Part shown: positions 1 to 64,000 of the stretch, one piece after another
Position numbering within the stretch: position 1 is the first letter of the stretch
Layout of the letters: each line of letters starts with the position of its first letter
Source of the DNA: Granulosicoccus antarcticus IMCC3135
GTDB taxonomy: Bacteria; Pseudomonadota; Gammaproteobacteria; Granulosicoccales; Granulosicoccaceae
Assembly (NCBI RefSeq): GCF_002215215.1
Contig: NZ_CP018632.1
Span: 1,010,001-1,074,000 of the forward strand
Reading direction: 5' to 3'
DNA length: 64,000 nucleotides
Made by a program: the position numbers and the translations under genes
The notes under the pieces: model-generated
Database searches by the model: none
What the model saw: only the letters and a program-made list of their open reading frames with translations
Told to the model about the DNA's origin: nothing

Positions 1-342
1 TCGCCAGTCTGTGCTGATCAGTTGTGGTTCCAGGCCGAGCTTCAGGGCCAGTTGTTGCCACAGGTAGGCAAAGTGGCCTGTTTCCACCATCAGCAATTTG
101 TCGCCAGGGCTGAGCGTATTGACCAGCGCCGCCTCCCAGGCTCCGGTACCCGAAGCAGGGTAGATAACCACCGGCTGTACAGTTTTGAAAATGGTCTTGA
201 TACCACTCAATACTCGATGACCCAGATCGGCAAATCCGGGTCCGCGATGATCGACAACAGGCATGGCGATTGCCTGCAGGATGCGGTCCGGAACGGCGCT
301 GGGGCCGGGAATTTGAAGGAAGTGACGGCCGGGCTGACGCAT
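1..342 (-). CDS. Class V aminotransferase (alanine/serine-glyoxylate type), partial
   Basis: This is the N-terminal part of a PLP-dependent class V aminotransferase; the rest lies beyond the window's left edge. The protein begins MRQPGRHFLQIPGPSAVP and continues with VVDHRGPGFADLG and YPASGTGAWEAALVNTL, the N-terminal signature of alanine-/serine-glyoxylate aminotransferases. The start at 342 is chosen because GGAG lies nine bases upstream; an in-frame ATG at 378 is the alternative. The family moves an amino group to glyoxylate in the cytoplasm. It diverges from the FAD/Fe-S dehydrogenase across about 75 bp, and a GlcG-like gene is nearby. A role in glyoxylate or 2-hydroxyacid turnover is therefore inferred. 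The PLP lysine is outside the window, so activity cannot be judged. Confidence 0.85.
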   Translation of the reverse strand, partial: MRQPGRHFLQIPGPSAVPDRILQAIAMPVVDHRGPGFADLGHRVLSGIKTIFKTVQPVVIYPASGTGAWEAALVNTLSPGDKLLMVETGHFAYLWQQLALKLGLEPQLISTDWR

Positions 343-416
343 ACGGTAAGGCTCCACAAGCAGTTGCTTAATTTGCATTTTGCATTCATTATTATTTTAT
401 TTTCTCGCGGATTGCA

Positions 417-3389
417 ATGAATTCTTACGTTCCATCAGAATTTCTGCGTCGACTCAAGGCAGAAATGGCCGGCCCGGTACACGGTGATGTCTTCACGCGT
501 GGTCGATATGCCACCGATGCATCCATCTATCAGATGATGCCTGCGGCCGTGGCGATTCCCAGGGATGTAGAGGACATACGGACAGCACTGGCACTGGCGC
601 GAGAGTTCGAGGTGCCCATGACGCCCCGTGGCGGAGGTACCTCGCAGTGCGGTCAGACCGTCAATCGAGGTCTGATTCTGGACAACTCACGCCACCTGAA
701 TGGTTTGCTGGAACTGGATGTCGAAGCAGCACGTTGTGTGGTGCAGCCGGGCATTGTTCTCGATGAGCTCAATCGACTTCTGAAGCCCCATGGGCTCTGG
801 TTTCCAGTCGATGTATCAACAGCCTCGCGAGCCACGATCGGTGGTATGGCTGCCAATAATTCCTGCGGCCAACGCTCTATTCATTACGGCACCATGCGAC
901 ACAATGTGCACGCGATCGATGCCATTCTGCCCTCTGGTGAGCAGTTCCATTTCGGCGAAGTTCCAGTCTCTCTTGAGGGACTGGCCGGGGAGCAACGGGC
1001 ATTGGTTCAGGAGCTCCTGAGCCTGGGGGCACACGAGTCTGCGAATATTCAGGAACGCTTTCCTTCGGTGTTGCGACGGGTGGGTGGTTACAATATTGAC
1101 GCCCTGATGCCCTATGAATATGCCAAGGGTGGTGCGATGAACGCACGCCACAGCTACAAACTGGCTGATTTGCTGGTCGGCTCAGAAGGGACGCTTGCCT
1201 ACTCTACGGCCATCGAGTTGAAATTGTGGCCGTTGCCACAGCAGCGAGTGTTGGGGATCTGTCATTTTCCGGGCTTCTATGAGGCCATGGATGCGACACA
1301 GCATCTGGTGGAACTGGGCCCTCATGCCGTTGAGTTGGTGGACAACACCATGGTGGCTCTGGCTCGTGATATTGATCTGTATCGGGACTCGGTGGCTGAG
1401 TTTGTGCGTGGTGATCCTGCCGCCTTGCTGATTGTCGAATTTGCTTTTGAAACCGAGGCTGAAAATCTGCGGCATCTGAGGTTGCTGCATGAACGCATGG
1501 CCGATCTGGGCTTCAGCTGGAAGGGGCAGGGCAAGTCATGGGGCGGTGTGGTGGAGGCAATTGATCCAGGCATGCAGGCACGCATCGGCGAGGTCAGAAA
1601 GGCGGGGCTGAACATCATGATGTCGATGAAGGCCGAAGGTAAACCGGTGTCCTTTGTCGAGGACTGTGCTGTGGATTTGCCGGATCTGGCTGAATACACC
1701 GCGGCCCTGACTGAGGTATTCAACAAGCACGGTACACCGGGCACCTGGTATGCCCATGCTTCGGTCGGTTGTTTGCATGTCAGGCCGGTACTGAACATGA
1801 AGCTGGAAAAGGATGCCAATACCATGCGCCAGATCGCCGAGGAGGCGTTTGATCTGGTACTCAAATACAAGGGCTCACACTCGGGCGAGCACGGAGATGG
1901 TATCTCGCGCTCCGAATTTCACACCAAGATGTTTGGTGAGCAGATGGTCAAGGCGTTTGAAACAATCAAGCGCCACTTTGATCCGCAGAATCTGTTCAAT
2001 CCCGGAAAGATAGTCAATGCACCGCGCATGAACGATCGGGAGTTGTTTCGCTATCAGCCCGGCTACCGAATGGTCGAGATCAAGCAACAGCTGGATTGGT
2101 CTGCCTGGCCAGGTGCTAGTGGTGGTTTGCAGGGCGCTATCGAGATGTGCAACAACAATGGCGCCTGTCGCAAGACTGAAGGTGGAGTGATGTGCCCCTC
2201 GTATCGTGTGACGCGCGATGAGCAGCATGTGACGCGCGGGCGTGCCAATACCTTGCGACTGGCCATGTCCGGACAGCTGGGCGAGGAGGCGATGAGTTCC
2301 GATGCCATGCACGAGACCATGAAATTGTGCGTCTCCTGCAAAGCCTGTAAACGCGAATGTCCGACAGGTGTCGACATGGCCAGGATGAAAATTGAAGTGA
2401 TGGCCGCCCGTGCCAGAAAGCATGGATATTCGCTCCAGCAGCGACTGGTGGCGCATTTGCCGCGTTATGCATTGCTGGCGTTCCGACTGCGATGGTTGTT
2501 CAATCTGCGTAATACCGTGCCGGCGCTGGCCTCGATGAGTGAATCATTGGTAGGCTTCTCAGCTCAGCGAAAGTTGCCCGTTTGGGCATCGCGGCCGTTT
2601 ATGGAGAACGACTCTGTTGGTGATGGAAGCAAGGAGGTGGTACTGCTGGCAGATACTTTCAATACCTGGTTTGAACCTGAAAACCTCAGAGAAGCCCGAG
2701 TGGTATTGCGGGCAGCCGGCTACCGGGTGCATCTGGCCCAGTCACCGGGTCAGCGCAAGCTGTGCTGTGGGAGAACCTACCTGGCCACAGGCATGGTTGA
2801 TCAGGCCAGGCTGGAGGCTCAGCGCATGGTGGATGCTCTGTTGCCGTGGGTGCAAAAAGGTGTACCTGTTGTGGGCCTGGAACCCAGTTGTCTGCTCACG
2901 CTGCGGGATGAGTTCAAGGCTCTGCTCCCTGGTCCGTCCACTCAGTTACTGGCAGACAATGCCTTTTTACTGGAAGAGCTGATTGTCAGAGACCATGAGG
3001 CAGGCACGCTTGACTGGAACTTGTCAGCTCCAGTTAGCCAGGTGCTGGTCCACGGACATTGTCATCAGAAAGCGCTCGGTGCTTTCAGCGCGGTACAGAA
3101 AACACTGGCTTTGATTCCGGGGCTGACAGTAAGTGTGGTTGATTCCAGTTGTTGTGGCATGGCAGGGGCCTTTGGTTACGGACGCGATACCGCCGCTGTG
3201 TCGATGCAGATGGCCGAACTGAGCTTGCTGCCAGCTGTTCGAGATGCTGAGCCCGATACACTCATCGTGGCGGACGGCACCTCCTGCCGACATCAGATAA
3301 GCGATGGAGCGGGCCGTGACGCCATTCACGTTGTACATGTGCTGGCAATGGCGCTGCGCAGTGCCGAGGCGCCGCATGGCACTGCCTGA
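417..3389 (+). CDS. FAD-linked oxidase fused to Fe-S/CCG domains (D-2-hydroxyacid dehydrogenase type)
   Basis: A 990-residue fusion with the architecture of YdiJ-like D-2-hydroxyacid dehydrogenases. The N-terminal PCMH-type FAD-binding domain has R71-G-G-G-T. The FAD-oxidase C domain ends near residue 545 with FDPQNLFNPGKIV. A ferredoxin-like region follows with C578, C584 and C593, then C638-x2-C641-x2-C644-x3-C648-P. Two cysteine-rich CCG domains close the protein (C783-C784-G and C912-C913-G). Such enzymes oxidise D-lactate, D-2-hydroxyglutarate or glycolate and pass electrons to the respiratory chain. The divergent glyoxylate-type aminotransferase and the downstream GntR/FCD and GlcG-like genes suggest a small 2-hydroxyacid. 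The substrate is not determined. The fusion replaces separate GlcD, GlcE and GlcF subunits. The upstream gap of about 75 bp is AT-rich and presumably holds both divergent promoters. Confidence 0.93.
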   Translation: MNSYVPSEFLRRLKAEMAGPVHGDVFTRGRYATDASIYQMMPAAVAIPRDVEDIRTALALAREFEVPMTPRGGGTSQCGQTVNRGLILDNSRHLNGLLELDVEAARCVVQPGIVLDELNRLLKPHGLWFPVDVSTASRATIGGMAANNSCGQRSIHYGTMRHNVHAIDAILPSGEQFHFGEVPVSLEGLAGEQRALVQELLSLGAHESANIQERFPSVLRRVGGYNIDALMPYEYAKGGAMNARHSYKLADLLVGSEGTLAYSTAIELKLWPLPQQRVLGICHFPGFYEAMDATQHLVELGPHAVELVDNTMVALARDIDLYRDSVAEFVRGDPAALLIVEFAFETEAENLRHLRLLHERMADLGFSWKGQGKSWGGVVEAIDPGMQARIGEVRKAGLNIMMSMKAEGKPVSFVEDCAVDLPDLAEYTAALTEVFNKHGTPGTWYAHASVGCLHVRPVLNMKLEKDANTMRQIAEEAFDLVLKYKGSHSGEHGDGISRSEFHTKMFGEQMVKAFETIKRHFDPQNLFNPGKIVNAPRMNDRELFRYQPGYRMVEIKQQLDWSAWPGASGGLQGAIEMCNNNGACRKTEGGVMCPSYRVTRDEQHVTRGRANTLRLAMSGQLGEEAMSSDAMHETMKLCVSCKACKRECPTGVDMARMKIEVMAARARKHGYSLQQRLVAHLPRYALLAFRLRWLFNLRNTVPALASMSESLVGFSAQRKLPVWASRPFMENDSVGDGSKEVVLLADTFNTWFEPENLREARVVLRAAGYRVHLAQSPGQRKLCCGRTYLATGMVDQARLEAQRMVDALLPWVQKGVPVVGLEPSCLLTLRDEFKALLPGPSTQLLADNAFLLEELIVRDHEAGTLDWNLSAPVSQVLVHGHCHQKALGAFSAVQKTLALIPGLTVSVVDSSCCGMAGAFGYGRDTAAVSMQMAELSLLPAVRDAEPDTLIVADGTSCRHQISDGAGRDAIHVVHVLAMALRSAEAPHGTA

Positions 3390-3434
3390 GCAGCTTTCGG
3401 GATACAATGAACGTCCCCCAGTCAGGAGTTCCTC

Positions 3435-4109
3435 ATGAGTGCTTTGGATCAAGTCGGTTCTATCAGCCGGCCTTCGCTGCACCAGGAACTGACAGACCGT
3501 TTGCGGAGCATGATCGTCGAAGGTGTATTGACCGCTGGCGAAAAGGTACCCGAACGAGAGCTGTGTGAAAAACTGGGAGTATCCCGCACGCCAATGCGTG
3601 AGGCGCTCAAGGTGCTGGCCTCAGATGGTCTGTTGACACTCGAGCCCAATCGCGGTGCCCGAGTGCGAGCCATTACCGTCGAAGAACTGGAAGAAGTATT
3701 CCCGCTGATGGGTGCGTTTGAAGCCCTGGCAGGTGAGCTGGCATGCGCACATATCAGTGCTGCTCAAGTCAAGGAGTTGAAGCGCGTTCACGAGCAGATG
3801 CTGGCGCGTTTTCGTGCCTCGGATATGCCAGGCTATTTCAAGCATAATCAGCGCATTCACGAGCTCATCATGCAAGCGGCTGGCAATAATACCTTGATCA
3901 CGATGTACAGCTCACTCGCGGTGCGCGTCAGGCAAGCCCGTTATCTGGCAAACATGAGCGCAGAGCGCTGGCAACAGGCGGTAGATGAGCACGAGCAGAT
4001 CATTCAGGCACTGGAGGATCGAGACGGTGAACGCCTGGCAGCTATCTTGAAGAAACACCTTGAAAACAAGTTTGCAGCAGTCAGGCAATGGATTGAAGAT
4101 CAAGCCTGA
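3435..4109 (+). CDS. GntR-family regulator, FadR/FCD subgroup
   Basis: A 224-residue transcription factor. Residues about 12-75 form the GntR winged helix-turn-helix (IVEGVLTAGEKVPERELCEK, SRTPMREALKVL, NRGARV). Residues about 85-215 are the helical FCD ligand domain, with conserved HxxxH-type histidines (NQRIHELI and DEHEQII). FCD proteins usually bind carboxylic acids. It lies 45 bp downstream of the FAD/Fe-S dehydrogenase on the same strand with AGGAG before its ATG, so it is probably co-transcribed. The inferred job is local control of this 2-hydroxyacid cluster in response to its substrate; this is similar in arrangement to GlcC or LldR systems. Confidence 0.92.
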   Translation: MSALDQVGSISRPSLHQELTDRLRSMIVEGVLTAGEKVPERELCEKLGVSRTPMREALKVLASDGLLTLEPNRGARVRAITVEELEEVFPLMGAFEALAGELACAHISAAQVKELKRVHEQMLARFRASDMPGYFKHNQRIHELIMQAAGNNTLITMYSSLAVRVRQARYLANMSAERWQQAVDEHEQIIQALEDRDGERLAAILKKHLENKFAAVRQWIEDQA

Positions 4110-4195
4110 CCCCTGATTGTTCTGTTTTCCTATGAGCACGACCAGGGCTTGCCATCGGCATAGCCTTATCCATTCAACCAGTAGAGGAATGTATT

Positions 4196-4630
4196 GTGGA
4201 ATTAACACTGGCAAACGCCAAGACTATTATCGAAGCCGCCTTTGTCGAGCAGGCCAAGCAGGGTTTCAAACCGATGTCTGTCACGGTACTTGGCGCAGGC
4301 GGCGCTCTCAAAGCCAGCGAAAGTCAGGATGGAACCAGCCAGCTACGGCCTAAAATTTCCCATGGAAAGGCGTATGGCGCATTTTCTCTGGGACTGGGGT
4401 CGCGTGCACTGTTTGAGCGAGCCAAAGCGGAGCCCTTCTTCATTCAGGCCATGAACTCATTGTGCGACGGAGCTCTGGTGCCTGTGCCAGGTGGTGTACT
4501 GATACGTACCCAAGAAGGCAAACTGATCGGCGCTGTCGGTATTACGGGCGATACGTCTGATAACGATGAGCAATGTGCGGTCGCCGGCATCGAAGCGGCT
4601 GGTCTGGTTGCTGACACCGGTGCCAGCTGA
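4196..4630 (+). CDS. GlcG/HbpS-family protein
   Basis: A 144-residue protein of the GlcG/HbpS (PF03928) family. The body shows the expected layout: an N-terminal helix (LANAKTIIEAAFVEQAKQG), a central SHGKAYGAFSLGLGSRAL segment, PVPGGVLIRTQEGKLIGAVGITGD and a C-terminal helix DNDEQCAVAGIEAA. The start is a GTG at 4196 with AGAGGA seven bases upstream. Homologues sit next to glycolate oxidase genes in enterobacteria and bind heme or degraded heme in actinomycetes; a general biochemical role is not settled. No signal peptide is visible, so a cytoplasmic location is likely. Its place behind the dehydrogenase and GntR genes supports the 2-hydroxyacid/glycolate assignment of the cluster. Confidence 0.88.
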   Translation: MELTLANAKTIIEAAFVEQAKQGFKPMSVTVLGAGGALKASESQDGTSQLRPKISHGKAYGAFSLGLGSRALFERAKAEPFFIQAMNSLCDGALVPVPGGVLIRTQEGKLIGAVGITGDTSDNDEQCAVAGIEAAGLVADTGAS

Positions 4631-4654
4631 AAAGCGGGATAAGTCCAGACTGTA

Positions 4655-4668
4655 TTGATATACGTCAA
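4655..4668. promoter_or_regulatory. FNR/Anr-like box upstream of the universal stress protein gene
   Basis: TTGAT-ATAC-GTCAA differs from the FNR/Anr consensus TTGAT-N4-ATCAA at one base. It ends about 50 bp before the usp start codon, compatible with activation at about -41.5 of a promoter for that gene. Usp genes of many gammaproteobacteria are oxygen-controlled by Anr/FNR. The site is read directly; the regulation is inferred. Confidence 0.6.
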
Positions 4669-4719
4669 TCGCCTCCTCCGAAGTTTTGTCTATCATGACT
4701 AAAAAGGAGGAGGTGATAC

Positions 4720-5127
4720 ATGTACAAACATATCCTGATACCCATCGAACTTGAGCACAATCGTGATGCTGGCGCTGCGATAGCTCTTGCAAAGAAACTT
4801 CTTGATGAGGGCGGACAGATAACCGCTTTGCACGTTATCGAGGCAATTCCGGGGTACGTTGTTGCGAACATGCCGGGCGACTATCTGACGACCCGACGCT
4901 CTGAAGCCATGGCGGCACTGGAAACAGAGATTGCCGGGGCCAGTGAAATCAAGGCGGTTGTTGTCGTCGGACATGCAGGCCGAACCATCCAGGAATTTGC
5001 ACAGCAGCATGACAGCGACTGCATTGTCATGGCCTCGCACCAGCCTGGCATTCAGGACTATTTCATAGGCTCAACGGCCGCCTGGGTCGTTCGCCACAGT
5101 AAGTGTTCTGTACACGTCATTCGCTAG
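4720..5127 (+). CDS. Universal stress protein, UspA family
   Basis: A single-domain Usp of 135 residues, starting MYKHILIPIELEHNRDAGAAIALAKKL, the usual first strand and helix. The C-terminal ATP-binding region reads SDCIVMASHQPGIQDYFIGSTAAWVVRHSKCSVHVIR. The canonical G-S-H-G of the ATP loop is altered to A-S-H-Q, while the G-S-T phosphate-contact end is kept, so nucleotide binding is possible but not certain. A very strong ribosome-binding site, AAGGAGGAGGTG, precedes the ATG. It stands alone between the GlcG-like gene and the convergent SLC13 gene. The FNR-like box at 4655-4668 suggests induction at low oxygen. Usp proteins act in the cytoplasm in stress tolerance. Confidence 0.93.
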   Translation: MYKHILIPIELEHNRDAGAAIALAKKLLDEGGQITALHVIEAIPGYVVANMPGDYLTTRRSEAMAALETEIAGASEIKAVVVVGHAGRTIQEFAQQHDSDCIVMASHQPGIQDYFIGSTAAWVVRHSKCSVHVIR

Positions 5128-5173
5128 GGACGTGAAATAGTAGACTTCTCACGGCCACCAAGTTGCGATTCAT

Positions 5174-5203
5174 CGTGTTCTGGTGTCTAGTCACTAGAAC
5201 ACG
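5174..5203. terminator. Stem-loop between convergent usp and SLC13 genes
   Basis: CGTGTTCT (5174-5181) pairs with AGAACACG (5196-5203) around a 14-base loop. It overlaps the last codon and stop of the SLC13 gene. No clear T-run follows on either strand, so a bidirectional terminator is only plausible. Confidence 0.35.
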
Positions 5204-7077
5204 ATATTCAACATGACCAGGGACACGATCAGAAACAGTACCGTCATGATGCCACCTGATTTGACGAAATCCTTAACCTTGTAGCCCGCCGGTCCCATGA
5301 TCAGTGCATTGACCTGATGGGTCGGGATGATGAATGAGTTGGACGTGGATATTGCAACGGTCAGTGCGAATAGGGCCGGATCACCGCCAGCGGCGATTGC
5401 AATGGACACCGCAAGTGGCACCAGTAATACGGTAGCGCCCACGTTCGACATGATCAGGGAGAAAATGGTTGCCAGCACAGCGACGCCCGCCTGTAATCCC
5501 CAGATTGGCCAGCCATCAAGAATGTGAAGTATCTGCTGCGCAATCCAGGCTGCTGTATCGGTGTTTTGTACCGCTTGCCCCAGCGGAATCAGGCTGGCCA
5601 GAAGAAATACCGTATTCCAGCTGACTGCTCGATAGGCTTCATCCATGCTGAGGACTTTGGCCAGCAGCATGCCCACGGCCCCTGATAGCAGACACAGCGA
5701 TAAGCGAATGTCGGTAAACAGAATCATGCACAGTGAGAGACAGAAGAATACAAGGGCCCAGCCTACTTTGTGAGGTCGTAGTTCTTCTTGCGGAAAGTCT
5801 GAAGTGACGACGACAAAGTCGGGATCACGCTTCAAGCGTGTCAGACGTTCCCAGCTGACATGTGCAACCAGCATGTCGCCTGCACGCAAGTCCACCAGGC
5901 CAATGGCGGTTGGTGCATGATCTTGGGTCTCGACGTGACTGAGCGTCTCCTCGCCACGATGGATCGCCAGAAGGCTCAAACCGTAAGTCTTGCGCAACAG
6001 GAGTTCGCGTGGTGATTTGCCGATCAGTTTTGAATCCGGCAGCAGGACGAGTTCTGCCACGCCTGCATTAGTCGATGCAAATTCTTCGGAGAAAACATCC
6101 AGGCTTTTTCTCAAACTGAGCCCGTTGGTGTCGGCAAAGCGGGCGACTGCCGCCAGTTCACCAATAATGGCCAGACGACAGGGCGCCTCTATTTCAGCAG
6201 TCAATACTTGGACCATCGAGATTTTTCCTCGATAGAACGTACTGATGATGTACAGATTGTTATCCAGGTTGATGTCGGCCAGGTGCTTGCCAACAAGCGG
6301 GCTGGCCGCCGGTACTTCCACCTCGAATACCGTGGACTTCAAACCGTAGACGCGTTCCAGATAGTGCGATGTTCCCTGACCGGTCGAGACATCGTTCATG
6401 GGAGGTTGCGCAGGCAGAACCCAGCGACCCAGAAACAGGAAATACGCAATACCGGTGAGAATCAGAGCAAAGCCAATCGGTGCCACTGAGAACAGGCCGA
6501 AGGGTTCCATCTGCAGATCTGCCGGCAGGCCATTGTTTGCAGTGGCGATCAAATCGTTGAGCAAGATCAGTGGCGAGGAGCCGACCATTGTCATCGTGCC
6601 GCCCAGAATGGCGCAGAAGCCCATGGGCATGAGTAATCGGTTCAAGGGGATCGAGGTGCGTGCTGATATTCGGCTGACCACGGGTAGAAACAGGGCCGCA
6701 GCCCCGACGTTCTGCATAAAGCTTGAAATAAAAGCCACAGTGCCAGAGATGATGGGCAGTACCCTGGCCTCTGTCGTGCCACCGTGTTTGAGAATGCTGG
6801 CAGCCACCTTGTTCATGAGGCCGGTTTTATCCAGGCCCGCACCTACGATCATGACGGCGATAATTGAAATGACGGCATTGGAAGCGAAGCCATCGAATAG
6901 ATGAGTGACATCTGCCAGTCGCTCCAGCCCCGGGATGTAGCTGGCAATACCGAGCATCACTAACACCAGTAATGCGGCAAGATCGATACGGACGACTTCC
7001 GTTACGAACAGCAGGATGGTGAAGCATAATGCAGCACCGACGACGCCCATCTCGGTGGTGAATACGAGTTGTTCCAT
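5194..7077 (-). CDS. SLC13/DASS-type anion permease with two RCK_C (TrkA-C) domains
   Basis: A membrane carrier of about 627 residues. Five to six N-terminal membrane segments (for example LCFTILLFVTEVVRIDLAALLVLVML) are followed by two soluble TrkA-C/RCK_C domains at roughly residues 210-400 (FEVEVPAASPLVGKHLADIN and LVLLPDSKLIGKSPRELLL). A second block of membrane helices contains the repeat motif MSNVGATVLLVPLAVSIA and a final ATSNSFIIPTHQVNALI-like stretch. This layout matches SLC13 family permeases for sulfate, dicarboxylates or other anions. The start at 7077 is preferred over 7113 because AGGGA lies just upstream. The RCK_C domains suggest allosteric control by a small ligand. The transported ion cannot be told from sequence. 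Confidence 0.88.
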   Translation of the reverse strand: MEQLVFTTEMGVVGAALCFTILLFVTEVVRIDLAALLVLVMLGIASYIPGLERLADVTHLFDGFASNAVISIIAVMIVGAGLDKTGLMNKVAASILKHGGTTEARVLPIISGTVAFISSFMQNVGAAALFLPVVSRISARTSIPLNRLLMPMGFCAILGGTMTMVGSSPLILLNDLIATANNGLPADLQMEPFGLFSVAPIGFALILTGIAYFLFLGRWVLPAQPPMNDVSTGQGTSHYLERVYGLKSTVFEVEVPAASPLVGKHLADINLDNNLYIISTFYRGKISMVQVLTAEIEAPCRLAIIGELAAVARFADTNGLSLRKSLDVFSEEFASTNAGVAELVLLPDSKLIGKSPRELLLRKTYGLSLLAIHRGEETLSHVETQDHAPTAIGLVDLRAGDMLVAHVSWERLTRLKRDPDFVVVTSDFPQEELRPHKVGWALVFFCLSLCMILFTDIRLSLCLLSGAVGMLLAKVLSMDEAYRAVSWNTVFLLASLIPLGQAVQNTDTAAWIAQQILHILDGWPIWGLQAGVAVLATIFSLIMSNVGATVLLVPLAVSIAIAAGGDPALFALTVAISTSNSFIIPTHQVNALIMGPAGYKVKDFVKSGGIMTVLFLIVSLVMLNIVF

Positions 7078-7271
7078 AAATATCCCTGTCTGCGCAGTTT
7101 GATAGTACAACATGGTGAATTCAGTCTTCGATTATCTGCACAGGTACCGCGCAGGGCTATGTGAGTCAGTAGCCAGTCAGTCTCTGTAAATAGTTCAAAT
7201 TAGGCTCGATTTCTGATGCAAGACATTTAAGACGGCATTCTATTGCCAGTTGTCTGCAAAGTGAGAAAACT

Positions 7272-7823
7272 GTGATCAAGGAATTGAATAAAAGTATCAA
7301 GAAGAGACCGGTTGAGTGGTTGGCGATCGGAGCCGGTGTCATCGCAGTCGCTGTGGTTGCGCGAAAACTGACAGAGACACCCACACGTCGTGAGCAGTTG
7401 CTGGGCAATCTGCAAAGTGGACTAGGCCATGTTCGCCAGTCAGGAACCGAGCTCTGGCATGAGGGCGTGGACAGCGCACAGACGATGCAGAAAGAGGCCA
7501 GTGCATTGAAAGCATCCCTTGCCCCCGGGGCGGGACGTGAAAACAGCAGTTTGCTGGACAAGGTCACTAATCATGATGGCGCCATTGCCGCATTCATGGC
7601 CACCCTGTTGGCAAAGGGTGTATCCAGCTATTTCGAGTGGAAAAGTGCAGAAGAGGCTCGTGAACAAGGCCGCAAAACCTCCTCGTCCTCTAGCGATGAC
7701 AACAGTGAACAGGCGCTGGATGAGATGACCGTGGTTGAATTGCGTAAAGAGGCTGCTGAAAAAGAAGTCGAAGGTCGCTCCAGTATGAACAAGGAAGACC
7801 TGGTAGAAGCTTTGAAGCAATAG
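7272..7823 (+). CDS. Hypothetical protein with one membrane helix and a Rho-N/SAP-like tail
   Basis: A 183-residue protein that I cannot assign to a named family. A short basic N-terminus (MIKELNKSIKKR) leads into a single membrane segment (VEWLAIGAGVIAVAVVARKL). A charged, probably helical middle region and a low-complexity serine/aspartate stretch (KTSSSSSDDNSEQ) follow. The C-terminal about 35 residues, LDEMTVVELRKEAAEKEVEGRSSMNKEDLVEAL, resemble the Rho N-terminal/SAP-like helix-extended-loop fold that often binds nucleic acid. The start is a GTG with a weak upstream signal. It diverges from the SLC13 gene across about 195 bp. A membrane-tethered nucleic-acid-binding protein is conceivable; no function is claimed. 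Confidence 0.7.
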   Translation: MIKELNKSIKKRPVEWLAIGAGVIAVAVVARKLTETPTRREQLLGNLQSGLGHVRQSGTELWHEGVDSAQTMQKEASALKASLAPGAGRENSSLLDKVTNHDGAIAAFMATLLAKGVSSYFEWKSAEEAREQGRKTSSSSSDDNSEQALDEMTVVELRKEAAEKEVEGRSSMNKEDLVEALKQ

Positions 7824-8042
7824 CGACAGCCTTTTATTGCAGCCTCAATAAATCGTTTGCAGTGGCGGCAGGTCTGGCAACGTTTGCCGATCTGCCTTTA
7901 TCCCGCTTGATGTCCATTTGTACCGCAGTCTTTGAAGTGATGGTAGATGAGGTGATGGCAATTCATAAAATACTTGAATAATTGGCACAGGACGGCGACA
8001 CTGCGGTGAGCCCTTAGCCATCCGAGCGGTACTCTTGCAGGC

Positions 8043-8993
8043 GTGGGCACTGATAACAGATGCCCGTTCATGCCCCAGATATGCCAACCTGAGACCCTGA
8101 TATCACCTGAAGAATTGCCTATCTGGGTGCCCGGAACCGTGATCAGTTCCAGCCAGAACCTGGGATGGAAGGAGGTCTCTCAATGTACCTACCAATACCA
8201 TGGGCAGGATGTTGAGATTCCGCCAATGGAGCGCTTCTTGGTCGTCCGGTATCACTCGGGCGTGACACCGATGGATCGCCAGTTCGATGGGCACTGGACT
8301 CGAACAAAGTGCCAGCCTGGTCATTTTTCACTGCTGTCGCGTGCCGCCGCCTCGCACTGGCACTGGACCGACGATGTAGAAGTCTCACATCTGTATCTGT
8401 CCAATGAGCTGATGTCGCGTGTTGCCAGCGATATGCTGGACAAGGAGGTAAGCGAGATTCTGCTGCACGATGTGTTGCGAGGCTCAGACCCCGTAGTCAA
8501 TCATATCGTCGACACGATGACACTCGAAGCGCGCAGTCAAAATCAGGGTAATGCGCTGTGTGCAGAAGCATTGGGTGTGCAGCTGGCCGTTTATCTGCTG
8601 CGCAGCTACGCCAACTGTATTGAGAAGGAGAGGCCTCTGAGTGGTCAGCTGAGCCAGGCTCAGGTGTCTAGACTGCAAGAATATATCGACGCGCATCTGC
8701 AGGACACCATCACACTGGCCGAGCTGGCAGCGGTGTTGAGCCTGGGTATCTGGACGTTCGGACGTCAGGTGCAACGAACACTTGGTTGTACCGCCCAGGC
8801 ACTGGTGATGAAGCATCGAATCGAGCGAGCTCGAACACTACTGATCAAGGATCAGCTTGCGCTCAAACAGGTCGCCGCAGTCTGTGGTTTTTCAGACCAG
8901 GCCCATATGACACGCAGCTTTCGCACCCACACCGGTCTGACTCCCGGAGCATTCCAGAAATCCGGTAAGCGCTCGCAACAGCCACCTAGCTGA
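8043..8993 (+). CDS. AraC-family transcriptional regulator
   Basis: A 316-residue regulator. The N-terminal about 200 residues form an AraC-binding-like sensory domain (PPMERFLVVRYHSGVTPMDR, CQPGHFSLLSRAAASHWHWTD). The C-terminal about 100 residues carry the two AraC helix-turn-helix motifs: QEYIDAHLQDTITLAELAAVLSLGIWTFGRQVQRTLG and IKDQLALKQVAAVCGFSDQAHMTRSFRTHTGLTPGAF. The start may be the GTG at 8043 or the ATG at 8070. It lies upstream of the Baeyer-Villiger monooxygenase and esterase genes on the same strand with a 256-bp gap. It is therefore the likely activator of those catabolic genes; this is inference from position. Confidence 0.9.
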   Translation: MGTDNRCPFMPQICQPETLISPEELPIWVPGTVISSSQNLGWKEVSQCTYQYHGQDVEIPPMERFLVVRYHSGVTPMDRQFDGHWTRTKCQPGHFSLLSRAAASHWHWTDDVEVSHLYLSNELMSRVASDMLDKEVSEILLHDVLRGSDPVVNHIVDTMTLEARSQNQGNALCAEALGVQLAVYLLRSYANCIEKERPLSGQLSQAQVSRLQEYIDAHLQDTITLAELAAVLSLGIWTFGRQVQRTLGCTAQALVMKHRIERARTLLIKDQLALKQVAAVCGFSDQAHMTRSFRTHTGLTPGAFQKSGKRSQQPPS

Positions 8994-9249
8994 CCAAGGT
9001 ATCAGTCCCGGCACCTTGGCAATCGACGCTCTTGGGCTGCCAGCTGTGTTCAAAGAATTCACCAGAAGATTCAATACCCGCATTCCTCCAGTGCCTACAG
9101 TGATGATCCCGGAACACATAAGTATTGTGATCACGGGTCGCCAGTTGGTCGTCAGGTGCGTCAGGCGCTTCTCTACGAATACCTGATTTGACGCCCGGAA
9201 GGTATCCGCTTGTAGAGGCGGTCACTCATATCCACGAGGAGTTGTAATC

Positions 9250-10893
9250 ATGAATGCACAAGCCAGTAAGCCGGATAGTTCAGCCAGCGGGCAGGCCACA
9301 AGAACCCTGGATGCCCTGATTATCGGAGCAGGTGTTGCCGGGCTCTACCAGCTGCATCAATTACGAGGGCAGGGACTGTCGGTCGGTGCTTACGACGCCG
9401 CTGGAGGCGTCGGCGGAACCTGGTACTGGAACCGCTATCCTGGCGCTAAATTTGATTCTGAGTCCTATATCTATCAGTACCTGTTTTCCGAAAAGCTTTA
9501 CAAAGGCTGGCAGTGGAGTGAGCGATTTCCGGGGCAGCCTGAGATCGAGCGCTGGATGAATTATGTAGCAGATGAGCTGGATCTGAAAAAGGACATCCAG
9601 TTTGATACTCGTATAGACAGTGCTCATTATGACGAACAGCGGCAGCGCTGGGGCGTTGTCACCGATACAGGTGAACTTATCGATACGCAGTTTCTCGTGA
9701 CGTGCTGCGGCATGCTCTCAGCCCCGCTCACCGATATGTTTCCTGGCCAGAAGGAATTCAAGGGCGAGATATTTCATACCTCTCGCTGGCCTCGTGAACC
9801 GGTTGATCTTGCCGGCAAGCGGGTTGGCGTCGTGGGTATCGGTGCAACAGGAATCCAGGTGATTCAGACCGTCGCAGACCAGGTGGACCAGCTCAAGGTC
9901 TTCGTCAGAACGCCTCAGTATGTCCTGCCAATGAAGAACCCATCCTATGGGCCGCAAGAGGTTGCGAAGTACCAGGGGCGGTTGGCGGAGTTGCGCAAGA
10001 CTCTGCCAAATACCTTCGCAGGGTTCGAGTATGACTTCGAGGACGCATGGGCAGATTTGACACCCGAACAACGTCTCGCCCGACTCGAAGATACTCATGC
10101 CGACGGTTCTCTTAAACTCTGGCTTGCCTCATTCGCCGAGATGTTTTTCGATGCAGCAATCAGTGAGGAAGTTTCTGAATTTGTTCGCGAAAAGATGCGC
10201 AAGCGACTGGTTGACCCGGCACTGTGTGAGATGTTGATTCCATCCGACTACGGCTTCGGCACTCATCGCGTACCGTTGGAGACCAACTATCTGGAGGTCT
10301 ATCTTCGAGATAATGTAGAAGCGATACCGGTCAAGGACAATCCCATAGAGCGCGTCGTACCTGAGGGCATACAGACTGCTGACGGCACTATCCATGAACT
10401 GGACGTCATCATCCTTGCGACTGGATTTGATGCCGGCACCGGTGCTCTGACACGCATCGATATCCGTGGGCGTGACAACCGCTCGCTCAAGGAGGAATGG
10501 GGGAAGGATATTCGCACCACCATGGGTTTGCAGATACACGGCTACCCCAATTTGTTTACAACAGCGGTACCTCTTGCACCATCCGCAGCGCTGTGCAACA
10601 TGGCCACTTGCCTGCAGCAACAGACCGAATGGATCAGCAACTGTATCCACTACCTGCGTGACAAGGCACATCGAGTCATTGAACCCTTGGCAGAAACCGA
10701 AGAGCAGTGGGTTCAACACCATGACGAAACGGCCAATGCCACGCTGATCTCGAAGACCGACTCCTGGTATATGGGCAGCAACATACCGGGTAAACCGCGA
10801 CGCATGTTGTCCTATTGCGGCGGAGTTGGCGCTTATAAAACCAAGTGCGATGAGGTGGCGAGTCGCGAGTACGAAGGCTTCAGCATGCAATAA
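9250..10893 (+). CDS. Flavin-binding Baeyer-Villiger monooxygenase (type I)
   Basis: A 547-residue class B flavoprotein monooxygenase. The first Rossmann motif is [12 protein letters not shown] (FAD). The diagnostic type I BVMO fingerprint is complete: F170-x-G172-x3-H176-x3-W180-P181. A second Rossmann motif, [14 protein letters not shown], binds NADPH. The C-terminal [14 protein letters not shown] stretch is the conserved ATG loop. Such enzymes turn ketones into esters or lactones with O2 and NADPH in the cytoplasm. GAGGAG upstream fixes the ATG. The next gene, 68 bp on, encodes a beta-lactamase-fold hydrolase suited to cleave the ester or lactone, so the pair forms a plausible ketone-degradation module. 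The ketone is unknown. Length matches cyclohexanone monooxygenase relatives. Confidence 0.93.
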
Positions 10894-10961
10894 CAACAAG
10901 CCGAGTCCGAAGGTATGAACCCCCGAATACAAGCTTGAATTTCACACTACGGAGATTACTC

Positions 10962-12158
10962 ATGAGCAAGACATTCGCACAAACCGCCGCCGATATTCTG
11001 GCCAACACCGTCGCAACTGCCCCCGGAGTTCCCGGGGTTGTTGCCATGGTGACCGACAAAGAGCAGAACATCTACGAAGGGGCCGCCGGCAAGCGCAGTA
11101 TCGGTAAAGACGATGGCATGACGACTGACAGCACCTTCGCCATCTTCTCAACCACCAAGGCTATTACAGCTACCGCCGCCCTGCAGTTAGTGGAGCAAGG
11201 CAAGCTGGATCTGGATGCACCTGCCAGCCAGTATGCACCGGATATTGGCAAGCTTCAGGTTATCGAAGGCTTTGATGGTGATGGGACTCCCAGGTTGCGA
11301 GCCCCGAAACGCGAGATAACCACGCGTATGTTGCTGCTGCACACGGCAGGCTTCGGGTATGACTTCTTTAACGAAACTTACAATCGTCTGGCGCAGGAGC
11401 AGGGCCAGCCCAGTGTCATCACCGCTTCCAAAGAAGCTCTGATGACACCCTTGTTGCGAGATCCTGATGAGAGCTGGGAGTACGGCAGCAACATGGACTG
11501 GTGTGGTCAGGTGGTAGAAGGCATTACCGGTCTGCGACTTGGCGAGGTGTTCCAGAAGCGTATCTTTGAGCCTCTGGGTATCGAGGATATGACATTCGAA
11601 CTCAATGACGATCTGCGTGCGCGACTGGCCATCATGCATGCACGTAACGGAGATGGATCGCTTGCGCCGATGGATTTTGAATTGCCTGACAAGCCGGAAG
11701 TCCACATGGGTGGTCATGGTCTTTACGGGACCGTTGGCGACTATATGCGCTTCATTCGCATGTGGCTCAATGATGGGCGTGGAGAGCATGGCCAGGTGCT
11801 CAAGCCGGAGACCGTACGGATGGCGGAAAAAAACCAGCTCGGCAGCAGAAAGATCTGTGCACTGCCGGGAGTGATCCCTTCATTGTCGAACGATGCTGAG
11901 TTCTTCCCTGGCCAGTCTAAATCCTGGGCATTCAGTTTCATGGTCAACGATGAACAGGCGCCTACCGGACGACCTGCTGGTGCTCTGGGCTGGGCAGGTC
12001 TTGCCAACTTGTTCTACTGGATCGATAGGCAGAGCGGCTATGGGGGTTTTTGGGCGACACAGATTCTACCCTTCGCCGATGCCGCCTCGTTTACCGGCTA
12101 TATGGAGTTCGAGACTGCATTCTATGAGTCGCAGGCAAACTCATCGTCAGCAGGCTGA
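10962..12158 (+). CDS. Serine hydrolase, beta-lactamase class C/family VIII esterase type
   Basis: A 398-residue cytoplasmic-looking hydrolase with no signal peptide. The nucleophile motif S63-T-T-K66 ([16 protein letters not shown]) is present. The tyrosine motif is [22 protein letters not shown]. Near the C-terminus, [20 protein letters not shown] matches the WxG...FWID region of family VIII carboxylesterases. The start at the ATG 10962 is favoured by ACGGAG eight bases before it. It follows the Baeyer-Villiger monooxygenase on the same strand, with 68 bp between. The inferred role is hydrolysis of the ester or lactone that the monooxygenase makes. A beta-lactamase or D-aminopeptidase role cannot be excluded by sequence but fits the context less well. 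Confidence 0.88.
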
Positions 12159-12216
12159 ATTTCAGGGTGAAGGGCGCGCCATGTTCCGAGTGCAATCGGA
12201 ACTGGCAGCTTCCCCA

Positions 12217-12717
12217 CTAATAGGCACCCTCACTATAGATCAGTTCGTAGCTGTGGCTATAGATTTCCAGGACATTACCGAACGGGTCTTCCATATAGAT
12301 CATGCGGTAGGGCTTTGATCCAGGGTAGTAGTAACGTGGCTTCTCCATTCGTTTCTTGCCGCCTGCGGCTACAATTCGATCTGCCAGTCCTTCTACATCA
12401 GGATCCTGTACAGAGAAGTGAAAGACGCCGGTTTTCCAGAACTCAAAATTATTTTCAGGATTGACCTGCCCTTTGAATTCAAACAGCTCGATACCGACGC
12501 GATCACCGGTGGACAGATGGGCGATACGGAACTTGTCCCAATTGCTGCCGAATACATCGGTACACATCTCACCAATAGCCGAGTCGTCTTCCGTGATTTC
12601 GGTGGGTTTCATGATCAGGTACCAGCCCATGATCTCGGTGTAGAACTCGACAGCTTTGTCCAGATCCGGTACTGAAATACCGATATGAGAAAAAGTACGT
12701 GGGTAGGTGGGTGTCAT
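12217..12717 (-). CDS. VOC/glyoxalase-bleomycin resistance family protein
   Basis: A 166-residue protein of the vicinal oxygen chelate fold. The N-terminal module starts FSHIGISVPDLDKAVEFYTEIMGWY and the C-terminal module contains GVFHFSVQDPDVEGLADRIVAAGG and RMIYMEDPFGNVLEIYSHSYE. The typical metal ligands (H early in the first strand, H in FHFSV, E in LEIYSH) are present. The family includes extradiol dioxygenases, glyoxalases and isomerases. The substrate is not recognisable. It diverges from a LysR gene (12825) and converges with the esterase gene. It may be regulated by that LysR protein and may process a metabolite of the monooxygenase pathway; both are inferences. Confidence 0.85.
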   Translation of the reverse strand: MTPTYPRTFSHIGISVPDLDKAVEFYTEIMGWYLIMKPTEITEDDSAIGEMCTDVFGSNWDKFRIAHLSTGDRVGIELFEFKGQVNPENNFEFWKTGVFHFSVQDPDVEGLADRIVAAGGKKRMEKPRYYYPGSKPYRMIYMEDPFGNVLEIYSHSYELIYSEGAY

Positions 12718-12790
12718 CAGCTGTTCTCTTGAGTTGTTTGGTGGGGTATCCAGAGAAAAGAGATTACTAAGTGCGTTTAAACAAGTAAAA

Positions 12791-12831
12791 TTATCATTTG
12801 CGATGTTTATGAGTAATATTTGTAATGATAA
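12791..12831. promoter_or_regulatory. Inverted repeat in the VOC/LysR divergent promoter region
   Basis: TTATCATT (12791-12798) and AATGATAA (12824-12831) are perfect 8-bp arms 25 bp apart in an AT-rich stretch. The right arm covers the LysR start codon. Autoregulation and control of the VOC gene by the LysR protein would fit, but spacing is longer than the usual T-N11-A site. Confidence 0.35.
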
Positions 12832-13697
12832 ATCCGGTCTTGTTACGTAGTTTCTGCACGCTCGTCGAGGTAGCGAACTTCACGCGAACGGCGGAACAGC
12901 TGAACATGACTCAATCAGGTGTCAGTCAGCATGTGCGTAAGCTGGAGGATCAGTTTGACCAGCCCCTGCTGATCAGGCATGGCAAACAATTCACGCTGAC
13001 GGATGCGGGAGAACGCTTGTATCGAGAAGGGCGGGAGATCATCAGATCCTTGTCAGATCTGGAAAAACGTGTCGGAGCAGATCCCGCCTATGAAGGCCTG
13101 GTGCGGGTGGTATCTCCTGGCAGTGTCGGGCTCAAGCTCTATCGCCACCTGTTGAATCTGCAAAAGCGACACACCGGCCTGGTGATCGACTATCGCTTTG
13201 CGCCTAATTCTGACGTGGAGCGCCTGATTGCCGAACACAAGGTGGATATCGGATTCATGACAAGTCCATCGACACTGGATGAAGTCAGTTTCAAACCCGT
13301 AGCCGAAGAAGAGCTGCTGCTGGTTACACCCAGTGATGTGTTTGAGCCCAGCTGGGAACAATTATCATCACTGGGCTTTATTGATCATCCTGACGGCGCT
13401 TATCATGCGGGTCTGTTGCTAGGAGCCAATTACCCTGAATTCCAGCACAGTAAGCATTTCAAGCGCGCAGGGTTTTCAAATCAGATTAATCTGATTCTGG
13501 AACCGGTGAGTATGGGGTTGGGGTTTACTGTTTTGCCCTTTCATGCGGTCGCAGCTTTTCCAGAGCCTGATCACATCAGAGTGCATTCACTGGCGCAGAG
13601 TGTCAGCGAGACGCTCTACCTTTGCCTTCATACCAATAAGTTCGTGCCTGGTCGAGTTACAACTGTCATCAGCGAAGCTGAAGCGTGTCTCGAATAG
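12825..13697 (+). CDS. LysR-family regulator (divergent to VOC gene)
   Basis: A 290-residue LysR-type regulator. The N-terminal winged helix-turn-helix is clear: LRSFCTLVEVANFTRTAEQLNMTQSGVSQHVRKLEDQF, then LLIRHGKQFTLTDAGERLY. A periplasmic-binding-like effector domain follows from about residue 90 (GLVRVVSPGSVGLKLYRHLLNLQ, VDIGFMTSPSTL, LLLVTPSDVFEPSW). LysR genes usually control the divergent neighbour, here the VOC gene, across about 107 bp of AT-rich DNA. It ends 55 bp before the convergent second LysR gene; the two regulators are not close paralogues judging from their helix-turn-helix sequences. Confidence 0.92.
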   Translation: MINPVLLRSFCTLVEVANFTRTAEQLNMTQSGVSQHVRKLEDQFDQPLLIRHGKQFTLTDAGERLYREGREIIRSLSDLEKRVGADPAYEGLVRVVSPGSVGLKLYRHLLNLQKRHTGLVIDYRFAPNSDVERLIAEHKVDIGFMTSPSTLDEVSFKPVAEEELLLVTPSDVFEPSWEQLSSLGFIDHPDGAYHAGLLLGANYPEFQHSKHFKRAGFSNQINLILEPVSMGLGFTVLPFHAVAAFPEPDHIRVHSLAQSVSETLYLCLHTNKFVPGRVTTVISEAEACLE

Positions 13698-13752
13698 AGG
13701 CCTGATTGTTTGCCAGTTTCTTTGAGTTCTATCCCGTTGCAAAGCTGTTTTT

Positions 13753-14685
13753 CTACAGGCCGCCGACCAGATTCAGGTCGGGTGTCTTCTGTGCATCAAA
13801 GCAGGCTCGAAGATGATCGGCAGCAGCTTCTGCTGGTTTGGAAATCTGATCCGACAGAATCATGCCCAAGGAATAGTTACCGGGTGAGGGCAGTCCTTCT
13901 TTCTCGCCCAGTGCCACGATGCCATTGATGCAGGCAGAGACCGGAATGGGGGCAACAGCAAGATCGGCCATGATGGCGGCTCGCTGGCCGGCAATATGGG
14001 CACTCATGAAAGCAATGCGGTAATCACGTTTTCCCTGGGTCAGGCTTTTGAGTCCCGCATTGCGCCAGGCACAACCCTCTTCCCAGACAGAAATGGGCAG
14101 TGGGTTTTGTTCATGAGCTACCCCATGTCGGGCGCCGGCCCAGGTCAGCGGTTCTTCGAAAAGAATCTCCATGTCATCGGCCTGTGCCGTATTCGGGGCA
14201 CAAGTGACCATGGCCAGATCAAGCTCTCCAGCGCGTACTTTTCGCCGAAGATTGGTTGAGCTGTCGATCACCACATCGACGGTGATGGCGCAGTGTGTAT
14301 GGGCAAATCGGCACAGTAGATTGGGCAGGGTGTGCTCCACCATGTCATCTGGGGCGCCCAGACGTACCACGCCCACCACGTCAGGTGAGACGAAGGTCGC
14401 CATCATGTCGCGATTCAAGGCGAGCATGCGTCTGCCATGCTGAACCAGTCTCTGGCCATCAGGTGTGGCAATGACCGAGCGGGAATCACGCTTGAACAAA
14501 GGCCGCTCAAGTAGAGCTTCGGCCTTCTTGACCTGCATGGACACGGCGGATGGCGTGCGGAAAAGCACTTCAGCCGCTGCAGAAAAGTTGCCGGTATCAG
14601 CTATCGCCACCAGAGTTCTGAGCGTGTCCAGTTCCAGTAAAGGTAGCTGTTTGGGAATGTCGGAGCTCATACGGCGTATATCCAT
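13753..14685 (-). CDS. LysR-family regulator (divergent to DUF1127 gene)
   Basis: A 310-residue LysR-type regulator. Residues about 15-75 form the DNA-binding domain (LDTLRTLVAIADTGNFSAAAEVLFRTPSAVSMQVKKAEALL, then LFKRDSRSVIATPDGQRLVQHGRRML). The effector domain begins VGVVRLGAPDDMVEHTLPNLLCRFA and continues with GELDLAMVTCAPNT. Two in-frame starts are possible (14685 and 14670); the first has GAAAG close upstream. The start region overlaps a perfect 8-bp inverted repeat, an obvious candidate autoregulatory site. It diverges from a DUF1127 gene across about 117 bp. The target pathway is not known. Confidence 0.92.
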   Translation of the reverse strand: MDIRRMSSDIPKQLPLLELDTLRTLVAIADTGNFSAAAEVLFRTPSAVSMQVKKAEALLERPLFKRDSRSVIATPDGQRLVQHGRRMLALNRDMMATFVSPDVVGVVRLGAPDDMVEHTLPNLLCRFAHTHCAITVDVVIDSSTNLRRKVRAGELDLAMVTCAPNTAQADDMEILFEEPLTWAGARHGVAHEQNPLPISVWEEGCAWRNAGLKSLTQGKRDYRIAFMSAHIAGQRAAIMADLAVAPIPVSACINGIVALGEKEGLPSPGNYSLGMILSDQISKPAEAAADHLRACFDAQKTPDLNLVGGL

Positions 14686-14706
14686 CTTTCACGTTTACTG
14701 AAAGAT
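14684..14706. promoter_or_regulatory. Candidate LysR operator
   Basis: ATCTTTCA (14684-14691) and TGAAAGAT (14699-14706) are perfect 8-bp arms with a 7-base spacer, at the start of the minus-strand LysR gene. A second imperfect dyad, CTATTC/GAATAG, lies at 14718-14735. Palindromes of this size between a LysR gene and its divergent neighbour are typical LysR binding sites. Confidence 0.55.
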
Positions 14707-14802
14707 ACTATCAGAACTATTCGTTTGATGAATAGATGAGTTTGCCGCAAATTGTCTCTCAGGGTCTGCAATCGCAGGACCCGTAGAATTCGGAGAACGA
14801 TC

Positions 14803-15126
14803 ATGGCGACTATCTGCACCGAGCAAAACCGATCGGCTATCAGTGTTCAGTCAAACGGCGAAAAACCCTTCCAGCCAAGCAGGATGTCGCTGTTGCCACA
14901 GTTAGCGACCTTGCGCAGTGCATTCCGGCAATGGCTTGAACTGCGACGTGAGCAGCGGGACAGCCGTGATGCATTTGCGCATCTGCTCAAGCTTGATGAT
15001 GCTCTGTTGCAGGACATTGGCGTTACCCGGGCCGAGGTTCAACGAGCGGCGAAATTGCCTCTGGCTGAAGACGCCGCTCAGGCGCTGTACGAGGCCACGG
15101 GCAGAAGTCGCAACAGACGAGTTTGA
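14803..15126 (+). CDS. DUF1127 (YjiS-like) small protein
   Basis: A 107-residue protein. The C-terminal half is a DUF1127 domain: FRQWLELRREQRDSRDAFAHLLKLDDALLQDIGVTRAEVQRAAKLPL, with the conserved W, R-rich helix and LxDIGxxR motif. The N-terminal about 50 residues are not conserved. The ATG at 14803 is preceded by CGGAG, better than the upstream in-frame start at 14752. DUF1127 proteins are small and basic; some bind RNA or take part in phosphate and carbon metabolism, but most have no known role. A hairpin follows the stop directly (15136-15157), so it is probably a monocistronic unit, perhaps controlled by the divergent LysR protein. Confidence 0.85.
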   Translation: MATICTEQNRSAISVQSNGEKPFQPSRMSLLPQLATLRSAFRQWLELRREQRDSRDAFAHLLKLDDALLQDIGVTRAEVQRAAKLPLAEDAAQALYEATGRSRNRRV

Positions 15127-15135
15127 CGACATGAG

Positions 15136-15157
15136 AGGTCTTGAGTCATCAAGACCT
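15136..15157 (+). terminator. Hairpin terminator after the DUF1127 gene
   Basis: AGGTCTTGA (15136-15144) pairs perfectly with TCAAGACCT (15149-15157) around a 4-base loop, ten bases after the stop codon. The following TGATTAAAG is only weakly T-rich. Confidence 0.6.
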
Positions 15158-15277
15158 TGATTAAAGTGATGAGCCGCCGCTCTGGTAAGAATATTATGCG
15201 AGTATTCTTCTCTTCCAGAAAGCGTCTATCTGCACGCAGCCCTGGCCGCCTGGCTTCGTGGAACAAGAAAGTTTTAA

Positions 15278-16507
15278 ATGGATGAACTGAAGAACATAGA
15301 ACATCAGGACGCAACGGTGCGTATCCTGTTGGCTCATTTGGGGGCTGCCATGATTGCCACCGGTCAGGCTGCGCACGAGATTGAGGCAGAGCTTGTCGAG
15401 GTGGCAGATCGTCTGGGGTATCCACAACTTCAGGTGGCCGTGAGCCCGACGGGGTTGATTCTGTCGCTTTGCAGTGGGGATCCAGCCACGTACGAATCGG
15501 TGGTTGCACCTGTCCGGCTTGATCAGGCGAGCGAGGTGCATCGCATACGCCAGCAATTGATTCGTAGAAAAATGACGCCCGATGATGCTCTGGCTCTGCT
15601 GTCAACGCTTCGTGCCCGGCCTGTGCGCTACTCGGTGTGGCTTGCTCGGCTGGCGTGGGTCATGATCTCTCTCGGTATAGCGCTCATCCTGCAGCCGGGG
15701 TGGGCCAATGCGGCACTTGTCATTGTCTGTTCGGTCGTGGTCTACGGTCTCATGGCTGTGGGAAATCAGGCCCGGGTTCTGGCGTACCTGTTACCGACGG
15801 TTGCAGCGTTCGTCGTGACCATCATCGTTTTCGTCGCCGCAGAATTTGAGTGGATCGAAGGCCCACTAAGGACCATATTGCCGCCACTGGCCCCTCTGCT
15901 GCCAGGCGCGCTGATTGTGACCGGCCTGTCAGAACTAGCGGCAGGTCATATGCAGTCGGGTACCTCACGTCTGAGCTACGGTGTGGTCCAGCTAGGTCTG
16001 TTCGCAGTGGGGCTGATCGCTGCGACCAGCTTACTGAACGTGCCTGCGGAGATGATGGTCAATGTTCGGGTCGACAACATCGGCTGGTGGGCAGCGCCGG
16101 TAGGGCTGCTGCTGATCGCTGTTGGTATCTGTCTGATGGAGAGTATCGAATTGTCGCTAGTGCCCTGGGTATTGTTAGTGTTGCTGATGGCTTTTGGAGC
16201 TCAGCTGAGCGGGCAAACATTAGGGTCGGCTGCTATCGGCGGTTTTTTTGGAGCCATCGCGGCCAGCCTTTGTGCTTCTCTCGTTGAACAGATCCGACCC
16301 GAGTCGGCACGGCTCGTACTTTTTTTACCGGCGTTCTGGCTGCTGGTTCCCGGCAGTCTCGGACTCATCGGCGTTACCACTCTCGTTGCTGATCCGGGGC
16401 GGGCCATCGAGACGGGTCTTGAGGTGGCTACGGTGATTTGTGCCATTGCTCTTGGCTTGCTCATCGGCTCATCGGTGGGGCTGGCTTTGCGTGATCCTCA
16501 GGGATGA
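15278..16507 (+). CDS. ThrE-like threonine/serine exporter family membrane protein
   Basis: A 409-residue inner-membrane protein. The first about 130 residues match the soluble ThrE/DUF1212 domain (LLAHLGAAMIATGQAAHEIEAELVEVADRLGYPQLQVAVSPTGLIL). About ten hydrophobic helices follow, including LAWVMISLGIALILQPGWANAALVIVCSVVVYGLM and PLAPLLPGALIVTGLSELAAGHMQSGTSRLSYGVVQ, the latter characteristic of the family. Both family halves (DUF1212 and DUF3815) are in one chain, as in Corynebacterium ThrE; many gammaproteobacteria split them. It probably exports small amino acids. It stands alone between a terminator-like hairpin and the exopolysaccharide operon. Confidence 0.85.
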   Translation: MDELKNIEHQDATVRILLAHLGAAMIATGQAAHEIEAELVEVADRLGYPQLQVAVSPTGLILSLCSGDPATYESVVAPVRLDQASEVHRIRQQLIRRKMTPDDALALLSTLRARPVRYSVWLARLAWVMISLGIALILQPGWANAALVIVCSVVVYGLMAVGNQARVLAYLLPTVAAFVVTIIVFVAAEFEWIEGPLRTILPPLAPLLPGALIVTGLSELAAGHMQSGTSRLSYGVVQLGLFAVGLIAATSLLNVPAEMMVNVRVDNIGWWAAPVGLLLIAVGICLMESIELSLVPWVLLVLLMAFGAQLSGQTLGSAAIGGFFGAIAASLCASLVEQIRPESARLVLFLPAFWLLVPGSLGLIGVTTLVADPGRAIETGLEVATVICAIALGLLIGSSVGLALRDPQG

Positions 16508-16544
16508 GTTGATATGTACTCTGGAGCTGACAGCAAGATCCCTT

Positions 16545-16580
16545 AGGGTTCGTGAAATAGTTAATTGTTTCACGAGCCCT
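16545..16580. terminator. Stem-loop between convergent exporter gene and EPS operon
   Basis: AGGGTTCGTGAAA (16545-16557) pairs with TTTCACGAGCCCT (16568-16580), with one mismatch and a 10-base loop. It sits between the thrE-like stop (16507) and the end of the flippase gene, so it can serve both strands. The core TTAATTGTTTCACGA recurs exactly at 28749-28763, at the other border of the exopolysaccharide locus. Confidence 0.55.
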
Positions 16581-17806
16581 TAGTGTCGACTCGCTGCGAA
16601 GTTTGCCATGGCCTCTTCGTGGACAAGATTCGCAAAGTAGATGACTAGCAGTCCGGCATTGAGCAAGGTCGATACGGCCACCAGCCAGGGTTCTGACAGC
16701 CACAGAACGACCGGTATGGAGAGCAGTAACGTGAGCACGGCGCATATTGCCCCAGTCTTGAACAGGTAGTGAAATTGACGACGAAGATGAAATTCGACGC
16801 TGTAGAGGATGACCTGGCTGTCAACAATATAGTAGGCACACCACAGGACCAGCAGTACCGGCAGTAGGGGTGTATCCAGTTCGCTTTTCCAGGATTGCAT
16901 CAATGGCATGGCGAGATAGAGTGCTAGTGACCATCCCAGGGTGATGATCAGAAAGCCCAGTCTGGCCATCAATCTGAGCTTGCGTGCACTTGCTGCACGA
17001 TTATGAACATAGTGTTCTCGTTGTACTGGCAGACTGATTTGCGACCAGGCATTGCTGATGAGTTGAATGGGGGCATACAGCTGACGAACGAAGTTGATCA
17101 GGCCCAGTAACTCGAAGCCACCGAGAATCGCAACGATGTAATTATAGGAGCGTGTCGTTGCCTCGTTCGCCAGGGCGCCCGCGACCGACCAGCGAACATC
17201 TCGCCAGATATACAGATAGCGCTTCCAGCGGAATCGACGCCGGCGTTTTTTCTGCAAGGCTGCACGAGAACGGATCCAGGGCAGCAGGAAAACGGCAGCA
17301 CCTGCAGCACTGGAGAGCAGAGTGCTGGCGACATCCACGCGATGGTACAGCTGGAACCATGCGAACACGGAAAAGAAGATAAGGCTGGCCGCCAGCTCAT
17401 AACGCATCGCCGCACTTCGGTCGTGCACGCTGAACTGGTAGGTCTTGACGAACTCTCGCAACTGTTGCGTAAACACGTAGGCAACAAAAGCCAGGGTTGG
17501 CGCCTTCATGATAAAAGCGATTATCAGGGATACGACTACGCCCAGAACCAGTGTGACAAGATGAAAAGTATAAAAGTCCGCGTAGTGATCGGCTACATGG
17601 CGTCGAGTGGCAAAGACGCTCATGGGAAGACTCACTAACGGTCGTTGCAAGGCGACTATGAGTCCTGAAATGGCAAAAAGCAGACTATAAAAGCCAAAGC
17701 TTATGAAGCTGGTCTGCTTGATCAGCCACATGGCTGCCATGAAATTGGTCAAGCTGGGCAGTCCTTGCGCCAGCGCTCCCGCCACGAAGCTGCGATGTTG
17801 ATTCAT
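16580..17806 (-). CDS. Wzx-like polysaccharide flippase/membrane protein
   Basis: A 408-residue membrane protein with about 12 hydrophobic segments (LPSLTNFMAAMWLIKQTSFISFGFYSLLFAISGLIVAL, LVTLVLGVVVSLIIAFIMKAPTLAFVAYVF, VLTLLLSIPVVLWLSEPWLVAVSTLLNAGLLVIYF). The layout fits the MATE/MOP-type Wzx family that moves undecaprenol-linked repeat units across the inner membrane. No short diagnostic motif exists for Wzx, so the call rests on topology and on being the last gene of an operon that also encodes Wzy, Wzz/Wzc-like, initiating and glycosyl transferases. Its start overlaps the upstream glycosyltransferase stop (ATGA type), implying translational coupling. Confidence 0.78.
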   Translation of the reverse strand: MNQHRSFVAGALAQGLPSLTNFMAAMWLIKQTSFISFGFYSLLFAISGLIVALQRPLVSLPMSVFATRRHVADHYADFYTFHLVTLVLGVVVSLIIAFIMKAPTLAFVAYVFTQQLREFVKTYQFSVHDRSAAMRYELAASLIFFSVFAWFQLYHRVDVASTLLSSAAGAAVFLLPWIRSRAALQKKRRRRFRWKRYLYIWRDVRWSVAGALANEATTRSYNYIVAILGGFELLGLINFVRQLYAPIQLISNAWSQISLPVQREHYVHNRAASARKLRLMARLGFLIITLGWSLALYLAMPLMQSWKSELDTPLLPVLLVLWCAYYIVDSQVILYSVEFHLRRQFHYLFKTGAICAVLTLLLSIPVVLWLSEPWLVAVSTLLNAGLLVIYFANLVHEEAMANFAASRH

Positions 17807-18732
17807 GATTCAGTACGCAGACCCCTGAGACTGACATAGACGCTAGTCAATCGGGTGTAAAGGTAGGGTGCACTGCATTTTAGCAAGCACACAATGCGTG
17901 CGGGCACACTCATGGAGCTTGCTGCAGATAGGTGACGCATGAAGATTGGCAGTCCCGCGAATCTGCTTTCACGTGCTGCCAGCGGGCCAAGAATTCGTAA
18001 TTGGCAAGCAGCACGAACATCTGGTGCCATGCTTGATTCAACTAAATTGAACCAGTAGCTGGACTGTTCGAAGCCGGTGGATTGCGTGAGACGTCCCTGG
18101 TCCATTTCGTCGTGCCAGATGGCCAGAGCCTCGGGCAACATGTGAAAGTGTGCATTGGCCTGAGCCAGACGACCCATGAAGTCGTAGTCCTCGTGGCGAG
18201 TCAGGTCTGTACGAAACCGGGTACGGCGTGCCAGTTCCACAGAGACTACCAGCGTGTCGGTTGACAGGATGCCACCGCGAACGAACAGATAGCGGTAGAC
18301 CTCCTCTCCCGGTTCTATCAAATGTGAGGGAATGGCTGCGCGATGTCCCGCTGCTCTACAGATGTAGATACGAGAGCCAAGGCAAAGGTTATCCGGGTAG
18401 CCCAGTGCTTCAATCGCCCTGGCGCAAACGGCCAGCTTATCGAGAGTGAACTCGTCATCGGAATCCAGAAATGCGACATATTGCCCCGTCGCATTGTCCA
18501 TCCCAACGTTGCGTGCGTTAGAGACGCCGTTGTTGGGTTCCACTCGGATACACGAGATACGTGAATCAGCCAAGGATTCGAGGCTTGCTGCGACCGGCTC
18601 ATCAGAGCCGTCGTCGACAACGATCACTTCCAGATCATCCAGGCTTTGTTGCAAGCAGGAATGCACTGCACGCAGCAGAGCCTCCGGGCGATTGTAGACC
18701 GGTATGACTACGGAGAAGAGGGGACTGGGCAT
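17803..18732 (-). CDS. Family 2 glycosyltransferase
   Basis: A 309-residue GT-A enzyme. It opens PLFSVVIPVYNRPEALLRAVHSCLQQSLDDLEVIVVDDGSDEP, the nucleotide-sugar binding half, and continues with NARNVGMDNATGQYVAFLDSDDEF, which holds the DxD metal motif. TRHEDYDFMGRLA is the acceptor-side ED motif that supplies the likely catalytic base. The C-terminal tail has no membrane helix. It acts on the cytoplasmic face, adding a sugar to the lipid-linked repeat unit. Donor and acceptor cannot be predicted. It lies two bases after the Wzz/Wzc-like gene and overlaps the flippase gene, in the middle of the operon. Confidence 0.92.
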   Translation of the reverse strand: MPSPLFSVVIPVYNRPEALLRAVHSCLQQSLDDLEVIVVDDGSDEPVAASLESLADSRISCIRVEPNNGVSNARNVGMDNATGQYVAFLDSDDEFTLDKLAVCARAIEALGYPDNLCLGSRIYICRAAGHRAAIPSHLIEPGEEVYRYLFVRGGILSTDTLVVSVELARRTRFRTDLTRHEDYDFMGRLAQANAHFHMLPEALAIWHDEMDQGRLTQSTGFEQSSYWFNLVESSMAPDVRAACQLRILGPLAARESRFAGLPIFMRHLSAASSMSVPARIVCLLKCSAPYLYTRLTSVYVSLRGLRTES

Positions 18733-18734
18733 GT

Positions 18735-21434
18735 TCAGGCGACGTCTTTTTCAAGTTGCGCTTTCCCGTGTACCGGAACAACAGAGCGATAGTGAAGAAT
18801 GTCCCGATGGACCGCGGACAAGGGAAATATCGTTATATTGCTTGTGAATGAATCACGTTCCATTCGATCAAGCATGGTCTGAGCCGCCTGTTGCGAATCG
18901 AACAATCCCAACAATACCACGTACTCCCCATGGCCTTCTCTGGTCTGTCTCATGTAGCAGGCTAACGGCATATCTGCTGCGTCTGCCATATAAGACTGAC
19001 CGCTATCAGGACGCCTCATTGCTGTCATCACACAGAGCGTGAACCGTCGTGCTGATTGTCTGAGTAGCCAGGATTCGCCACGCAGGCGGTTTGCAGAGAT
19101 CGTCGAAGCATTCGGCAATGCATGCTCAGCTACCCGGTCTGGCTGTTTGATGTTTTGTGAGTGTCGCTGGGCAAGCTCTGAGTCAGTTGCCGTGCCAGGC
19201 AGGTTTGCAGATAAAAACTGATGCACAGAACTCTGATGCCTGTTAGCGACGGGTGTTTGTCTACTCGTCGTCCCGGTCGCTCGTGCATGATGATGATCAC
19301 TGGCAACATAGTTCAGGCAGGTTTCATCATCCAGATCGATATCCATACGATTGAGCATGATACCCAGCACGGCGTCATGGCTTATCTGCAATCTTTCAAT
19401 TCCCCGATAGAGTCGGTCAAGATTGCCTGACAGATTCGCCGGGTTAGCCACAATCAATGACACATCAGCCAGTCTTGCAACAATTGAACTATCTGGCGTA
19501 TCCAGTACAGGCGGCAGATCAAGCACTATTCGCGAGAAGCGAGTGGACAGCACATCTACAAGTTGTTGCAACGCGTTACTGGACAACAATTGTTCAATAG
19601 CCAGATCGCGAGATTGTTCAACAACCAGTAATTTATTATCCGTGCCGGTCTGTAGTTGCAAGCCCAGTCGATAGAGTCCGGTGCGCTTTTCCAGCTGCAG
19701 TACCTGTTCCAATGAGGCTTTTGCCAGATCAGCGTTGAGCAAATCATTTGAAGACAGAAAACGAGCATTCTTCGGACCGTTCGGTACACGTAGATCCAGA
19801 TTGATCAACACAGTGGATTGTCTGGATTTTGCATAACACCTGGCAACAGCAAGGGCGAGTGTGCTGACTCCCGCGCCATGATTGAGTCCGGTCAGCATCA
19901 AGACCCGTCCCTCTCTGGCCAATGCGGTGTCGACGCTATGGCAAAGTGTGCGCACTGAGTGAGCCAGGCGCTGGTCTGCGAGTACCGCTTTTGTGCCAGC
20001 CAGTCGGCGCAGCATAGATGCTGATGGAATCCGGCCGAACCAGCTGGTGTTCTCAGGCAGCCTTGGCAAGCTGCTGATCGTGAAGCGACGAAACAGTCCG
20101 GAGACAATCAATAAGCCCAGGCAGCCCAGGGTTGCCAGTGCCGGTAACAGAAGCAACAAACTGCGCTGGTTGGGAAATTCAGCGGTATTACTGACCTGGC
20201 CGGAGGAGATGACTCTGGCAAACGGCTTTAGATTATCGATACTTGATGACTGGCTAAGCTCTCGCAGGCGGCTGGAGTAGAACTCCAGCCGGCCGACATC
20301 CGATTCGCGTTCGCGCTCCAATGCCAGCAGTTGCGCCCGACGTGACCAGGTGCCCGACTCGGCCTGTTCCAGTACCTGTAGTTCTGCGCTCAGAGCAGTG
20401 ACGCGCAAATGGGCATTTTCAGTTGTGCCTTCCAGTACTTGCAAGGACTTGTCAATTTCGGTTTTTATATCACGGCGAGTACGACTCAACTGATTGCGTG
20501 TTTGCTGAACCTGCGGGTGCTTGTCGCCATAGGTCAGTGCCAACTGCCCCAGTTTCGTCTGCAGATCCAGTTCGTTGTTGCGCAATCTGGGCAACGCCTG
20601 AGAGATATCAGTGGAGGGCAGCGTGGCGAAGGCGGCAGGGTTTTCCGCCAGGGAGCGAGCCTGTTGCAGAAATGCTTCGGCAGCCGTACTTTGTGCTTGC
20701 GCCACTACTCGCTGTGCGTTGAGCTCGACGATGTTTTTCTCGGTGCGTGATTCGTCATCGGTGCCACTTTGCCCGACCTGTTGACGGTACTCGGCAATGC
20801 GGATTTCAGAGTCCGCTATTCGTGCTTCCAGTGTCTTGATTTCGCCAGACAGACGACGTGAGGCGATTGATTCCTGTTCTATCTTTCTTTCCAGTTCATG
20901 TTCAAGGTAGCGTGCCACAATTGCATTAACGACACGTGCTGCACGCCTCGCATCAGTGGATTCGAACTTGACGACAATCGCCCGGGAAATCCCCTTGCGC
21001 TGCAAGTCGAGTTGCTGCAGAAACTGATGGACGGCGGCAGGCAGGGCGGCATCTGAGGTGTCGCCCTTCGGGTTGAATTCTTCGGTGTCCAGTAGTCCTT
21101 CCGACTCCACCACACGGGCGGCCAGTTCGCTTGAATAGAGAATTTCGATCTCACTGGCGATGGCTTCACTGTCGATGACCAGACTGGTCAATGGCGTGTC
21201 GAATGTCGCAATGTCATTACTGGCTCTATCCAGGATAAGTACCGCTTCGGATTTATATTTCTGCTCTACAAAGGGTGTCAGGAAAAAAGTCACAGCCAGT
21301 GTCAGCAGGAACACCAGACTGAGTAGTCGCCAGCGAGTCCACAAGGGCGATAGAACGTCCAGCAAGGGGAGCTGTGAAGCAGCCTTGGACTGGTGCCGGG
21401 TTGACTCAATGGTAGAGGAAGTGCGTGTCTGCAC
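18735..21434 (-). CDS. Wzz/GumC-type polysaccharide co-polymerase with degenerate BY-kinase domain
   Basis: An 899-residue Wzc/ExoP-like protein. The Wzz chain-length domain starts near residue 25 with a membrane helix (LLSLVFLLTLAVTFFLTPFVEQKYKSEAVL). A long coiled-coil region (residues about 170-390) and a second membrane helix (LLLLLPALATLGCLGLLIVSGLF) follow. The cytoplasmic P-loop domain begins near 510. Its Walker A reads GLNHGAGVST: the catalytic lysine of BY-kinases is replaced by V523. Walker A' (VLINLDLR) and Walker B (RIVLDLPPVLD) are also altered, and no C-terminal tyrosine cluster is seen. The last about 80 residues (EYVVLLGLFDSQQAAQTMLDRM) look SPOR-like. It should set chain length or couple to export, but tyrosine kinase activity is doubtful. 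Confidence 0.88.
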   Translation of the reverse strand: MQTRTSSTIESTRHQSKAASQLPLLDVLSPLWTRWRLLSLVFLLTLAVTFFLTPFVEQKYKSEAVLILDRASNDIATFDTPLTSLVIDSEAIASEIEILYSSELAARVVESEGLLDTEEFNPKGDTSDAALPAAVHQFLQQLDLQRKGISRAIVVKFESTDARRAARVVNAIVARYLEHELERKIEQESIASRRLSGEIKTLEARIADSEIRIAEYRQQVGQSGTDDESRTEKNIVELNAQRVVAQAQSTAAEAFLQQARSLAENPAAFATLPSTDISQALPRLRNNELDLQTKLGQLALTYGDKHPQVQQTRNQLSRTRRDIKTEIDKSLQVLEGTTENAHLRVTALSAELQVLEQAESGTWSRRAQLLALERERESDVGRLEFYSSRLRELSQSSSIDNLKPFARVISSGQVSNTAEFPNQRSLLLLLPALATLGCLGLLIVSGLFRRFTISSLPRLPENTSWFGRIPSASMLRRLAGTKAVLADQRLAHSVRTLCHSVDTALAREGRVLMLTGLNHGAGVSTLALAVARCYAKSRQSTVLINLDLRVPNGPKNARFLSSNDLLNADLAKASLEQVLQLEKRTGLYRLGLQLQTGTDNKLLVVEQSRDLAIEQLLSSNALQQLVDVLSTRFSRIVLDLPPVLDTPDSSIVARLADVSLIVANPANLSGNLDRLYRGIERLQISHDAVLGIMLNRMDIDLDDETCLNYVASDHHHARATGTTSRQTPVANRHQSSVHQFLSANLPGTATDSELAQRHSQNIKQPDRVAEHALPNASTISANRLRGESWLLRQSARRFTLCVMTAMRRPDSGQSYMADAADMPLACYMRQTREGHGEYVVLLGLFDSQQAAQTMLDRMERDSFTSNITIFPLSAVHRDILHYRSVVPVHGKAQLEKDVA

Positions 21435-21436
21435 GT

Positions 21437-23035
21437 TTAATAGACGCCCTTACGTTTTACGAAAAGTGGAAATGTGCGCAGCAGAGCGACTATGTCCTGC
21501 CAGAGTGACCAGTTTCGCACATAGCGAACATCGAGATCGACCCGTTCAGCATAGCTCAGATCATTTCGACCACTGGTCTGCCATAGACCGGTCATACCCG
21601 GCCTGGTCGCCTTGTAGTAGGCAAACTTGTCACCGTAACGATCGACCTCTTCATGCACGATAGGTCGAGGTCCCACCAGGCTCATATCGCCCTTCAAGAC
21701 ATTGAATAGTTGTGGTAATTCATCCAGGTTGGATTTGCGCAGAAAGCGTCCCAGTGGGGTGATGCGGGGATCGTTGCGTAATTTGAAGTCGCGATTCCAT
21801 TCTCTGCGGGCGTCTTCATTACTAGCCAGTAATTCTGCCAGCACTTCATTGGCATTGACCACCATGCTGCGAAATTTCAGGCAGTCAAACGACCGACCGT
21901 GGCGACCGATGCGTGAGTGGGCAAATACCGCACTTCCGCCCTCGCGCCTCAGCTTCATGTAAAGGAACAGTAGTAATGGGCTCAAGACAACGATCAATGC
22001 GCTGGATATCAGTAAATCAAAAGTACGCTTTATGATGCGCGATGTTTTCTTTCTGAGATTGTTGTCCAGGCGCAGCATGATGCTGTCATGGCGAGTCACA
22101 CCCATCAATTCGGTTCCGCTCAACGGTATGCCCATCAAAGGCGGGGCGATGATCACGTTCTCTGAATTCATCGTGAGTTTATCAAGCAATACCGTGTAGT
22201 ACTGGAAGTCCTCCAGCGTATCCATGGCATACAGGATATGAGGGGCGTTATGATCACGAATGACGCTTGAAATCAGTTGTTCTGCCTGAAAGGAACTGAG
22301 GTAGCCTGTCTTGAAATTTTCCCCTGTTCCGGTCCGGCTGGCAGCCGTTTGCAGTTGGATAAAAGCGGCCATTCGATAGCCCATGGCTATGTCACAGCAC
22401 AAGGCTTCGGCACTCTCGACTGCCCGATTACTGGTACCAATGATGACCAGAGGACGAAACCAGATTCCGGCCGCAGCCATCATACGCTTGACCAGCAATC
22501 GGGTCAGCGGATTGATCAGCAACAGGCAGGCAATAGAAAAGATGATCCATAATCGTGAGAAGTGCATGCGCAACATGAACAACACACTTGTGCCGATGGC
22601 TGCAGAATAGAGCGTCATCTTGGTCAGTTGGCTGACCTCTGTCCAGAAGGATTTGAAGCGAGAGTAGTGACCCCATCGGTATGACAGGAAAAGTTGCGCC
22701 ATCACGAAGTAGCACAGCACGAATAATACTGTCTGTGGCACAGATTCCTTGGCGAACAGAGGTAGGTGGAATGAGGAACGGAGCAGTTTGGACAACACCC
22801 AGCCAATTGAAAAGGAGACGAGGATGGCGCACAGGTCGCCCAGCATCAGCAAGGCCCAGCGGTACTTCTCCAGGCGAGGGCTGCTCTCTTGCTCGTCTTC
22901 AATCCAACTGACCTGACCGATGGCGGGGTCCATCTGAGAAGACTTGCGAACAGCGTCGGTGCGTGACAAGGGAGGCTCATTTGATTGCCGAATATCAGGA
23001 TGCACGCGTCCCTGTTTCTTCATGGTGTCTGTCAT
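21437..23035 (-). CDS. WbaP-like polyprenyl glycosylphosphotransferase (initiating enzyme)
   Basis: A 532-residue initiating transferase. Four to five membrane helices occupy residues about 40-190 (LLMLGDLCAILVSFSIGWVL, LFVLCYFVMAQLFLSYRWG). A CoA-binding-like soluble region follows (VIIGTSNRAVESAEAL). The C-terminal bacterial sugar transferase domain is complete: IKRTFDLLISSALIVVLSPLLLFLYMKL, SRIGRHGRSFDCLKFRSM, RFLRKSNLDELPQLFNVLKGDMSLVGPRP and RPGMTGLWQTSGRNDLSY. It transfers a hexose-1-phosphate to undecaprenyl phosphate and so starts repeat-unit synthesis at the inner membrane. The sugar (glucose or galactose) is not decided by sequence. It lies two bases before the Wzz/Wzc-like gene. 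Confidence 0.93.
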   Translation of the reverse strand: MTDTMKKQGRVHPDIRQSNEPPLSRTDAVRKSSQMDPAIGQVSWIEDEQESSPRLEKYRWALLMLGDLCAILVSFSIGWVLSKLLRSSFHLPLFAKESVPQTVLFVLCYFVMAQLFLSYRWGHYSRFKSFWTEVSQLTKMTLYSAAIGTSVLFMLRMHFSRLWIIFSIACLLLINPLTRLLVKRMMAAAGIWFRPLVIIGTSNRAVESAEALCCDIAMGYRMAAFIQLQTAASRTGTGENFKTGYLSSFQAEQLISSVIRDHNAPHILYAMDTLEDFQYYTVLLDKLTMNSENVIIAPPLMGIPLSGTELMGVTRHDSIMLRLDNNLRKKTSRIIKRTFDLLISSALIVVLSPLLLFLYMKLRREGGSAVFAHSRIGRHGRSFDCLKFRSMVVNANEVLAELLASNEDARREWNRDFKLRNDPRITPLGRFLRKSNLDELPQLFNVLKGDMSLVGPRPIVHEEVDRYGDKFAYYKATRPGMTGLWQTSGRNDLSYAERVDLDVRYVRNWSLWQDIVALLRTFPLFVKRKGVY

Positions 23036-23077
23036 GGTGATACTCTACAATCCGTGTGTAAGGTGCTTGGTCATTGG

Positions 23078-24157
23078 CTAGTTTTCCAGAACATCGTTCG
23101 TGGAATCAGCACCCAGATATCTGGGTGATGCCGCGCGACGGGCAAACGTTTTCAAGGCTTGGGGCGAGCTGTCAATCCGCCAATCAGCATCCTTGTCGAT
23201 ATCGAACCAGACAAGCGCACGGATTTCCGGGTACTCAGCCTCTATGATGTCGAAAGTGCGTTCCAGGCAGACCGACTTGTCGGCCATTGTAAGATCCATC
23301 CAGGCTTGCACTTTGGGTGTGCCGGGAGCCTTCGCTTGCACCAGCTCTTTGCTGATCGTATAGTGTTCTGAACAGCCCATCTCGGCAATCATTCCCGGCT
23401 TGTCAAGCTTTCTCAGCATGTCGACCCAGCCCGTGAGCTTGTCCTTGTGATCAGGTGCCTGCGGTGCATCCGGAAAGTTGTACAGCGAGCTACCGACCCA
23501 ATCGACCCATTCATCTCCCGGATAATATTGCAGTGCCCGTTTTGAACCGCTGTTCGGGCTCCAGACCATCACCGTCAATGGTGCGATCTTGCGTGCCAGT
23601 TGTGCAATATGCACAAATGCAGCTGCGTAGTCAGAGGGTGATTGTCGTGAATCATGAGCCTTCGTCCAGGGGTAGGAAGAGCCTTCCATCTCATGTGCAA
23701 ATCGCAGGAACCAGGGTTGTCCGAACTTTGCTGCATCTTGCAGAAACGCTGTGATATAGGCGTCATGTTGACCCTTGGCGATATCGCGCAGCAGTGGATA
23801 GTCCTCTTGGCTGTAGTTGAACCAGGGCTCCCAACTGAGCATGGGCACGGCACCGAGTCTGGCGCTGGTCCGGATAAAGTCAATTGGAAAGTTGCTGCTG
23901 CCATCCGCCGTCCAGTCACGGAAAATAAGATGGATGGCCGGATCCTTGCCGGCGGCCTGCCCGTACTCCTTGAAGCGCCTTTGCGTGTCGGCCTCTTCCA
24001 TGGTGGTGAAGGCACCCAGAAGCACCTTGCCCGGTGGCGGTAGTAACAAGTCATGTGTTGCCTTGTTTTCTGCCTGGACTGTGTTTGATCCTGCCATCCA
24101 GTACAAGGCACAGGCAAGCCAGACATACTTGCAACGGCTGGTTTTAGACATATTCAT
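23078..24157 (-). CDS. Secreted glycoside hydrolase, GH26 type
   Basis: A protein of about 359 residues with a signal peptide (MNMSKTSRCKYVWLACALYWMAG, cleavage likely near NTVQA). The mature part resembles GH26 beta-mannanase/xylanase barrels. FLRFAHEMEGSSYPW carries the HE acid/base pair, VMVWSPNSG the following strand, and KPGMIAEMGCSEH the candidate nucleophile glutamate. The start at 24157 is chosen because its ATG overlaps the Wzy stop codon (ATGA), although the frame is open to 24388. A hydrolase inside an EPS operon usually trims or releases the polymer, as EpsH- or PslG-like enzymes do. The location is probably periplasmic. Specificity for mannan is not shown. Confidence 0.83.
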   Translation of the reverse strand: MNMSKTSRCKYVWLACALYWMAGSNTVQAENKATHDLLLPPPGKVLLGAFTTMEEADTQRRFKEYGQAAGKDPAIHLIFRDWTADGSSNFPIDFIRTSARLGAVPMLSWEPWFNYSQEDYPLLRDIAKGQHDAYITAFLQDAAKFGQPWFLRFAHEMEGSSYPWTKAHDSRQSPSDYAAAFVHIAQLARKIAPLTVMVWSPNSGSKRALQYYPGDEWVDWVGSSLYNFPDAPQAPDHKDKLTGWVDMLRKLDKPGMIAEMGCSEHYTISKELVQAKAPGTPKVQAWMDLTMADKSVCLERTFDIIEAEYPEIRALVWFDIDKDADWRIDSSPQALKTFARRAASPRYLGADSTNDVLEN

Positions 24158-25452
24158 GATGCATTGGTGCTTTGCGGACGGTCCAGTACGAGGTAGAAAG
24201 CGGCGATGATAAACACGGTCCATTCGACGGAGAGTACTGATAACCAGGTGCTTTCCAGCAGGTTGTGCAGCATGACGAACAGAATGATGTTCACGCACAG
24301 AGCCACCTTTTTCCAATCGCTGACATCGCTCACCACGCGCTTGATACCCAAACCAACCACATAGAGCAACATGACGCCGAAAAAGCACAAACCGACCACG
24401 CCAGTCTGAACCAGGATATCCAGATAGCCGTTGTGGGCTTGTCCGAATTCGCGAACGCTGGGAAGATCCTCACGTATGGCAGGAGTGTCTGCACCCATGC
24501 CCCAGAAGCTGCCGAAGCCATGGCCCAGCCAGAAGGCCTCGTTGTGTTTTGCCAGTACGAAATCCCAGATCCAGATTCTTCCGGTCAGTGTCACATCGCC
24601 ATAGAACAGTTTGAGCAAGCCGATAAGTGCGCGCGGCATGTCCACCGTGGCTATCACGAGCACAACGGCGGCCAGTACTATGATGAGCGCTTTCAAGCCC
24701 CCCAGTGAATGCAGGAGGCGCAAGGTCAGTAGCAGAAACATCAAGGCGCTGCATCCGGCAAACAGTGCCAGAGAAGTTTTTGACGCGGTCAGTACCAGAA
24801 AAACCAGAGAGACGATGGTTGCCAAGGCTGTAAAGACTGATTGACGACGCTGGCACAGGGTGGTGAGCCATGCAAACGTGATGGCTGATACGGCCATGAT
24901 GCCGCCGGCCACATTCTTGTGAATGTGGATACCTTTCCAGCGACCGTCATGATCAATCGATTGGCTGTACAGAAACACCATGGACAACACATCGATCAAT
25001 AGAACCACGCCGAGCACCGCGACCAGCGTTGGCAGGAGAAGGCGAGTGCGGTATAGGTAGTCGATCAATACACACAGGCTCACTGATACCAGTGTCACCA
25101 TGCCGGCACGTCGAATCACAAACTCAGGAAACTGTGACCAACGTGAGGACAGTAGCAGGAATCCGCAGAACACCAGCGTGTACAACAACATGAGGATTGA
25201 TACTCTACTGCGATGTCGTTCCACCAGAAATACCAGAGCAGCCAGAATGCACAGGCCAAACACGGCCAGCTGGCGAAAGACATCGGTCTCGCCGGATGAG
25301 TCGGCGATAAGCAGATTCTGATAGGGACGGCTGCCAATGAAAACAAAGCACAGATAGGCGCCGAACATCAGGGCAACGGCTCGTTCTTGTATAAGCAATG
25401 CCACGTGAACCGTTGTCCGGCTCCGCGCTTCCGGATACATCTGCATGCTCAT
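24154..25452 (-). CDS. O-antigen ligase/Wzy-like polymerase membrane protein
   Basis: A 432-residue membrane protein with about 11-12 hydrophobic helices and one large periplasmic loop between late helices (WLGHGFGSFWGMGADTPAIREDLPSVREFGQAHNGYLDILVQTGVVGL). The HNGYLDILVQTG stretch is the hallmark of the Wzy_C/O-antigen ligase superfamily. Within a Wzx/Wzy-type operon the likely role is polymerisation of undecaprenol-linked repeats in the periplasm. Its start overlaps the upstream glycosyltransferase stop and its own stop overlaps the GH26 start, so translation of all three is coupled. A ligase role (WaaL-like) cannot be excluded from sequence. Confidence 0.88.
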   Translation of the reverse strand: MSMQMYPEARSRTTVHVALLIQERAVALMFGAYLCFVFIGSRPYQNLLIADSSGETDVFRQLAVFGLCILAALVFLVERHRSRVSILMLLYTLVFCGFLLLSSRWSQFPEFVIRRAGMVTLVSVSLCVLIDYLYRTRLLLPTLVAVLGVVLLIDVLSMVFLYSQSIDHDGRWKGIHIHKNVAGGIMAVSAITFAWLTTLCQRRQSVFTALATIVSLVFLVLTASKTSLALFAGCSALMFLLLTLRLLHSLGGLKALIIVLAAVVLVIATVDMPRALIGLLKLFYGDVTLTGRIWIWDFVLAKHNEAFWLGHGFGSFWGMGADTPAIREDLPSVREFGQAHNGYLDILVQTGVVGLCFFGVMLLYVVGLGIKRVVSDVSDWKKVALCVNIILFVMLHNLLESTWLSVLSVEWTVFIIAAFYLVLDRPQSTNAS

Positions 25453-26303
25453 CCGCGAAGAAAATTGTTCCGCAGGGAAGAGCGGTAAATGTGCCGGGCA
25501 AAGCCATTTGGCAGCAATCGGAATACCAGCCGGATCAGGGGATAAATCTGCTTGGTACTAAGACCATGTACCGCCTGTATTCCCTGTACGTAGGCACGGT
25601 ATTCGATAAAGTGACGACGAAAGTGGCGACGTTCAAAAAACTTGTCTGTGACGCGCCAGTACATCAGACGTTCCTGCAGATTGGCAAGTTCGAGCCCGCG
25701 CTCAAGCACATCAAACAAAAATCCAAGGTCCTCATTGAGATAAAGTTCACGATAGCGCATCCCATGTGTGGTCAGCAAAGTGCGGCGCATACAATAACTG
25801 GGATGTAGCATGGGGTTGCCACGCGCGATGCCCTCTCGTATCGCAGCCGGTGAAGCTGGGTAATCACGCTGCGAGACAACACCACCGCTTTCATCAATTT
25901 CCCACGAATTACAACCGATCAGCGAAATCCGGGGGTTCGCCTCCAGCATGGCGACCTGGCGTTCAACTCTGGACGAATGTGCCAGATCATCCATGTCCAT
26001 TCGCAGGACGATGGACTCATCTTCCAGGCAGTCGATGAGTTGGTTCAGGCCGTAGCTGAGACCCCGGTTTTCCTCACCTCGCACGATGCGGTAAAAATGC
26101 ATCGCGTTCTGCTCGAGAAAACGCTCGTGTAATTCTGGTACTGGGCCATCGACGTAGAGATAAAGCCGAAGCTTCTCCTGGGGGTAACTCTGTCCGAGCA
26201 TCGAGTCCAGGCTCTGACGAAAATAGTGAAGATCGTCGCGGCCGTACATGGTTGAGATAACGGCGGCGATTGGCTGATTCATGGTGACAGTAGACTGCTT
26301 CAT
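25449..26303 (-). CDS. Family 2 glycosyltransferase, first gene of the EPS operon
   Basis: A 284-residue GT-A glycosyltransferase. It starts AAVISTMYGRDDLHYFRQSLDSMLGQSYPQEKLRLYLYVDGPVP and carries the metal motif region SIVLRMDMDDLAHSSRVERQVAML. NPMLHPSYCMRRTLL and YLNEDLGFLFDVLERG form the acceptor side, with an ED motif. It resembles capsule/LOS galactosyltransferase relatives, but donor and linkage are unknown. ATG at 26303 or 26282 may be used. It opens the seven-gene minus-strand EPS operon and diverges from another glycosyltransferase; the gap of about 175 bp is AT-rich and must hold both promoters. Confidence 0.9.
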   Translation of the reverse strand: MKQSTVTMNQPIAAVISTMYGRDDLHYFRQSLDSMLGQSYPQEKLRLYLYVDGPVPELHERFLEQNAMHFYRIVRGEENRGLSYGLNQLIDCLEDESIVLRMDMDDLAHSSRVERQVAMLEANPRISLIGCNSWEIDESGGVVSQRDYPASPAAIREGIARGNPMLHPSYCMRRTLLTTHGMRYRELYLNEDLGFLFDVLERGLELANLQERLMYWRVTDKFFERRHFRRHFIEYRAYVQGIQAVHGLSTKQIYPLIRLVFRLLPNGFARHIYRSSLRNNFLRG

Positions 26304-26479
26304 GCGTGGGTGGAGACATCTTTGGGTGGATGTCGTAGATCAATGGCGCGGAACATAACCGTTAACCACTTCACATTTCATTGCCATCATGAAACATGTT
26401 ATTCGTGATCGATTGCATTACTCTTCGATATCCAAGTAACTGTTAGTTGCCACGCCGTTTCAACGCCGTTTCGGTTGAA

Positions 26480-27556
26480 ATGTGTCATGTTGGTAACACT
26501 GAGGAACGCACTCTGAACACCCAGAAGTTTCCGTCGATTCAAGCCATTTCAGAAAATCCAGCCGATACCGGATTGAGTCGCGAACGCTCGACTCACACGC
26601 AAGATGCCGTTGGCAAGAGAGCGCGTGTTGCTATCCTCATTCCAACTTTTCGTCGGCCCGATTCTCTCGAGTCCTTGCTGCGGATGATTGATGAGGCGGT
26701 GCGACACAATCAGCCATCACTGGAAGACAACTGGCAGCTGAAGATATTTATTGCCGACAATGATGCGACAGGGCGAGAAGGCAGCCAGCGAGCTGCCGAG
26801 TTGGACGAGGCCCTTGTCGTTGATCTTGAAATCATCGATGAACCCAGGCCTGGAGTGTCCTATGTTCGCAATCGGCTGGTAGCGGCGGCACTAGCGTGGC
26901 AAGCTCGTTACTTGTTGATGATCGATGATGATGAATGGCCGTCCGGCGACTGGATTTCCAATATGCTCAACACTGCCGAGCACTATTCAGCCGATATTGT
27001 TTCCGGGCCGGTGCGGCCGGATTTCGAAGTGAAGCCACCCGCCTGGATCATCGATAATTTCCTGTTTGACGATGTGCCACTATCGACGGGTGAGTTTCCC
27101 GACGTTCAACGCACAGGCAATACACTGCTGCGTAGTGAGCAATTGATCGATCAGCATCGATTTCCTGACAAAGAGTGGTTTTGTGTAGAGCTGGGCCGTA
27201 TCGGCGGTGAGGATTCGCACCTCATTGAAGCTTTGGTCAAGGATGGTGCACGACATGTGTGGTGTGAAGAGGCCGCTGTCCACGAGCGGATTCCGGCTCA
27301 GCGCCTGAGCCTTGAGTACCTTGGTGCCAGAGCCTTTCGCTGTGGTAATGCGGGCATGCGCTATCGCTCGATGCTGATGCCCGGGCTGCACTGGAGCTGT
27401 ATTCGAGTGGGCAAGAGCTTGTTCCTGTTCATGCGATGGCTGATGTTGAGCTATCGACTGCTCAGCCCCGGATTGAGGTCTTTGCACCAGCTGGACTGGC
27501 AGGTGATCCGGGGGCGTTTCAATGCTCATCTGGGGCGCTTTCAACAGTTCTACTGA
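26480..27556 (+). CDS. Family 2 glycosyltransferase, divergent from the EPS operon
   Basis: About 358 residues. After an N-terminal extension of some 50 residues without recognisable features comes a GT-A domain: RVAILIPTFRRPDSLESLLRMIDEAV, then VRNRLVAAALAWQARYLLMIDDDEWPSGDWISNML with a D-D-D metal motif. CVELGRIGGEDSHLIEALVKDGARHVWCEEAAVHERIPAQR forms the acceptor side. A hydrophobic stretch near the C-terminus (LFLFMRWLMLSYRLL) may attach it to the membrane. The start is uncertain: a TTG at 26447, the ATG at 26480 and a CTG behind GAGGA near 26514 are all open. It probably adds a sugar to the same repeat unit. Confidence 0.85.
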   Translation: MCHVGNTEERTLNTQKFPSIQAISENPADTGLSRERSTHTQDAVGKRARVAILIPTFRRPDSLESLLRMIDEAVRHNQPSLEDNWQLKIFIADNDATGREGSQRAAELDEALVVDLEIIDEPRPGVSYVRNRLVAAALAWQARYLLMIDDDEWPSGDWISNMLNTAEHYSADIVSGPVRPDFEVKPPAWIIDNFLFDDVPLSTGEFPDVQRTGNTLLRSEQLIDQHRFPDKEWFCVELGRIGGEDSHLIEALVKDGARHVWCEEAAVHERIPAQRLSLEYLGARAFRCGNAGMRYRSMLMPGLHWSCIRVGKSLFLFMRWLMLSYRLLSPGLRSLHQLDWQVIRGRFNAHLGRFQQFY

Positions 27557-27764
27557 GCGAATGTTCGAGTGCCGTTTTTCCCTCGGCACCGCAGGCAACG
27601 TAAAGGTAGATGTAGTTCTCAAATTACACGTCCGCTCATGCATTGACTGGGGCTCTTCTGTTAGGGTCCGACGATTCTCCTCTGACAGATTCGTATGTGA
27701 CTGGCTGTTTGCCTCAAGGCCTTGATCGCTATTGTAAATTCCTTCCACCAGCGGCTGCTTGCTG

Positions 27765-28748
27765 ATGGATATGCGCAGGTTTCTGATGCTTTGCGGTCGC
27801 AGTTTCTATCGACTGGGCCTGGCCGGATGGATTATTCAGATGCAGCCCGGGCGTGTTCGTGGCGTGCTCTATCATGCAATTGATAGCGACGACACAGCCT
27901 ATAATCGTGGGTTGAAGCTATCAGTTTCCCCGGAAACGCTGGATAGCCAGTTAGCTTATTTCAGCCGTTACTATCAGTTCGCCGGATCGTCTGATACCGA
28001 AGCTGCGAAACATTCAGCCACGCTGGCGATCAGTTTCGATGATGGTTTTAGCTCGGTCTACCACAATGGCTGGCCAGTCCTGAAAAAGCACAAGGCACCT
28101 GCGTCAATATTTCTGGTGACGCGTGCCGTGCAGCAACAACTTCTATGGTTCAACGCGCTGAACTGGGCGCTACACCAACAGCCAGTGATTGCGCGCAAGA
28201 TACTCGGCAGATATATTCAGAAGCCGTTGCCCAAATTACCACGGGACTGTGTTATCGAAGTGCAAGAGCACAGTTCTCCTGAGACCATCAGCAAGCTTCT
28301 GGAGGAACTCCATGAAGCGCTGCCCTTCGATAAGTCACAGACGCATTATCTGAGTCCTGTGCAGATCGAGGAGATGCGAGCTGGTGGCATCTCCTTCGGC
28401 TTTCACACTGTCGATCACTACAATCTGATTAATTGTGATGCCGAAGAGCTTGCCAGACAGTTGGATTCCAGTGCCTTGCGCTCTTTCGTGTCTGATCACT
28501 CGTTTGCCTATCCTTGCGGCTATTACGACGCCGATGTGCTCCGTGGTGCGCTGAGCCGTGGCTTCGATCCGTTGATGGGGGTCGGTCTGGACAACGGGCG
28601 GCATCATCATTGCCACCTTGACCGTGTGGAGATATACCACAGCAATGCGGCTGACATTTTTGCGCAGCTTGAAGTGGTAGAACCGCTACTTGCTCTGTTT
28701 CGTCGGTGGATGAGGCGCCAGACAGGTCAGCGCCCCAGTTTCCGATAA
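27765..28748 (+). CDS. Polysaccharide deacetylase family protein (NodB/CE4-like)
   Basis: About 327 residues. The NodB homology core is present: ATLAISFDDGFSSVYHNGWPVLKKHKAPASIFLVT (motif 1, D-D), SFGFHTVDHYNLIN (motif 2, HxxxH metal ligands) and SFAYPCGYYDADVL (motif 3). No clear signal peptide is seen, so a cytoplasmic or membrane-edge location is possible, as in some exopolysaccharide-associated deacetylases. ATG at 27765 is preferred; a TTG six bases earlier is open. Placed at the edge of the EPS locus, it probably removes acetyl groups from N-acetylhexosamine in the polymer or precursor. The gap of about 208 bp from the previous gene shows no feature I can name. Confidence 0.87.
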   Translation: MDMRRFLMLCGRSFYRLGLAGWIIQMQPGRVRGVLYHAIDSDDTAYNRGLKLSVSPETLDSQLAYFSRYYQFAGSSDTEAAKHSATLAISFDDGFSSVYHNGWPVLKKHKAPASIFLVTRAVQQQLLWFNALNWALHQQPVIARKILGRYIQKPLPKLPRDCVIEVQEHSSPETISKLLEELHEALPFDKSQTHYLSPVQIEEMRAGGISFGFHTVDHYNLINCDAEELARQLDSSALRSFVSDHSFAYPCGYYDADVLRGALSRGFDPLMGVGLDNGRHHHCHLDRVEIYHSNAADIFAQLEVVEPLLALFRRWMRRQTGQRPSFR

Positions 28749-28763
28749 TTAATTGTTTCACGA
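28749..28763 (+). repeat. 15-bp motif shared with the hairpin at the other EPS border
   Basis: TTAATTGTTTCACGA here is identical to 16561-16575 and lies directly after the deacetylase stop codon. At 16.5 kb it is one arm and loop of a stem-loop; here no partner arm is seen. An exact 15-mer at both borders of one locus is unlikely by chance in 64 kb. Confidence 0.5.
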
Positions 28764-28855
28764 TCCCCAAGTGCATCGTCACATTCAACCTTGAGCCAAT
28801 ACCTACACCAGGAGCGAGGGGTATATATTGATCAGGCGGTGTGGGTGGTAGGGGT

Positions 28856-31036
28856 TCAATTATTGGTTACTGTCACTGAGACATCATCGATCAGAATCTC
28901 GGTATTCTCGTTTGCATCGCTGCGCTGATTGCCGAAACCGCCGAGGGTGTACTGATGCGTACCTGCCGCAAGCGCACCCAGATCGATTGTGAACGTTTGC
29001 CAGTTCGTGCTTGGCCAGTCGCCACCATCTCCATCACCGGATACCCGTGCAATGTAGTCGTTTGGAGATGTGCCGTACAACTGACCATCCACGTCCAGCA
29101 ACATTTCGCTGTAGGCGCCAATTTCGTAATCTGGTGTCTGTGAAAGCGCATAGCGGAAAGACATTGTCACATTGCTGCTGCTGGTCAGTTCAAAAGTGCT
29201 GCGCCAGCCGCCGGACATGTTGGTGGTGGCTACATCGTCGGCTCCGCCCAGTCGAATGGCAATACCACCGCCGGTGAAGCCGCGGCCAGGTGCGTAATAG
29301 CCGTTGGCGTGGGAATGATTGCTGGTGCTGTGAAAGGCGTCATCGAGATAGGAGAAACCGTCGGTGTCGGCGTCAAAGCTCATGGTGGTCAGCTTTGGAG
29401 TTGCCGGGTCGCCGTCGATGAATCGTTGCAGAATATTCTTCGTTACACTCTCGATGCGTGCATCCACGAACTCTTCGTGCTGCAGGGCCCAAGGCCAGGA
29501 CATGGTGCCGGTTGCGAACACCCAGGCGCCACTGGGTGCCTGGTAGATCGATGCATTGGAGAGTGTGCTGGTGCCATCTCTGCCAGTGAAGGGGGAGGCT
29601 GCCAGGATAGTCTGGTTCTGACTGTCTGGCTTGACGACATCGGGGTACAGAGTGTCGACCTCGTAGCCGGTAATGCCACGTACGGTGTCTCCATCGCTGA
29701 ACCCGGTACCGGCATAGACCCAGTGATCGCTATTGGTCACGACGTAGTCGGTGTTGAATGCCCACTCGTTGTCAGTGGTGTACTGAACGCCCACCAGCGA
29801 TTGTTCTGGACGTCCCACATCACGCCAGCGAGTGCTTTCAAGTGCCGGGTTGGTCTCTGGGTCCAGTGACGGGCTTTTGTAGCAGATGATTACCCGGTCT
29901 GCGGCGCCGCTTGCATTCGCGGCAAAACGAATCTGCCAGTACACAGCGTTACTGCCGAGAAAGGCAATATCCTTACCACTGTCCCGCACCTGCTCTGCAG
30001 CGTCATACATGGCTTTCGACCAGTACTCGTCGTGGCCAGCCGAGATCAGTGCCTTGGCACGCTGTAGTCCAGCGGCGCCATTACGATGCAGATCGATATC
30101 GGTTGCATACGCGACGTCGTATCCATTTTTCTCAAGCCAGCCGACAAGGTAGTACTCCCAGCTAAAGAACTGCCCATCGCCCCAGCCTTCGTAGGGGCGA
30201 TCGAATGAGACCTTGAGTGCGCGTGTGGTACCGCCACCAGTCAGTTCTGATGAGCTGTTGTATTCGTAGAGGCTTTTGCCGATATCGGCCAGTGTCGTCG
30301 CCGTTGGCATGACGCCTACGGAGTCCTCCTCCTGCTGTGCAAGGGTAAGCGGTTCGGCATTTCCAATCTCGGTTGCAGGGCTGATTTCCGGGTCGGGCTC
30401 ATCGCCTATGGTCAGCCTTTGCGGCGTCTGATTCTGGATTCGAGGAAACGGGTTGTACGCCTGGTAGGTCGTGACGGGTTGCTGATACAGCAGGTCGGCT
30501 GTCCGTGCGTCATCACGTACTACGAAGCTGATGTAGTTTTCATAGCCTTGGCTGTTTGTAAGCTTGGCCAGATAGATTCCGCTGGTCCAGCTGGCAGGTA
30601 CGGCCAGCGTGTAGGATATTTCCCACGGATAGCTCACCATGCCCGTTGCCGACTCATAGACAGGCATTACCTGAGTCGAGCCGTTCAATGAACTCGCACT
30701 CTTCATCAGACGGCCACCAGCGCCGTTATACCAACCCATGCGATAGACATCGATGTTGTATGTCTGAGTCGTGTTCACGCTGATGAAGAAATCAATGCTC
30801 TGGCCCTTGTTGACACTGGTGGCAGAGGCATATCCCTTGATTTGCTGATCGGTGTCGTTGGCCGAATTTGTGATTATCCATGCGTCGGTGCCAGAATTGG
30901 CATTTTCTGTAACGACAGGATTTTGACTCTGTGCCAGTGCGGCGACATTGGCGCCGAATAGCAACAGTGTTGCCAGCAACACTCCACACGTTTGACGAAG
31001 CGGGCAACGATTCGATTTACGATGCGCAATGTTCAA
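28856..31036 (-). CDS. Secreted protein with N,N-dimethylformamidase beta-subunit-like domain
   Basis: A 726-residue exported protein. The signal peptide is MNIAHRKSNRCPLRQTCGVL followed by LATLLLFGANVAALAQ. An N-terminal beta-sandwich (GQSIDFFISVNTTQTYNIDVYRMGWYNGAGGRLM) leads into the region that resembles the C-terminal part of N,N-dimethylformamidase large subunits. That region includes TTYQAYNPFP, VSFDRPYEGWGDGQFFSWEYYLVGWLEKNGYDVAYATDIDLH and AKALISAGHDEYWSKAMYDAAE. The last about 150 residues form a separate beta-rich module (TMSFRYALSQTPDYEIGAYSEMLLDVDG), probably carbohydrate-binding or adhesive. Such proteins are common in bacteria that do not use dimethylformamide, so the enzymatic role is unknown. 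It converges with the deacetylase gene and may act on cell-surface polymer. Confidence 0.8.
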   Translation of the reverse strand: MNIAHRKSNRCPLRQTCGVLLATLLLFGANVAALAQSQNPVVTENANSGTDAWIITNSANDTDQQIKGYASATSVNKGQSIDFFISVNTTQTYNIDVYRMGWYNGAGGRLMKSASSLNGSTQVMPVYESATGMVSYPWEISYTLAVPASWTSGIYLAKLTNSQGYENYISFVVRDDARTADLLYQQPVTTYQAYNPFPRIQNQTPQRLTIGDEPDPEISPATEIGNAEPLTLAQQEEDSVGVMPTATTLADIGKSLYEYNSSSELTGGGTTRALKVSFDRPYEGWGDGQFFSWEYYLVGWLEKNGYDVAYATDIDLHRNGAAGLQRAKALISAGHDEYWSKAMYDAAEQVRDSGKDIAFLGSNAVYWQIRFAANASGAADRVIICYKSPSLDPETNPALESTRWRDVGRPEQSLVGVQYTTDNEWAFNTDYVVTNSDHWVYAGTGFSDGDTVRGITGYEVDTLYPDVVKPDSQNQTILAASPFTGRDGTSTLSNASIYQAPSGAWVFATGTMSWPWALQHEEFVDARIESVTKNILQRFIDGDPATPKLTTMSFDADTDGFSYLDDAFHSTSNHSHANGYYAPGRGFTGGGIAIRLGGADDVATTNMSGGWRSTFELTSSSNVTMSFRYALSQTPDYEIGAYSEMLLDVDGQLYGTSPNDYIARVSGDGDGGDWPSTNWQTFTIDLGALAAGTHQYTLGGFGNQRSDANENTEILIDDVSVTVTNN

Positions 31037-31339
31037 GGTATTCTACTCCATACAATATCGCACGCATTCTCATCTTTAGTGGCACGAATATCAAGAGCGT
31101 AAGCAGTATTAAACACGCATTCTGGATTAAGTTACTATACCGAAATGAAATAGTGCACTTAGGCACCAGCAACTGCGTTCAGAGCTTCGTCGGCAGTGCC
31201 GTAGATGTTTATATATTAATTATACAAGTCTGGAGCTGTTTACCATTTCAAGCAAGACCATCCATGTCTGGAATAATCAGAAGCAGATATTGGTCAGCTC
31301 ATGCGAGAAAGAGCGTACTCCGAACGACGCTCTGACCTG
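31037..31339. other. AT-rich intergenic region
   Basis: About 300 bp between the start of the secreted DMFase-like gene and the trkA stop, both on the minus strand. It is richer in A and T than its neighbours and presumably holds the promoter of the secreted-protein gene. I see no gene, no strong hairpin and no repeat in it. Confidence 0.5.
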
Positions 31340-32713
31340 CTAGACGAATGTGACGCCCACCTGAAAAAGACGTTCGACATCCTTGATTCGTCGCTTGTCG
31401 GTGAGGAAGATGACGATATGATCACCCGATTCAATGCAGACGTCTTTATGTGGAAATACGAGTTGTTCGCCCCTTGCGATCAAGCCGATGCTGACGCCCT
31501 CAGGCATTGAGAGTTTGCCGATACTGCGTCCAACAGCGCGCGAAGTCTGACGATCACCGTGTACCTTTATTTCGATGGCCTCGGCAGCGCCGCGTCGCAG
31601 GGAGTGCACGGCCAGAACATCACCGCGGCGAATATGAGCCAGCAATGCACCGATGGTGATTTGTGCAGGAGATACTGCAATGTCGATGGCACTTCCCTGG
31701 GCAATGTCGACATAGCTTGATCGGTTGATCAGACACAGGGTCTTGCGTGCGCCAAGTCGTTTGGCCAGCATCGAGGAGAGGATATTCGCTTCGTCATCGT
31801 TGGTGACGGCACAATAGACATCGGTATTTTCGATGTTCTCCTGTTTGAGCAAGTCGGCATCTGCTGCGTCGCCAAGTAGCACAATACTATTTTGCAGAGT
31901 TTTGGCCATGTGCAAAGCGTGGGCTTCGTCGATTTCTATCAGCTTGACCTGGTAGTTATTCTCCAGAGACAGCGCCAGCTTCTCGCCAATGTTGCCACCG
32001 CCTGCGATGATGATGCGTTTATAACGTTTACCCGATTCTCGGAAACCGACCAGTATTGCGGCTATGTCTTCACAGGCAGCAATGAAAAAGACCTCGTCGC
32101 CGACTTGAATCCGTGTTTGCCCATCCAGCTGGATGGATGTGTTGTCTCGGAACACAGCCACTACGCGAAACTCATGATCGGGCATATAGCTTGGCAAGTC
32201 GCGCAGTCGGACTCCCAATAGAGAGCCAGCTGATTTTGCTTCCACCGCTGCCATACGAGCCCTGCCATCAATAAAGTCCAGGACCTGAAGTACGCCGGGT
32301 TCTTCGATCAGGTGTTGTATATGCCGGGTCACCAGCTTTTCAGGGCTGATGATGTAGTCCACAGGGACGGCGGTGGGCGAAAACAGAGCCGGATACTGGA
32401 GGTAGTCGGTTGAGCGAATACGGGCCAGACATTTCTGCGTACTGAACAGGGAGTGTGCAACCTGGCAGGCAACCATGTTTGTCTCATCCCGACTGGTGAC
32501 GGCCAACAGAAGATCGGCGTCCTCTATGCCGGCATCAATCAGGGTTGTCGGACTGGAGGCATTGCCCACCACTGTGCGGATATCGAGTCGGTCCTGAAGC
32601 TTCTTGAGCAGAACCGGGTTTTGATCAACTACGGTCAGATCATTGGCCTCGTTGGCCATTTCAACCGCGATACCGGCGCCCACCTGTCCAGCGCCCAGGA
32701 CGATGATTTTCAT
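31340..32713 (-). CDS. trkA: Trk system potassium uptake regulatory protein TrkA
   Basis: A 457-residue peripheral membrane protein with the full duplicated TrkA architecture. The first RCK_N Rossmann domain starts MKIIVLGAGQVGAGIAVEMANEANDLTVVDQNP, with the NAD-binding GxGxxG and the acidic D-Q end. An RCK_C domain, a second RCK_N (RIIIAGGGNIGEKLALSLENNYQVKLIEID) and a final RCK_C follow. It binds NAD(H)/ATP and gates the TrkH channel for K+ uptake. It lies 49 bp downstream of trkH in the same direction, so they form an operon. Length equals that of E. coli TrkA. Confidence 0.96.
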   Translation of the reverse strand: MKIIVLGAGQVGAGIAVEMANEANDLTVVDQNPVLLKKLQDRLDIRTVVGNASSPTTLIDAGIEDADLLLAVTSRDETNMVACQVAHSLFSTQKCLARIRSTDYLQYPALFSPTAVPVDYIISPEKLVTRHIQHLIEEPGVLQVLDFIDGRARMAAVEAKSAGSLLGVRLRDLPSYMPDHEFRVVAVFRDNTSIQLDGQTRIQVGDEVFFIAACEDIAAILVGFRESGKRYKRIIIAGGGNIGEKLALSLENNYQVKLIEIDEAHALHMAKTLQNSIVLLGDAADADLLKQENIENTDVYCAVTNDDEANILSSMLAKRLGARKTLCLINRSSYVDIAQGSAIDIAVSPAQITIGALLAHIRRGDVLAVHSLRRGAAEAIEIKVHGDRQTSRAVGRSIGKLSMPEGVSIGLIARGEQLVFPHKDVCIESGDHIVIFLTDKRRIKDVERLFQVGVTFV

Positions 32714-32762
32714 GTGTGGATGATGCTCGGTAATACCAGATGTGTTCGCAAGTCTATCACCG

Positions 32763-34208
32763 TCAGTTTCGCCAGTAGGCAGGCAGGAACAGGATCAGCA
32801 GGGTGAAGACTTCCAGCCTGCCGACCAGCATGCCAAAAATACCCAACCACTTTACCGCTGCATTAACGTTCGAAAAATCGGCTGCCACATCGCCAAGCCC
32901 AGGACCCACAAGGGTGATGGTTGCCGTTACCGCACCAAAGGCGGATACCAGGTCGAGGCCGGCTCCCATCATGGCCAGAGTAAGAACCAGGCTGGTGACG
33001 ATAAACAGCGTGTAGAAGCCCCAGATGGAAAACAGTAATTCATCAGGGATTGAACGGCGGCCCAGTTTGATCACAGAAACGGCTTGTGGATGAGCCATCT
33101 GAAACAACTGACGAACACCCAGCTTGGACAGCAGTATGATGCGCAGTACCTTGATGCCACCAGAGGTGGAGCCTGCGCAGCCGCCGACGTAAGCGATCAG
33201 CGCCATCACGAGGGGAGCATAAAGAGGCCAGTTAGCGAAATTTTCAGTCACAAAGCCGGTACTGGTCATCACCGAGACCACCTGAAAGACGGAGGTGCGT
33301 AAAGCTGAGCCTGTCGTCTGGTGCGCACCGGTACCAACCAGAGTGATTGTGATCAGGATAGTTGTCAGCAGCAATATCAGAATATAGCCACGAAACTCTG
33401 CATCCCTGGAGTAGGTACGCAGACTGCGATTACGCAGCGCGATGAAATGCAGAGCAAAGTTGGTACCGCCTGCAATCATGAAGACAATGGCGATGGTTTC
33501 GATCAGCGGGCTATCGTAGTAGGCAAGGCTGGCATCATGGGTTGAGAATCCGCCCGTAGCAATGGTCGACAATGAATGCCCGATGGCATCAAAGGGCTGC
33601 ATGCCGGCACCCCAGTAGGCGAGGGCGCAGGCAATGGTCAGGCCCACGTAGATAATCCACAAGGAGCGGGCTGTTTCGGCAATGCGTGGGGTGATTTTTT
33701 CGTGTTTGGCAACACCCGAGGCTTCAGCCTTGTATAGCTGCATACCGCCGATGCCCAGCAGTGGCAGAACCGCAACGGCGAGCACAATAATCCCCATTCC
33801 CCCCAGCCATTGAATTTGCTGACGGTGATAGAGCAGGGAGCGAGGCAGGTCATCGAGGCCTGTGATGACAGTGGCACCGGTACCGGTGAAGCCTGACATG
33901 GACTCGAACATGGCATCCGTGAAATCCAGATGCAGACTGAGCAGGAAAGGCAGGCTGCTAACGGCGCCGAGCAGAATCCAGAAGAAGCTGACGACAAAAT
34001 ACCCTTCGCGCACACTGATTTCACTTGATTTGTCCCGCACGGGGAACCAGGTCAAAAGACCTGCTAGCAAGCAGACTGCCAGTGATAGTACAAAAACGGG
34101 CCATTGCTCATCTTCATAATAAAGAGAGAGCCCGATGGATGGTAGAAAGCTTGGGCTGTACAGCATCAACAACATGCCGAACAGACGAACAATAGGAGTC
34201 CAATGCAT
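32763..34208 (-). CDS. trkH: Trk potassium transporter membrane subunit TrkH/TrkG
   Basis: A 481-residue K+ transporter with four repeated membrane-pore-membrane units. Selectivity-loop sequences include SMSGFTGTGATVITGLDDLPRSLLYHRQQIQWLGGMGIIVLAVAVLP, HSLSTIATGGFSTHD, SVMTSTGFVTENF and VGGCAGSTSGGIKVLRI. The start at 34208 (MHWTPIVRLFGMLLML) is chosen because it matches the family N-terminus and gives the length of E. coli TrkH; the frame is open to 34244. With TrkA it forms the low-affinity K+ uptake system used in turgor control, fitting a marine habitat. Upstream about 225 bp to the next minus-strand gene contain no other gene. Confidence 0.95.
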   Translation of the reverse strand: MHWTPIVRLFGMLLMLYSPSFLPSIGLSLYYEDEQWPVFVLSLAVCLLAGLLTWFPVRDKSSEISVREGYFVVSFFWILLGAVSSLPFLLSLHLDFTDAMFESMSGFTGTGATVITGLDDLPRSLLYHRQQIQWLGGMGIIVLAVAVLPLLGIGGMQLYKAEASGVAKHEKITPRIAETARSLWIIYVGLTIACALAYWGAGMQPFDAIGHSLSTIATGGFSTHDASLAYYDSPLIETIAIVFMIAGGTNFALHFIALRNRSLRTYSRDAEFRGYILILLLTTILITITLVGTGAHQTTGSALRTSVFQVVSVMTSTGFVTENFANWPLYAPLVMALIAYVGGCAGSTSGGIKVLRIILLSKLGVRQLFQMAHPQAVSVIKLGRRSIPDELLFSIWGFYTLFIVTSLVLTLAMMGAGLDLVSAFGAVTATITLVGPGLGDVAADFSNVNAAVKWLGIFGMLVGRLEVFTLLILFLPAYWRN

Positions 34209-34433
34209 GTTTGTCTGGAGTATCAGCAGGCGGTGCTGCAACATCCCGTATCAGGATGGCGTGCAGGCACCGGCTGTTGCCAGAGTACAAGAGGATTATG
34301 AGCAGAAACAACCATTCAGTCTGAATGCCGATTAAAGTGCGAGTGCAATCGTACTCGAATGGCGACTGGGCTGTATGGTTTGTATGACTGGCTCTTGTGA
34401 ATGGGCGGAAGCTAGCGTCCCTGCTGTCAAAGC

Positions 34434-35069
34434 CTATTCAGCGAAGCAATAGAAAAGCCCGTCGCCGCCGGTTCCCTGCAGATCTTCAATGCTGCAACCC
34501 CGTGAGCCGTGCGCCGAATTCCAGGCGGTCGGGTTGTCGCCGCCACCGGTTCGATCGTGGTGTCCGACCATGGCAGAGCCGGCGCCATTACTGGTCCAGT
34601 CGTCACAGGTACTGTCGGTGGCGTTGCCGTCTACGTCTGAGCCGGTCAGAATGTCGTGGCGATTCGGCTCATCGCCTCGACCGTTGATAACAGCCCCTGT
34701 TTCGCTGACAGAGGTCAGTTTTGTCAGATTGTTAGAGTCGCTGTGCAGGTTATCCACACTGGTTGCCACCACGATACCGTCTGCATTGAACCAGGGACCC
34801 GAACCAATGCGATCCCGGGCATTCTCAGTACTTGAGGACAGATAGGCCTTCCAGCTCTTGCCAGTTACACCTACAGAGCTTGCCAGTTCGCTGCAATACT
34901 CATCGGCACCTGCCAGTCCACCCAGATCGGCTCCACTGCCCGGATTCACACTGGTGATGAAGTAACTCATGCTGTTATCGGGAACTGCCGGAGTTTCTGA
35001 TTTGATGGCAGAACAAGCGCTGAGCGCTGTGGTTGCCAGAGTGGTGATCAGTGCAGTTTTCAGATTCAT
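34434..35069 (-). CDS. Lipoprotein with endostatin/lectin-like (DUF1554-type) domain
   Basis: A 211-residue putative lipoprotein. The N-terminus MNLKTALITTLATTALSAC has a lipobox L-S-A-C, so Cys19 is the likely lipidated residue. The mature domain (SYFITSVNPGSGADLGGLAGADEYCSELASSVG, KSWKAYLSSS, RIGSGPWFNADGIVVATSVDNLHS, CDDWTSNGAGSAMVGHHDRTGGGDNPTAWNSAHGSRGCSIEDLQGTGGDGLFYCFAE) resembles the collagen NC10/endostatin- or C-type-lectin-like domains seen in bacterial surface proteins. It has several paired cysteines. The surface role is unknown; binding of polysaccharide or protein is a fair guess. It follows the YHYH gene on the same strand across about 143 bp that contain a strong stem-loop. 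Confidence 0.82.
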   Translation of the reverse strand: MNLKTALITTLATTALSACSAIKSETPAVPDNSMSYFITSVNPGSGADLGGLAGADEYCSELASSVGVTGKSWKAYLSSSTENARDRIGSGPWFNADGIVVATSVDNLHSDSNNLTKLTSVSETGAVINGRGDEPNRHDILTGSDVDGNATDSTCDDWTSNGAGSAMVGHHDRTGGGDNPTAWNSAHGSRGCSIEDLQGTGGDGLFYCFAE

Positions 35070-35177
35070 GCGTCACATCCTTCGGGTTGTGGATTTGGTG
35101 AGTAAATCCGGAAAAATCGGAGCTTCCAGCTTATACGAGTGTCGTGATAGTTTCTATTTTTACTGGGTGGGTACTTC

Positions 35178-35206
35178 CACCTGATGCGCGGTGAACGCAT
35201 CAGGTG
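35178..35206. terminator. Perfect 11-bp stem-loop downstream of the YHYH gene
   Basis: CACCTGATGCG (35178-35188) and CGCATCAGGTG (35196-35206) pair perfectly around a 7-base loop, seven bases after the YHYH stop on the minus strand. There is no adjacent T-run, so it may act as a Rho-type or mRNA-stabilising hairpin between YHYH and lipoprotein genes. Confidence 0.5.
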
Positions 35207-35212
35207 CACTGC

Positions 35213-36217
35213 TCAGGGTTTTGGTCGAGGGCCTTGATCAGGACCTTGACCAGGACCCGGTCCAGGCATGCCATTGGCGGAACCGATTCCCTGCTTGGCC
35301 GTGGTGACAAAATTGTTCACTGCCTGAACACCTGAGAGGCAGGCGGGCAGGTTGGGAAACTGTGCTGTAGCGTGGTAATGATATTCACCCGACTGCGACT
35401 GCTCTGTCACACCCGTATGCCCGTTACAGACATCCAGGTCGGTGGGCAATGAGCCATTGGCATCGGTGCTGCCATACATCGCGTAGCCATCGAAGGCATA
35501 ACCGAACAGCGCACTGCTTGATTGTGGTAGCGCACAGTCAGCATCTACATTTTCATGTGAGAAAACCGAGTTGATATCGGTGGCCGTTGCGTGCCAGTGG
35601 TACCAGCCACCCGGGTCGATATGGCCACCGCAGGTGTCCAGTGCTGGCAGATGCCCTGTTTGCAGTACTGAGGGAGCATCGGCAAAAATAGGCACACCGT
35701 CCAGAGCCAGACCCACCTTGGCGACGGTTCCCAGGTCGGTTAACGATTCTGCCTGTTGTGGTGCGACGGGAATGAGCACCGTCATTTCCACGGTTGTATC
35801 TTCTGCAGCTTCCAGACAAGTGTGATCTGATACGGGTCGACCCGCGGAAGGGTCTGAAATGTTGAGGTTGTCGCCTTCATCGGTGAAGTCGAATCCCAAC
35901 GTCGCCAACATCTCGAAAAAGGCTCGATCCAGACGGTACAGACCTGCATCCTCGCCATCCCAGGCCCAGATGCCGCCGGTCTCATCCAGTGTTTGCGGGC
36001 AAAACGGCCCAATCTGGAGGTTGTCAGGTTTGTATTTGACAAGGAATTGAGCGCATTCGGCGGTTGCGCCTGTTTTAAGAGTGCACTCGACAATCTCGGG
36101 GCTGCTGAGTATCGCACCGTCGTCGAATCGGGAAAGGTCGATATCAGCATTAGCGTTGGAGGCCGCCAGCAGGAACATTCCCGCCAAACCCATGTTTTTA
36201 AGGTGTTTGCAGGTCAT
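35213..36217 (-). CDS. YHYH domain-containing secreted protein
   Basis: A 334-residue exported protein. The signal peptide is MTCKHLKNMGLAGMFLLAAS-NANA. The YHYH domain is recognised by CGGHIDPGGWYHWHATATDINSV, LFGYAFDGYAMYGSTDANGSLP and DVCNGHTGVTEQSQSGEYHYHATAQFPNLPACLSG. The repeated H-x-H and YHYH patterns suggest metal binding. The N-terminal about 100 residues are less conserved and the C-terminus is a Pro/Gly-rich tail (GPGPGQGPDQGPRPKP). The molecular function of YHYH proteins is not established. The gene precedes the lectin-like lipoprotein on the same strand. A starting RBS is not obvious. Confidence 0.87.
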   Translation of the reverse strand: MTCKHLKNMGLAGMFLLAASNANADIDLSRFDDGAILSSPEIVECTLKTGATAECAQFLVKYKPDNLQIGPFCPQTLDETGGIWAWDGEDAGLYRLDRAFFEMLATLGFDFTDEGDNLNISDPSAGRPVSDHTCLEAAEDTTVEMTVLIPVAPQQAESLTDLGTVAKVGLALDGVPIFADAPSVLQTGHLPALDTCGGHIDPGGWYHWHATATDINSVFSHENVDADCALPQSSSALFGYAFDGYAMYGSTDANGSLPTDLDVCNGHTGVTEQSQSGEYHYHATAQFPNLPACLSGVQAVNNFVTTAKQGIGSANGMPGPGPGQGPDQGPRPKP

Positions 36218-36386
36218 GTGATTGGATCAGGGCTCGGTTGAATTAACGCTGTCTTTAAGGGCATGCGATACCTGAGGGATAGCGATGATGTTCAGATGTC
36301 TGACATTAACAGCAGAATGTGCAGGGAATAGGGATGTGGCAACGAGGGCGTTAGTTTTTAAGGTGCCATGAAACATTGGCAGGACG

Positions 36387-36800
36387 ATGCGTTATTATTG
36401 CGTGATGAGACTCTCACGCCGACATCGAAGACAGACCATTGCGTTGTTACGCATGGCTGTGGCGATGATGCTGGTCCTGTCTCTGGTCGCTCCCAAGATT
36501 GCTCTGTCAGCGTCTTTGCTGTGGGGCGATGGTTACCGTACGGTGGTTATCTGTACGGGTGCGCAGCTATTACGTGTGACAGTGTCACCCGAAGGTGAAA
36601 TCATCAGTGATGTTACCGAAGAGTGGGTGGCCCCACATTGCGTACTGACTGACCACGATGTTGTAGCACTGCAGCGGGCCTGGCAACGGGCAGATTATCC
36701 GCAGTTCAATCGTGAAGTCGATGTTCCCCAGGTTGCGGTTGCCGCTCAGCCTCGCTGGTTTGGTCAGGCGGTATCCAGTCGCGGTCCCCCATTGGGTTGA
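36387..36800 (+). CDS. Small exported hypothetical protein upstream of PepSY gene
   Basis: Up to 137 residues, unassigned. A signal-like segment (TIALLRMAVAMMLVLSLVAPKIALS) is followed by a short domain with two cysteines (GYRTVVICTGAQLLRVTVSPEGEIISDVTEEWVAPHCVL). It resembles, loosely, DUF2946-type small proteins found next to siderophore and copper genes. Start ATGs at 36387 and 36405 are both possible. It is followed by the PepSY membrane protein gene after about 90 bp, so co-expression is likely. I claim no function; metal handling is suggested only by context. Confidence 0.6.
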   Translation: MRYYCVMRLSRRHRRQTIALLRMAVAMMLVLSLVAPKIALSASLLWGDGYRTVVICTGAQLLRVTVSPEGEIISDVTEEWVAPHCVLTDHDVVALQRAWQRADYPQFNREVDVPQVAVAAQPRWFGQAVSSRGPPLG

Positions 36801-36892
36801 TGTTGCAGCACCGGATTCAACGGTGCTTTGTTATCTCCAAAACCCGAATCAGAGCTGATCGCTTCACCGCGTGAATCTGCCTTGTTGCGCAT

Positions 36893-38440
36893 TTGAAAAA
36901 ATCGCAAATGGTAGTCCGGTGTCGCCTGTGCTCGTCTGCAATCTGCCTGCGAATAACACACGTGAATACACAAACCCCGACGATAGATAGTTCCGAAAAA
37001 CTTGTGCCTGCCGCCGCTGAAGTCACGCCTCCGCCTCCAGTTACGCCTCAAGTTTCGACTAAAACCACGACTCAAACCACGTCTCACAGCAAGTTGTACC
37101 TGGCTGCCTGGCGCTGGCATTTCTATGCTGGTCTTTATGTCATTCCATTTTTATTGATTCTGGCCATGACCGGAATGGCCATGCTATGGACCAGTACGCT
37201 GTTTGGCCGAGACGGCGAACGTATGACGGTTGTGATGCAAGGTGAGCCAATGGCGGTGTCTCAGCAAGCCGCCGCCGCGCAAAGTGCGGTCCCTGAAGGT
37301 GAACTGGTTCAGTACATTGCGCCGCTATCCCCAGATCTGGCAGCTATTTTCAGTATGAAAACGGCTGACGAGACCTTGAGCATTGCAGTGAATCCGTATA
37401 CCGCTCAGGTACTTGATCAGACATCCAGAGAAAACAGCTGGTACAACCTGTTCGACAATATCCATGGCAGCCTGTTACTGGGCACCACCGGAGATCGACT
37501 GATAGAAATAGCAGCCTCTTTGTCGATGGTGCTAATCGCCACCGGCTTGTACCTCTGGTGGCCTAAAAAGACGGGTCTGTTGGCAGCGCTGATACCCAAT
37601 GTCAGAGCCAGGGGGCGGGCCCTCTGGAAATCTCTGCACGTCAGTGTCGGTGTTTGGATATCCCTGCTGTTATTCGTGTTCTTGTTAACCGGACTATCCT
37701 GGGCGGGCGTCTGGGGTGAGAAGCTGGTGCAGGCATGGAACACGTTGCCTGCTGAGAAGTATGGAGCGCCACAATCAGAAGACATTCACGCCAGCATGAA
37801 TCACGATGGTACCAAGCAGGTGCCTTGGGCACTGGAGCAGACGCCCATGCCGGCCTCAGGCTCTGATGCTGGCTCAGTTGTCATGACGGCTGCTATGCCA
37901 GTGGATATAGACAGTGTTGCAACACTCGCCCGAGGCTTGGGATTCGAACAGCGTTTCCAACTGAACCTGCCGCAGGGCGAGACTGGTGTCTGGACCATTT
38001 CGCGCGATTCAATGAGTTCGGATAGTACGGAAGCCACCACTGATCGAACCGTTCATGTTGATCAGTTCAGCGGCAAGGTGCTGGCAGATATCGGTTTTCA
38101 GGACTATTCGATCTATGGTCAGGCCATGGCTGCCGGTGTGGGTTTTCACATGGGAACTCTGGGTCTCTGGAACGTTGCGCTGAATACGGTGTTCTGCCTG
38201 TCCGTGATCTTCCTGTGCATCAGCGGTGCCATCATGTGGTGGAAACGACGGCCAGTGAATGCGGGCCGACTGGTTGCGCCTCCCATGCCTGCCAATATGC
38301 CGCATTGGCGTGGTGCCGCCTTGACGGGCTTGGCTATTTCCCTGTTCTTTCCGATGGCGGGTATTGCTTTACTGGTAGTGATGTTTGTCGATTTCTTGAT
38401 TGTATCGCGGGTTCCGATGCTCAAACGGGCACTTTCCTGA
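36893..38440 (+). CDS. PepSY-associated transmembrane protein (PiuB-like)
   Basis: About 500 residues with four to five membrane segments. LAAWRWHFYAGLYVIPFLLILAMTGMAML is the signature first helix of PepSY_TM proteins. LFDNIHGSLLLGTTGDRLIEIAASLSMVLIATGLYLWWP, ALWKSLHVSVGVWISLLLFVFLLTGLSWAGVWGEKLV and HMGTLGLWNVALNTVFCLSVIFLCISGAIMWWKRRP follow, with conserved histidines inside helices. Family members (PiuB, FsqB-like) are inner-membrane iron-siderophore reductases or copper-linked proteins. The start is uncertain between 36893 (TTG), 36908 (ATG) and 36962 (GTG); the Cys-rich first residues favour a later start. A long hairpin follows the stop. Confidence 0.88.
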   Translation: MKKSQMVVRCRLCSSAICLRITHVNTQTPTIDSSEKLVPAAAEVTPPPPVTPQVSTKTTTQTTSHSKLYLAAWRWHFYAGLYVIPFLLILAMTGMAMLWTSTLFGRDGERMTVVMQGEPMAVSQQAAAAQSAVPEGELVQYIAPLSPDLAAIFSMKTADETLSIAVNPYTAQVLDQTSRENSWYNLFDNIHGSLLLGTTGDRLIEIAASLSMVLIATGLYLWWPKKTGLLAALIPNVRARGRALWKSLHVSVGVWISLLLFVFLLTGLSWAGVWGEKLVQAWNTLPAEKYGAPQSEDIHASMNHDGTKQVPWALEQTPMPASGSDAGSVVMTAAMPVDIDSVATLARGLGFEQRFQLNLPQGETGVWTISRDSMSSDSTEATTDRTVHVDQFSGKVLADIGFQDYSIYGQAMAAGVGFHMGTLGLWNVALNTVFCLSVIFLCISGAIMWWKRRPVNAGRLVAPPMPANMPHWRGAALTGLAISLFFPMAGIALLVVMFVDFLIVSRVPMLKRALS

Positions 38441-38452
38441 CCTGATTGCATT

Positions 38453-38493
38453 GTGCCGTTGTCTGCCTGCTCAGTTTGAGGCAGCAACGGCAC
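38453..38493 (+). terminator. Long stem-loop after the PepSY gene
   Basis: GTGCCGTTGTCTGCCT (38454-38468 region) pairs with AGGCAGCAACGGCAC (38479-38493) with one bulged base and a 10-base loop, 13 bases after the stop. No T-run follows, so an atypical terminator or mRNA-stabilising hairpin is likely. Confidence 0.55.
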
Positions 38494-38612
38494 GCTGTGC
38501 GCCTGCATCGACAGGCAGGTCACAATTCATCACGTCAGGCTACATTCGTCGAGCGATAAGTGACTGATTCACCGATATACTGCCAGCGAACCCGCAGAAG
38601 CTGACAGAACGG

Positions 38613-40937
38613 ATGCATCGTTACCTTAGAATAATGTGGGCCCTCGCGTTTGCGATGGTTGTGGGCACGGCCTGTGTGCAAATGCAGCCAATCGGTGAAC
38701 CTGAGACGGTGGTCGGGCAGGTGCGTGCGGAGCTGCCCGGGGACGCGATTGACAGGGTGGATTTTCTGACCGACGTCAAACCGATTCTCGACAATCGTTG
38801 TGTCGCCTGTCATGCCTGTTATGACGCCCCCTGTCAGCTCAAGGCAACGGCTGCTGAAGGCATGGCACGTGGTGCGACTCAGTCTCAGGTCTATCACATG
38901 ACCCGCATCTTGCCGGCGGAGCCGACGCGTCTGTTCGTCGATGAGCAGACTACTGCCGGTTGGCGGGACAAGGGGTTCTTCGATGTGCTTGGTAAACAGC
39001 GCGACGGCAATGTTCAGGCCGGGTTGGTCAAGCGCTTTCTGGACCTGAAGAGCCAGCAAGCACCAGAGCAGTCAGGCGTGCTGCCTGATACCTACGATGT
39101 CCGACTGGGACGTGAGAACGAGTGCCCGACAGCGAGCGAGTTTGATAGTTACGCCGAACGACATCCCGAAGGCGGCATGCCTTACGCACTACCGGCATTA
39201 AGTGATGAAGAGCAGGATATTCTGGTGCGCTGGCTGGATACCGGTGCCCCGTACAGTAGCAAGGTCGTAACTGGGGCAGAATTTCAGGAGGAGCTGGAAC
39301 GCTGGGAATTGTTCCTGAATCGTGACTCCAACAAAGGGCGTCTGACTTCACGCTATTTGTACGAACACCTCTATCTTGCACATCTGTATTTTCCTGACAT
39401 TTCTGCCAATACTTTTTTCCGAGTGGTCCGCTCTGCCAGTCCGCCGGGCGAACCCATTCAGTATATCGGCACACGGCGGCCGTTTGATGACCCAGGTGTC
39501 GAGCGGGTGTATTACCGCCTCATGCCCGAGCGCGAAACGATCGTTGCCAAGAATCATAATCCCTATGTGCTCGATGCGGCCAGGCTGGCGCGGTTCGAAG
39601 CGTTGTTCTTTGACAAGGACTATGCAGTTGACAAGCTGCCGGGCTACAAGGCGGATAGCAATGCCAACCCGTTCGTGACCTTCGCAGCTTTACCGATGAA
39701 GAGCCGTTACCGGTTCATGCTGGAAGAGGCCCGATTCACGATCGCCAATTACATTCGCGGCAGCGTCTGTCGCGGTCAGATAGCGGTCAGCGTTATTCGT
39801 GATCGATTCTGGGTGGTGTTTCTGGATCCGGACTCTGCCATGAATGAGGCCCTGGCAAGTTTCCTGCCGACCATGAGTGGTGAGCTGGCGCTGGCCAATA
39901 GCAATGACTCCAGCAACGCGCTGTCACCCCTGTTGCACTGGGGGCACTACGAAAAGCTTGAACGCGCGCATCATAAAGCGCGTGATGAAGCACTGACCCA
40001 GTGGTTCTCTGATCGTGATATTTCTGTGGACCTGCTATGGAACGGTGACAATGGCGTGAACCCCAATGCAGCCTTGACAGTACTACGTCACGGTAACTAC
40101 GCCGCCGTTGAACATGGCTTGCTGGGCCAGACGCCACCGGACACAGCCTGGGTCATTGACTACCCTCTGCTGGAACGCATTCATTATCTGCTGGTGGCAG
40201 GCTATGACGTGTTCGGAACCCTGGGGCATCAGCTCACCTCAAGAATGCATATGGATTTTTTGCGTATGCAAGGGGAGAAAAATCTCCTGAATTTCGTGCC
40301 TGCTGAAACGCGAAAGCAGATAAGAAAACAGTGGTATCGCGGAGCCCCACAAAGCGCGCTGGACTACATGGCCAACCCATCCTACGACAAGGTACCTTTC
40401 ACCGGCATTGATTATCAGACCGATGAGCCTCTGATTGAACTGTACGGTTTGATTGGCGAGCGACTTGAAGCCATACAGCCTGCTGATCTGGCCGTTGATC
40501 AGAAGCTGGCGACACTGGAAACATTCAAAGGCGAGAAAACCACATTATTGCCACAGGTGATGTTGCTGCGCATCGATGGTGATGAGTCAGATTATGTCTC
40601 GATTATTCGTAACGATGCCCACTTGAACATGAGCTCGGTATTTGACGAGGCCAAGCAATTGATCCCGGCGGAGAATACGGTGACCGTACTGCGGGGTATT
40701 CGTGGCTATTATCCCAATGCACTGATGCAGATTGATGAGGCAGATATCGGAGCCTTTGTAGACAGCGTGCTGTCACTCAGCGATGAACAGAGTTATTCAC
40801 GTCTGCTGGATGATTATGGAATTCGTCGATCAAATTCGAATTTCTGGGCACTGAGTGATGAGCTACATGCACAGTGGAAAGAGAGTGATCCGACCGGGTT
40901 TGGTATTCTGGATTACAGCAGGCTTGAGAATCGGTAA
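38613..40937 (+). CDS. cti: Fatty acid cis/trans isomerase
   Basis: A 774-residue Cti-family enzyme. A hydrophobic N-terminus (LRIMWALAFAMVVGTACVQM) targets it to the periplasm. A c-type heme site C63-V-A-C66-H67 (ILDNRCVACHACYDAPCQLK) follows. Family segments are obvious along the chain: TGAPYSSKVVTGAEFQEELERWE, RYLYEHLYLAHLYFPD, SRYRFMLEEARFTIANYIRGSVCRGQIAVSVIRDRFWVVF and DVFGTLGHQLTSRMHMDFLRMQGEKNLLNFVP. The enzyme turns cis- into trans-unsaturated phospholipid fatty acids without desaturation, lowering membrane fluidity under solvent, heat or salt stress. Length agrees with Pseudomonas and Vibrio homologues. The stop codon sits in the loop of an intrinsic terminator. Confidence 0.96.
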   Translation: MHRYLRIMWALAFAMVVGTACVQMQPIGEPETVVGQVRAELPGDAIDRVDFLTDVKPILDNRCVACHACYDAPCQLKATAAEGMARGATQSQVYHMTRILPAEPTRLFVDEQTTAGWRDKGFFDVLGKQRDGNVQAGLVKRFLDLKSQQAPEQSGVLPDTYDVRLGRENECPTASEFDSYAERHPEGGMPYALPALSDEEQDILVRWLDTGAPYSSKVVTGAEFQEELERWELFLNRDSNKGRLTSRYLYEHLYLAHLYFPDISANTFFRVVRSASPPGEPIQYIGTRRPFDDPGVERVYYRLMPERETIVAKNHNPYVLDAARLARFEALFFDKDYAVDKLPGYKADSNANPFVTFAALPMKSRYRFMLEEARFTIANYIRGSVCRGQIAVSVIRDRFWVVFLDPDSAMNEALASFLPTMSGELALANSNDSSNALSPLLHWGHYEKLERAHHKARDEALTQWFSDRDISVDLLWNGDNGVNPNAALTVLRHGNYAAVEHGLLGQTPPDTAWVIDYPLLERIHYLLVAGYDVFGTLGHQLTSRMHMDFLRMQGEKNLLNFVPAETRKQIRKQWYRGAPQSALDYMANPSYDKVPFTGIDYQTDEPLIELYGLIGERLEAIQPADLAVDQKLATLETFKGEKTTLLPQVMLLRIDGDESDYVSIIRNDAHLNMSSVFDEAKQLIPAENTVTVLRGIRGYYPNALMQIDEADIGAFVDSVLSLSDEQSYSRLLDDYGIRRSNSNFWALSDELHAQWKESDPTGFGILDYSRLENR

Positions 40938-40947
40938 GCCTGTTTTT
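40919..40947 (+). terminator. Rho-independent terminator overlapping the cti stop
   Basis: CAGGCTT (40919-40925) pairs perfectly with AAGCCTG (40936-40942) around a 10-base loop and is followed directly by TTTTTAT. The cti stop codon TAA (40935-40937) straddles the loop end and the right arm. Confidence 0.8.
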
Positions 40948-40973
40948 ATAGCTATTAACGAGGTTGATTGAAC

Positions 40974-40982
40974 ATGTCTCTG
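40974..40982 (+). pseudogene. First three codons of a dinB-family gene, cut off by an IS200/IS605-type element
   Basis: ATG-TCT-CTG, preceded by GAGG and followed directly by the element end at 40983. Joined to the sequence resuming at 44140 (GTA-AAG-CAG...), it restores M-S-L-V-K-Q-F-Q-L-M-G-D-Y-N-R-W-M-N, a normal DinB N-terminus, in frame. Confidence 0.8.
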
Positions 40983-41120
40983 TTGACGTCCTCCCCTCCC
41001 TGAAGAAAAAAAGGGGATTCCTACGGCGTTCAAGCACATGCCTGAATCGCTTCGGTGGGTTCCTGCTTCACTGGGGCTGCCTTAACTGCATGTTCGTGCA
41101 ATTCAGGTCTAACGTCCCCT
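40983..41120 (-). ncRNA. Predicted omega-RNA (reRNA) scaffold at the tnpB 3' end
   Basis: In IS200/IS605 elements the TnpB guide RNA overlaps the tnpB 3' end and the right end, and its guide is copied from the flank just outside the element. Here the right end folds as TCCCC...GGGAGGGGA and ends GACGTCAA; the flank then reads CAGAGACATGTTCAATC on the minus strand. Boundaries of the 5' part are guessed from family size. The second element at 60.8 kb has the same conserved end, supporting a functional RNA structure. Confidence 0.4.
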
Positions 41121-42268
41121 CCACAGGCCATCACGGCGTGTCCCGCCGCTACGATATTCTTTGCCGCATTAACATCGGCGTTCTCTGCATGCCCACAAGA
41201 GACACAGCAGAAGCTCTCTTGAATTTTGCGGTTCTCTTGCGCTATATGGCCACAGCCTGAGCATTGCTGACTGGTGTACTGAGCCGGCACCACGATCAAA
41301 TCACCACCCGCCCACTTGAGTTTGTAGCCCAACTGTCGACGGAATTCACCCCAACCTTGATCGAGAATTGCTCGATTGAGACCCGATTTGGCCTTGACGT
41401 TTTTTCCTGGAGCTTGTCGGGTGCCGGAAGCCGAACGAGACATATTGCTGACCTTCAGGTCTTCGATACACACCACCGCGTGATTTTTGCAAATGAGGTG
41501 TGATTTCTGATGTAGGTAGTCGGCTCGGACATTGGCGATTCGAATATACAGGCGGGCAATTTTTGCTTTCTGTTTTTTCCAATTACGGGAATACTTGCAC
41601 CGACGAGCCAGCGATCGCTGTGCGTGTGCCAATTGTCGTTGAAGTTGTGTAAAGCTGTTCTTTGGCAAATGAATGACGCCGTCGCTTTGTGCGGCAAAAA
41701 TAGCAATGCCCAAGTCAAGACCAATCGCTGTTGTGGATGGGTGTAGAGGAGTATCAACCTGTTGCGCAGTTTGAATTGAAAAGAACCATTTACCGCCTCG
41801 CTCACTGACGGTGATATTGCGTAGCGTGCCGATGACATTACGGCTGTTTCGGTAGCGCATCCAGCCTAATTTAGGTAGAAAAATACGATTATTGGTCTGA
41901 TCAAGCTTGAACTGTTTGGGCTCGGGGAAGCGAAAGCTATTCCCGCGGCCTTTCTTTTTGTACGAGGGGAAAGCAGCGCGTTTGGAAAAGAAGTTCTGAT
42001 AGGCCCGATCAAGATCTTTCAGCGATTGCTGCAACGTTTGAGCGGGTGCTAGTTGAAGCCACAGTGTGGCTTGATCTTTACGCCAGGTTGTCAGGCTCTT
42101 GCACATCTGGACATAGCTGATGTACTTCAGTTCGGCCTTATGGTTCTCTTGCTGAAGTGCCAATGCCTTGTTGTAGACAAACCGGGAACAGCCTGCAAAC
42201 TGCCACAGCTGGCGGGTTTGTTCACCATTGGGGCGTAGCTCGAACTTGAAGGCTTGTAGACGTTCCAT
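41030..42268 (-). CDS. tnpB: TnpB, RNA-guided nuclease of an IS200/IS605-type element
   Basis: A 412-residue TnpB from ATG 42268 (the frame is open to 42307). The N-terminal helix-turn-helix/wedge region starts MERLQAFKFELRPNGEQTRQLWQFAGCSRFVYNKALALQ. The RuvC catalytic triad is complete: D185 in GLDLGIAIFA, E269 in VVCIEDLKVSNM, and D365 in ENADVNAAKNI. Between E269 and D365 a zinc finger CSGCG...CCVSCG is intact. TnpB uses an omega-RNA to cut DNA next to a target-adjacent motif equal to the insertion target, here probably TTAC, which helps the element keep its donor sites. No frameshift is seen, so the protein looks active. The partner tnpA is absent. Confidence 0.93.
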   Translation of the reverse strand: MERLQAFKFELRPNGEQTRQLWQFAGCSRFVYNKALALQQENHKAELKYISYVQMCKSLTTWRKDQATLWLQLAPAQTLQQSLKDLDRAYQNFFSKRAAFPSYKKKGRGNSFRFPEPKQFKLDQTNNRIFLPKLGWMRYRNSRNVIGTLRNITVSERGGKWFFSIQTAQQVDTPLHPSTTAIGLDLGIAIFAAQSDGVIHLPKNSFTQLQRQLAHAQRSLARRCKYSRNWKKQKAKIARLYIRIANVRADYLHQKSHLICKNHAVVCIEDLKVSNMSRSASGTRQAPGKNVKAKSGLNRAILDQGWGEFRRQLGYKLKWAGGDLIVVPAQYTSQQCSGCGHIAQENRKIQESFCCVSCGHAENADVNAAKNIVAAGHAVMACGGDVRPELHEHAVKAAPVKQEPTEAIQACA

Positions 42269-42388
42269 GGACTGAATAATACACTGGACCGATAGAGAGT
42301 ATGCCACAGATACCCATTAAATACTGTATTTATAAACAGCTATTAGAGGATGTATTATTACTATCGAATCAGGAAAATCTTCGAGCTA

Positions 42389-44062
42389 GTGCCTGTCCTG
42401 AAACAGTTGATTTGAGTGTTACTACCAGAATCGCATTTCTGCATAACTAAGAAGAGACTCCGCACGTCAATAAGTCAGGCAAAAGCGCCGGTTTACCGCA
42501 AATAACCACGTTTATGCCCGATTGGCGACCACGGCTCGACACAGACTTGTCAGCGGCAAGTCGTTTTCGTCACTAAAAGTCCCTGCGAGGAAGTTCAGGC
42601 TGAACTGAAGCGAACCATCCTCACCAGATTGTAGCTCAGTGCTGAGGACCAGACATACGCAACAAAACCGTCGTAGCCTTTCCACTTGGCTTTGCCCATC
42701 CCCAGTGCACGCTTGAGTTCGGAGATATTGCCCTCGATACCCGCGCGAAAGTTACGCAGTCTATCGAAGGTTTTTCTCTTTACCCCCATCTGGTGGTAGC
42801 CCAGCCCGCAACGCTTGTTGAACACGGTTCGATCAACTCCCTTTTCTCGGCCCAGCTGGACATTGGCCTGACTCGCATAGCCACCATCAGCCACCGTTTC
42901 ACCAGGCAGGCAGCCGTAGTCTTTTTCGCTTGCTTCCAACACCGGCATGAACAGGGATTTATCCGATGGATTACCGTTTTCGATATTCAGGTAGGTCACA
43001 AAACCGTCGGCCTGAGTGGCCAAGTTGATTTTGTGGCCATATTGGACATCTCTGCTGGTTTTGACAATGATGTCCGTGTGTGGCTCAAACAGAGAGACTA
43101 TTTTCTCTGAAGCCGGCACGGTCTCTTCTTGGAAAACACGGCGCTGCGTTTGATCAACCACCCTTAACAATAGTGAGCGATAGTGCTCTGCTTTTTCGCA
43201 CCATATCGTAGCGGCATCAAGGTAGATCGATTCTTGGCGAATTTTCTCAATCGCCCTCTCAATTTGTTTCAATGTCAGCGCAACACACATCAGAAATTTG
43301 GGATAAAGCGCGTATTTCACAGGCTTTTTCGCGTGGAATATCTGAAAAGACAGCGATTTTGATTTTTTGCGTTGATCCGTGAATCGATGCTTGACGCCCG
43401 TTCTTTTCGCACTGTTCGCCATCATTCTGCTCAATACTCGAACACCGTCATTCAACAGCCCACTATCCAACGGTTTCGCAATATTGCTATCAGTCACTGT
43501 ACTGTCAATGCGAACAGTATCCAAAGACAGTTCCCCTTCAATAGCCCAGTGCAATACAAACTGCTGATTGATCTGACTCAAGGTCTCGGCGCTCACTACT
43601 CGGATAGTGTTTTGCAAGACTGATTTGCTCGGCGAATGCCCAGAACGTAATCGAGCAAAAGCGCGGTAGCTGGGTGAATCAGACAAATGAAACGACAGTT
43701 GTCGGTAGCTGACACGCAGTATGCGTTTGAGAAGCAGACAACGAAAAATGCTTTCCAGGCTCAGCCCACAGGCGCCCGTTTTCGCAACATTCTTCTGGTT
43801 AAAATCTCGCTCGATCAGCGTGAGAGCGATCGGGTGTTCGTCCAACAATTCAGACAATCCCCGCAGCTGCTGGGCGTGCTCGTGCTCCGCATAGAAATCG
43901 AATATACTGCTTTGAGCATTGCGGGTCTCTCGCATGCGGGAATCCTCTTGGTGGTAGGTTTTTGTGTCGCAACTCAAACATACCAAAACCAAGAGGATTT
44001 TTTACATCTGCCGTGTAGGAATTCCTGCCAAATCAATCATTTAGGAGTTTCAGGACAGGCAC
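42389..44062 (-). mobile_element. ISNCY-type insertion sequence nested in the tnpB element
   Basis: The ends are perfect 16-bp inverted repeats, GTGCCTGTCCTGAAAC at 42389-42404 and its complement at 44047-44062. They are flanked by a direct 6-bp repeat GAGCTA (42383-42388 and 44063-44068), the target duplication. The 1674-bp element carries one transposase gene. It landed between the left-end hairpin and the coding part of the tnpB element, so it is the younger insertion. The pristine ends and intact gene suggest a recent, possibly still mobile copy. Confidence 0.88.
42595..43935 (-). CDS. DDE transposase, ISNCY type
   Basis: A 446-residue transposase from ATG 43935, which has AGAGG seven bases upstream; the frame is open to 43992. 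The N-terminus MRETRNAQSSIFDFYAEHEHAQQLRGLSELLDEHP and the DUF772-like helical region (GLSLESIFRCLLLKRILRVSYRQLSFHLSDSPSYRAFARL) are typical of IS annotated as ISNCY. Catalytic acids are the D in SLDTVRIDSTVTDSN, the D in GETVADGGYASQANV and the E in GIEGNISELKRALGM. It is intact, lies inside matched inverted repeats and is the only gene of its element. IS1182/IS5-like relatives share this fold, so the family label is less sure than the function. Confidence 0.88.
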   Translation of the reverse strand: MRETRNAQSSIFDFYAEHEHAQQLRGLSELLDEHPIALTLIERDFNQKNVAKTGACGLSLESIFRCLLLKRILRVSYRQLSFHLSDSPSYRAFARLRSGHSPSKSVLQNTIRVVSAETLSQINQQFVLHWAIEGELSLDTVRIDSTVTDSNIAKPLDSGLLNDGVRVLSRMMANSAKRTGVKHRFTDQRKKSKSLSFQIFHAKKPVKYALYPKFLMCVALTLKQIERAIEKIRQESIYLDAATIWCEKAEHYRSLLLRVVDQTQRRVFQEETVPASEKIVSLFEPHTDIIVKTSRDVQYGHKINLATQADGFVTYLNIENGNPSDKSLFMPVLEASEKDYGCLPGETVADGGYASQANVQLGREKGVDRTVFNKRCGLGYHQMGVKRKTFDRLRNFRAGIEGNISELKRALGMGKAKWKGYDGFVAYVWSSALSYNLVRMVRFSSA

Positions 44063-44139
44063 GAGCTAGACGAAAAAGAGGCTCCGCCTCTAGCGCTATC
44101 CATCCCCGCCCTGAAGGACGAGGCTTTCCGCGCGTTGGG

Positions 44140-44667
44140 GTAAAGCAGTTCCAACTGATGGGCGATTACAACCGCTGGATGAACGAAAGTCTGTATGAGG
44201 CTGCATCCACGTTGCCGCCAGCTGTTCTGGCTGAAGACAGGGGAGCCTTTTTTTGCTCGCTATTGGGTACCTTCAATCATCTGCTGGTTGCCGATACCAT
44301 CTGGTTGCAGCGGTTTGCTCATCATCCAGGCCGATTTTCAGCACTAGAGCCCTTGCTGAATAAACCGACAATGAGCACGCTTGATGAGGTGTTGTATGAA
44401 GACTTTCAGCAGCTACGTCAGGCAAGGCAGGGTATGGATGAGATGATCCTGGCTTTTGTCAAGGAAGCGAAAGAGGCTGACTATGAGCAGCTATTGGCCT
44501 ATCGGAATACGAAAGACATTGCATTCCAAAAGCCGTTCGGCTCTTTGATGTTGCACTTTTTCAATCATCAGACACATCATAGAGGGCAGGTGACGGTGTT
44601 ACTGAATCAGTTGGGAGTTGATTGTGGGGTGACTGATTTGCTGGTGCGGATTGGGGAAGAGAGCTAA
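44140..44667 (+). pseudogene. DinB-family protein gene, 5' end separated by a tnpB element
   Basis: The sequence resumes in frame as VKQFQLMGDYNRWMNESLYEAASTLPPAVLAEDRGAFFCSLLGTFNHLLVADTIWLQRF. The metal-binding histidines of the DinB four-helix fold remain (TFNHLLVAD and FFNHQTHHRGQVT). The first three codons lie at 40974-40982. An internal ATG at 44158 could start a protein lacking about 10 residues, if the element's left end supplies a promoter. DinB/DfsB proteins are metal-dependent enzymes such as bacillithiol or mycothiol transferases; this one's substrate is unknown. The gene is otherwise undamaged, so the disruption is recent and precise excision would repair it. Confidence 0.82.
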
Positions 44668-44739
44668 AAGCTGCATTCGCGGTATCGAACGAGAAGCCTT
44701 CGTAGGTAGCCCGGCCCAGTGGGCGCCAATATCAGAGAT

Positions 44740-45051
44740 TCATTGATCAGTACGCTTACGTATGGCTACTTCTATCCAGATGAAAATCTGGGTAAGAAAA
44801 ACAGACAGACCGCCAGCCCAGAAACTACACAGCAACGTATTCTGCCAGTCCGTAAAACTTTTTCCACTACCAAAACCTAACGAGGCAAGCATGGAGTTCG
44901 CAGTTACAAAAATGATCGAAATAATAATTATGTAGAAGAAGGTCCGTTTACCTTGAGTTGGTAAATTAATCCAGTGTAATTTCAAACATATAAACATGGA
45001 AATATAATAGATCGGAAAGTTAATAACAGCCAAGAATAATGAATCACTCAT
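44740..45051 (-). CDS. Hypothetical membrane protein
   Basis: A 103-residue protein with three to four hydrophobic helices: SLFLAVINFPIYYISMFICLKL, TFFYIIIISIIFVTANSMLASLGF and TLLCSFWAGGLSVFLTQIFIWIEVAI. I do not recognise a family. Base composition is more AT-rich than the surrounding genes, and it sits between an interrupted dinB gene and decayed IS66 remnants, so it may be acquired DNA. A clear ribosome-binding site is lacking. Confidence 0.55.
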   Translation of the reverse strand: MSDSLFLAVINFPIYYISMFICLKLHWINLPTQGKRTFFYIIIISIIFVTANSMLASLGFGSGKSFTDWQNTLLCSFWAGGLSVFLTQIFIWIEVAIRKRTDQ

Positions 45052-45225
45052 GTCAAAATATTCTCATATGGTTGGTACGCAACAGGGTTGACATGATACT
45101 ACTCGAAAAAATATCACTGAACGTCTCATTGGAATATAAGTCCGAGCGCAAATCCCACCTGGAGTATTTCTTCCAGCTGTTAGCCCCAAAATAGCGGCTT
45201 CTATTTAAGGAAAATTGATAACTAC

Positions 45226-45946
45226 TCAGCCCACTGATACGATAGCTGGATTGAAGGCCTGACCTTGGAAGCTTTCGCGCAGGGAATCAAGTACATTGCG
45301 GCCCTGTTTTTTCGCCGTGGAAATGTAGCTACGAATCCGACAAAAGATGTCCGCACCTTGCTCGGAACGAAAGCAGCCCGATATCTTTAGTTTGGCCTTG
45401 ATCATTCGCACATCACGCTCGGCCAGATTATTATCAAATGGCAGCGTCAGATCATAGAGAAATGCGAGCGTTTCAGCCTTGTATCTGAATAGCCGATCAT
45501 GCAGGTTCTTCACCTTGTGTTGTTTGGCTCGCCCCGCTTCTTTGTCGTTGAAATTGGCACCACCGGCAGTTCGGCGCGCCCCTCGCGCAATATCCGATTG
45601 TAGCGTCGATCGTAGTGGTTAATGCGAGACTCATCGAGCATTAAGGCTCCCTTGACCCGAGCCTCATCGGTCTCCTTCTTGGCGCCCAGCAGGCAGGTGA
45701 TCAACTTCTAGGCCCAGCATCTGTTGATGCTGCTCATGAGCATGGATGAGCTCACGCAGAAAGTGAGCGCCACACAGCACATGAAGGATGGCGAAGCGGA
45801 AATAGCTGGCCCAGCAGTCATGTACCGCGTATCCCTTGAATCCGTCAAGTATGCCCATCTCCATCATCGCCTCATGCCCACGTTTGAGGTGCCGACGGTA
45901 ATAGGTCGCGTGCTCGGTGGCGGCCACATGCAGCCACTGCAGCTGC
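45226..45946 (-). pseudogene. Decayed IS66 transposase, C-terminal part
   Basis: Three overlapping minus-strand frames together encode the C-terminal half of an IS66 transposase. They read QLQWLHVAATEHATYYRRHLKRGHEAM, then GILDGFKGYAVHDCWASYF and CGAHFLRELIHAHE. A frame change near 45700 leads to [33 protein letters not shown], and another near 45515 to [48 protein letters not shown]. At least two frameshifts inactivate it. Its N-terminal half continues at 47561-47905 on the other side of an inserted IS66 element. Confidence 0.85.
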
Positions 45947-47559
45947 GTAAGCGTTCACAGCGTTGGAATAGCGTTTTCTGACTATGTAGGCTATTCTGAA
46001 GAAAAGGCCCTGCGAGTTTATTAGCCATCATCGTGCCCGATCCTCATCTATCAAATCCACCCCAAACGCTTGATGAGGCTCGCACTCAGATCGAGCAATT
46101 ATGGGGTGTGGTCGGTCAGTTAGAATCGATAGTCTCAGATCTTAAAGCGCAAAATGAGGAGCTTGTTGAACAGATTCGAGAGCTGAACGAACGCATGGGC
46201 AAAAGCTCGCGTAACTCCTCCCGTCCACCCTCTTCAGACTCCACCTCGCAACGAGCCAACCGAAAAAAGAAACCCAGATCTACAAAACGAAAGGGTGCGC
46301 AGCCGGGTCATGAAAAGCACGAACGCCCGCTGGTACCCGAAAGTGATGTCGATCAGATTCAGCGCTATTTTCCGACCGCGGCCTGTGGCTGTGGTGGCTC
46401 TATTTTTGTCGATCCCGAGCCACGCTGTCGTCACCAGGTGTTTGATATCCCGGTGGTGCGTTTTTCAGTGATTGAGCATCAGCTGTTCGGTGGGCAATGC
46501 AACGGGTGTGGCAAACATCATTGCGCCCAGACTCCCGATAGCGTGCCTTCGGGGCAGATGGGCCCCAATCTGGTGGCACTTATCGCTCATCTGTCCGGGC
46601 GTTATCATTTGTCGATTCGTAATATTCAGGATTATCTGGTTGAGCACTGGCAGTTGCATTTCAGTCTCGGTGCCCTCTCTCAGGCTCAGGCAAAAGCGAC
46701 GAGCGCATTAGGCGACCCGTACCGACAGATTGGCGATTTTGTTCGCCAACAACCCGTGGCGCATGCCGATGAAACACGGCATTTTCGCGGCAATGAGTGC
46801 CGTTGGCTGTGGTCGTTAGTGTGTGTGCAAGCTTGCTATTTCCTGACACAGGCCTCGCGCGGCAAAGAGGCTGCCGATAGGCTGTTAGGCGAATTCACAG
46901 GGTATTTGGTCACTGATGACTACGTGGGTTATAACCGTGTACCGGAAAGTCGTCGTCAACTGTGTTGGCCGCACCTGATTCGAAAATTCATCGATATTGC
47001 TGGACGGGTAAGCAATGGCGGCAAGATCGGACGCCGACTTTTATTACTTGCCCACGCGGTTATCCGCACCCGACATCGATGGCAAGATCAACTCATCGAC
47101 GAGGCCGTTTATTACCGGCGAATGCAGCGACTACGCCGCAGCTTTCACCAGACGCTGGAGCGAGGTGCCCGGCTACGAATCGATGGGCGAACCAAACGTC
47201 AATGCCAACATCTTCTCAAGCGAGAATCGATGTGTTGGACCTTTCTCAAAGATCACAGAATCCCGCTAGACAACAATAGCGCTGAGCGTGCGCTTCGGCC
47301 CTATGTGATCTGGCGCAAGTTGAGTTTTGCCACTCAATCGTATCAAGGCGATCAGTTTCGTCCTTTGATACTGAGCATCGTGGGCACTGCACAACGGATA
47401 GGGATCTCAAGCTATCAGTTTATCCGCATCGCGTGTCACCAGTCGATGATTGAGGGCGAGGTGAAAGTGCGCTTCCCGTTTGATGCGCCTCGGTTAGCGA
47501 CTAGCTGAAAGAATCAGTTGCGGTTCCTACACCCCGCATGCAGGACCGTGAACGGTTAC
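45947..47559 (+). mobile_element. Intact single-gene IS66-family element nested in an IS66 remnant
   Basis: The ends are imperfect inverted repeats: GTAAGCGTTCACAGCG at 45947 and, on the complement from 47559, GTAACCGTTCACGGTC. Both sides carry TGCAGCTGC (45938-45946 and 47560-47568), an 8-9 bp target duplication as IS66 elements make. Removing 45947-47559 and one repeat rejoins the older transposase as V-G-K-Q-L-Q-W-L-H-V-A in frame. The element lacks the tnpA and tnpB accessory genes of classical IS66 and has a single transposase gene. Confidence 0.85.
46033..47508 (+). CDS. IS66-family transposase (TnpC type)
   Basis: A 491-residue intact transposase. An N-terminal coiled coil (ARTQIEQLWGVVGQLESIVSDLKAQNEELVEQIRELNERMGKSS) leads to the IS66 motif SSRNSSRPPSSD. 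A zinc-binding domain (CGCGGSIF and CNGCGKHHC) follows. The DDE core has AHADETRHFRGN, YLVTDDYVGYNRV and the final PLDNNSAERALRP with the catalytic glutamate. The start codon may be ATC/GTG-like near 46033 (GTGCCC). It is not closely similar to the decayed IS66 transposase into which its element inserted: the DDE surroundings differ. It cuts and pastes its own element. Confidence 0.9.
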   Translation: MPDPHLSNPPQTLDEARTQIEQLWGVVGQLESIVSDLKAQNEELVEQIRELNERMGKSSRNSSRPPSSDSTSQRANRKKKPRSTKRKGAQPGHEKHERPLVPESDVDQIQRYFPTAACGCGGSIFVDPEPRCRHQVFDIPVVRFSVIEHQLFGGQCNGCGKHHCAQTPDSVPSGQMGPNLVALIAHLSGRYHLSIRNIQDYLVEHWQLHFSLGALSQAQAKATSALGDPYRQIGDFVRQQPVAHADETRHFRGNECRWLWSLVCVQACYFLTQASRGKEAADRLLGEFTGYLVTDDYVGYNRVPESRRQLCWPHLIRKFIDIAGRVSNGGKIGRRLLLLAHAVIRTRHRWQDQLIDEAVYYRRMQRLRRSFHQTLERGARLRIDGRTKRQCQHLLKRESMCWTFLKDHRIPLDNNSAERALRPYVIWRKLSFATQSYQGDQFRPLILSIVGTAQRIGISSYQFIRIACHQSMIEGEVKVRFPFDAPRLATS

Positions 47560-47905
47560 TGCAGCTGCTTGCCCACGCGCAGACCGCTTTCGTCAAAGTG
47601 GGCCGGCCATATCTTTGACCCAGGAATCGAATTGCTCCAGATGATGGTAGGCACGGGTCAGGATATTATTCACAGTCCCTTCGCTAAGATGAATCTGGAA
47701 CAGGTCCGCCATCGCCTCTTTGAGTCGTGCGTAAGGCAGCATCTGATACTGACTCAGATAGGACACTACGCCCTGAACCTCGGTGCCGTATTGCACTGAC
47801 TGGTTGACGTTTTAGGAAAGGCGGCTTTGTTGCGACTCTGGCAACACGGGCATACCTTAATCTGTGCACGATGCTCGGTCGCCTCGATCTTGATCGGCGG
47901 GATAT
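47560..47905 (-). pseudogene. Decayed IS66 transposase, N-terminal part
   Basis: The older IS66 transposase on the other side of the inserted element: FDIPPIKIEATEHRAQIKVCPCCQSRNKAAFP, a frameshift near 47810, then QYGTEVQGVVSYLSQYQMLPYARLKEAMADLFQIHLSEGTVNNILTRAYHHLEQFDSWVKDMA. A further frame change leads to AHFDESGLRVGKQLQ, which contains the first catalytic aspartate and ends at the insertion point. The region upstream of FDIPP (the first about 150 residues in the family) is missing; the break is near 47905. Confidence 0.82.
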
Positions 47906-47928
47906 CGAATAGTAGTTACGCAAATAGA

Positions 47929-47969
47929 TTGATAAAATATATTTATCAAAACAACAACTATATATAGTT
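47929..47969. promoter_or_regulatory. AT-rich dyads upstream of the lapA-like gene
   Basis: TTGATAAA/TTTATCAA (47929-47936 and 47942-47949, 5-base spacer) and the perfect 14-bp palindrome AACTATATATAGTT (47956-47969) lie 60-100 bp before the LapA-like gene and next to the broken end of an IS66 remnant. They may be operators or promoter elements. Confidence 0.4.
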
Positions 47970-48026
47970 TTACTTGATTATAAGTTTCGTCGATGATGTC
48001 AGCATCGACGTTGCACACACCTATCA

Positions 48027-48257
48027 ATGAACACAAGACATTTACGCGCCCGAGTGGGTATCTCGATGATTCTGTTCCTGTTAGTGCTGATTTTTGGTGC
48101 GCAAAATGTTGGCCTGGTTGATATACATTTTTTGCGCTGGCGGTTTGAGATACCTCGCTCAGTACTGATTTCCATAGTGCTTCTGGTCGGGGTATTTATC
48201 GGCTGGAGTGCCCGTACATTGGGCGATGTTTTCAAATGCAAACCTAAAAACTCATGA
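48027..48257 (+). CDS. LapA/DUF1049-type small inner-membrane protein
   Basis: A 76-residue protein with two membrane helices: GISMILFLLVLIFGAQNVGLVDIHFLRWRFEIPRSVLISIVLLVGVFIGW. The spacing around Q-N-x-x-x-V-x-x-x-F-L matches the LapA (YciS) lipopolysaccharide-assembly family, which in E. coli helps adjust LpxC degradation and LPS synthesis. The partner gene lapB is not adjacent here. The ATG at 48027 has no strong ribosome-binding site. It converges with the aldo-keto reductase gene 24 bp downstream. Confidence 0.8.
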   Translation: MNTRHLRARVGISMILFLLVLIFGAQNVGLVDIHFLRWRFEIPRSVLISIVLLVGVFIGWSARTLGDVFKCKPKNS

Positions 48258-48280
48258 GTACATCTTGCCGTTGTAGCGCG

Positions 48281-49249
48281 TTATCCCGGTTTATACACTC
48301 TGGAGGCTTCCGGGTCATCATAAGAAGGTATCAGTGTGGCCAGTTCAAGCCACAGGGCGTCAGGAATGTCTGCCTGTGCCCAGCCCAGTGTCTGATCAAC
48401 CCGTTCGGGGTGAGTCACACCACAGATGGTAGAGGCGATGCGTGGGTCCTTCATCGAAAATTGCAGTGCCAGTGCGCCGATGGGAACCATATGCTCTGCA
48501 CACAGGGCTTCTATATGACGCACGGGATCAAGCATGTTATCGCTGGCCTTCTGATACACATAACGAGGGTGCTCCACCGTGCCTTTGGCCAGCACGCCAC
48601 CTGCGTAGGGTGCCGCGTTGAGAATACTGATGCCGCGTGCCGTGGCAAGGTTGAACATCTCGTTGGCATTGTGATTGACCAGGGTATAGCGGTTATGGCT
48701 GATCAGTGCATCGAAGTCCCAATCCCGCAACAAGGGCATCATGACATCGACATTGCCGGCAGCCAGTCCGATGGCCTGACACAAGCCTTCCTCCTTCATC
48801 TTGAATAGTTCGGGAAGTGCGCCGTTTGCAGATGTGATTTCATCTACTGAGGCGGCATGTTCCGGGTCATGCAAGTGCAGCAGATCAACTCGGGAGACGT
48901 TCATGGTCTCCAGGCTCTGCTCCAGGGATTCGCGTGCCCGGGCCGCATCAAAACGCCCAGTCTGCATGTCCCGGTCCAGTTTGGTTGCCAGAATAGCGCC
49001 CTCAGGCAGACCGCCCATGGCTTTGATCACATGGCCGATACGCTCCTCGCTTCTGCCGTCCCCATAGTTGCGGGAGGTATCCAGAAACGGATAGTCGCTG
49101 TTGAGGATGTAATCTATGGTCGCGTAGGCGCGATCTTCGGGTGTGTTGTAGCCGTAAGTGTTGGGCATGTCACCCAGGCCCGATGTGCCGAAGCAGAGCG
49201 TCGGAATTGCCAGTCCGGAATTTCCCAGGATCGTTTTTTTGTCTATCAT
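48281..49249 (-). CDS. Aldo-keto reductase (D-threo-aldose/L-fucose dehydrogenase type)
   Basis: A 322-residue TIM-barrel oxidoreductase. It opens KTILGNSGLAIPTLCFGTSGLGDMPNTYGYNTPEDRAYATIDYIL and continues with YPFLDTSRNYGDGRSEERIGHVIK (catalytic D and Y), ILATKLDRDM (catalytic K) and SRVDLLHLHDPEHA (catalytic H). The set is complete. The subgroup includes D-threo-aldose 1-dehydrogenase and L-fucose dehydrogenases, which oxidise aldoses with NAD(P). It lies downstream of a glyoxalase-like gene on the same strand across 118 bp and converges with the lapA-like gene. Substrate assignment is tentative. Confidence 0.9.
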   Translation of the reverse strand: MIDKKTILGNSGLAIPTLCFGTSGLGDMPNTYGYNTPEDRAYATIDYILNSDYPFLDTSRNYGDGRSEERIGHVIKAMGGLPEGAILATKLDRDMQTGRFDAARARESLEQSLETMNVSRVDLLHLHDPEHAASVDEITSANGALPELFKMKEEGLCQAIGLAAGNVDVMMPLLRDWDFDALISHNRYTLVNHNANEMFNLATARGISILNAAPYAGGVLAKGTVEHPRYVYQKASDNMLDPVRHIEALCAEHMVPIGALALQFSMKDPRIASTICGVTHPERVDQTLGWAQADIPDALWLELATLIPSYDDPEASRVYKPG

Positions 49250-49367
49250 TGCTCGGCGTCCAGTGAGTTACAAAAAAAAAGCTATCGTGCAGAGCATACC
49301 TGTGTGAATGGGGGGGCGTCCAAATGCATAGACAGTACTACTCTTGGAATACGCCCCAGACTTCACA

Positions 49368-49763
49368 TTATTTAAAGCGTCCGTGATGTTGAAGCACCTC
49401 GATGGCGTAGCCATCAGGGTCGTTGACGAAGAAGAACTTGGCGAACAAAGCACCATCGCGATTGAATTCGACAATGTCACGAGGGGCAAAGCCAAGTGTC
49501 TTGAAACGTTCGTGTTCGCTGTCAAGATCCTCAACACAGAGCGCAAGATGGCCGTAGCCATTGCCCAGATCGTAGGCTTCCTTGTTGTCTTTATTGATAG
49601 TCAGCTCCAGCTCGAAGCTGTTCTCCTCATTGCTCAGATAGACGAGCGTGAATGTGTCGAAGTCCAATCGCTCTGCGATGGACAGGCCAAAGGCCTGCTG
49701 ATAGAAATCGACGGATCGCTGCTCATCAAGCACACGAACCATTGAATGGATGGCTTTGGCCAA
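49368..49763 (-). CDS. VOC-fold protein, lactoylglutathione lyase-like
   Basis: A 131-residue glyoxalase I-like protein: AIHSMVRVLDEQRSVDFYQQAFGLSIAERLDFDTFTLVYLSNEENSFELELTINKDN and GNGYGHLALCVEDLDSEHERFKTLGF, then FFVNDPDGYAIEVLQHHGRF. The metal ligands expected for GloA (H in AIHSMV, E in FELEL, H in YGHLAL, E in AIEVL) are all present. The length matches GloA, which isomerises the methylglyoxal-glutathione adduct. Some paralogues have other substrates, so the name gloA is not assigned. It precedes the aldo-keto reductase gene on the same strand. Confidence 0.87.
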   Translation of the reverse strand: MAKAIHSMVRVLDEQRSVDFYQQAFGLSIAERLDFDTFTLVYLSNEENSFELELTINKDNKEAYDLGNGYGHLALCVEDLDSEHERFKTLGFAPRDIVEFNRDGALFAKFFFVNDPDGYAIEVLQHHGRFK

Positions 49764-49878
49764 GGGACAACTCCTGATTAAGGTAAATATCGTTCATGGT
49801 AGGGGTTGCCAGTGTACCGTCAGGTGTTATCTGGATACCACTTGGACAAAATACTTGTAGCGCTGAGGAGGCGAGGCA

Positions 49879-50157
49879 TCAGGCGACAGCTATCTCGGCC
49901 TGTTGTTCCAGATAGACCAGACAGGCACATCGCAGCAGTGATGCAAAGTTGCTTGATTCTCCATGCAGCGCTATCACTTCGGTGTGCACCTTGGAGATGA
50001 ATTGCGGGGTGGAGATTGATTCGTTTTCAGCGATCTGATCAAGAATTTTCCAGAACTTGAACTCCAGGCGAACGCTGGTGCATTGCCCGTTGAGTCTGAT
50101 CGAGCGGGTCTGATACTGATAGTTGCTGCGCTTCTGACCTGCAAATATTTCGCACAT
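49879..50157 (-). CDS. Ribbon-helix-helix domain protein
   Basis: About 92 residues from ATG 50157 (a GTG start at 50226 is also open). The core, YQYQTRSIRLNGQCTSVRLEFKFWKILDQIAENESISTPQFISKVHTEVIALHGESSNFASLLRCACLVYLEQQ, matches the RHH_4 (PF13467) family. Its RSIRLNGQCTSVRLE strand would insert in the major groove. These are small DNA-binding proteins of unknown targets. No toxin partner is seen next to it. It diverges from rpe across about 215 bp without further features. Confidence 0.78.
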   Translation of the reverse strand: MCEIFAGQKRSNYQYQTRSIRLNGQCTSVRLEFKFWKILDQIAENESISTPQFISKVHTEVIALHGESSNFASLLRCACLVYLEQQAEIAVA

Positions 50158-50373
50158 GGGAACCACGAAGCCATGTTGACGATGGGGATTCAGTGTAGCG
50201 CCAAATATTGGGCAGGTCACCTGCACAGGTGGCGGCTTACGGAGCGCCAGCTAGTCGCCAAGTTCGATATAGTAGGGCACCGGCTGAGACAGTGGGTTTG
50301 ACAGGGCTTGAGCTTGTACCTTACTGGCCCTAATTACCCAGCTCAGACACGGTCCGTTTTCAGAGGAATTCCC

Positions 50374-51051
50374 ATGTTCAGAATTGCACCCTCCATCCTG
50401 TCAGCTGATTTTGCCGAGCTGGGGGCCGAGGTCCGTAATGTCATCGCATCCGGTGCCGACTGGATTCACTTCGACGTAATGGACAACCATTACGTGCCCA
50501 ACCTCACCATCGGCCCGGCGGTTGCCGCCGCCATCAAGCCGCATTGCGTGACGCCCACCGGTGAGGCTGTACCGCTGGATGTGCATCTGATGGTTCAACC
50601 CGTTGATGAGCTGGCCATGGCGTTCGCCAAGGCAGGTGCCGATCTGATCACATTTCATCCGGATGCCGAGCGGCATGTGGATCGTACCCTGCAGCTGATT
50701 CGTGATGCTGGCTGCAAGGCCGGCCTGGTGTTCAACCCGGCTATGCCGCTGGACATTCTGGAATGGACCATCGACAAGGTAGACATCATTCTGCTGATGA
50801 GCGTCAATCCGGGATTCGGTGGACAAAGCTTTATTGATCACACACTCAGAAAAATTGAAGCCACACGCAAACTGATTGATGCAACTGGTCGCGATATCCG
50901 CCTGGAAGTGGATGGCGGCATCAAGGTGGATAACATCTCACGCGTGGCATCAGCAGGTGCTGATACCTTTGTAGCAGGTAGTGCGATCTTCAATCAGCCT
51001 GACTACAAATACGTCATCGATGCCATGCGAGGCGAGCTTGAGAAAGTCTGA
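50374..51051 (+). CDS. rpe: Ribulose-phosphate 3-epimerase
   Basis: A 225-residue TIM barrel. The start ATG 50374 has GAGG eight bases upstream and gives the family N-terminus [20 protein letters not shown]. Active-site segments are intact: [20 protein letters not shown] (H and D metal ligands), [32 protein letters not shown] and [14 protein letters not shown]. The enzyme interconverts ribulose-5-phosphate and xylulose-5-phosphate in the pentose phosphate pathway. It is followed by the phosphoglycolate phosphatase gene, a conserved rpe-gph pair in proteobacteria, with almost no gap. Confidence 0.97.
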
Positions 51052-51070
51052 TTCTTCCTCAGCGGGAAGA

Positions 51071-51775
51071 GTGCAGGGGATTGAGCTGATTGCCATCGAT
51101 CTTGATGGCACTTTGGTGGATTCGGTCAAGGACATGCATGAAGCGGTGATTGCCATGCAAGCCGGTTTGTCGCTCGATGCATCCAGTGAGCAGCAGGTGC
51201 GTGGCTGGGTAGGAAACGGCATCGAGCGGCTGGTTCATCGGGCCTTGACGGGGGATATGCTCAAGGAAGCCGAGCCGGTACTCTTCGAGGATGCCTTGTC
51301 GGGTTTCAAGCAGGCCTATGCTGAAACCATAGGCCGCTATTCAACGCTGTATCCGGATGTTCGCGAAGGATTGCTCTGGATGGCGTCACAAGATATTCCG
51401 CTGGTCATGGTGACCAACAAGGCGTCTTTCTTTGCCAATATGCTGATAGAGCAGTTGCAGATCGATCAGTTCTTCGCTCACAAGATCGGGGGTGATGATG
51501 TGGCTGCGGCCAAGCCCGATCCAGAAGCACTGTTGCTGGCAGCCAGCTTATGCAAGGCATCAGCTGTAAATAGTGTACTCATTGGCGATTCGATTCATGA
51601 CTTCAAGGCGGCTCGCGCTGCAGGCTTTCATTCGGTGGGAGTCAGTTATGGCTATAACCATGGTGTGCCGGTCAGAGAGCTGGATCCGTCGTTGGCTCCA
51701 GGTGTAGTTGTGGATTCTTTTAAGGAATTGCCTGAGGTACTTCAGAGTCTGGGAGATGTCTGGACTACTACATAA
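51071..51775 (+). CDS. gph: Phosphoglycolate phosphatase
   Basis: A HAD-superfamily hydrolase of about 234 residues. Motif I is LIAIDLDGTLVDSVKDM (nucleophile and acid-base aspartates), motif II is PLVMVTNKASFFANML, motif III is AAKPDPEALLLAA and motif IV is SVLIGDSIHDFKAARAAGFH. The helical cap between motifs I and II fits Gph. The start is uncertain: GTG 51071 gives the usual length, while ATG 51020 would overlap rpe. It removes phosphate from 2-phosphoglycolate, a by-product of DNA repair and, if present, Rubisco. It is transcribed with rpe. Confidence 0.93.
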   Translation: MQGIELIAIDLDGTLVDSVKDMHEAVIAMQAGLSLDASSEQQVRGWVGNGIERLVHRALTGDMLKEAEPVLFEDALSGFKQAYAETIGRYSTLYPDVREGLLWMASQDIPLVMVTNKASFFANMLIEQLQIDQFFAHKIGGDDVAAAKPDPEALLLAASLCKASAVNSVLIGDSIHDFKAARAAGFHSVGVSYGYNHGVPVRELDPSLAPGVVVDSFKELPEVLQSLGDVWTTT

Positions 51776-51924
51776 TTCGTAGTGGCATCCCGAGTTGGTA
51801 ATTCGACTGGTGACGAGTATTCCAATCTGTCATGATGTCCGGGCGTGTACGAGTCAGGCAACGACCTTTCAACACGCATCTGGCTGTATCAATCAGATCC
51901 GTACCACTGGGAGGAAACCACCGA

Positions 51925-52956
51925 ATGAAACGTACCTTTACCGCTTTGAGTACTACAACTATCGCCTTGTTAGGCGCACTGTCCGGTCACGCCATGGCAG
52001 CAGAGAAGCTGACCTACTATTGTAGTGCGCAAGAAGACTGGTGCCAGTTGATGGCCACAGGATTTGAAGAAGAGACCGGTATCAAGGTCAACATGACTCG
52101 CAAGTCTTCGGGTGAGGTCATGGCCCAGATCAAGGCCGAGTCCAATAACCCTAAGGGTGATATCTGGTGGGGCGGCACCGGTGATCCACACCTGCAGGCT
52201 GCTGAAGAAGGCCTTCTGGAGCCGTACGTATCGCCCATGCGTGGAGAGCTGCATGATTGGGCCATCAAGCAGGCAGAGTCCGCCGGTGATGCCACCATCG
52301 GTATCTATTCTGGTGCTCTGGGATATGGCTATAACGAGGAAGTACTCGAAGCCAACAATTTGCCAGTGCCGGCTTGCTGGAAGGATCTGCTAAAGCCCGA
52401 GTACAAGGGGCACGTGCAGATGGCCAACCCGAATTCATCAGGAACGGCCTACACCACACTGGCCACCATCGTGCAATTGTTTGGTGAAGAAGAAGGCTTC
52501 GAGTTCATGAAAGGCCTGCATAAAAATATCAACCAGTATACAAAATCCGGATCAGCCCCCATCAAGGCGGCAGCCCGTGGCGAGAATACGATTGGTATTG
52601 TCTTCATGCATGATGCGGTTGCCCAGGCAGTCTCAGGCTTTCCTATCAAGGTGGTAGCGCCGTGTGAAGGGACCGGTTATGAGATTGGTGGCATGAGTAT
52701 CATCAAGGGTGCCCGCAACCCGGAGAATGCCCAGAAGTTCTATGACTGGGCATTACAGGCCGATGTGCAAACTCGTGCTCTGGAAGTCAATGCCTTCCAG
52801 GTCATGTCCAACAAGGCGGCCGAGAGCTCGCCGATGGCCCCTGATATGGATAGCCTGACGCTGATCGACTATGACTTTGTGAAATACGGGTCTTCCGATG
52901 AGCGCAAGCGCCTACTGAAGAAATGGGACGACGAGGTCTCCGTCATTCCACAGTAA
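51925..52956 (+). CDS. ABC transporter substrate-binding protein, Fbp/AfuA type
   Basis: A 343-residue periplasmic binding protein. ATG 51925 is preceded by GGGAGG. The signal peptide is MKRTFTALSTTTIALLGALS-GHAMA. The mature protein EKLTYYCSAQEDWCQLMATGFEEETGIKVNMTRKSSGEVMAQIKAESNNPKGDIWWGGTGDPH belongs to the extracellular solute-binding family of ferric-iron, sugar-phosphate (AfuA) and 2-aminoethylphosphonate receptors. The paired tyrosines that bind Fe3+ in FbpA are not obvious near the C-terminus, and two Cys near the N-terminus are unusual. The ligand is therefore open. Permease and ATPase genes follow directly, so it is the first gene of a three-gene importer operon. Confidence 0.9.
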   Translation: MKRTFTALSTTTIALLGALSGHAMAAEKLTYYCSAQEDWCQLMATGFEEETGIKVNMTRKSSGEVMAQIKAESNNPKGDIWWGGTGDPHLQAAEEGLLEPYVSPMRGELHDWAIKQAESAGDATIGIYSGALGYGYNEEVLEANNLPVPACWKDLLKPEYKGHVQMANPNSSGTAYTTLATIVQLFGEEEGFEFMKGLHKNINQYTKSGSAPIKAAARGENTIGIVFMHDAVAQAVSGFPIKVVAPCEGTGYEIGGMSIIKGARNPENAQKFYDWALQADVQTRALEVNAFQVMSNKAAESSPMAPDMDSLTLIDYDFVKYGSSDERKRLLKKWDDEVSVIPQ

Positions 52957-53001
52957 GCGATCTGTTGCAACGATTGATTTTCCCACGCTCATGACTGCGA
53001 T

Positions 53002-55209
53002 ATGCCTATGAACCGGACAATCGCGATCTGGCTGCTGGTCGGGGTGGCAGGCTTTTGCCTGCTACCCTGGTATGTGCTGGATGAGGGTTTGTGGAGTTTT
53101 GAATGGCTGTTCGATGGTTACCCCTTCGATACAGACTATGCGCCGGCTCTGTTTCTGCTGCTTCAGGGTGAGAAGCTCTGGTTAGCGCCGCTGGCGGTGT
53201 TCCTTGTCATGCCCGTCGCGGTCTTGTTTCACGACAAGAACCATTCGCAGTTCAGTCGTATTCTGTGTCTGGCCGGAGGCCTGGGCCTGGGCTATCTGCT
53301 CGTTCAGGGTTTTGCGATAGGTATTCGCGGCTGGAATGCGCAGTGGCTTCTGGCTGTGTTTGGCGAGCTGGATGATCGGCAATTTGGTTTTGGTTACGGC
53401 ACCCTGCTGTTGGGTTGCAGTTTTCTGTTTTACCTGACCACCGGCATTGCGGCCCGTGGTGCCGTTAACGGCGATGTATTTGTGGTGGGGGCTATCGGCT
53501 TCGTCATGGCCATGGTGGGGGTGTTTATTTTCCTGCCGGTCATGTACATGCTGTCCAGCGCACTGCAGGATGGCGATGGACATTATTCATTGCTGGTATT
53601 TTTCAGTAAATTCCTGGACGACAAGATCTGGGGACTGTATTGCCTGAGCTCTTCCAGAAGCTGTGGTGTCGCCTGGAACTCTCTGTCGCTGGCCTTGGTG
53701 GTGGGCGCAACGACAACGCTACTGGGGCTGGTGTTTGCCCTGGTTGCCACGCGCTCCGGTTTCAGACAGGCGCACCTATTGCGGCCACTGACCGTTCTAC
53801 CGATCATCACGCCGCCGTTTGTCATCGGCCTGGCCATCATTCTGCTTTTTGGTTTATCAGGTACGGTTACCCAGTTTGTCGCAGAGCTATTTGGTTTACA
53901 GCCCAGTCGCTGGGTCTATGGCATGCCCGGTGTGCTCATCGCGCAGCTGCTCTCGTTTACGCCCATCGCCTTCCTGGTTCTGATCGGTGTCGTGGAAGGG
54001 ATTTCTCCCTCCATGGAAGAAGCCTCGCAGACGTTGCGAGCCAGTCGCTGGCAAACGTTCATGACCGTGTCACTGCCATTGATGAGACCGGGGCTGGCCA
54101 ATGCCTTCCTGTTGGGGTTTATCGAGAGCATGGCTGACTTTGGCAACCCTCTGGTGCTGGGTGGAAATTTTGATGTGCTCTCCACCGAAATCTTCTTTGC
54201 CATCGTGGGTGCCCAGAATGATCAGGGCAAGGCGGCGGTACTGGCTATCGTGCTATTGATATTCACGCTGACAGCGTTCTACGCACAGCGTCGCTGGTTG
54301 GGCAAGAAGTCCTATACCACCAAGACGGGCAAGGGCGATGGTGGTGTACCTGCCGCGCTGCCCAAGCGGGTGATGTTTCCCTGCTATTTTCTGGTGACGG
54401 TATGGGGCACGTTCACACTGGTGGTGTACGGCATGATTGTCTATGGTGGTTTTGTTGAGTTGTGGGGGCTGGACCATACGCTGACCTTCAAACACTACAT
54501 CACAGCCTTTGAGGTCACGTTAGGCGAGAATGGCATCAACTGGCGTGGCTCTGCCTGGGATTCGTTCTGGACCACGTTGAAGATTGCGGCAACGGCTGCG
54601 CCATTGACCGCAGCGGTCGGCCTGGTGACGGCCTACTTGCTGGTGCGACAGAATTTCAAGGGTAAAAGTGCGTTTGAATTTGGCACCATGCTCAGTTTTG
54701 CCATACCCGGAACGGTCATCGGGGTTGCCTATATTCTGGCGTTCAATGTGCCTCCGCTGGAACTGACTGGTACCGGCGTCATTCTGGTTATCAGCTTCAT
54801 TTTTCGTAATATGCCGGTGGGTGTGCGTGCAGGAATTGCCTCCATGTCCCAGTTGGACAAGAGTCTCGATGAAGCTTCGCTGACACTGGGCGCCAATACC
54901 TGGCGCACCTTCAGAGAAGTGATTCTGCCGCTGATGCGGCCTGCCATTCTGGCGGCTCTGGTCTTCAGTTTCGTGCGCGCCATGACAGCCATCAGTGCCG
55001 TCATCTTTCTGGTTAGTGCCGAGCACAATATGGCAACCAGCTACATCATCGGTCGGGTGGAGAACAACGATTACGGTATTGCGATTGCCTACAGTACGAC
55101 CCTGATTGTCGTTATGCTCATTGTCATTGCACTGATGCAGTTGCTGGTCGGTAAATCGACAACCAGCAGACGTTCTCCGGAACGTATGCCTGCCACCACC
55201 CTTCGATAA
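53002..55209 (+). CDS. ABC transporter permease, FbpB-like fused double permease
   Basis: A 735-residue inner-membrane protein with about 15 hydrophobic helices. It has two binding-protein-dependent transport modules, each with an EAA loop: GVVEGISPSMEEASQTLRASRWQTFMTVSLPLMRPGLANA and AGIASMSQLDKSLDEASLTLGANTWRTFREVILPLMRPAILAA. The first about 200 residues add extra membrane helices (LLLQGEKLWLAPLAVFLVMPVAVLF, FLTTGIA-like) before the first core; this extension is seen in AfuB-like permeases. It forms the channel for the solute delivered by the upstream binding protein and is 45 bp behind it. Confidence 0.93.
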   Translation: MPMNRTIAIWLLVGVAGFCLLPWYVLDEGLWSFEWLFDGYPFDTDYAPALFLLLQGEKLWLAPLAVFLVMPVAVLFHDKNHSQFSRILCLAGGLGLGYLLVQGFAIGIRGWNAQWLLAVFGELDDRQFGFGYGTLLLGCSFLFYLTTGIAARGAVNGDVFVVGAIGFVMAMVGVFIFLPVMYMLSSALQDGDGHYSLLVFFSKFLDDKIWGLYCLSSSRSCGVAWNSLSLALVVGATTTLLGLVFALVATRSGFRQAHLLRPLTVLPIITPPFVIGLAIILLFGLSGTVTQFVAELFGLQPSRWVYGMPGVLIAQLLSFTPIAFLVLIGVVEGISPSMEEASQTLRASRWQTFMTVSLPLMRPGLANAFLLGFIESMADFGNPLVLGGNFDVLSTEIFFAIVGAQNDQGKAAVLAIVLLIFTLTAFYAQRRWLGKKSYTTKTGKGDGGVPAALPKRVMFPCYFLVTVWGTFTLVVYGMIVYGGFVELWGLDHTLTFKHYITAFEVTLGENGINWRGSAWDSFWTTLKIAATAAPLTAAVGLVTAYLLVRQNFKGKSAFEFGTMLSFAIPGTVIGVAYILAFNVPPLELTGTGVILVISFIFRNMPVGVRAGIASMSQLDKSLDEASLTLGANTWRTFREVILPLMRPAILAALVFSFVRAMTAISAVIFLVSAEHNMATSYIIGRVENNDYGIAIAYSTTLIVVMLIVIALMQLLVGKSTTSRRSPERMPATTLR

Positions 55210-55230
55210 CCGCGCTTACAGGTCTATTGC

Positions 55231-56319
55231 ATGCATTCTTCAACCATCAAAAGCAAAGCGGCCTCTGTCGAGTTCAAGCAGGTCAGCAAGGTGTATGGCG
55301 GCAGCGTCAAGGCGGTGGACGATGTCTCTCTCTCAGTGAAGGCCGGTGAGCTGGTCACGCTGTTAGGTCCCTCTGGCTGTGGCAAAACGACAACACTGCG
55401 CATGATCGCAGGTCTGGAGATGGCGACGAGCGGCAGCATTCTGATCGGTGATGCCGATGTGACTCGGTTGCCAGCCACCGATCGGGATGTCTCCATGGTG
55501 TTCCAGTCCTACGCGCTGTTTCCGCATATGACAGTGTTCGAAAACGTCTCCTATGGTTTGCGAGTGTCGCGCATGAAAAAGGCTGAAGTACGCGATCGGG
55601 CCATGGCCGGTCTGGAGCTGGTGGGTCTGGCAGGCTACGGTGAGCGCCTGCCTAGTGAATTGTCAGGTGGCCAGCAGCAGCGGGTAGCGGTTGCCCGGGC
55701 CTTGGTGCTGGAGCCACAGGTTCTGTTGTTCGACGAACCCTTGTCCAATCTGGATGCCAAGCTGCGTCGTCAGGTACGCGAAGAGATCAGGGAGCTGCAG
55801 ACATCTCTGGGGTTGACGGTTGTTTATGTGACTCATGATCAGGAAGAAGCCCTGGCGGTGTCTGATCGCATCATCGTGATGCGCAACGCCAGCATTGCCC
55901 AGACAGGGACGCCTCGTCAATTGTACGAAGAACCTGCTGACAGTTTTGTAGCAGACTTTATCGGTGAGGCCAATCTGGTCGATGTGAACATCGAATCGAT
56001 TGATGCCGCCGACAGTGGTCTGGCGCTTCTGCATCTGGAAGGCGTCGAGTTGCGTTTACCCTCCAGAGGTTTGGCTCCGGGTGCTGCCAGACTTGCAGTA
56101 AGGCCAAATCGTATCGAACTGCTGGAAGGGCAGGTAGCGGATGGACTGGTAGCGCAGGTGGTGAAGTCAACCTACGTGGGCAATCACATGGAATATGTCA
56201 TACGCCTGGCACACGGTGAATGGTTTGCTACCAGCGACGATGTTGATCGAACTCATCCGGTGGGCAGCACCGTGATGATACGCTTTCGTTCTTGCGGTCC
56301 AGTGCTGTTGGCAGCCTGA
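55231..56319 (+). CDS. ABC transporter ATP-binding protein, FbpC/AfuC type
   Basis: A 362-residue ATPase. Walker A is GPSGCGKTT, the Q-loop VFQSYALFPHMTV, the signature LSGGQQQRVAVARAL, Walker B VLLFDEP, the D-loop SNLDAKLRRQ and the H-loop VYVTHDQEEA. The C-terminal about 110 residues form a TOBE domain (LRLPSRGLAPGAARLAVRPNRIELL). It energises the binding-protein/permease system upstream and starts 21 bp after the permease stop. It ends only five bases from the stop of the convergent CDF gene, with no room for a terminator. Confidence 0.95.
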   Translation: MHSSTIKSKAASVEFKQVSKVYGGSVKAVDDVSLSVKAGELVTLLGPSGCGKTTTLRMIAGLEMATSGSILIGDADVTRLPATDRDVSMVFQSYALFPHMTVFENVSYGLRVSRMKKAEVRDRAMAGLELVGLAGYGERLPSELSGGQQQRVAVARALVLEPQVLLFDEPLSNLDAKLRRQVREEIRELQTSLGLTVVYVTHDQEEALAVSDRIIVMRNASIAQTGTPRQLYEEPADSFVADFIGEANLVDVNIESIDAADSGLALLHLEGVELRLPSRGLAPGAARLAVRPNRIELLEGQVADGLVAQVVKSTYVGNHMEYVIRLAHGEWFATSDDVDRTHPVGSTVMIRFRSCGPVLLAA

Positions 56320-56324
56320 CTGCG

Positions 56325-57227
56325 TTAATCAGAAGGTTCAACGTGTATCAGTACATCGGTCAGTGCGGGCAGCTTGGTCACCAGGTCGGTCTTGACCTGA
56401 TGTGCAATGTCATGGCCCTTGCGGACGCTGATATCACCGTTGATGACCAGGTGCAGATCGACGTAGTGGGCAACACCGCATTTTCTGACGAAGCATTTTT
56501 CCGTATCGATGACGCCGCTGTGATTCACCGCAATCTGGCGTATGTCCTGAATCAGATCGTCGTGAAACTGCTCATCCATGAGTTCGCCCAGAGCCGGACG
56601 AAAGATCAGGTAGGCATTGATGACAATGACAGCCGCAGCGACCAGGGCGGCCCAATCATCGGCGTCTTCCCAGCCGTCCCCCATGACCAAGGCGATGGCA
56701 ATACCGATGAAGGCGGCTAGTGAGGTAATGGCATCGCTGCGATGATGCCAGGCATCGGCCTTGAGAGTGGTGCTGCGTGTGGTATCGCCCTGATGAGAAA
56801 CATGGCGGAATGCATATTCCTTGACGGCAATCACCAGGCCCAGAACCAGAAGTGTCCATGCCGCCGGTGGTGAGTGAGGTGTGCGAATGTGCTCGATGCT
56901 TTGAACCGCGATAAGCGATGCAGCGCCTAGCAGTAGGGCAACCACCACGAAAGTCAGCAAGGCTTCAGCGCGACCATGTCCATACGGGTGATTATCGTCG
57001 GCCGGTCGCATGGCAAACTGTAGCCCGAAAAACAGCAGTAGGGAGGAGAAGGCATCAGTCATGGACTCTATGGCATCGGCTATCAGCGCATAGGAATTCC
57101 CGAATACTCCCGCGACGCCCTTGATCAGAGCCAGCGTGAAATTGAGGAACAGGCCCGCTGTGATGGTGCGAAGAGCAATTTTGCGCACCATGGCGCTATT
57201 GTCGGTATCTTGCACGGGAATGTTCAT
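56325..57227 (-). CDS. Cation diffusion facilitator (CDF) exporter
   Basis: About 300 residues from ATG 57227 (TTG 57239 is open). Six membrane helices: IALRTITAGLFLNFTLALIKGVAGVFGNSYALIADAIESMTDAFSSLLLFFGLQ includes the first metal site, and KADAWHHRSDAITSLAAFIGIAIAL is the HxxxD second half. The C-terminal cytoplasmic domain (GVIDTEKCFVRKCGVAHYVDLHLVINGDISVRKGHDIAHQVKTDLVTKLPALTDVLIHVEP) holds conserved histidines. In the second helix pair the usual HxxxD is ALIADAIESMTD rather than H-rich, so metal choice may differ from zinc (Fe or Mn types have DxxxD). It exports divalent metal with proton antiport. Confidence 0.92.
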   Translation of the reverse strand: MNIPVQDTDNSAMVRKIALRTITAGLFLNFTLALIKGVAGVFGNSYALIADAIESMTDAFSSLLLFFGLQFAMRPADDNHPYGHGRAEALLTFVVVALLLGAASLIAVQSIEHIRTPHSPPAAWTLLVLGLVIAVKEYAFRHVSHQGDTTRSTTLKADAWHHRSDAITSLAAFIGIAIALVMGDGWEDADDWAALVAAAVIVINAYLIFRPALGELMDEQFHDDLIQDIRQIAVNHSGVIDTEKCFVRKCGVAHYVDLHLVINGDISVRKGHDIAHQVKTDLVTKLPALTDVLIHVEPSD

Positions 57228-57404
57228 CGTCGAGTTCAAGGGGGCATGGTAAAGGAAGCGGTACCGCCTGTCTCAAACTGCATGTCATACCCGAATAGCT
57301 GCTTTGCCTATACACTAGAGTGCTGTTTGCCGGGCTGATCATGCCGCACGTATTTTGCCTGTTGCATTTTTTGTTCATATGTCTTAATTCTCGGGGCTAG
57401 TGTC

Positions 57405-58802
57405 TTGTCTGTACCTGATCCACTACAAAATCCCGGCGTGGGACTGTTCAACTGGTGGAGTAATGCCGCCCTGCGCGCAGATCTGCGCCGAACCCTGCGG
57501 TTGGGCCTGCCTTTGATCGGTGCGCAACTGCTGCAGATTGGTAACGGCCTGATTGATGCCATTGTTGCCGGTCGCATTGGTCGTGGCGAGCTGGCCGCCG
57601 GCGGTATCGGTGGAAGTCTGTGGTTTGTCGTATCGCTTGCGTGTATCGGTCTCATGGCTGGCTTGTCTCCGACACTTTCGCGCCTTATTGGTGACCGGCG
57701 TCGAGCCTTTGTAGGGGCTGTTTTCCGGCAGGGCCTGTGGCTGGGTCTGGTGACGGGCCTGTTTGCGCTGGTCGTGCTGCTATTGGTTGCCGCGAATGTG
57801 CATCGTTTCCCGTTCGAGCCTGAGCTGCCGCCGTTAATTCGTCAATATCTGGTGGGTGCTAGCTGGAGTCTGCCGTTCTTTGCATTAGTCATGGCAGCTC
57901 GCAATGTCTGCGAGGCCACTAATCTGACGCGCCCTGTACTGCTGGTGACGTTCATGGGGCTGTTGGTCAACGTGGTTGCCAGCATGGGTCTGGGCCTGGG
58001 TTTGTGGGGCTTGCCCGAACTCGGTTTGTTCGGTATTGGTCTGGCTACGACCCTGGTCAACATCAGTATGGCTCTGGCGCTGCTTTTGTTACTGCGTGGC
58101 AAACGTTTCGCCCGCTTTGAATTGTTTGCGCGCTTCGACAAACCGGACTGGTCGCAGATTGGCCCCATGCTGTCGCTGTCCATTCCCATCTTTTTGGGCA
58201 TGTTGTTCGAGGCCGGCCTGTTTGTCGCCACCTCCGTGCAGATGGGCATGATCGGTCTGGTGGAGGCGGGTGCGCATCAGATCGCCATCAGTGCCACAGC
58301 CTTCTGTTTCATGTTGCCGTTGGGCATGTCGTTCGCATTGACCGCTCGTATCGGACGGGTGGCGGGTCTGGGGCGAGTGGCTCCCGTGCAATTGCGTATA
58401 GCCAGCGGTGCGGTGCTGACGATTGGCATGGCGGTAATGACCGCATCGATTCTCATCTTGTTTCGTTATCAGATTGCGAGCGTCTACTCGGCCGATGTCG
58501 AACTGCAGCATTTTGCCGCCAGTCTGCTGATACTGAGCGCTATATTCCAGCTGTCAGACGCCTCGCAGATCATGCTGATCGGGGCGTTGCGCGGGCTGCA
58601 CGATACGCGTGTGCCCATGCTTATCAATGCCTTTTCCTATTGGGTCATCGCCTTCGGATTTGGTGTTTTTTGCGCGCACGTACTGGAGCTGGGAGCCTAT
58701 GGCTTGTGGTACGGCCTGATTACTGGTCTGACAGTAGCCTCTCTATTGCTGGGCCTGCGGCTCAGGAATCGTTTGAAACTACTGGCAGCCAGTGGCAGCT
58801 GA
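57405..58802 (+). CDS. MATE-family efflux protein
   Basis: A 465-residue transporter with 12 membrane helices in two bundles. LRRTLRLGLPLIGAQLLQIGNGLIDAIVAGRIGRGELAAGGIGGSLWFVVSLACIGLMAGLSPTLSRLIG and the second-half equivalent LSIPIFLGMLFEAGLFVATSVQMGMIGLVEAGAHQIAISATAFCFMLPLGMSFALTARIGRVAG are NorM-like. The start is the TTG at 57405; no ATG is open near it. It exports cationic drugs, dyes or metabolites in exchange for Na+ or H+. It diverges from the CDF gene and converges with the broken aldo-keto reductase gene. Confidence 0.93.
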   Translation: MSVPDPLQNPGVGLFNWWSNAALRADLRRTLRLGLPLIGAQLLQIGNGLIDAIVAGRIGRGELAAGGIGGSLWFVVSLACIGLMAGLSPTLSRLIGDRRRAFVGAVFRQGLWLGLVTGLFALVVLLLVAANVHRFPFEPELPPLIRQYLVGASWSLPFFALVMAARNVCEATNLTRPVLLVTFMGLLVNVVASMGLGLGLWGLPELGLFGIGLATTLVNISMALALLLLLRGKRFARFELFARFDKPDWSQIGPMLSLSIPIFLGMLFEAGLFVATSVQMGMIGLVEAGAHQIAISATAFCFMLPLGMSFALTARIGRVAGLGRVAPVQLRIASGAVLTIGMAVMTASILILFRYQIASVYSADVELQHFAASLLILSAIFQLSDASQIMLIGALRGLHDTRVPMLINAFSYWVIAFGFGVFCAHVLELGAYGLWYGLITGLTVASLLLGLRLRNRLKLLAASGS

Positions 58803-58807
58803 GCTTT

Positions 58808-58826
58808 GTCAGCGTAACTAGCTGAC
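58808..58826. terminator. Hairpin between MATE gene and convergent aldo-keto reductase
   Basis: GTCAGC (58808-58813) pairs with GCTGAC (58821-58826) around a 7-base loop, between the two convergent stop codons. No T-run follows; weak bidirectional terminator. Confidence 0.4.
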
Positions 58827-58830
58827 TGGT

Positions 58831-59800
58831 TCAGGGGCGAAAATACTTGATGCACGCTGGTCGCACTTGCTCCCAGCCCTCTTCAAAGGCCTCAACCAGG
58901 TCGGCGGGCAACGATCCTTCCGTTGTTGCCTGCATGTTCTGTTCAAAATGTTGCATCGAACTGGCGCCCAGGATAATACCGTGTTGCAGCCCTGCGGATT
59001 GCTGGGCAAGGGCTCTGTCTAGCGTTGCCAGCTCGGAGTGATGTCGTAGCCAGCGTATGGCAGCGACGGCAGGTTCAATACCTTCCGCGCGGCTGAGCTC
59101 GGTCATGCGGTTGATGACATCAAAGTAGGCCGGCTTCCAATAGCGATTCTGGTATCCGTTAGCACTGGCGAAGCGACCGCTGGTGGGGAGCGAGTCGACG
59201 GTTTGGTACTTGCCGGATAACAGTCCTCCTGCCAGTGGGTTGTAGGCATGAAAAGCGATGCCGTAGTTACTCAGGCAAGGAAACAGCTCGCGTTCAACAT
59301 CGCGGGTCAGTGCGTTGTACATGCCTTGATAAACGGTGGGTTGAATCCATTCCTCTGCGCGGCAGATTTCAACGATTTCGGCCACTTGCCAGGCGGCGTA
59401 GTTACTCAGACCGAAGCGGACGAACTTGCCTTGCCAATGCAGGCTGGCCACCGCTCGCAGGCTGTCCCTGATAGGCACATCCAAGTCGGGTGAGTGCAGG
59501 TAGTAAAGGTCCAGAGAGCTCATGTTGAGGCGTTCCAGTGAGGTGCTCAACTGCTCGTTTATGGATGTCGGACTCAGGCCACCGGGCGCCGATGGGTTGG
59601 CTTTGCTGGCCATCATCGTGCCCGCCAGCTCGCCGCGTTGCTGCAGTTTTCCCAGCAATGTCTCCGTCTGACCCTTGCTTATAGACAAAGGCGGTGTCCA
59701 GTTCCTGATGACCGGCTACCCGAAATGACTTCACCATCTGGCTAGCGGTGTCGATATCAACCTGATCACTGAAGGTCATGGTGCCTAGAATGGTTTTCAT
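58831..59800 (-). pseudogene. Aldo-keto reductase (AKR7/aflatoxin reductase-like) with a one-base frameshift
   Basis: Starts MKTILGTMTFSDQVDIDTASQMVKSFRVAGHQELDTAFVY at 59800. The frame then breaks near 59680, where GTC-TAT-A-AGC-AAG has one extra A. Removing it gives VYSKGQTETLLGKLQQRGELAGTMMASKANPSAPGGLSPTSINEQLSTSLERLNMSSLDLYYLHSPDLD and an intact barrel to the stop at 58831. About 322 residues result, the family length; the catalytic D, Y, K and H are all present. Family members reduce dialdehydes and other reactive aldehydes. A true mutation or a sequencing error are both possible. The start codon directly abuts the predicted left end of the second tnpB element. Confidence 0.83.
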
Positions 59801-60819
59801 CCCTTCAATTCCAAGGATACCCCGTCGTTCAGGGCGGGGAGGAATTGGAGTGCTGTATATATAGCCAGTGATTGTTGACCCTTCTGGGTGAATGGGGGCG
59901 GAACGGTTATACAATAGAGCTGTGAAATCAACATGCATCAAGGTTCTCAAAGTCAGGGTAAAAGATCGCCACGCGCCGCTTTTGCGCAGCATGGCGACTG
60001 AAGTCAATCAGGTATGGAACTACTGCAACGAGCTGTCTGATCGTATGATTCGGGAGCGTGGTCGGTGGATGTCCGGATTTGACTTCTCTACTTACACGGT
60101 TGGTGCCTCGAAGCAGTTCGAGCACATTGGCAGCAGTACGATTCAGGAAACGGCCGAACATTACGCCAGCAAACGCTTCTCGGCAAAGCGTCGCAAGCTG
60201 AGGTGGCGCAAGAGCTTTGGCGATAAACGCTCGTTGGGATGGGTGCCCTTCAAGGCTCGGGCAGCTCACTGGAAACACGGGCAGGTCTTCTTTGCAGGTT
60301 CTCACTTCAAGGTATGGGACAGCTTCGGTCTTGCCAATTACAAATTCAGGGCAGGTTGTTTCACTGAGGATGCTCGCGGTCGATGGTATTTTTGCATCTG
60401 TGTCTCGGTTGATCGCACGTGTCCCAAGGGGCAATTCAGCCGCAATCTGGTCAATCGATGCGGCGAGATCTACGTGGGAGATGTCAGTAGTTCGAAGCTG
60501 ACAAAAACCACGATGGCCAAGTCTGCGCTTGACGCAAGCTGGGCCAGCTTCAAGACAATGCTCGATTACAAGAGCCAGCAGGCCGGTATTGTCTATCGAG
60601 AAATCAATGAAGCCTATACCACGCGAGCGTGCTCCGAATGCGGAAGCCTGTGCGGACCGCAGGGAATAAGAGCTCTTTCGGTAAGAGACTGGCAATGTGT
60701 TGAATGTGGTGTTCAGCATGATCGTGACGTTAACGCGGCTCGAAATATTCTCCGTCTCGGCGCAGGACATTGCGCTCCTTAGTGGGAATCCTTTTTCTTT
60801 AGGGAGAGGAGGATGTCAA
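59801..60819 (+). mobile_element. Second tnpB-only IS200/IS605-type element
   Basis: The right end GGGAGAGGAGGATGTCAA (to 60819) matches the right end of the element at 41 kb, including TCAA. Near the left end, CCCCGTCGTTCAGGGCGGGG (59822-59841) forms the same kind of hairpin as the other element's left end. A larger arm pair CAATTCC...GGAATTG surrounds it. The exact left limit is uncertain; CCC after TTTTCAT (59801) would mirror the CCC start of the first element. No tnpA is present. It is 1.0 kb because its tnpB is internally deleted. Confidence 0.68.
59892..60782 (+). pseudogene. TnpB with internal deletion of the RuvC-I segment
   Basis: A 296-residue open frame of the TnpB family. The N-terminal half (VKVRVKDRHAPLLRSMATEVNQVWNYCNELSDRMIRERGRW) and the end (EINEAYTTRACSECGSLCGPQGIRALSVRDWQCVECGVQHDRDVNAARNILRLG) are well conserved, with zinc finger and the last RuvC aspartate. 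At residue 183/184 the chain jumps from CPKGQFS to RNLVNRCGEIYVGDVSSSK. Relatives have about 60-70 residues there, starting with a VGIDLGLKD-like stretch that supplies the first catalytic aspartate. The deletion is in frame. It should not cut DNA, but DNA or omega-RNA binding may persist. It belongs to a different TnpB branch from that at 41-42 kb. GTG 59922 is an alternative start. Confidence 0.78.
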
Positions 60820-60963
60820 CAGCTATAAGTCCGGTGAGTAGGCTGCCAGTTTAAACCTGCAGTGGTCCTCATTTCCAGAGGCGGCAGTGGCACGATGGGT
60901 CCGGTAAACTAATGATGCCGTCGTTTGACAATATTTTTTTCCTTAAAATCGAGATTGATTGTG

Positions 60964-61746
60964 ATGAGTGATTTGAAGACTGCACTGGTAACCGGATCCA
61001 CCAGCGGTATTGGCCTGGGCATTGCCGAAGCACTGGCTGCCAAAGGCATGAACCTGGTACTCAACGGCCTGGAGTCTGCCGATGAGATCGAGCCTTTGCG
61101 TACGAGGTTGGAAGCTCTGTCGGGCGGCAAGGTCATTTATAGCTCCGCCAATCTCATGGATCCCGCGGCCATCAGAGAGCTGATGCAGACGGCGGCAGAT
61201 ACCTTTGGAGGCGTGGATATACTGGTCAACAACGCAGGCATGCAGTTCGTCTCGCCAGTCGAGGATTTCCCCGATGACAAGTGGGAAGCCATCATGTCCC
61301 TGAATCTGTCAGCCGCCTTTTACACCTGCAAGGCCGCAGTACCGTTCATGAAGCAGAAACAATGGGGTCGAATCATCAACATTGCCTCGGCACATGCGCT
61401 GGTTGCCTCGCCCTTCAAGTCCGCTTATGTGGCGGCCAAGCACGGCTTGCTGGGTCTGACCAAAACTCTGGCGCTGGAAGTGGCAGAGCAGGGCGTGACA
61501 GTCAATGCCATATGCCCGGGCTATGTGTGGACCCCGCTGGTGGAAAAGCAGATTCCTGATACTGCCAAGGCGCGTGGAATGACTGAGGAAGAGGTCATCA
61601 AGGATGTGCTGCTGGCAGCGCAACCGAACAAACAGTTCACCACAATCGAGCAGGTAACTGCGCTGGCGTTATTTCTGTGCTCCGACGACGCCCAGTCCAT
61701 GACTGGCGGCGCTGTGTCGATTGATGGTGGTTGGACAGCTCACTAA
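60964..61746 (+). CDS. bdhA: 3-hydroxybutyrate dehydrogenase
   Basis: A 260-residue SDR enzyme. ATG 60964 gives MSDLKTALVTGSTSGIGLGIAEALAAKGMNLVLNG with the TGxxxGIG cofactor motif. NNAGMQFVSPVEDFPDDKWEAIMSLNLSAAFYTCKAA and the catalytic triad region NIASAHALVASPFKSAYVAAKHGLLGLTKTLALE (Ser, Tyr-x3-Lys) are intact. VNAICPGYVWTPLVEKQIPDTAKARGMTEEEVIKDVLLAAQPNKQFTTIEQVTALALFLCSD is nearly diagnostic for D-3-hydroxybutyrate dehydrogenases. It links polyhydroxybutyrate breakdown or ketone-body use to acetoacetate with NAD. It is followed by a MAPEG gene 20 bp on. Confidence 0.94.
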   Translation: MSDLKTALVTGSTSGIGLGIAEALAAKGMNLVLNGLESADEIEPLRTRLEALSGGKVIYSSANLMDPAAIRELMQTAADTFGGVDILVNNAGMQFVSPVEDFPDDKWEAIMSLNLSAAFYTCKAAVPFMKQKQWGRIINIASAHALVASPFKSAYVAAKHGLLGLTKTLALEVAEQGVTVNAICPGYVWTPLVEKQIPDTAKARGMTEEEVIKDVLLAAQPNKQFTTIEQVTALALFLCSDDAQSMTGGAVSIDGGWTAH

Positions 61747-61766
61747 ATCAAAGGACAGAGATCATC

Positions 61767-62177
61767 ATGACGACAGAACTGACGGTACTGGCCCTGGCAG
61801 GATTGCTACAGGGCATTCAATTCATGCTGATGGCGGTGCCGGTCAACCGGGAGATAGGCACATCCAAGACTATGTCGCCACGCGATGAGGCTCGCCTGGG
61901 GGGGCCTATCGGCAGTCAGGTCAGTGTGCCAACAGGCCGTCTGATCCGTGCCATGAATAACCACTTCGAGGCGTTGATATTGTTCACGATCGCCGTCGTA
62001 GTGATCAGCCAGTCGGGTCAATCCAGTGGATTCACAGGATTGTGTGCCTGGTCGTATCTGCTGGCCCGCCTGCTTTATATCCCTGCCTATGTCTTTGGCT
62101 GGGTGCCGTGGCGCTCCATCATCTGGGCGGTGAGTTTCCTGGCCTCCATGGCCATGATGCTGGCCGCACTGTTCTGA
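61767..62177 (+). CDS. MAPEG-family membrane protein
   Basis: A 136-residue protein with four membrane helices: ELTVLALAGLLQGIQFMLMAVPVNRE, NNHFEALILFTIAVVVISQS, AWSYLLARLLYIPAYVFGWVPWRSIIWAVSF and LASMAMMLAALF. The RAMNNHFEALILFTIAV and ARLLYIPAYVFG segments are typical of bacterial MAPEG proteins (relatives of microsomal glutathione transferases). AGGACAGAG before ATG 61767 fixes the start. Function in bacteria is mostly unknown; detoxification or membrane lipid-linked roles are possible. It is probably co-transcribed with the 3-hydroxybutyrate dehydrogenase. Confidence 0.88.
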   Translation: MTTELTVLALAGLLQGIQFMLMAVPVNREIGTSKTMSPRDEARLGGPIGSQVSVPTGRLIRAMNNHFEALILFTIAVVVISQSGQSSGFTGLCAWSYLLARLLYIPAYVFGWVPWRSIIWAVSFLASMAMMLAALF

Positions 62178-62194
62178 CGATCGAGTTGTCCGGA

Positions 62195-62551
62195 TCAGGG
62201 CTTTGTGAGCATTGATTTCAAATCGGCGAAGGGGTTGTGGGTGGCAACCTCGCCCTTGTCCTCTTTGCCGGTGGTTACTTGCTCGACATAGCGTTGATGT
62301 TCGTTGTCATGGCAGTAGACGCATAACAGCTCCCAGTTGGTGCCATCCTGCGGATTGTTGTCGTGATCGTGATCACGATGATGCACGGTCAGCTCTCTCA
62401 GGTTCGAATTGTCGAACTCTCGCATGCAGCGACCACACACCCAAGGGTAGAGCTTCAATGCACGTTGACGATAGCCGTTTTCGCGGGTGGAGTAGTCAGC
62501 CCGGGCATTGGCAACGATTTTGTCGAGTTTGTCGGAGTTTGGCTTTTTCAT
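62195..62551 (-). CDS. yajD: YajD-like HNH nuclease family protein
   Basis: A 118-residue protein: MKKPNSDKLDKIVANARADYSTRENGYRQRALKLYPWVCGRCMREFDNSNLRELTVHHRDHDHDNNPQDGTNWELLCVYCHDNEHQRYVE. Two CxxC pairs bind zinc, and LTVHHRDHDHDNNP..NWELLCVYCHDNEHQ is the HNH motif. The length equals E. coli YajD. Its ATG overlaps the nitrile hydratase accessory gene's stop (TAATG), so the two are translationally coupled although no functional link is known. Biochemical role of YajD is not established. It converges with the MAPEG gene. Confidence 0.9.
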   Translation of the reverse strand: MKKPNSDKLDKIVANARADYSTRENGYRQRALKLYPWVCGRCMREFDNSNLRELTVHHRDHDHDNNPQDGTNWELLCVYCHDNEHQRYVEQVTTGKEDKGEVATHNPFADLKSMLTKP

Positions 62552-62931
62552 TATCGGGAAAGTTCGATGGGTTGTCCGTGAGGTGTGCGGCAGGCGGCTT
62601 CGTCCCAATCGTTGTGTAATCGGGCCAGTTCACTACGTTCGCCAATTCTTTTTTGCACGATCATGTGCTCAAGAGCTGATAGCCAGTGACTATAGTAGGT
62701 ATCGCCCAGATCAGGGTCACCCTGTTGCTGGGCAGTGCGAATGCTTTCACTCAGTGTTGTCGCCCATTCCTGCCAGGTGAAAACCCCTTGTTCATGTAAT
62801 GACAGTGTCATGGCGAATACCTCTGCCTCCCAGGGTTCGCTGAACACCGGACCTTCGGTGTCTCTGGGAATGGAGGGTAGTGCTTGTAACGCGGTGTCTG
62901 AATTCTTGTCGTTGGGGGTATTGTGGTTCAT
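62551..62931 (-). CDS. Nitrile hydratase accessory protein
   Basis: A 126-residue protein from ATG 62931. The sequence LPSIPRDTEGPVFSEPWEAEVFAMTLSLHEQGVFTWQEWATTLSESIRTAQQQGDPDLGDTYYSHWLSALEHMIVQKRIGERSEL, then RTPHGQPIEL, matches nitrile hydratase accessory proteins of the P14K/NhlE type. In Co-type enzymes such a protein forms a complex with the alpha subunit, helps insert cobalt and promotes cysteine oxidation (self-subunit swapping). It is homologous to the N-terminal part of the beta subunit, as seen by comparison with the preceding gene. Its start overlaps the beta-subunit stop (ATGA). Confidence 0.9.
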   Translation of the reverse strand: MNHNTPNDKNSDTALQALPSIPRDTEGPVFSEPWEAEVFAMTLSLHEQGVFTWQEWATTLSESIRTAQQQGDPDLGDTYYSHWLSALEHMIVQKRIGERSELARLHNDWDEAACRTPHGQPIELSR

Positions 62932-63608
62932 GATTGTGTACACAGGTAGGGTTCCCAGCAATCGACATGCACATCGCCACGCCGGGTCTCCTGCTCTCCC
63001 CATAGTTCGGTGGCGCTGAAGCGGATGTTGTACAGCCATTGAGGTTGTTCACCCTGTCCTAGCGCATGTGCATCGGGATAGATATGCGCACCATGGATCT
63101 TGTGAACGATGCCGGTGTGATTGCGAATGTAGGCCGGTAGGCGTGTGTGGGTGCTGCTGTGCAGGTTACGCACCCGGACCTGCTCGCCGAGAGCAAAGGC
63201 GGGGAGGCTGTCTACGGCTCGGTTGACCGGAGCCCCCTTGCGTAGCACCGTGCTGACATCCTTGGCAAGTAATACGCGTTTTACAGGGGCAGCTTTTGTC
63301 ATCGACTTGCCTGAGGCCTGTTCTGCAGCTGTGATCAGCTGGTGATTCAACAGCAACCTCTCCAGCGACTGAAGCCAGACACGATAGTAGCCAATACTCA
63401 GATACTGCGCGGGCGGCAAACTTTCGCGTACCGAGCGTGATTCATCCAGGTTCCAGGTACCGGTTGCTCCCATCGCCAGTGTCATGGTGAGTACGTCCCG
63501 TTCCCAGTCATGATCGAACAGATGATCATCATGCAGGGTCTGGGTTTCAGATTCGGCTGCCAGAGGACCAAAGCCCTGAAGCCCGCCCATGTCATGGACG
63601 CCGTTCAT
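62928..63608 (-). CDS. nthB: Nitrile hydratase beta subunit
   Basis: A 226-residue subunit. The N-terminus [86 protein letters not shown] is diagnostic. The C-terminal SH3-like domain follows: [68 protein letters not shown]. With the alpha subunit it forms the enzyme that hydrates nitriles to amides in the cytoplasm; two arginines of the beta chain normally contact the modified metal-site cysteines. Its ATG overlaps the alpha-subunit stop, and its own stop overlaps the accessory gene start. Confidence 0.95.
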
Positions 63609-64000
63609 GCGCTCTGGCCGGCAACGGGCAGAGCAAGCCCAGTACCTATCATCGAGTTGCGCGTAACCAGCGCGGCCAGCTGCTCCTCGCTCAGGTGTTC
63701 ACTCTGGCTGGGTCGCTCTGGTATGACCAGGTACCGAACTTCGGCAGTAGAGTCCCAGACCGTGATGCGTCGGGATTCAGGCAGGATAACGCCAAATTCC
63801 TTGAGAACGCCTGCCGGATCAATAACCACTCGGGAGCGATAGGGTGCAGATTTGTACCAGGCTGGAGGCAGGCCAAGTACTGGCCAGGGATAGCAGGAGC
63901 ACAGAGTGCAGACCACCATATTGTGAACATCGGCCGTATTTTCCACCGCCACCATGTGTTCCCCCTGTCGTCCACTGAAGTCCAGTGAGGCGATAGCGTC
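63605..64000 (-). CDS. nthA: Nitrile hydratase alpha subunit, cobalt type, partial
   Basis: The C-terminal 131 residues of the alpha subunit; the N-terminus is past the right edge. The metal-binding sequence [23 protein letters not shown] is present. The C-T-L-C-S-C form, with threonine, is the cobalt signature; iron enzymes have serine there. The two cysteines after it are normally oxidised to sulfinic and sulfenic acid. [30 protein letters not shown] follows as in all alpha subunits. Alpha-beta-accessory order and overlaps (ATGA) show a classical coupled nitrile hydratase operon; amidase and cobalt transporter genes may lie outside the window. Confidence 0.94.

Follow-up and report, generated by a model that had tools for sequence, protein, structure and literature searches.

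In Granulosicoccus antarcticus IMCC3135, a tnpB-only element with IS608-type ends has very probably inserted into a DinB-family gene with the reading frame kept, after mobilization by a TnpA acting in trans; it was later entered by an ISNCY-family insertion sequence (IS) and would be retained by its own TnpB. A by-product of the analysis outweighs the dinB split in importance: a lineage of group IIC introns has probably come to use the hairpins at IS200/IS605 element ends, with the element described here as an unoccupied target. Features are listed in Table 1 by their positions in the window, that is, the whole stretch of 64,000 nucleotides that was analysed (contig NZ_CP018632.1, 1,010,001 to 1,074,000, forward strand).

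Table 1. Features at the interrupted DinB-family gene (positions are those of the window; on the minus strand, parts are given in element orientation).
Feature	Position	Strand	Basis
Expected 16-nt TnpB RNA guide CAGAGACATGTTCAAT (right flank), over dinB start	40967..40982	-	inferred by analogy with ISDra2
First three DinB-family codons ATG TCT CTG, severed from remainder	40974..40982	+	homologues start at same codon
tnpB element, IS200/IS605 family, IS608-type ends, 3157 bp with nested IS	40983..44139	-	ends recur in sister copies whose flanks differ
Right end with GAAT at 41020-41017, a weak hairpin containing a long T run, and TCAA, the cleavage site, at 40986-40983	40983..41020	-	
tnpB with intact frame (RNA-guided endonuclease of 411 aa)	41030..42265	-	Pfam HTH_OrfB_IS605, OrfB_IS605, TNB; NCBIfam guided_TnpB above cut-off
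Target duplication CGAGCTAG (8 bp), first copy	42382..42389	.	
ISNCY-family IS, 1672 bp, 15-bp perfect terminal repeats	42390..44061	-	
ISNCY transposase gene (longest frame begins with TTG)	42595..43992	-	NCBIfam NF033593, Pfam DDE_Tnp_1
Target duplication CGAGCTAG (8 bp), second copy	44062..44069	.	
Unoccupied site (between two bases), intron-bearing in sister copies	44095..44096	-	
Left end: hairpin (44123-44104), AAAG guide (44127-44124) at its base	44104..44139	-	
Target site TTTAC (IS608: TTAC), kept beside left end	44140..44144	-	
Remainder of DinB-family gene (codon 4 onward); 169-aa frame starts at internal ATG 44158	44140..44667	+	Pfam DinB E 1.6e-25 for 44158-44667

Both ends and the join were read directly, and they bear out the preliminary description, according to which a tnpB element splits a DinB-family gene after codon 3 so that joining restores the frame: ATG-TCT-CTG at 40974-40982 is followed from 40983 by TTGA (TCAA on the element strand), and the last base of the element, 44139, is followed by GTAA (TTAC on the element strand; 44140-44143). 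The joined flanks (MSLVKQFQLMGDYNRWMN...) stay in frame up to the stop at 44667 and give 178 aa. Each of the seven closest homologues (67-76% identity) aligns with this product without gaps, and six of them begin MSLVQQF and one MSQVQQF; the N-terminus proposed for the joined protein was found at the protein level, with closest homologues beginning MSLVQQFQLMADYNRWMN or nearly so. In G065, the only relative compared at the DNA level that aligns across the join, the alignment is ungapped there, but the bases read CTC-GAACAC and not CTG-GTAAAG (L038 of G023, L048 and L049 align only downstream of the join). Across readable relatives, the predicted first dinB codon was ATG or GTG in 63 of 89. An uninterrupted dinB at the same locus, for which a search of relatives had been proposed, was found in none of the genomes examined: the end of cti is present in G012, G019 and G024, but these have no DinB match genome-wide at E <= 0.001, with an opposite-strand gene following cti instead in G012 and G024 (from the open reading frames listed), and cti adjoined dinB at 0 of 90 loci searched, some with short flanks. 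Of 48 family genomes, 8 had a DinB match at E <= 1e-15; this count includes the genome of the window, and the best of the others reached 55%.

The IS608-type features proposed earlier (TTAC target, TCAA right end and no target duplication) are all present, and each of the four tetranucleotides of IS608 stands where expected, TTAC and AAAG at the left and TCAA and GAAT at the right. IS608 of Helicobacter pylori, whose end tetranucleotides and left-end guide rule are set out in the part of PMC5934647 available to us, shares with the window element the TTAC kept at the left end, the AAAG and GAAT guides, the TCAA site and, at sister empty sites, the absence of target duplication; unlike IS608, the window element lacks tnpA and carries a nested IS, and a further T precedes the target in all 13 left ends read (TTTAC in 11, TTTAT in 2). 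Five further copies of the tnpB element in the genome, 91-96% identical over the tnpB part, share these ends although their flanks differ (the table of ends omits L016 and L017, whose matches are short and divergent, as well as L018 and L020, which match the nested IS). Empty sites for two sister insertions were found in relative G019, one (L011) with no indel at the join and one (L015) with a 3-nt alignment gap and the join set 2 nt off; at these sites, and at the window copy as judged from the joined protein, insertion occurred without target loss or duplication. A search of the window's genome for empty sites of three G012 insertions found none, which shows little. The dinB case is a clean example of an IS608-type element inserting seamlessly into a gene, and the empty sites of two sister copies support it. 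In the window copy, the hairpin folds did not stand out, with 66 of 200 shuffles as good for the right end (where the loop is the T run) and 126 of 200 for the left end, whereas for L145, the copy in G012, the right end reaches -10.1 kcal/mol (1 of 200 shuffles as good). An Rfam search of 38500-46000 gave no match up to E = 1.

The genome has 12 matches to Y1_Tnp (the TnpA family), all outside the window, in agreement with the earlier remark that no tnpA is present. Among them are two identical TnpA genes of 146 aa, whose ends are similar to those of the window element. The family includes tnpB-alone elements (isolated tnpB elements are placed within IS200/IS605 in the accessible text of PMC8612924), and the element is therefore non-autonomous rather than a non-member. 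Its TnpB has RuvC-like and zinc-finger parts and aligns over residues 3-387 with the solved TnpB of ISDra2 (8bf8, E 5.3e-51), with three acidic residues matched by eye on that alignment. Elements with tnpB only, the IS1341 group of the IS200/IS605 family, likewise have an isolated tnpB between palindromic ends, the nested IS being the sole difference. ISDra2 differs in its target, TTGAT (PMC8612924, as far as available), and in the window TnpB activity is predicted.

The interval had been described as one tnpB element; its ends stand, but it is not a single element, and a nested IS that accounts for half of 40983-44139 had been overlooked. One long tnpB element is ruled out by the ISNCY transposase and the 8-bp duplication, and the tnpB element proper comes to about 1.48 kb without the nested IS. 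The latter has a transposase above the curated ISNCY cut-off (388.6 bits versus 325 for NF033593), terminal inverted repeats and a target duplication, with no notable difference from the ISNCY family, and no second full-length copy turned up in the genome. An assignment to IS1182 was rejected (model score 93.1 versus a cut-off of 270).

These observations are best explained by a history in which the element was pasted as single-stranded DNA directly 3' of TTTAC, antisense over codons 4-5 of the DinB-family gene. The insertion lost and duplicated no bases, and because of this the halves of dinB stay in register, as sequence and homologues show. A TnpA acting in trans would have had to move the tnpA-less element, and the target duplication shows that the ISNCY-family IS jumped into it afterwards. 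Because seamless removal is the rule in the IS200/IS605 family, the precision of the split is unsurprising, and a clean insertion of this sort is ordinary for the family. The insertion would have cut dinB from its native start, ribosome-binding site and promoter, and owing to these losses DinB is probably not made, or is made weakly from the internal ATG; gene prediction will nevertheless call the remnant a DinB gene from that ATG. TnpB, with a guide taken from the right flank as in ISDra2 (available part of PMC8612924), would cut chromosomes lacking the element and hold it in place; by this analogy, an intact TnpB should oppose element loss. A literature search on TnpB and transposon loss found no paper.

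Three other readings were weighed against this history. It is extremely improbable that the join is coincidental and the upstream ATG-TCT-CTG part of something else: that part is three codons only, and dinB does not follow cti in relatives, but the closest homologues start MSLV in six of seven cases and MSQV in the seventh, all gapless, and sister copies fix the element ends independently. The gene might instead be alive, with the insertion trimming only nine residues from a working 169-aa DinB that begins at ATG 44158. This frame is open, the protein collection's own prediction (P0002) begins there, and without the first nine residues the product still scores 90.4 bits against a gathering cut-off of 23 for the DinB family (Pfam PF05163); F7 and L9, however, lie in the lost part and are invariant in ten aligned sequences, and by eye no good ribosome-binding site precedes 44158, so that we regard a working protein as unlikely.

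A reversible on/off switch, in which TnpA in trans excises the element and part of the population regains dinB, seems very unlikely to us, despite the exact restoration of the frame that element loss would bring, the stop-free DinB frame past the insertion and the two TnpA genes with similar ends. Against it, the nested IS doubles the element's length, the window's right-end hairpin, with its T-run loop, is no better than shuffles (unlike that of L145), TnpB should cut the restored allele, and no excised allele was seen, although a single assembly could not show one. The earlier statement that dinB is "reversibly inactivated" finds no support: a 169-aa frame remains from the internal ATG, the hairpin at the right end is weak, and the restored allele is expected to be cut. 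An IS608-type insertion, with later entry of the ISNCY-family IS, is the preferred reading.

Six copies of a group IIC intron occupy one left-end site in sister copies of the element (GGGATGGATAG/C, the slash marking the insertion point), and a seventh intron copy interrupts another tnpB element within its right-end cleavage site (GGATGT/CAA), such that all seven copies with a readable 5' end in the genome follow an IS200/IS605 end hairpin (among 14 intron matches, L171, a 3' piece of 79 bases, and four others of 45 bases each lack a 5' end and were left uncounted). Assignment to group IIC rests on a class C type reverse transcriptase (closest solved protein GsI-IIC, 446.6 bits), a GUGCG 5' end, an upstream hairpin and a 3'-end domain V, the match to which (36.8 bits) is under the gathering score of 40. 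Intron relatives at the same right-end motif, directly after GGGAGGATGT or GTGGAGGATGT, were found on one Polaromonas plasmid and in 5 of 5 E. coli plasmid introns read, several of the plasmid introns being near-copies; other intron relatives follow terminator-like hairpins (8 of 8 read). In a tree of IIC reverse transcriptases (19 rows; 75/99 support), the tandem intron from Polaromonas clusters with a terminator intron. This placement, like the near-identity of several plasmid introns, counts slightly against the specialization. Across 369 genomes of the class, the left-end-plus-intron pattern occurred in the window's own genome only, at 6 places, and a right-end pattern was found in no viral contig.

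Group IIC intron sites are named as terminators and attC in the portions of PMC7923331 and PMC3522654 available; the introns described here likewise have a hairpin just upstream of the insertion site, but in their case it belongs to a transposon end and not to either of those sites. According to the available portion of PMC3522654, E.c.I4, another intron from E. coli, lies within IS3-like transposase genes, and introns in insertion sequences as such are therefore already known; our literature searches found no report of group IIC introns in IS200/IS605 ends. If the pattern is true, one hairpin-favouring mobile element, the IIC intron, would parasitize the hairpins of another, and a right-end intron between the TnpB RNA scaffold and the guide would make guide production dependent on splicing.

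As a separate observation, tnpA-bearing relatives show a paired change of guide and target, AAAG/TTAC versus AAAA/TTAT, in line with the IS608 base-pairing rule.

The dinB insertion is what a known transposon family ordinarily does, and a second insertion sequence is nested inside it. Direct reading of the sequence bore out the coordinates and letters of the preliminary description, which placed an IS608-type tnpB element after codon 3 of a DinB-family gene so precisely that its removal restores the frame. The joined flanks encode 178 codons and a stop, and the N-terminus of the joined protein matches those of its seven closest homologues (175–178 amino acids, 67–76% identical; from short contigs, in a search that scored the 8,000 candidates with most words in common), which align without gaps and begin MSLVQQF in six cases and MSQVQQF in one. 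The predicted first codon was ATG or GTG in 63 of 89 relatives (90, less one that was cut off), a DinB relative labelled Granulosicoccus sp. was 62% identical, and DNA of the relative G065 aligned gap-free across the join at 70% identity, with a stop further on in its frame. Three other relatives (G012, G019 and G024) retain the end of the upstream gene cti at 69–76% identity, with no DinB match found at E ≤ 0.001; because no empty dinB allele was found at the locus among the genomes searched, the join is supported at the protein level. No second DinB of the same kind was found elsewhere in the window's genome.

Features of the split dinB locus and of an intron in a sister copy
Feature	Position	Strand	Details
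dinB gene start	40974-40982		ATG TCT CTG
tnpB element	start 44139, adjoining TTAC 44143-44140; final TCAA 40986-40983	minus	sequence
Second insertion sequence, ISNCY family	42390-44061		transposase, terminal repeats, target duplication
Intron, example in sister copy L009	L009:3502-5338	minus	

A single element had been described in dinB; its ends stand, but the ISNCY insertion sequence inside it had been missed. The ISNCY-family transposase scores 388.6 bits against a cut-off of 325; the insertion sequence has terminal repeats that match perfectly over 15 bp, and CGAGCTAG, 8 bp long, is duplicated at its borders. Of the close sister copies of the tnpB element, five in all, four have this 8-mer once at that place and the fifth (L012) has a diverged form. 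The tnpB element entered dinB first, and ISNCY then entered the tnpB element; a search of the genome yielded no further full-length copy of this ISNCY element. Beyond dinB, open reading frames on both strands of 45226–47508 resemble, by eye, pieces of IS66-type transposases, and the stretch after cti thus seems rich in insertions.

Elsewhere in the window's genome, a single contig of 7,783,862 bases, lie five further copies of the tnpB element, 91–96% identical over the tnpB part, and two more distant ones (73%), all with unlike flanks and agreeing ends. Ends were located by searching for the very motifs reported here, so the counts describe what was found rather than an unbiased sample: of the left ends read, nine come from this genome (counting the window's own) and four from G012; in 11 of these 13, TTTAC goes with an AAAG at the base of the hairpin, and in the other two TTTAT goes with AAAA. 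All 11 right ends read GAAT-hairpin-TCAA. Both TTTAT ends belong to tnpA-bearing copies (L014 and L015), a natural paired change in which target C to T accompanies guide G to A. The motif search yielded no right end for copy L019 or for the second left end in L145, a G012 copy. All four tetranucleotides are shared with IS608, according to PMC5934647. Folding gave the end hairpins weak support: 126 of 200 shuffles folded as well as the window's left end and 66 of 200 as well as its right end, and the L145 right end folded better than shuffles (1 of 200 as good).

We looked for eight joins, including the window's, across 48 genomes of the family, scoring six candidates in each; those of two sister copies were spanned by a relative. 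Copy L011 (G000:C1, about 3540460–3543790) splits a gene near its start that is uninterrupted in G019 (L157), in the same frame, with no indel at the join and 75% identity over 804 columns; for L015 the identity was 84%, and the alignment has a 3-nt gap where we had set the join, a position that was 2 nt off. In G012, the L009 join gave a weak match (67%), and the upstream flank of L012 ends at the join. Within tnpB, alignment revealed discrete insertions of similar G+C-rich letters in L009, L010 and L013: in-frame ones of 15 bp and a frame-breaking one of 11 bp in L010. One insertion is common to L009 and L010, another to L009 and L013. Genome-wide there are four occurrences of the 13-mer GGGCGGCCTTCCG, and two of these lie within tnpB copies.

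The element's TnpB is intact, its alignment with ISDra2 TnpB spanning residues 3–387. By analogy with PMC8612924, the TnpB RNA should bear the right flank, here the dinB start, as guide, with the target as TAM, so that TnpB would be expected to cut the restored dinB allele. None of the genome's 12 matches to the TnpA family Y1 lies in the window, in agreement with the earlier statement that tnpA is absent. Two TnpA genes elsewhere in the genome, at 3815234 and 7483560, are identical to each other (146 aa) and have similar ends. The gene had been called reversibly inactivated. We consider reversibility unlikely and, judging from sequence, inactivation likely only, since an ATG at 44158 leaves open a 169-aa frame that is predicted as a protein in the protein collection (P0002).

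The part worth following is an association of introns with transposon ends; our literature searches found no paper describing a group IIC intron at IS200/IS605 ends. Four sister copies contain a complete group IIC intron of ~1.84 kb at the equivalent of window 44095|44096, and the same left-end site holds an interrupted intron in L014 and a fragment in L019 (six intron-bearing left ends: L009, L010, L011, L012, L014 and L019). The closest solved protein to its reverse transcriptase is GsI-IIC, and its ribozyme parts match Rfam. The five long copies are 97.4–100% identical (L019, 93% over 105 bases), and among the four close hosts the tnpB part is 90–95% identical from copy to copy and 73–78% identical to that of L014. 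The introns of L009 and L012 are identical, and their two hosts 90.0% identical. These identities suggest separate entry into the host copies. A seventh intron, internally deleted (L168, from 1507), lies after the hairpin in the right end of another tnpB element and separates the T of the cleavage site from its CAA. Among 369 genomes of the class, the exact left-end-plus-intron pattern was found only in this one.

We read 14 plasmid relatives of the intron, selected by us from at least 5,000 records and from 226 records, and including near-copies (L187/L194; P. veronii/Leclercia; two Sinorhizobium). The intron of Polaromonas sp. JS666 plasmid 2 (L182, from 2125; 70% reverse transcriptase identity) occupies the equivalent position in a right end and lies behind a TnpB gene; L182:2125-5840 comprises two group II introns arranged head to tail, the second beginning exactly at the first's 3' end, and the 3' exon is the CAA of the tnpB element's right end. 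The five E. coli copies read sit at that right-end motif as well, all with GTGGAGGATGT before the intron; of two copies checked for tnpB remains alongside, L188 had them and in L187 none were found. Terminator-like hairpins, judged by eye, lie upstream in all eight other relatives. A 19-row tree splits the two target classes by one change (75/99; none of 500 shuffles as low), but 10 of its 15 inner branches are open and its E. coli rows include two long ones; the second Polaromonas intron, assigned to neither class, groups with a terminator intron.
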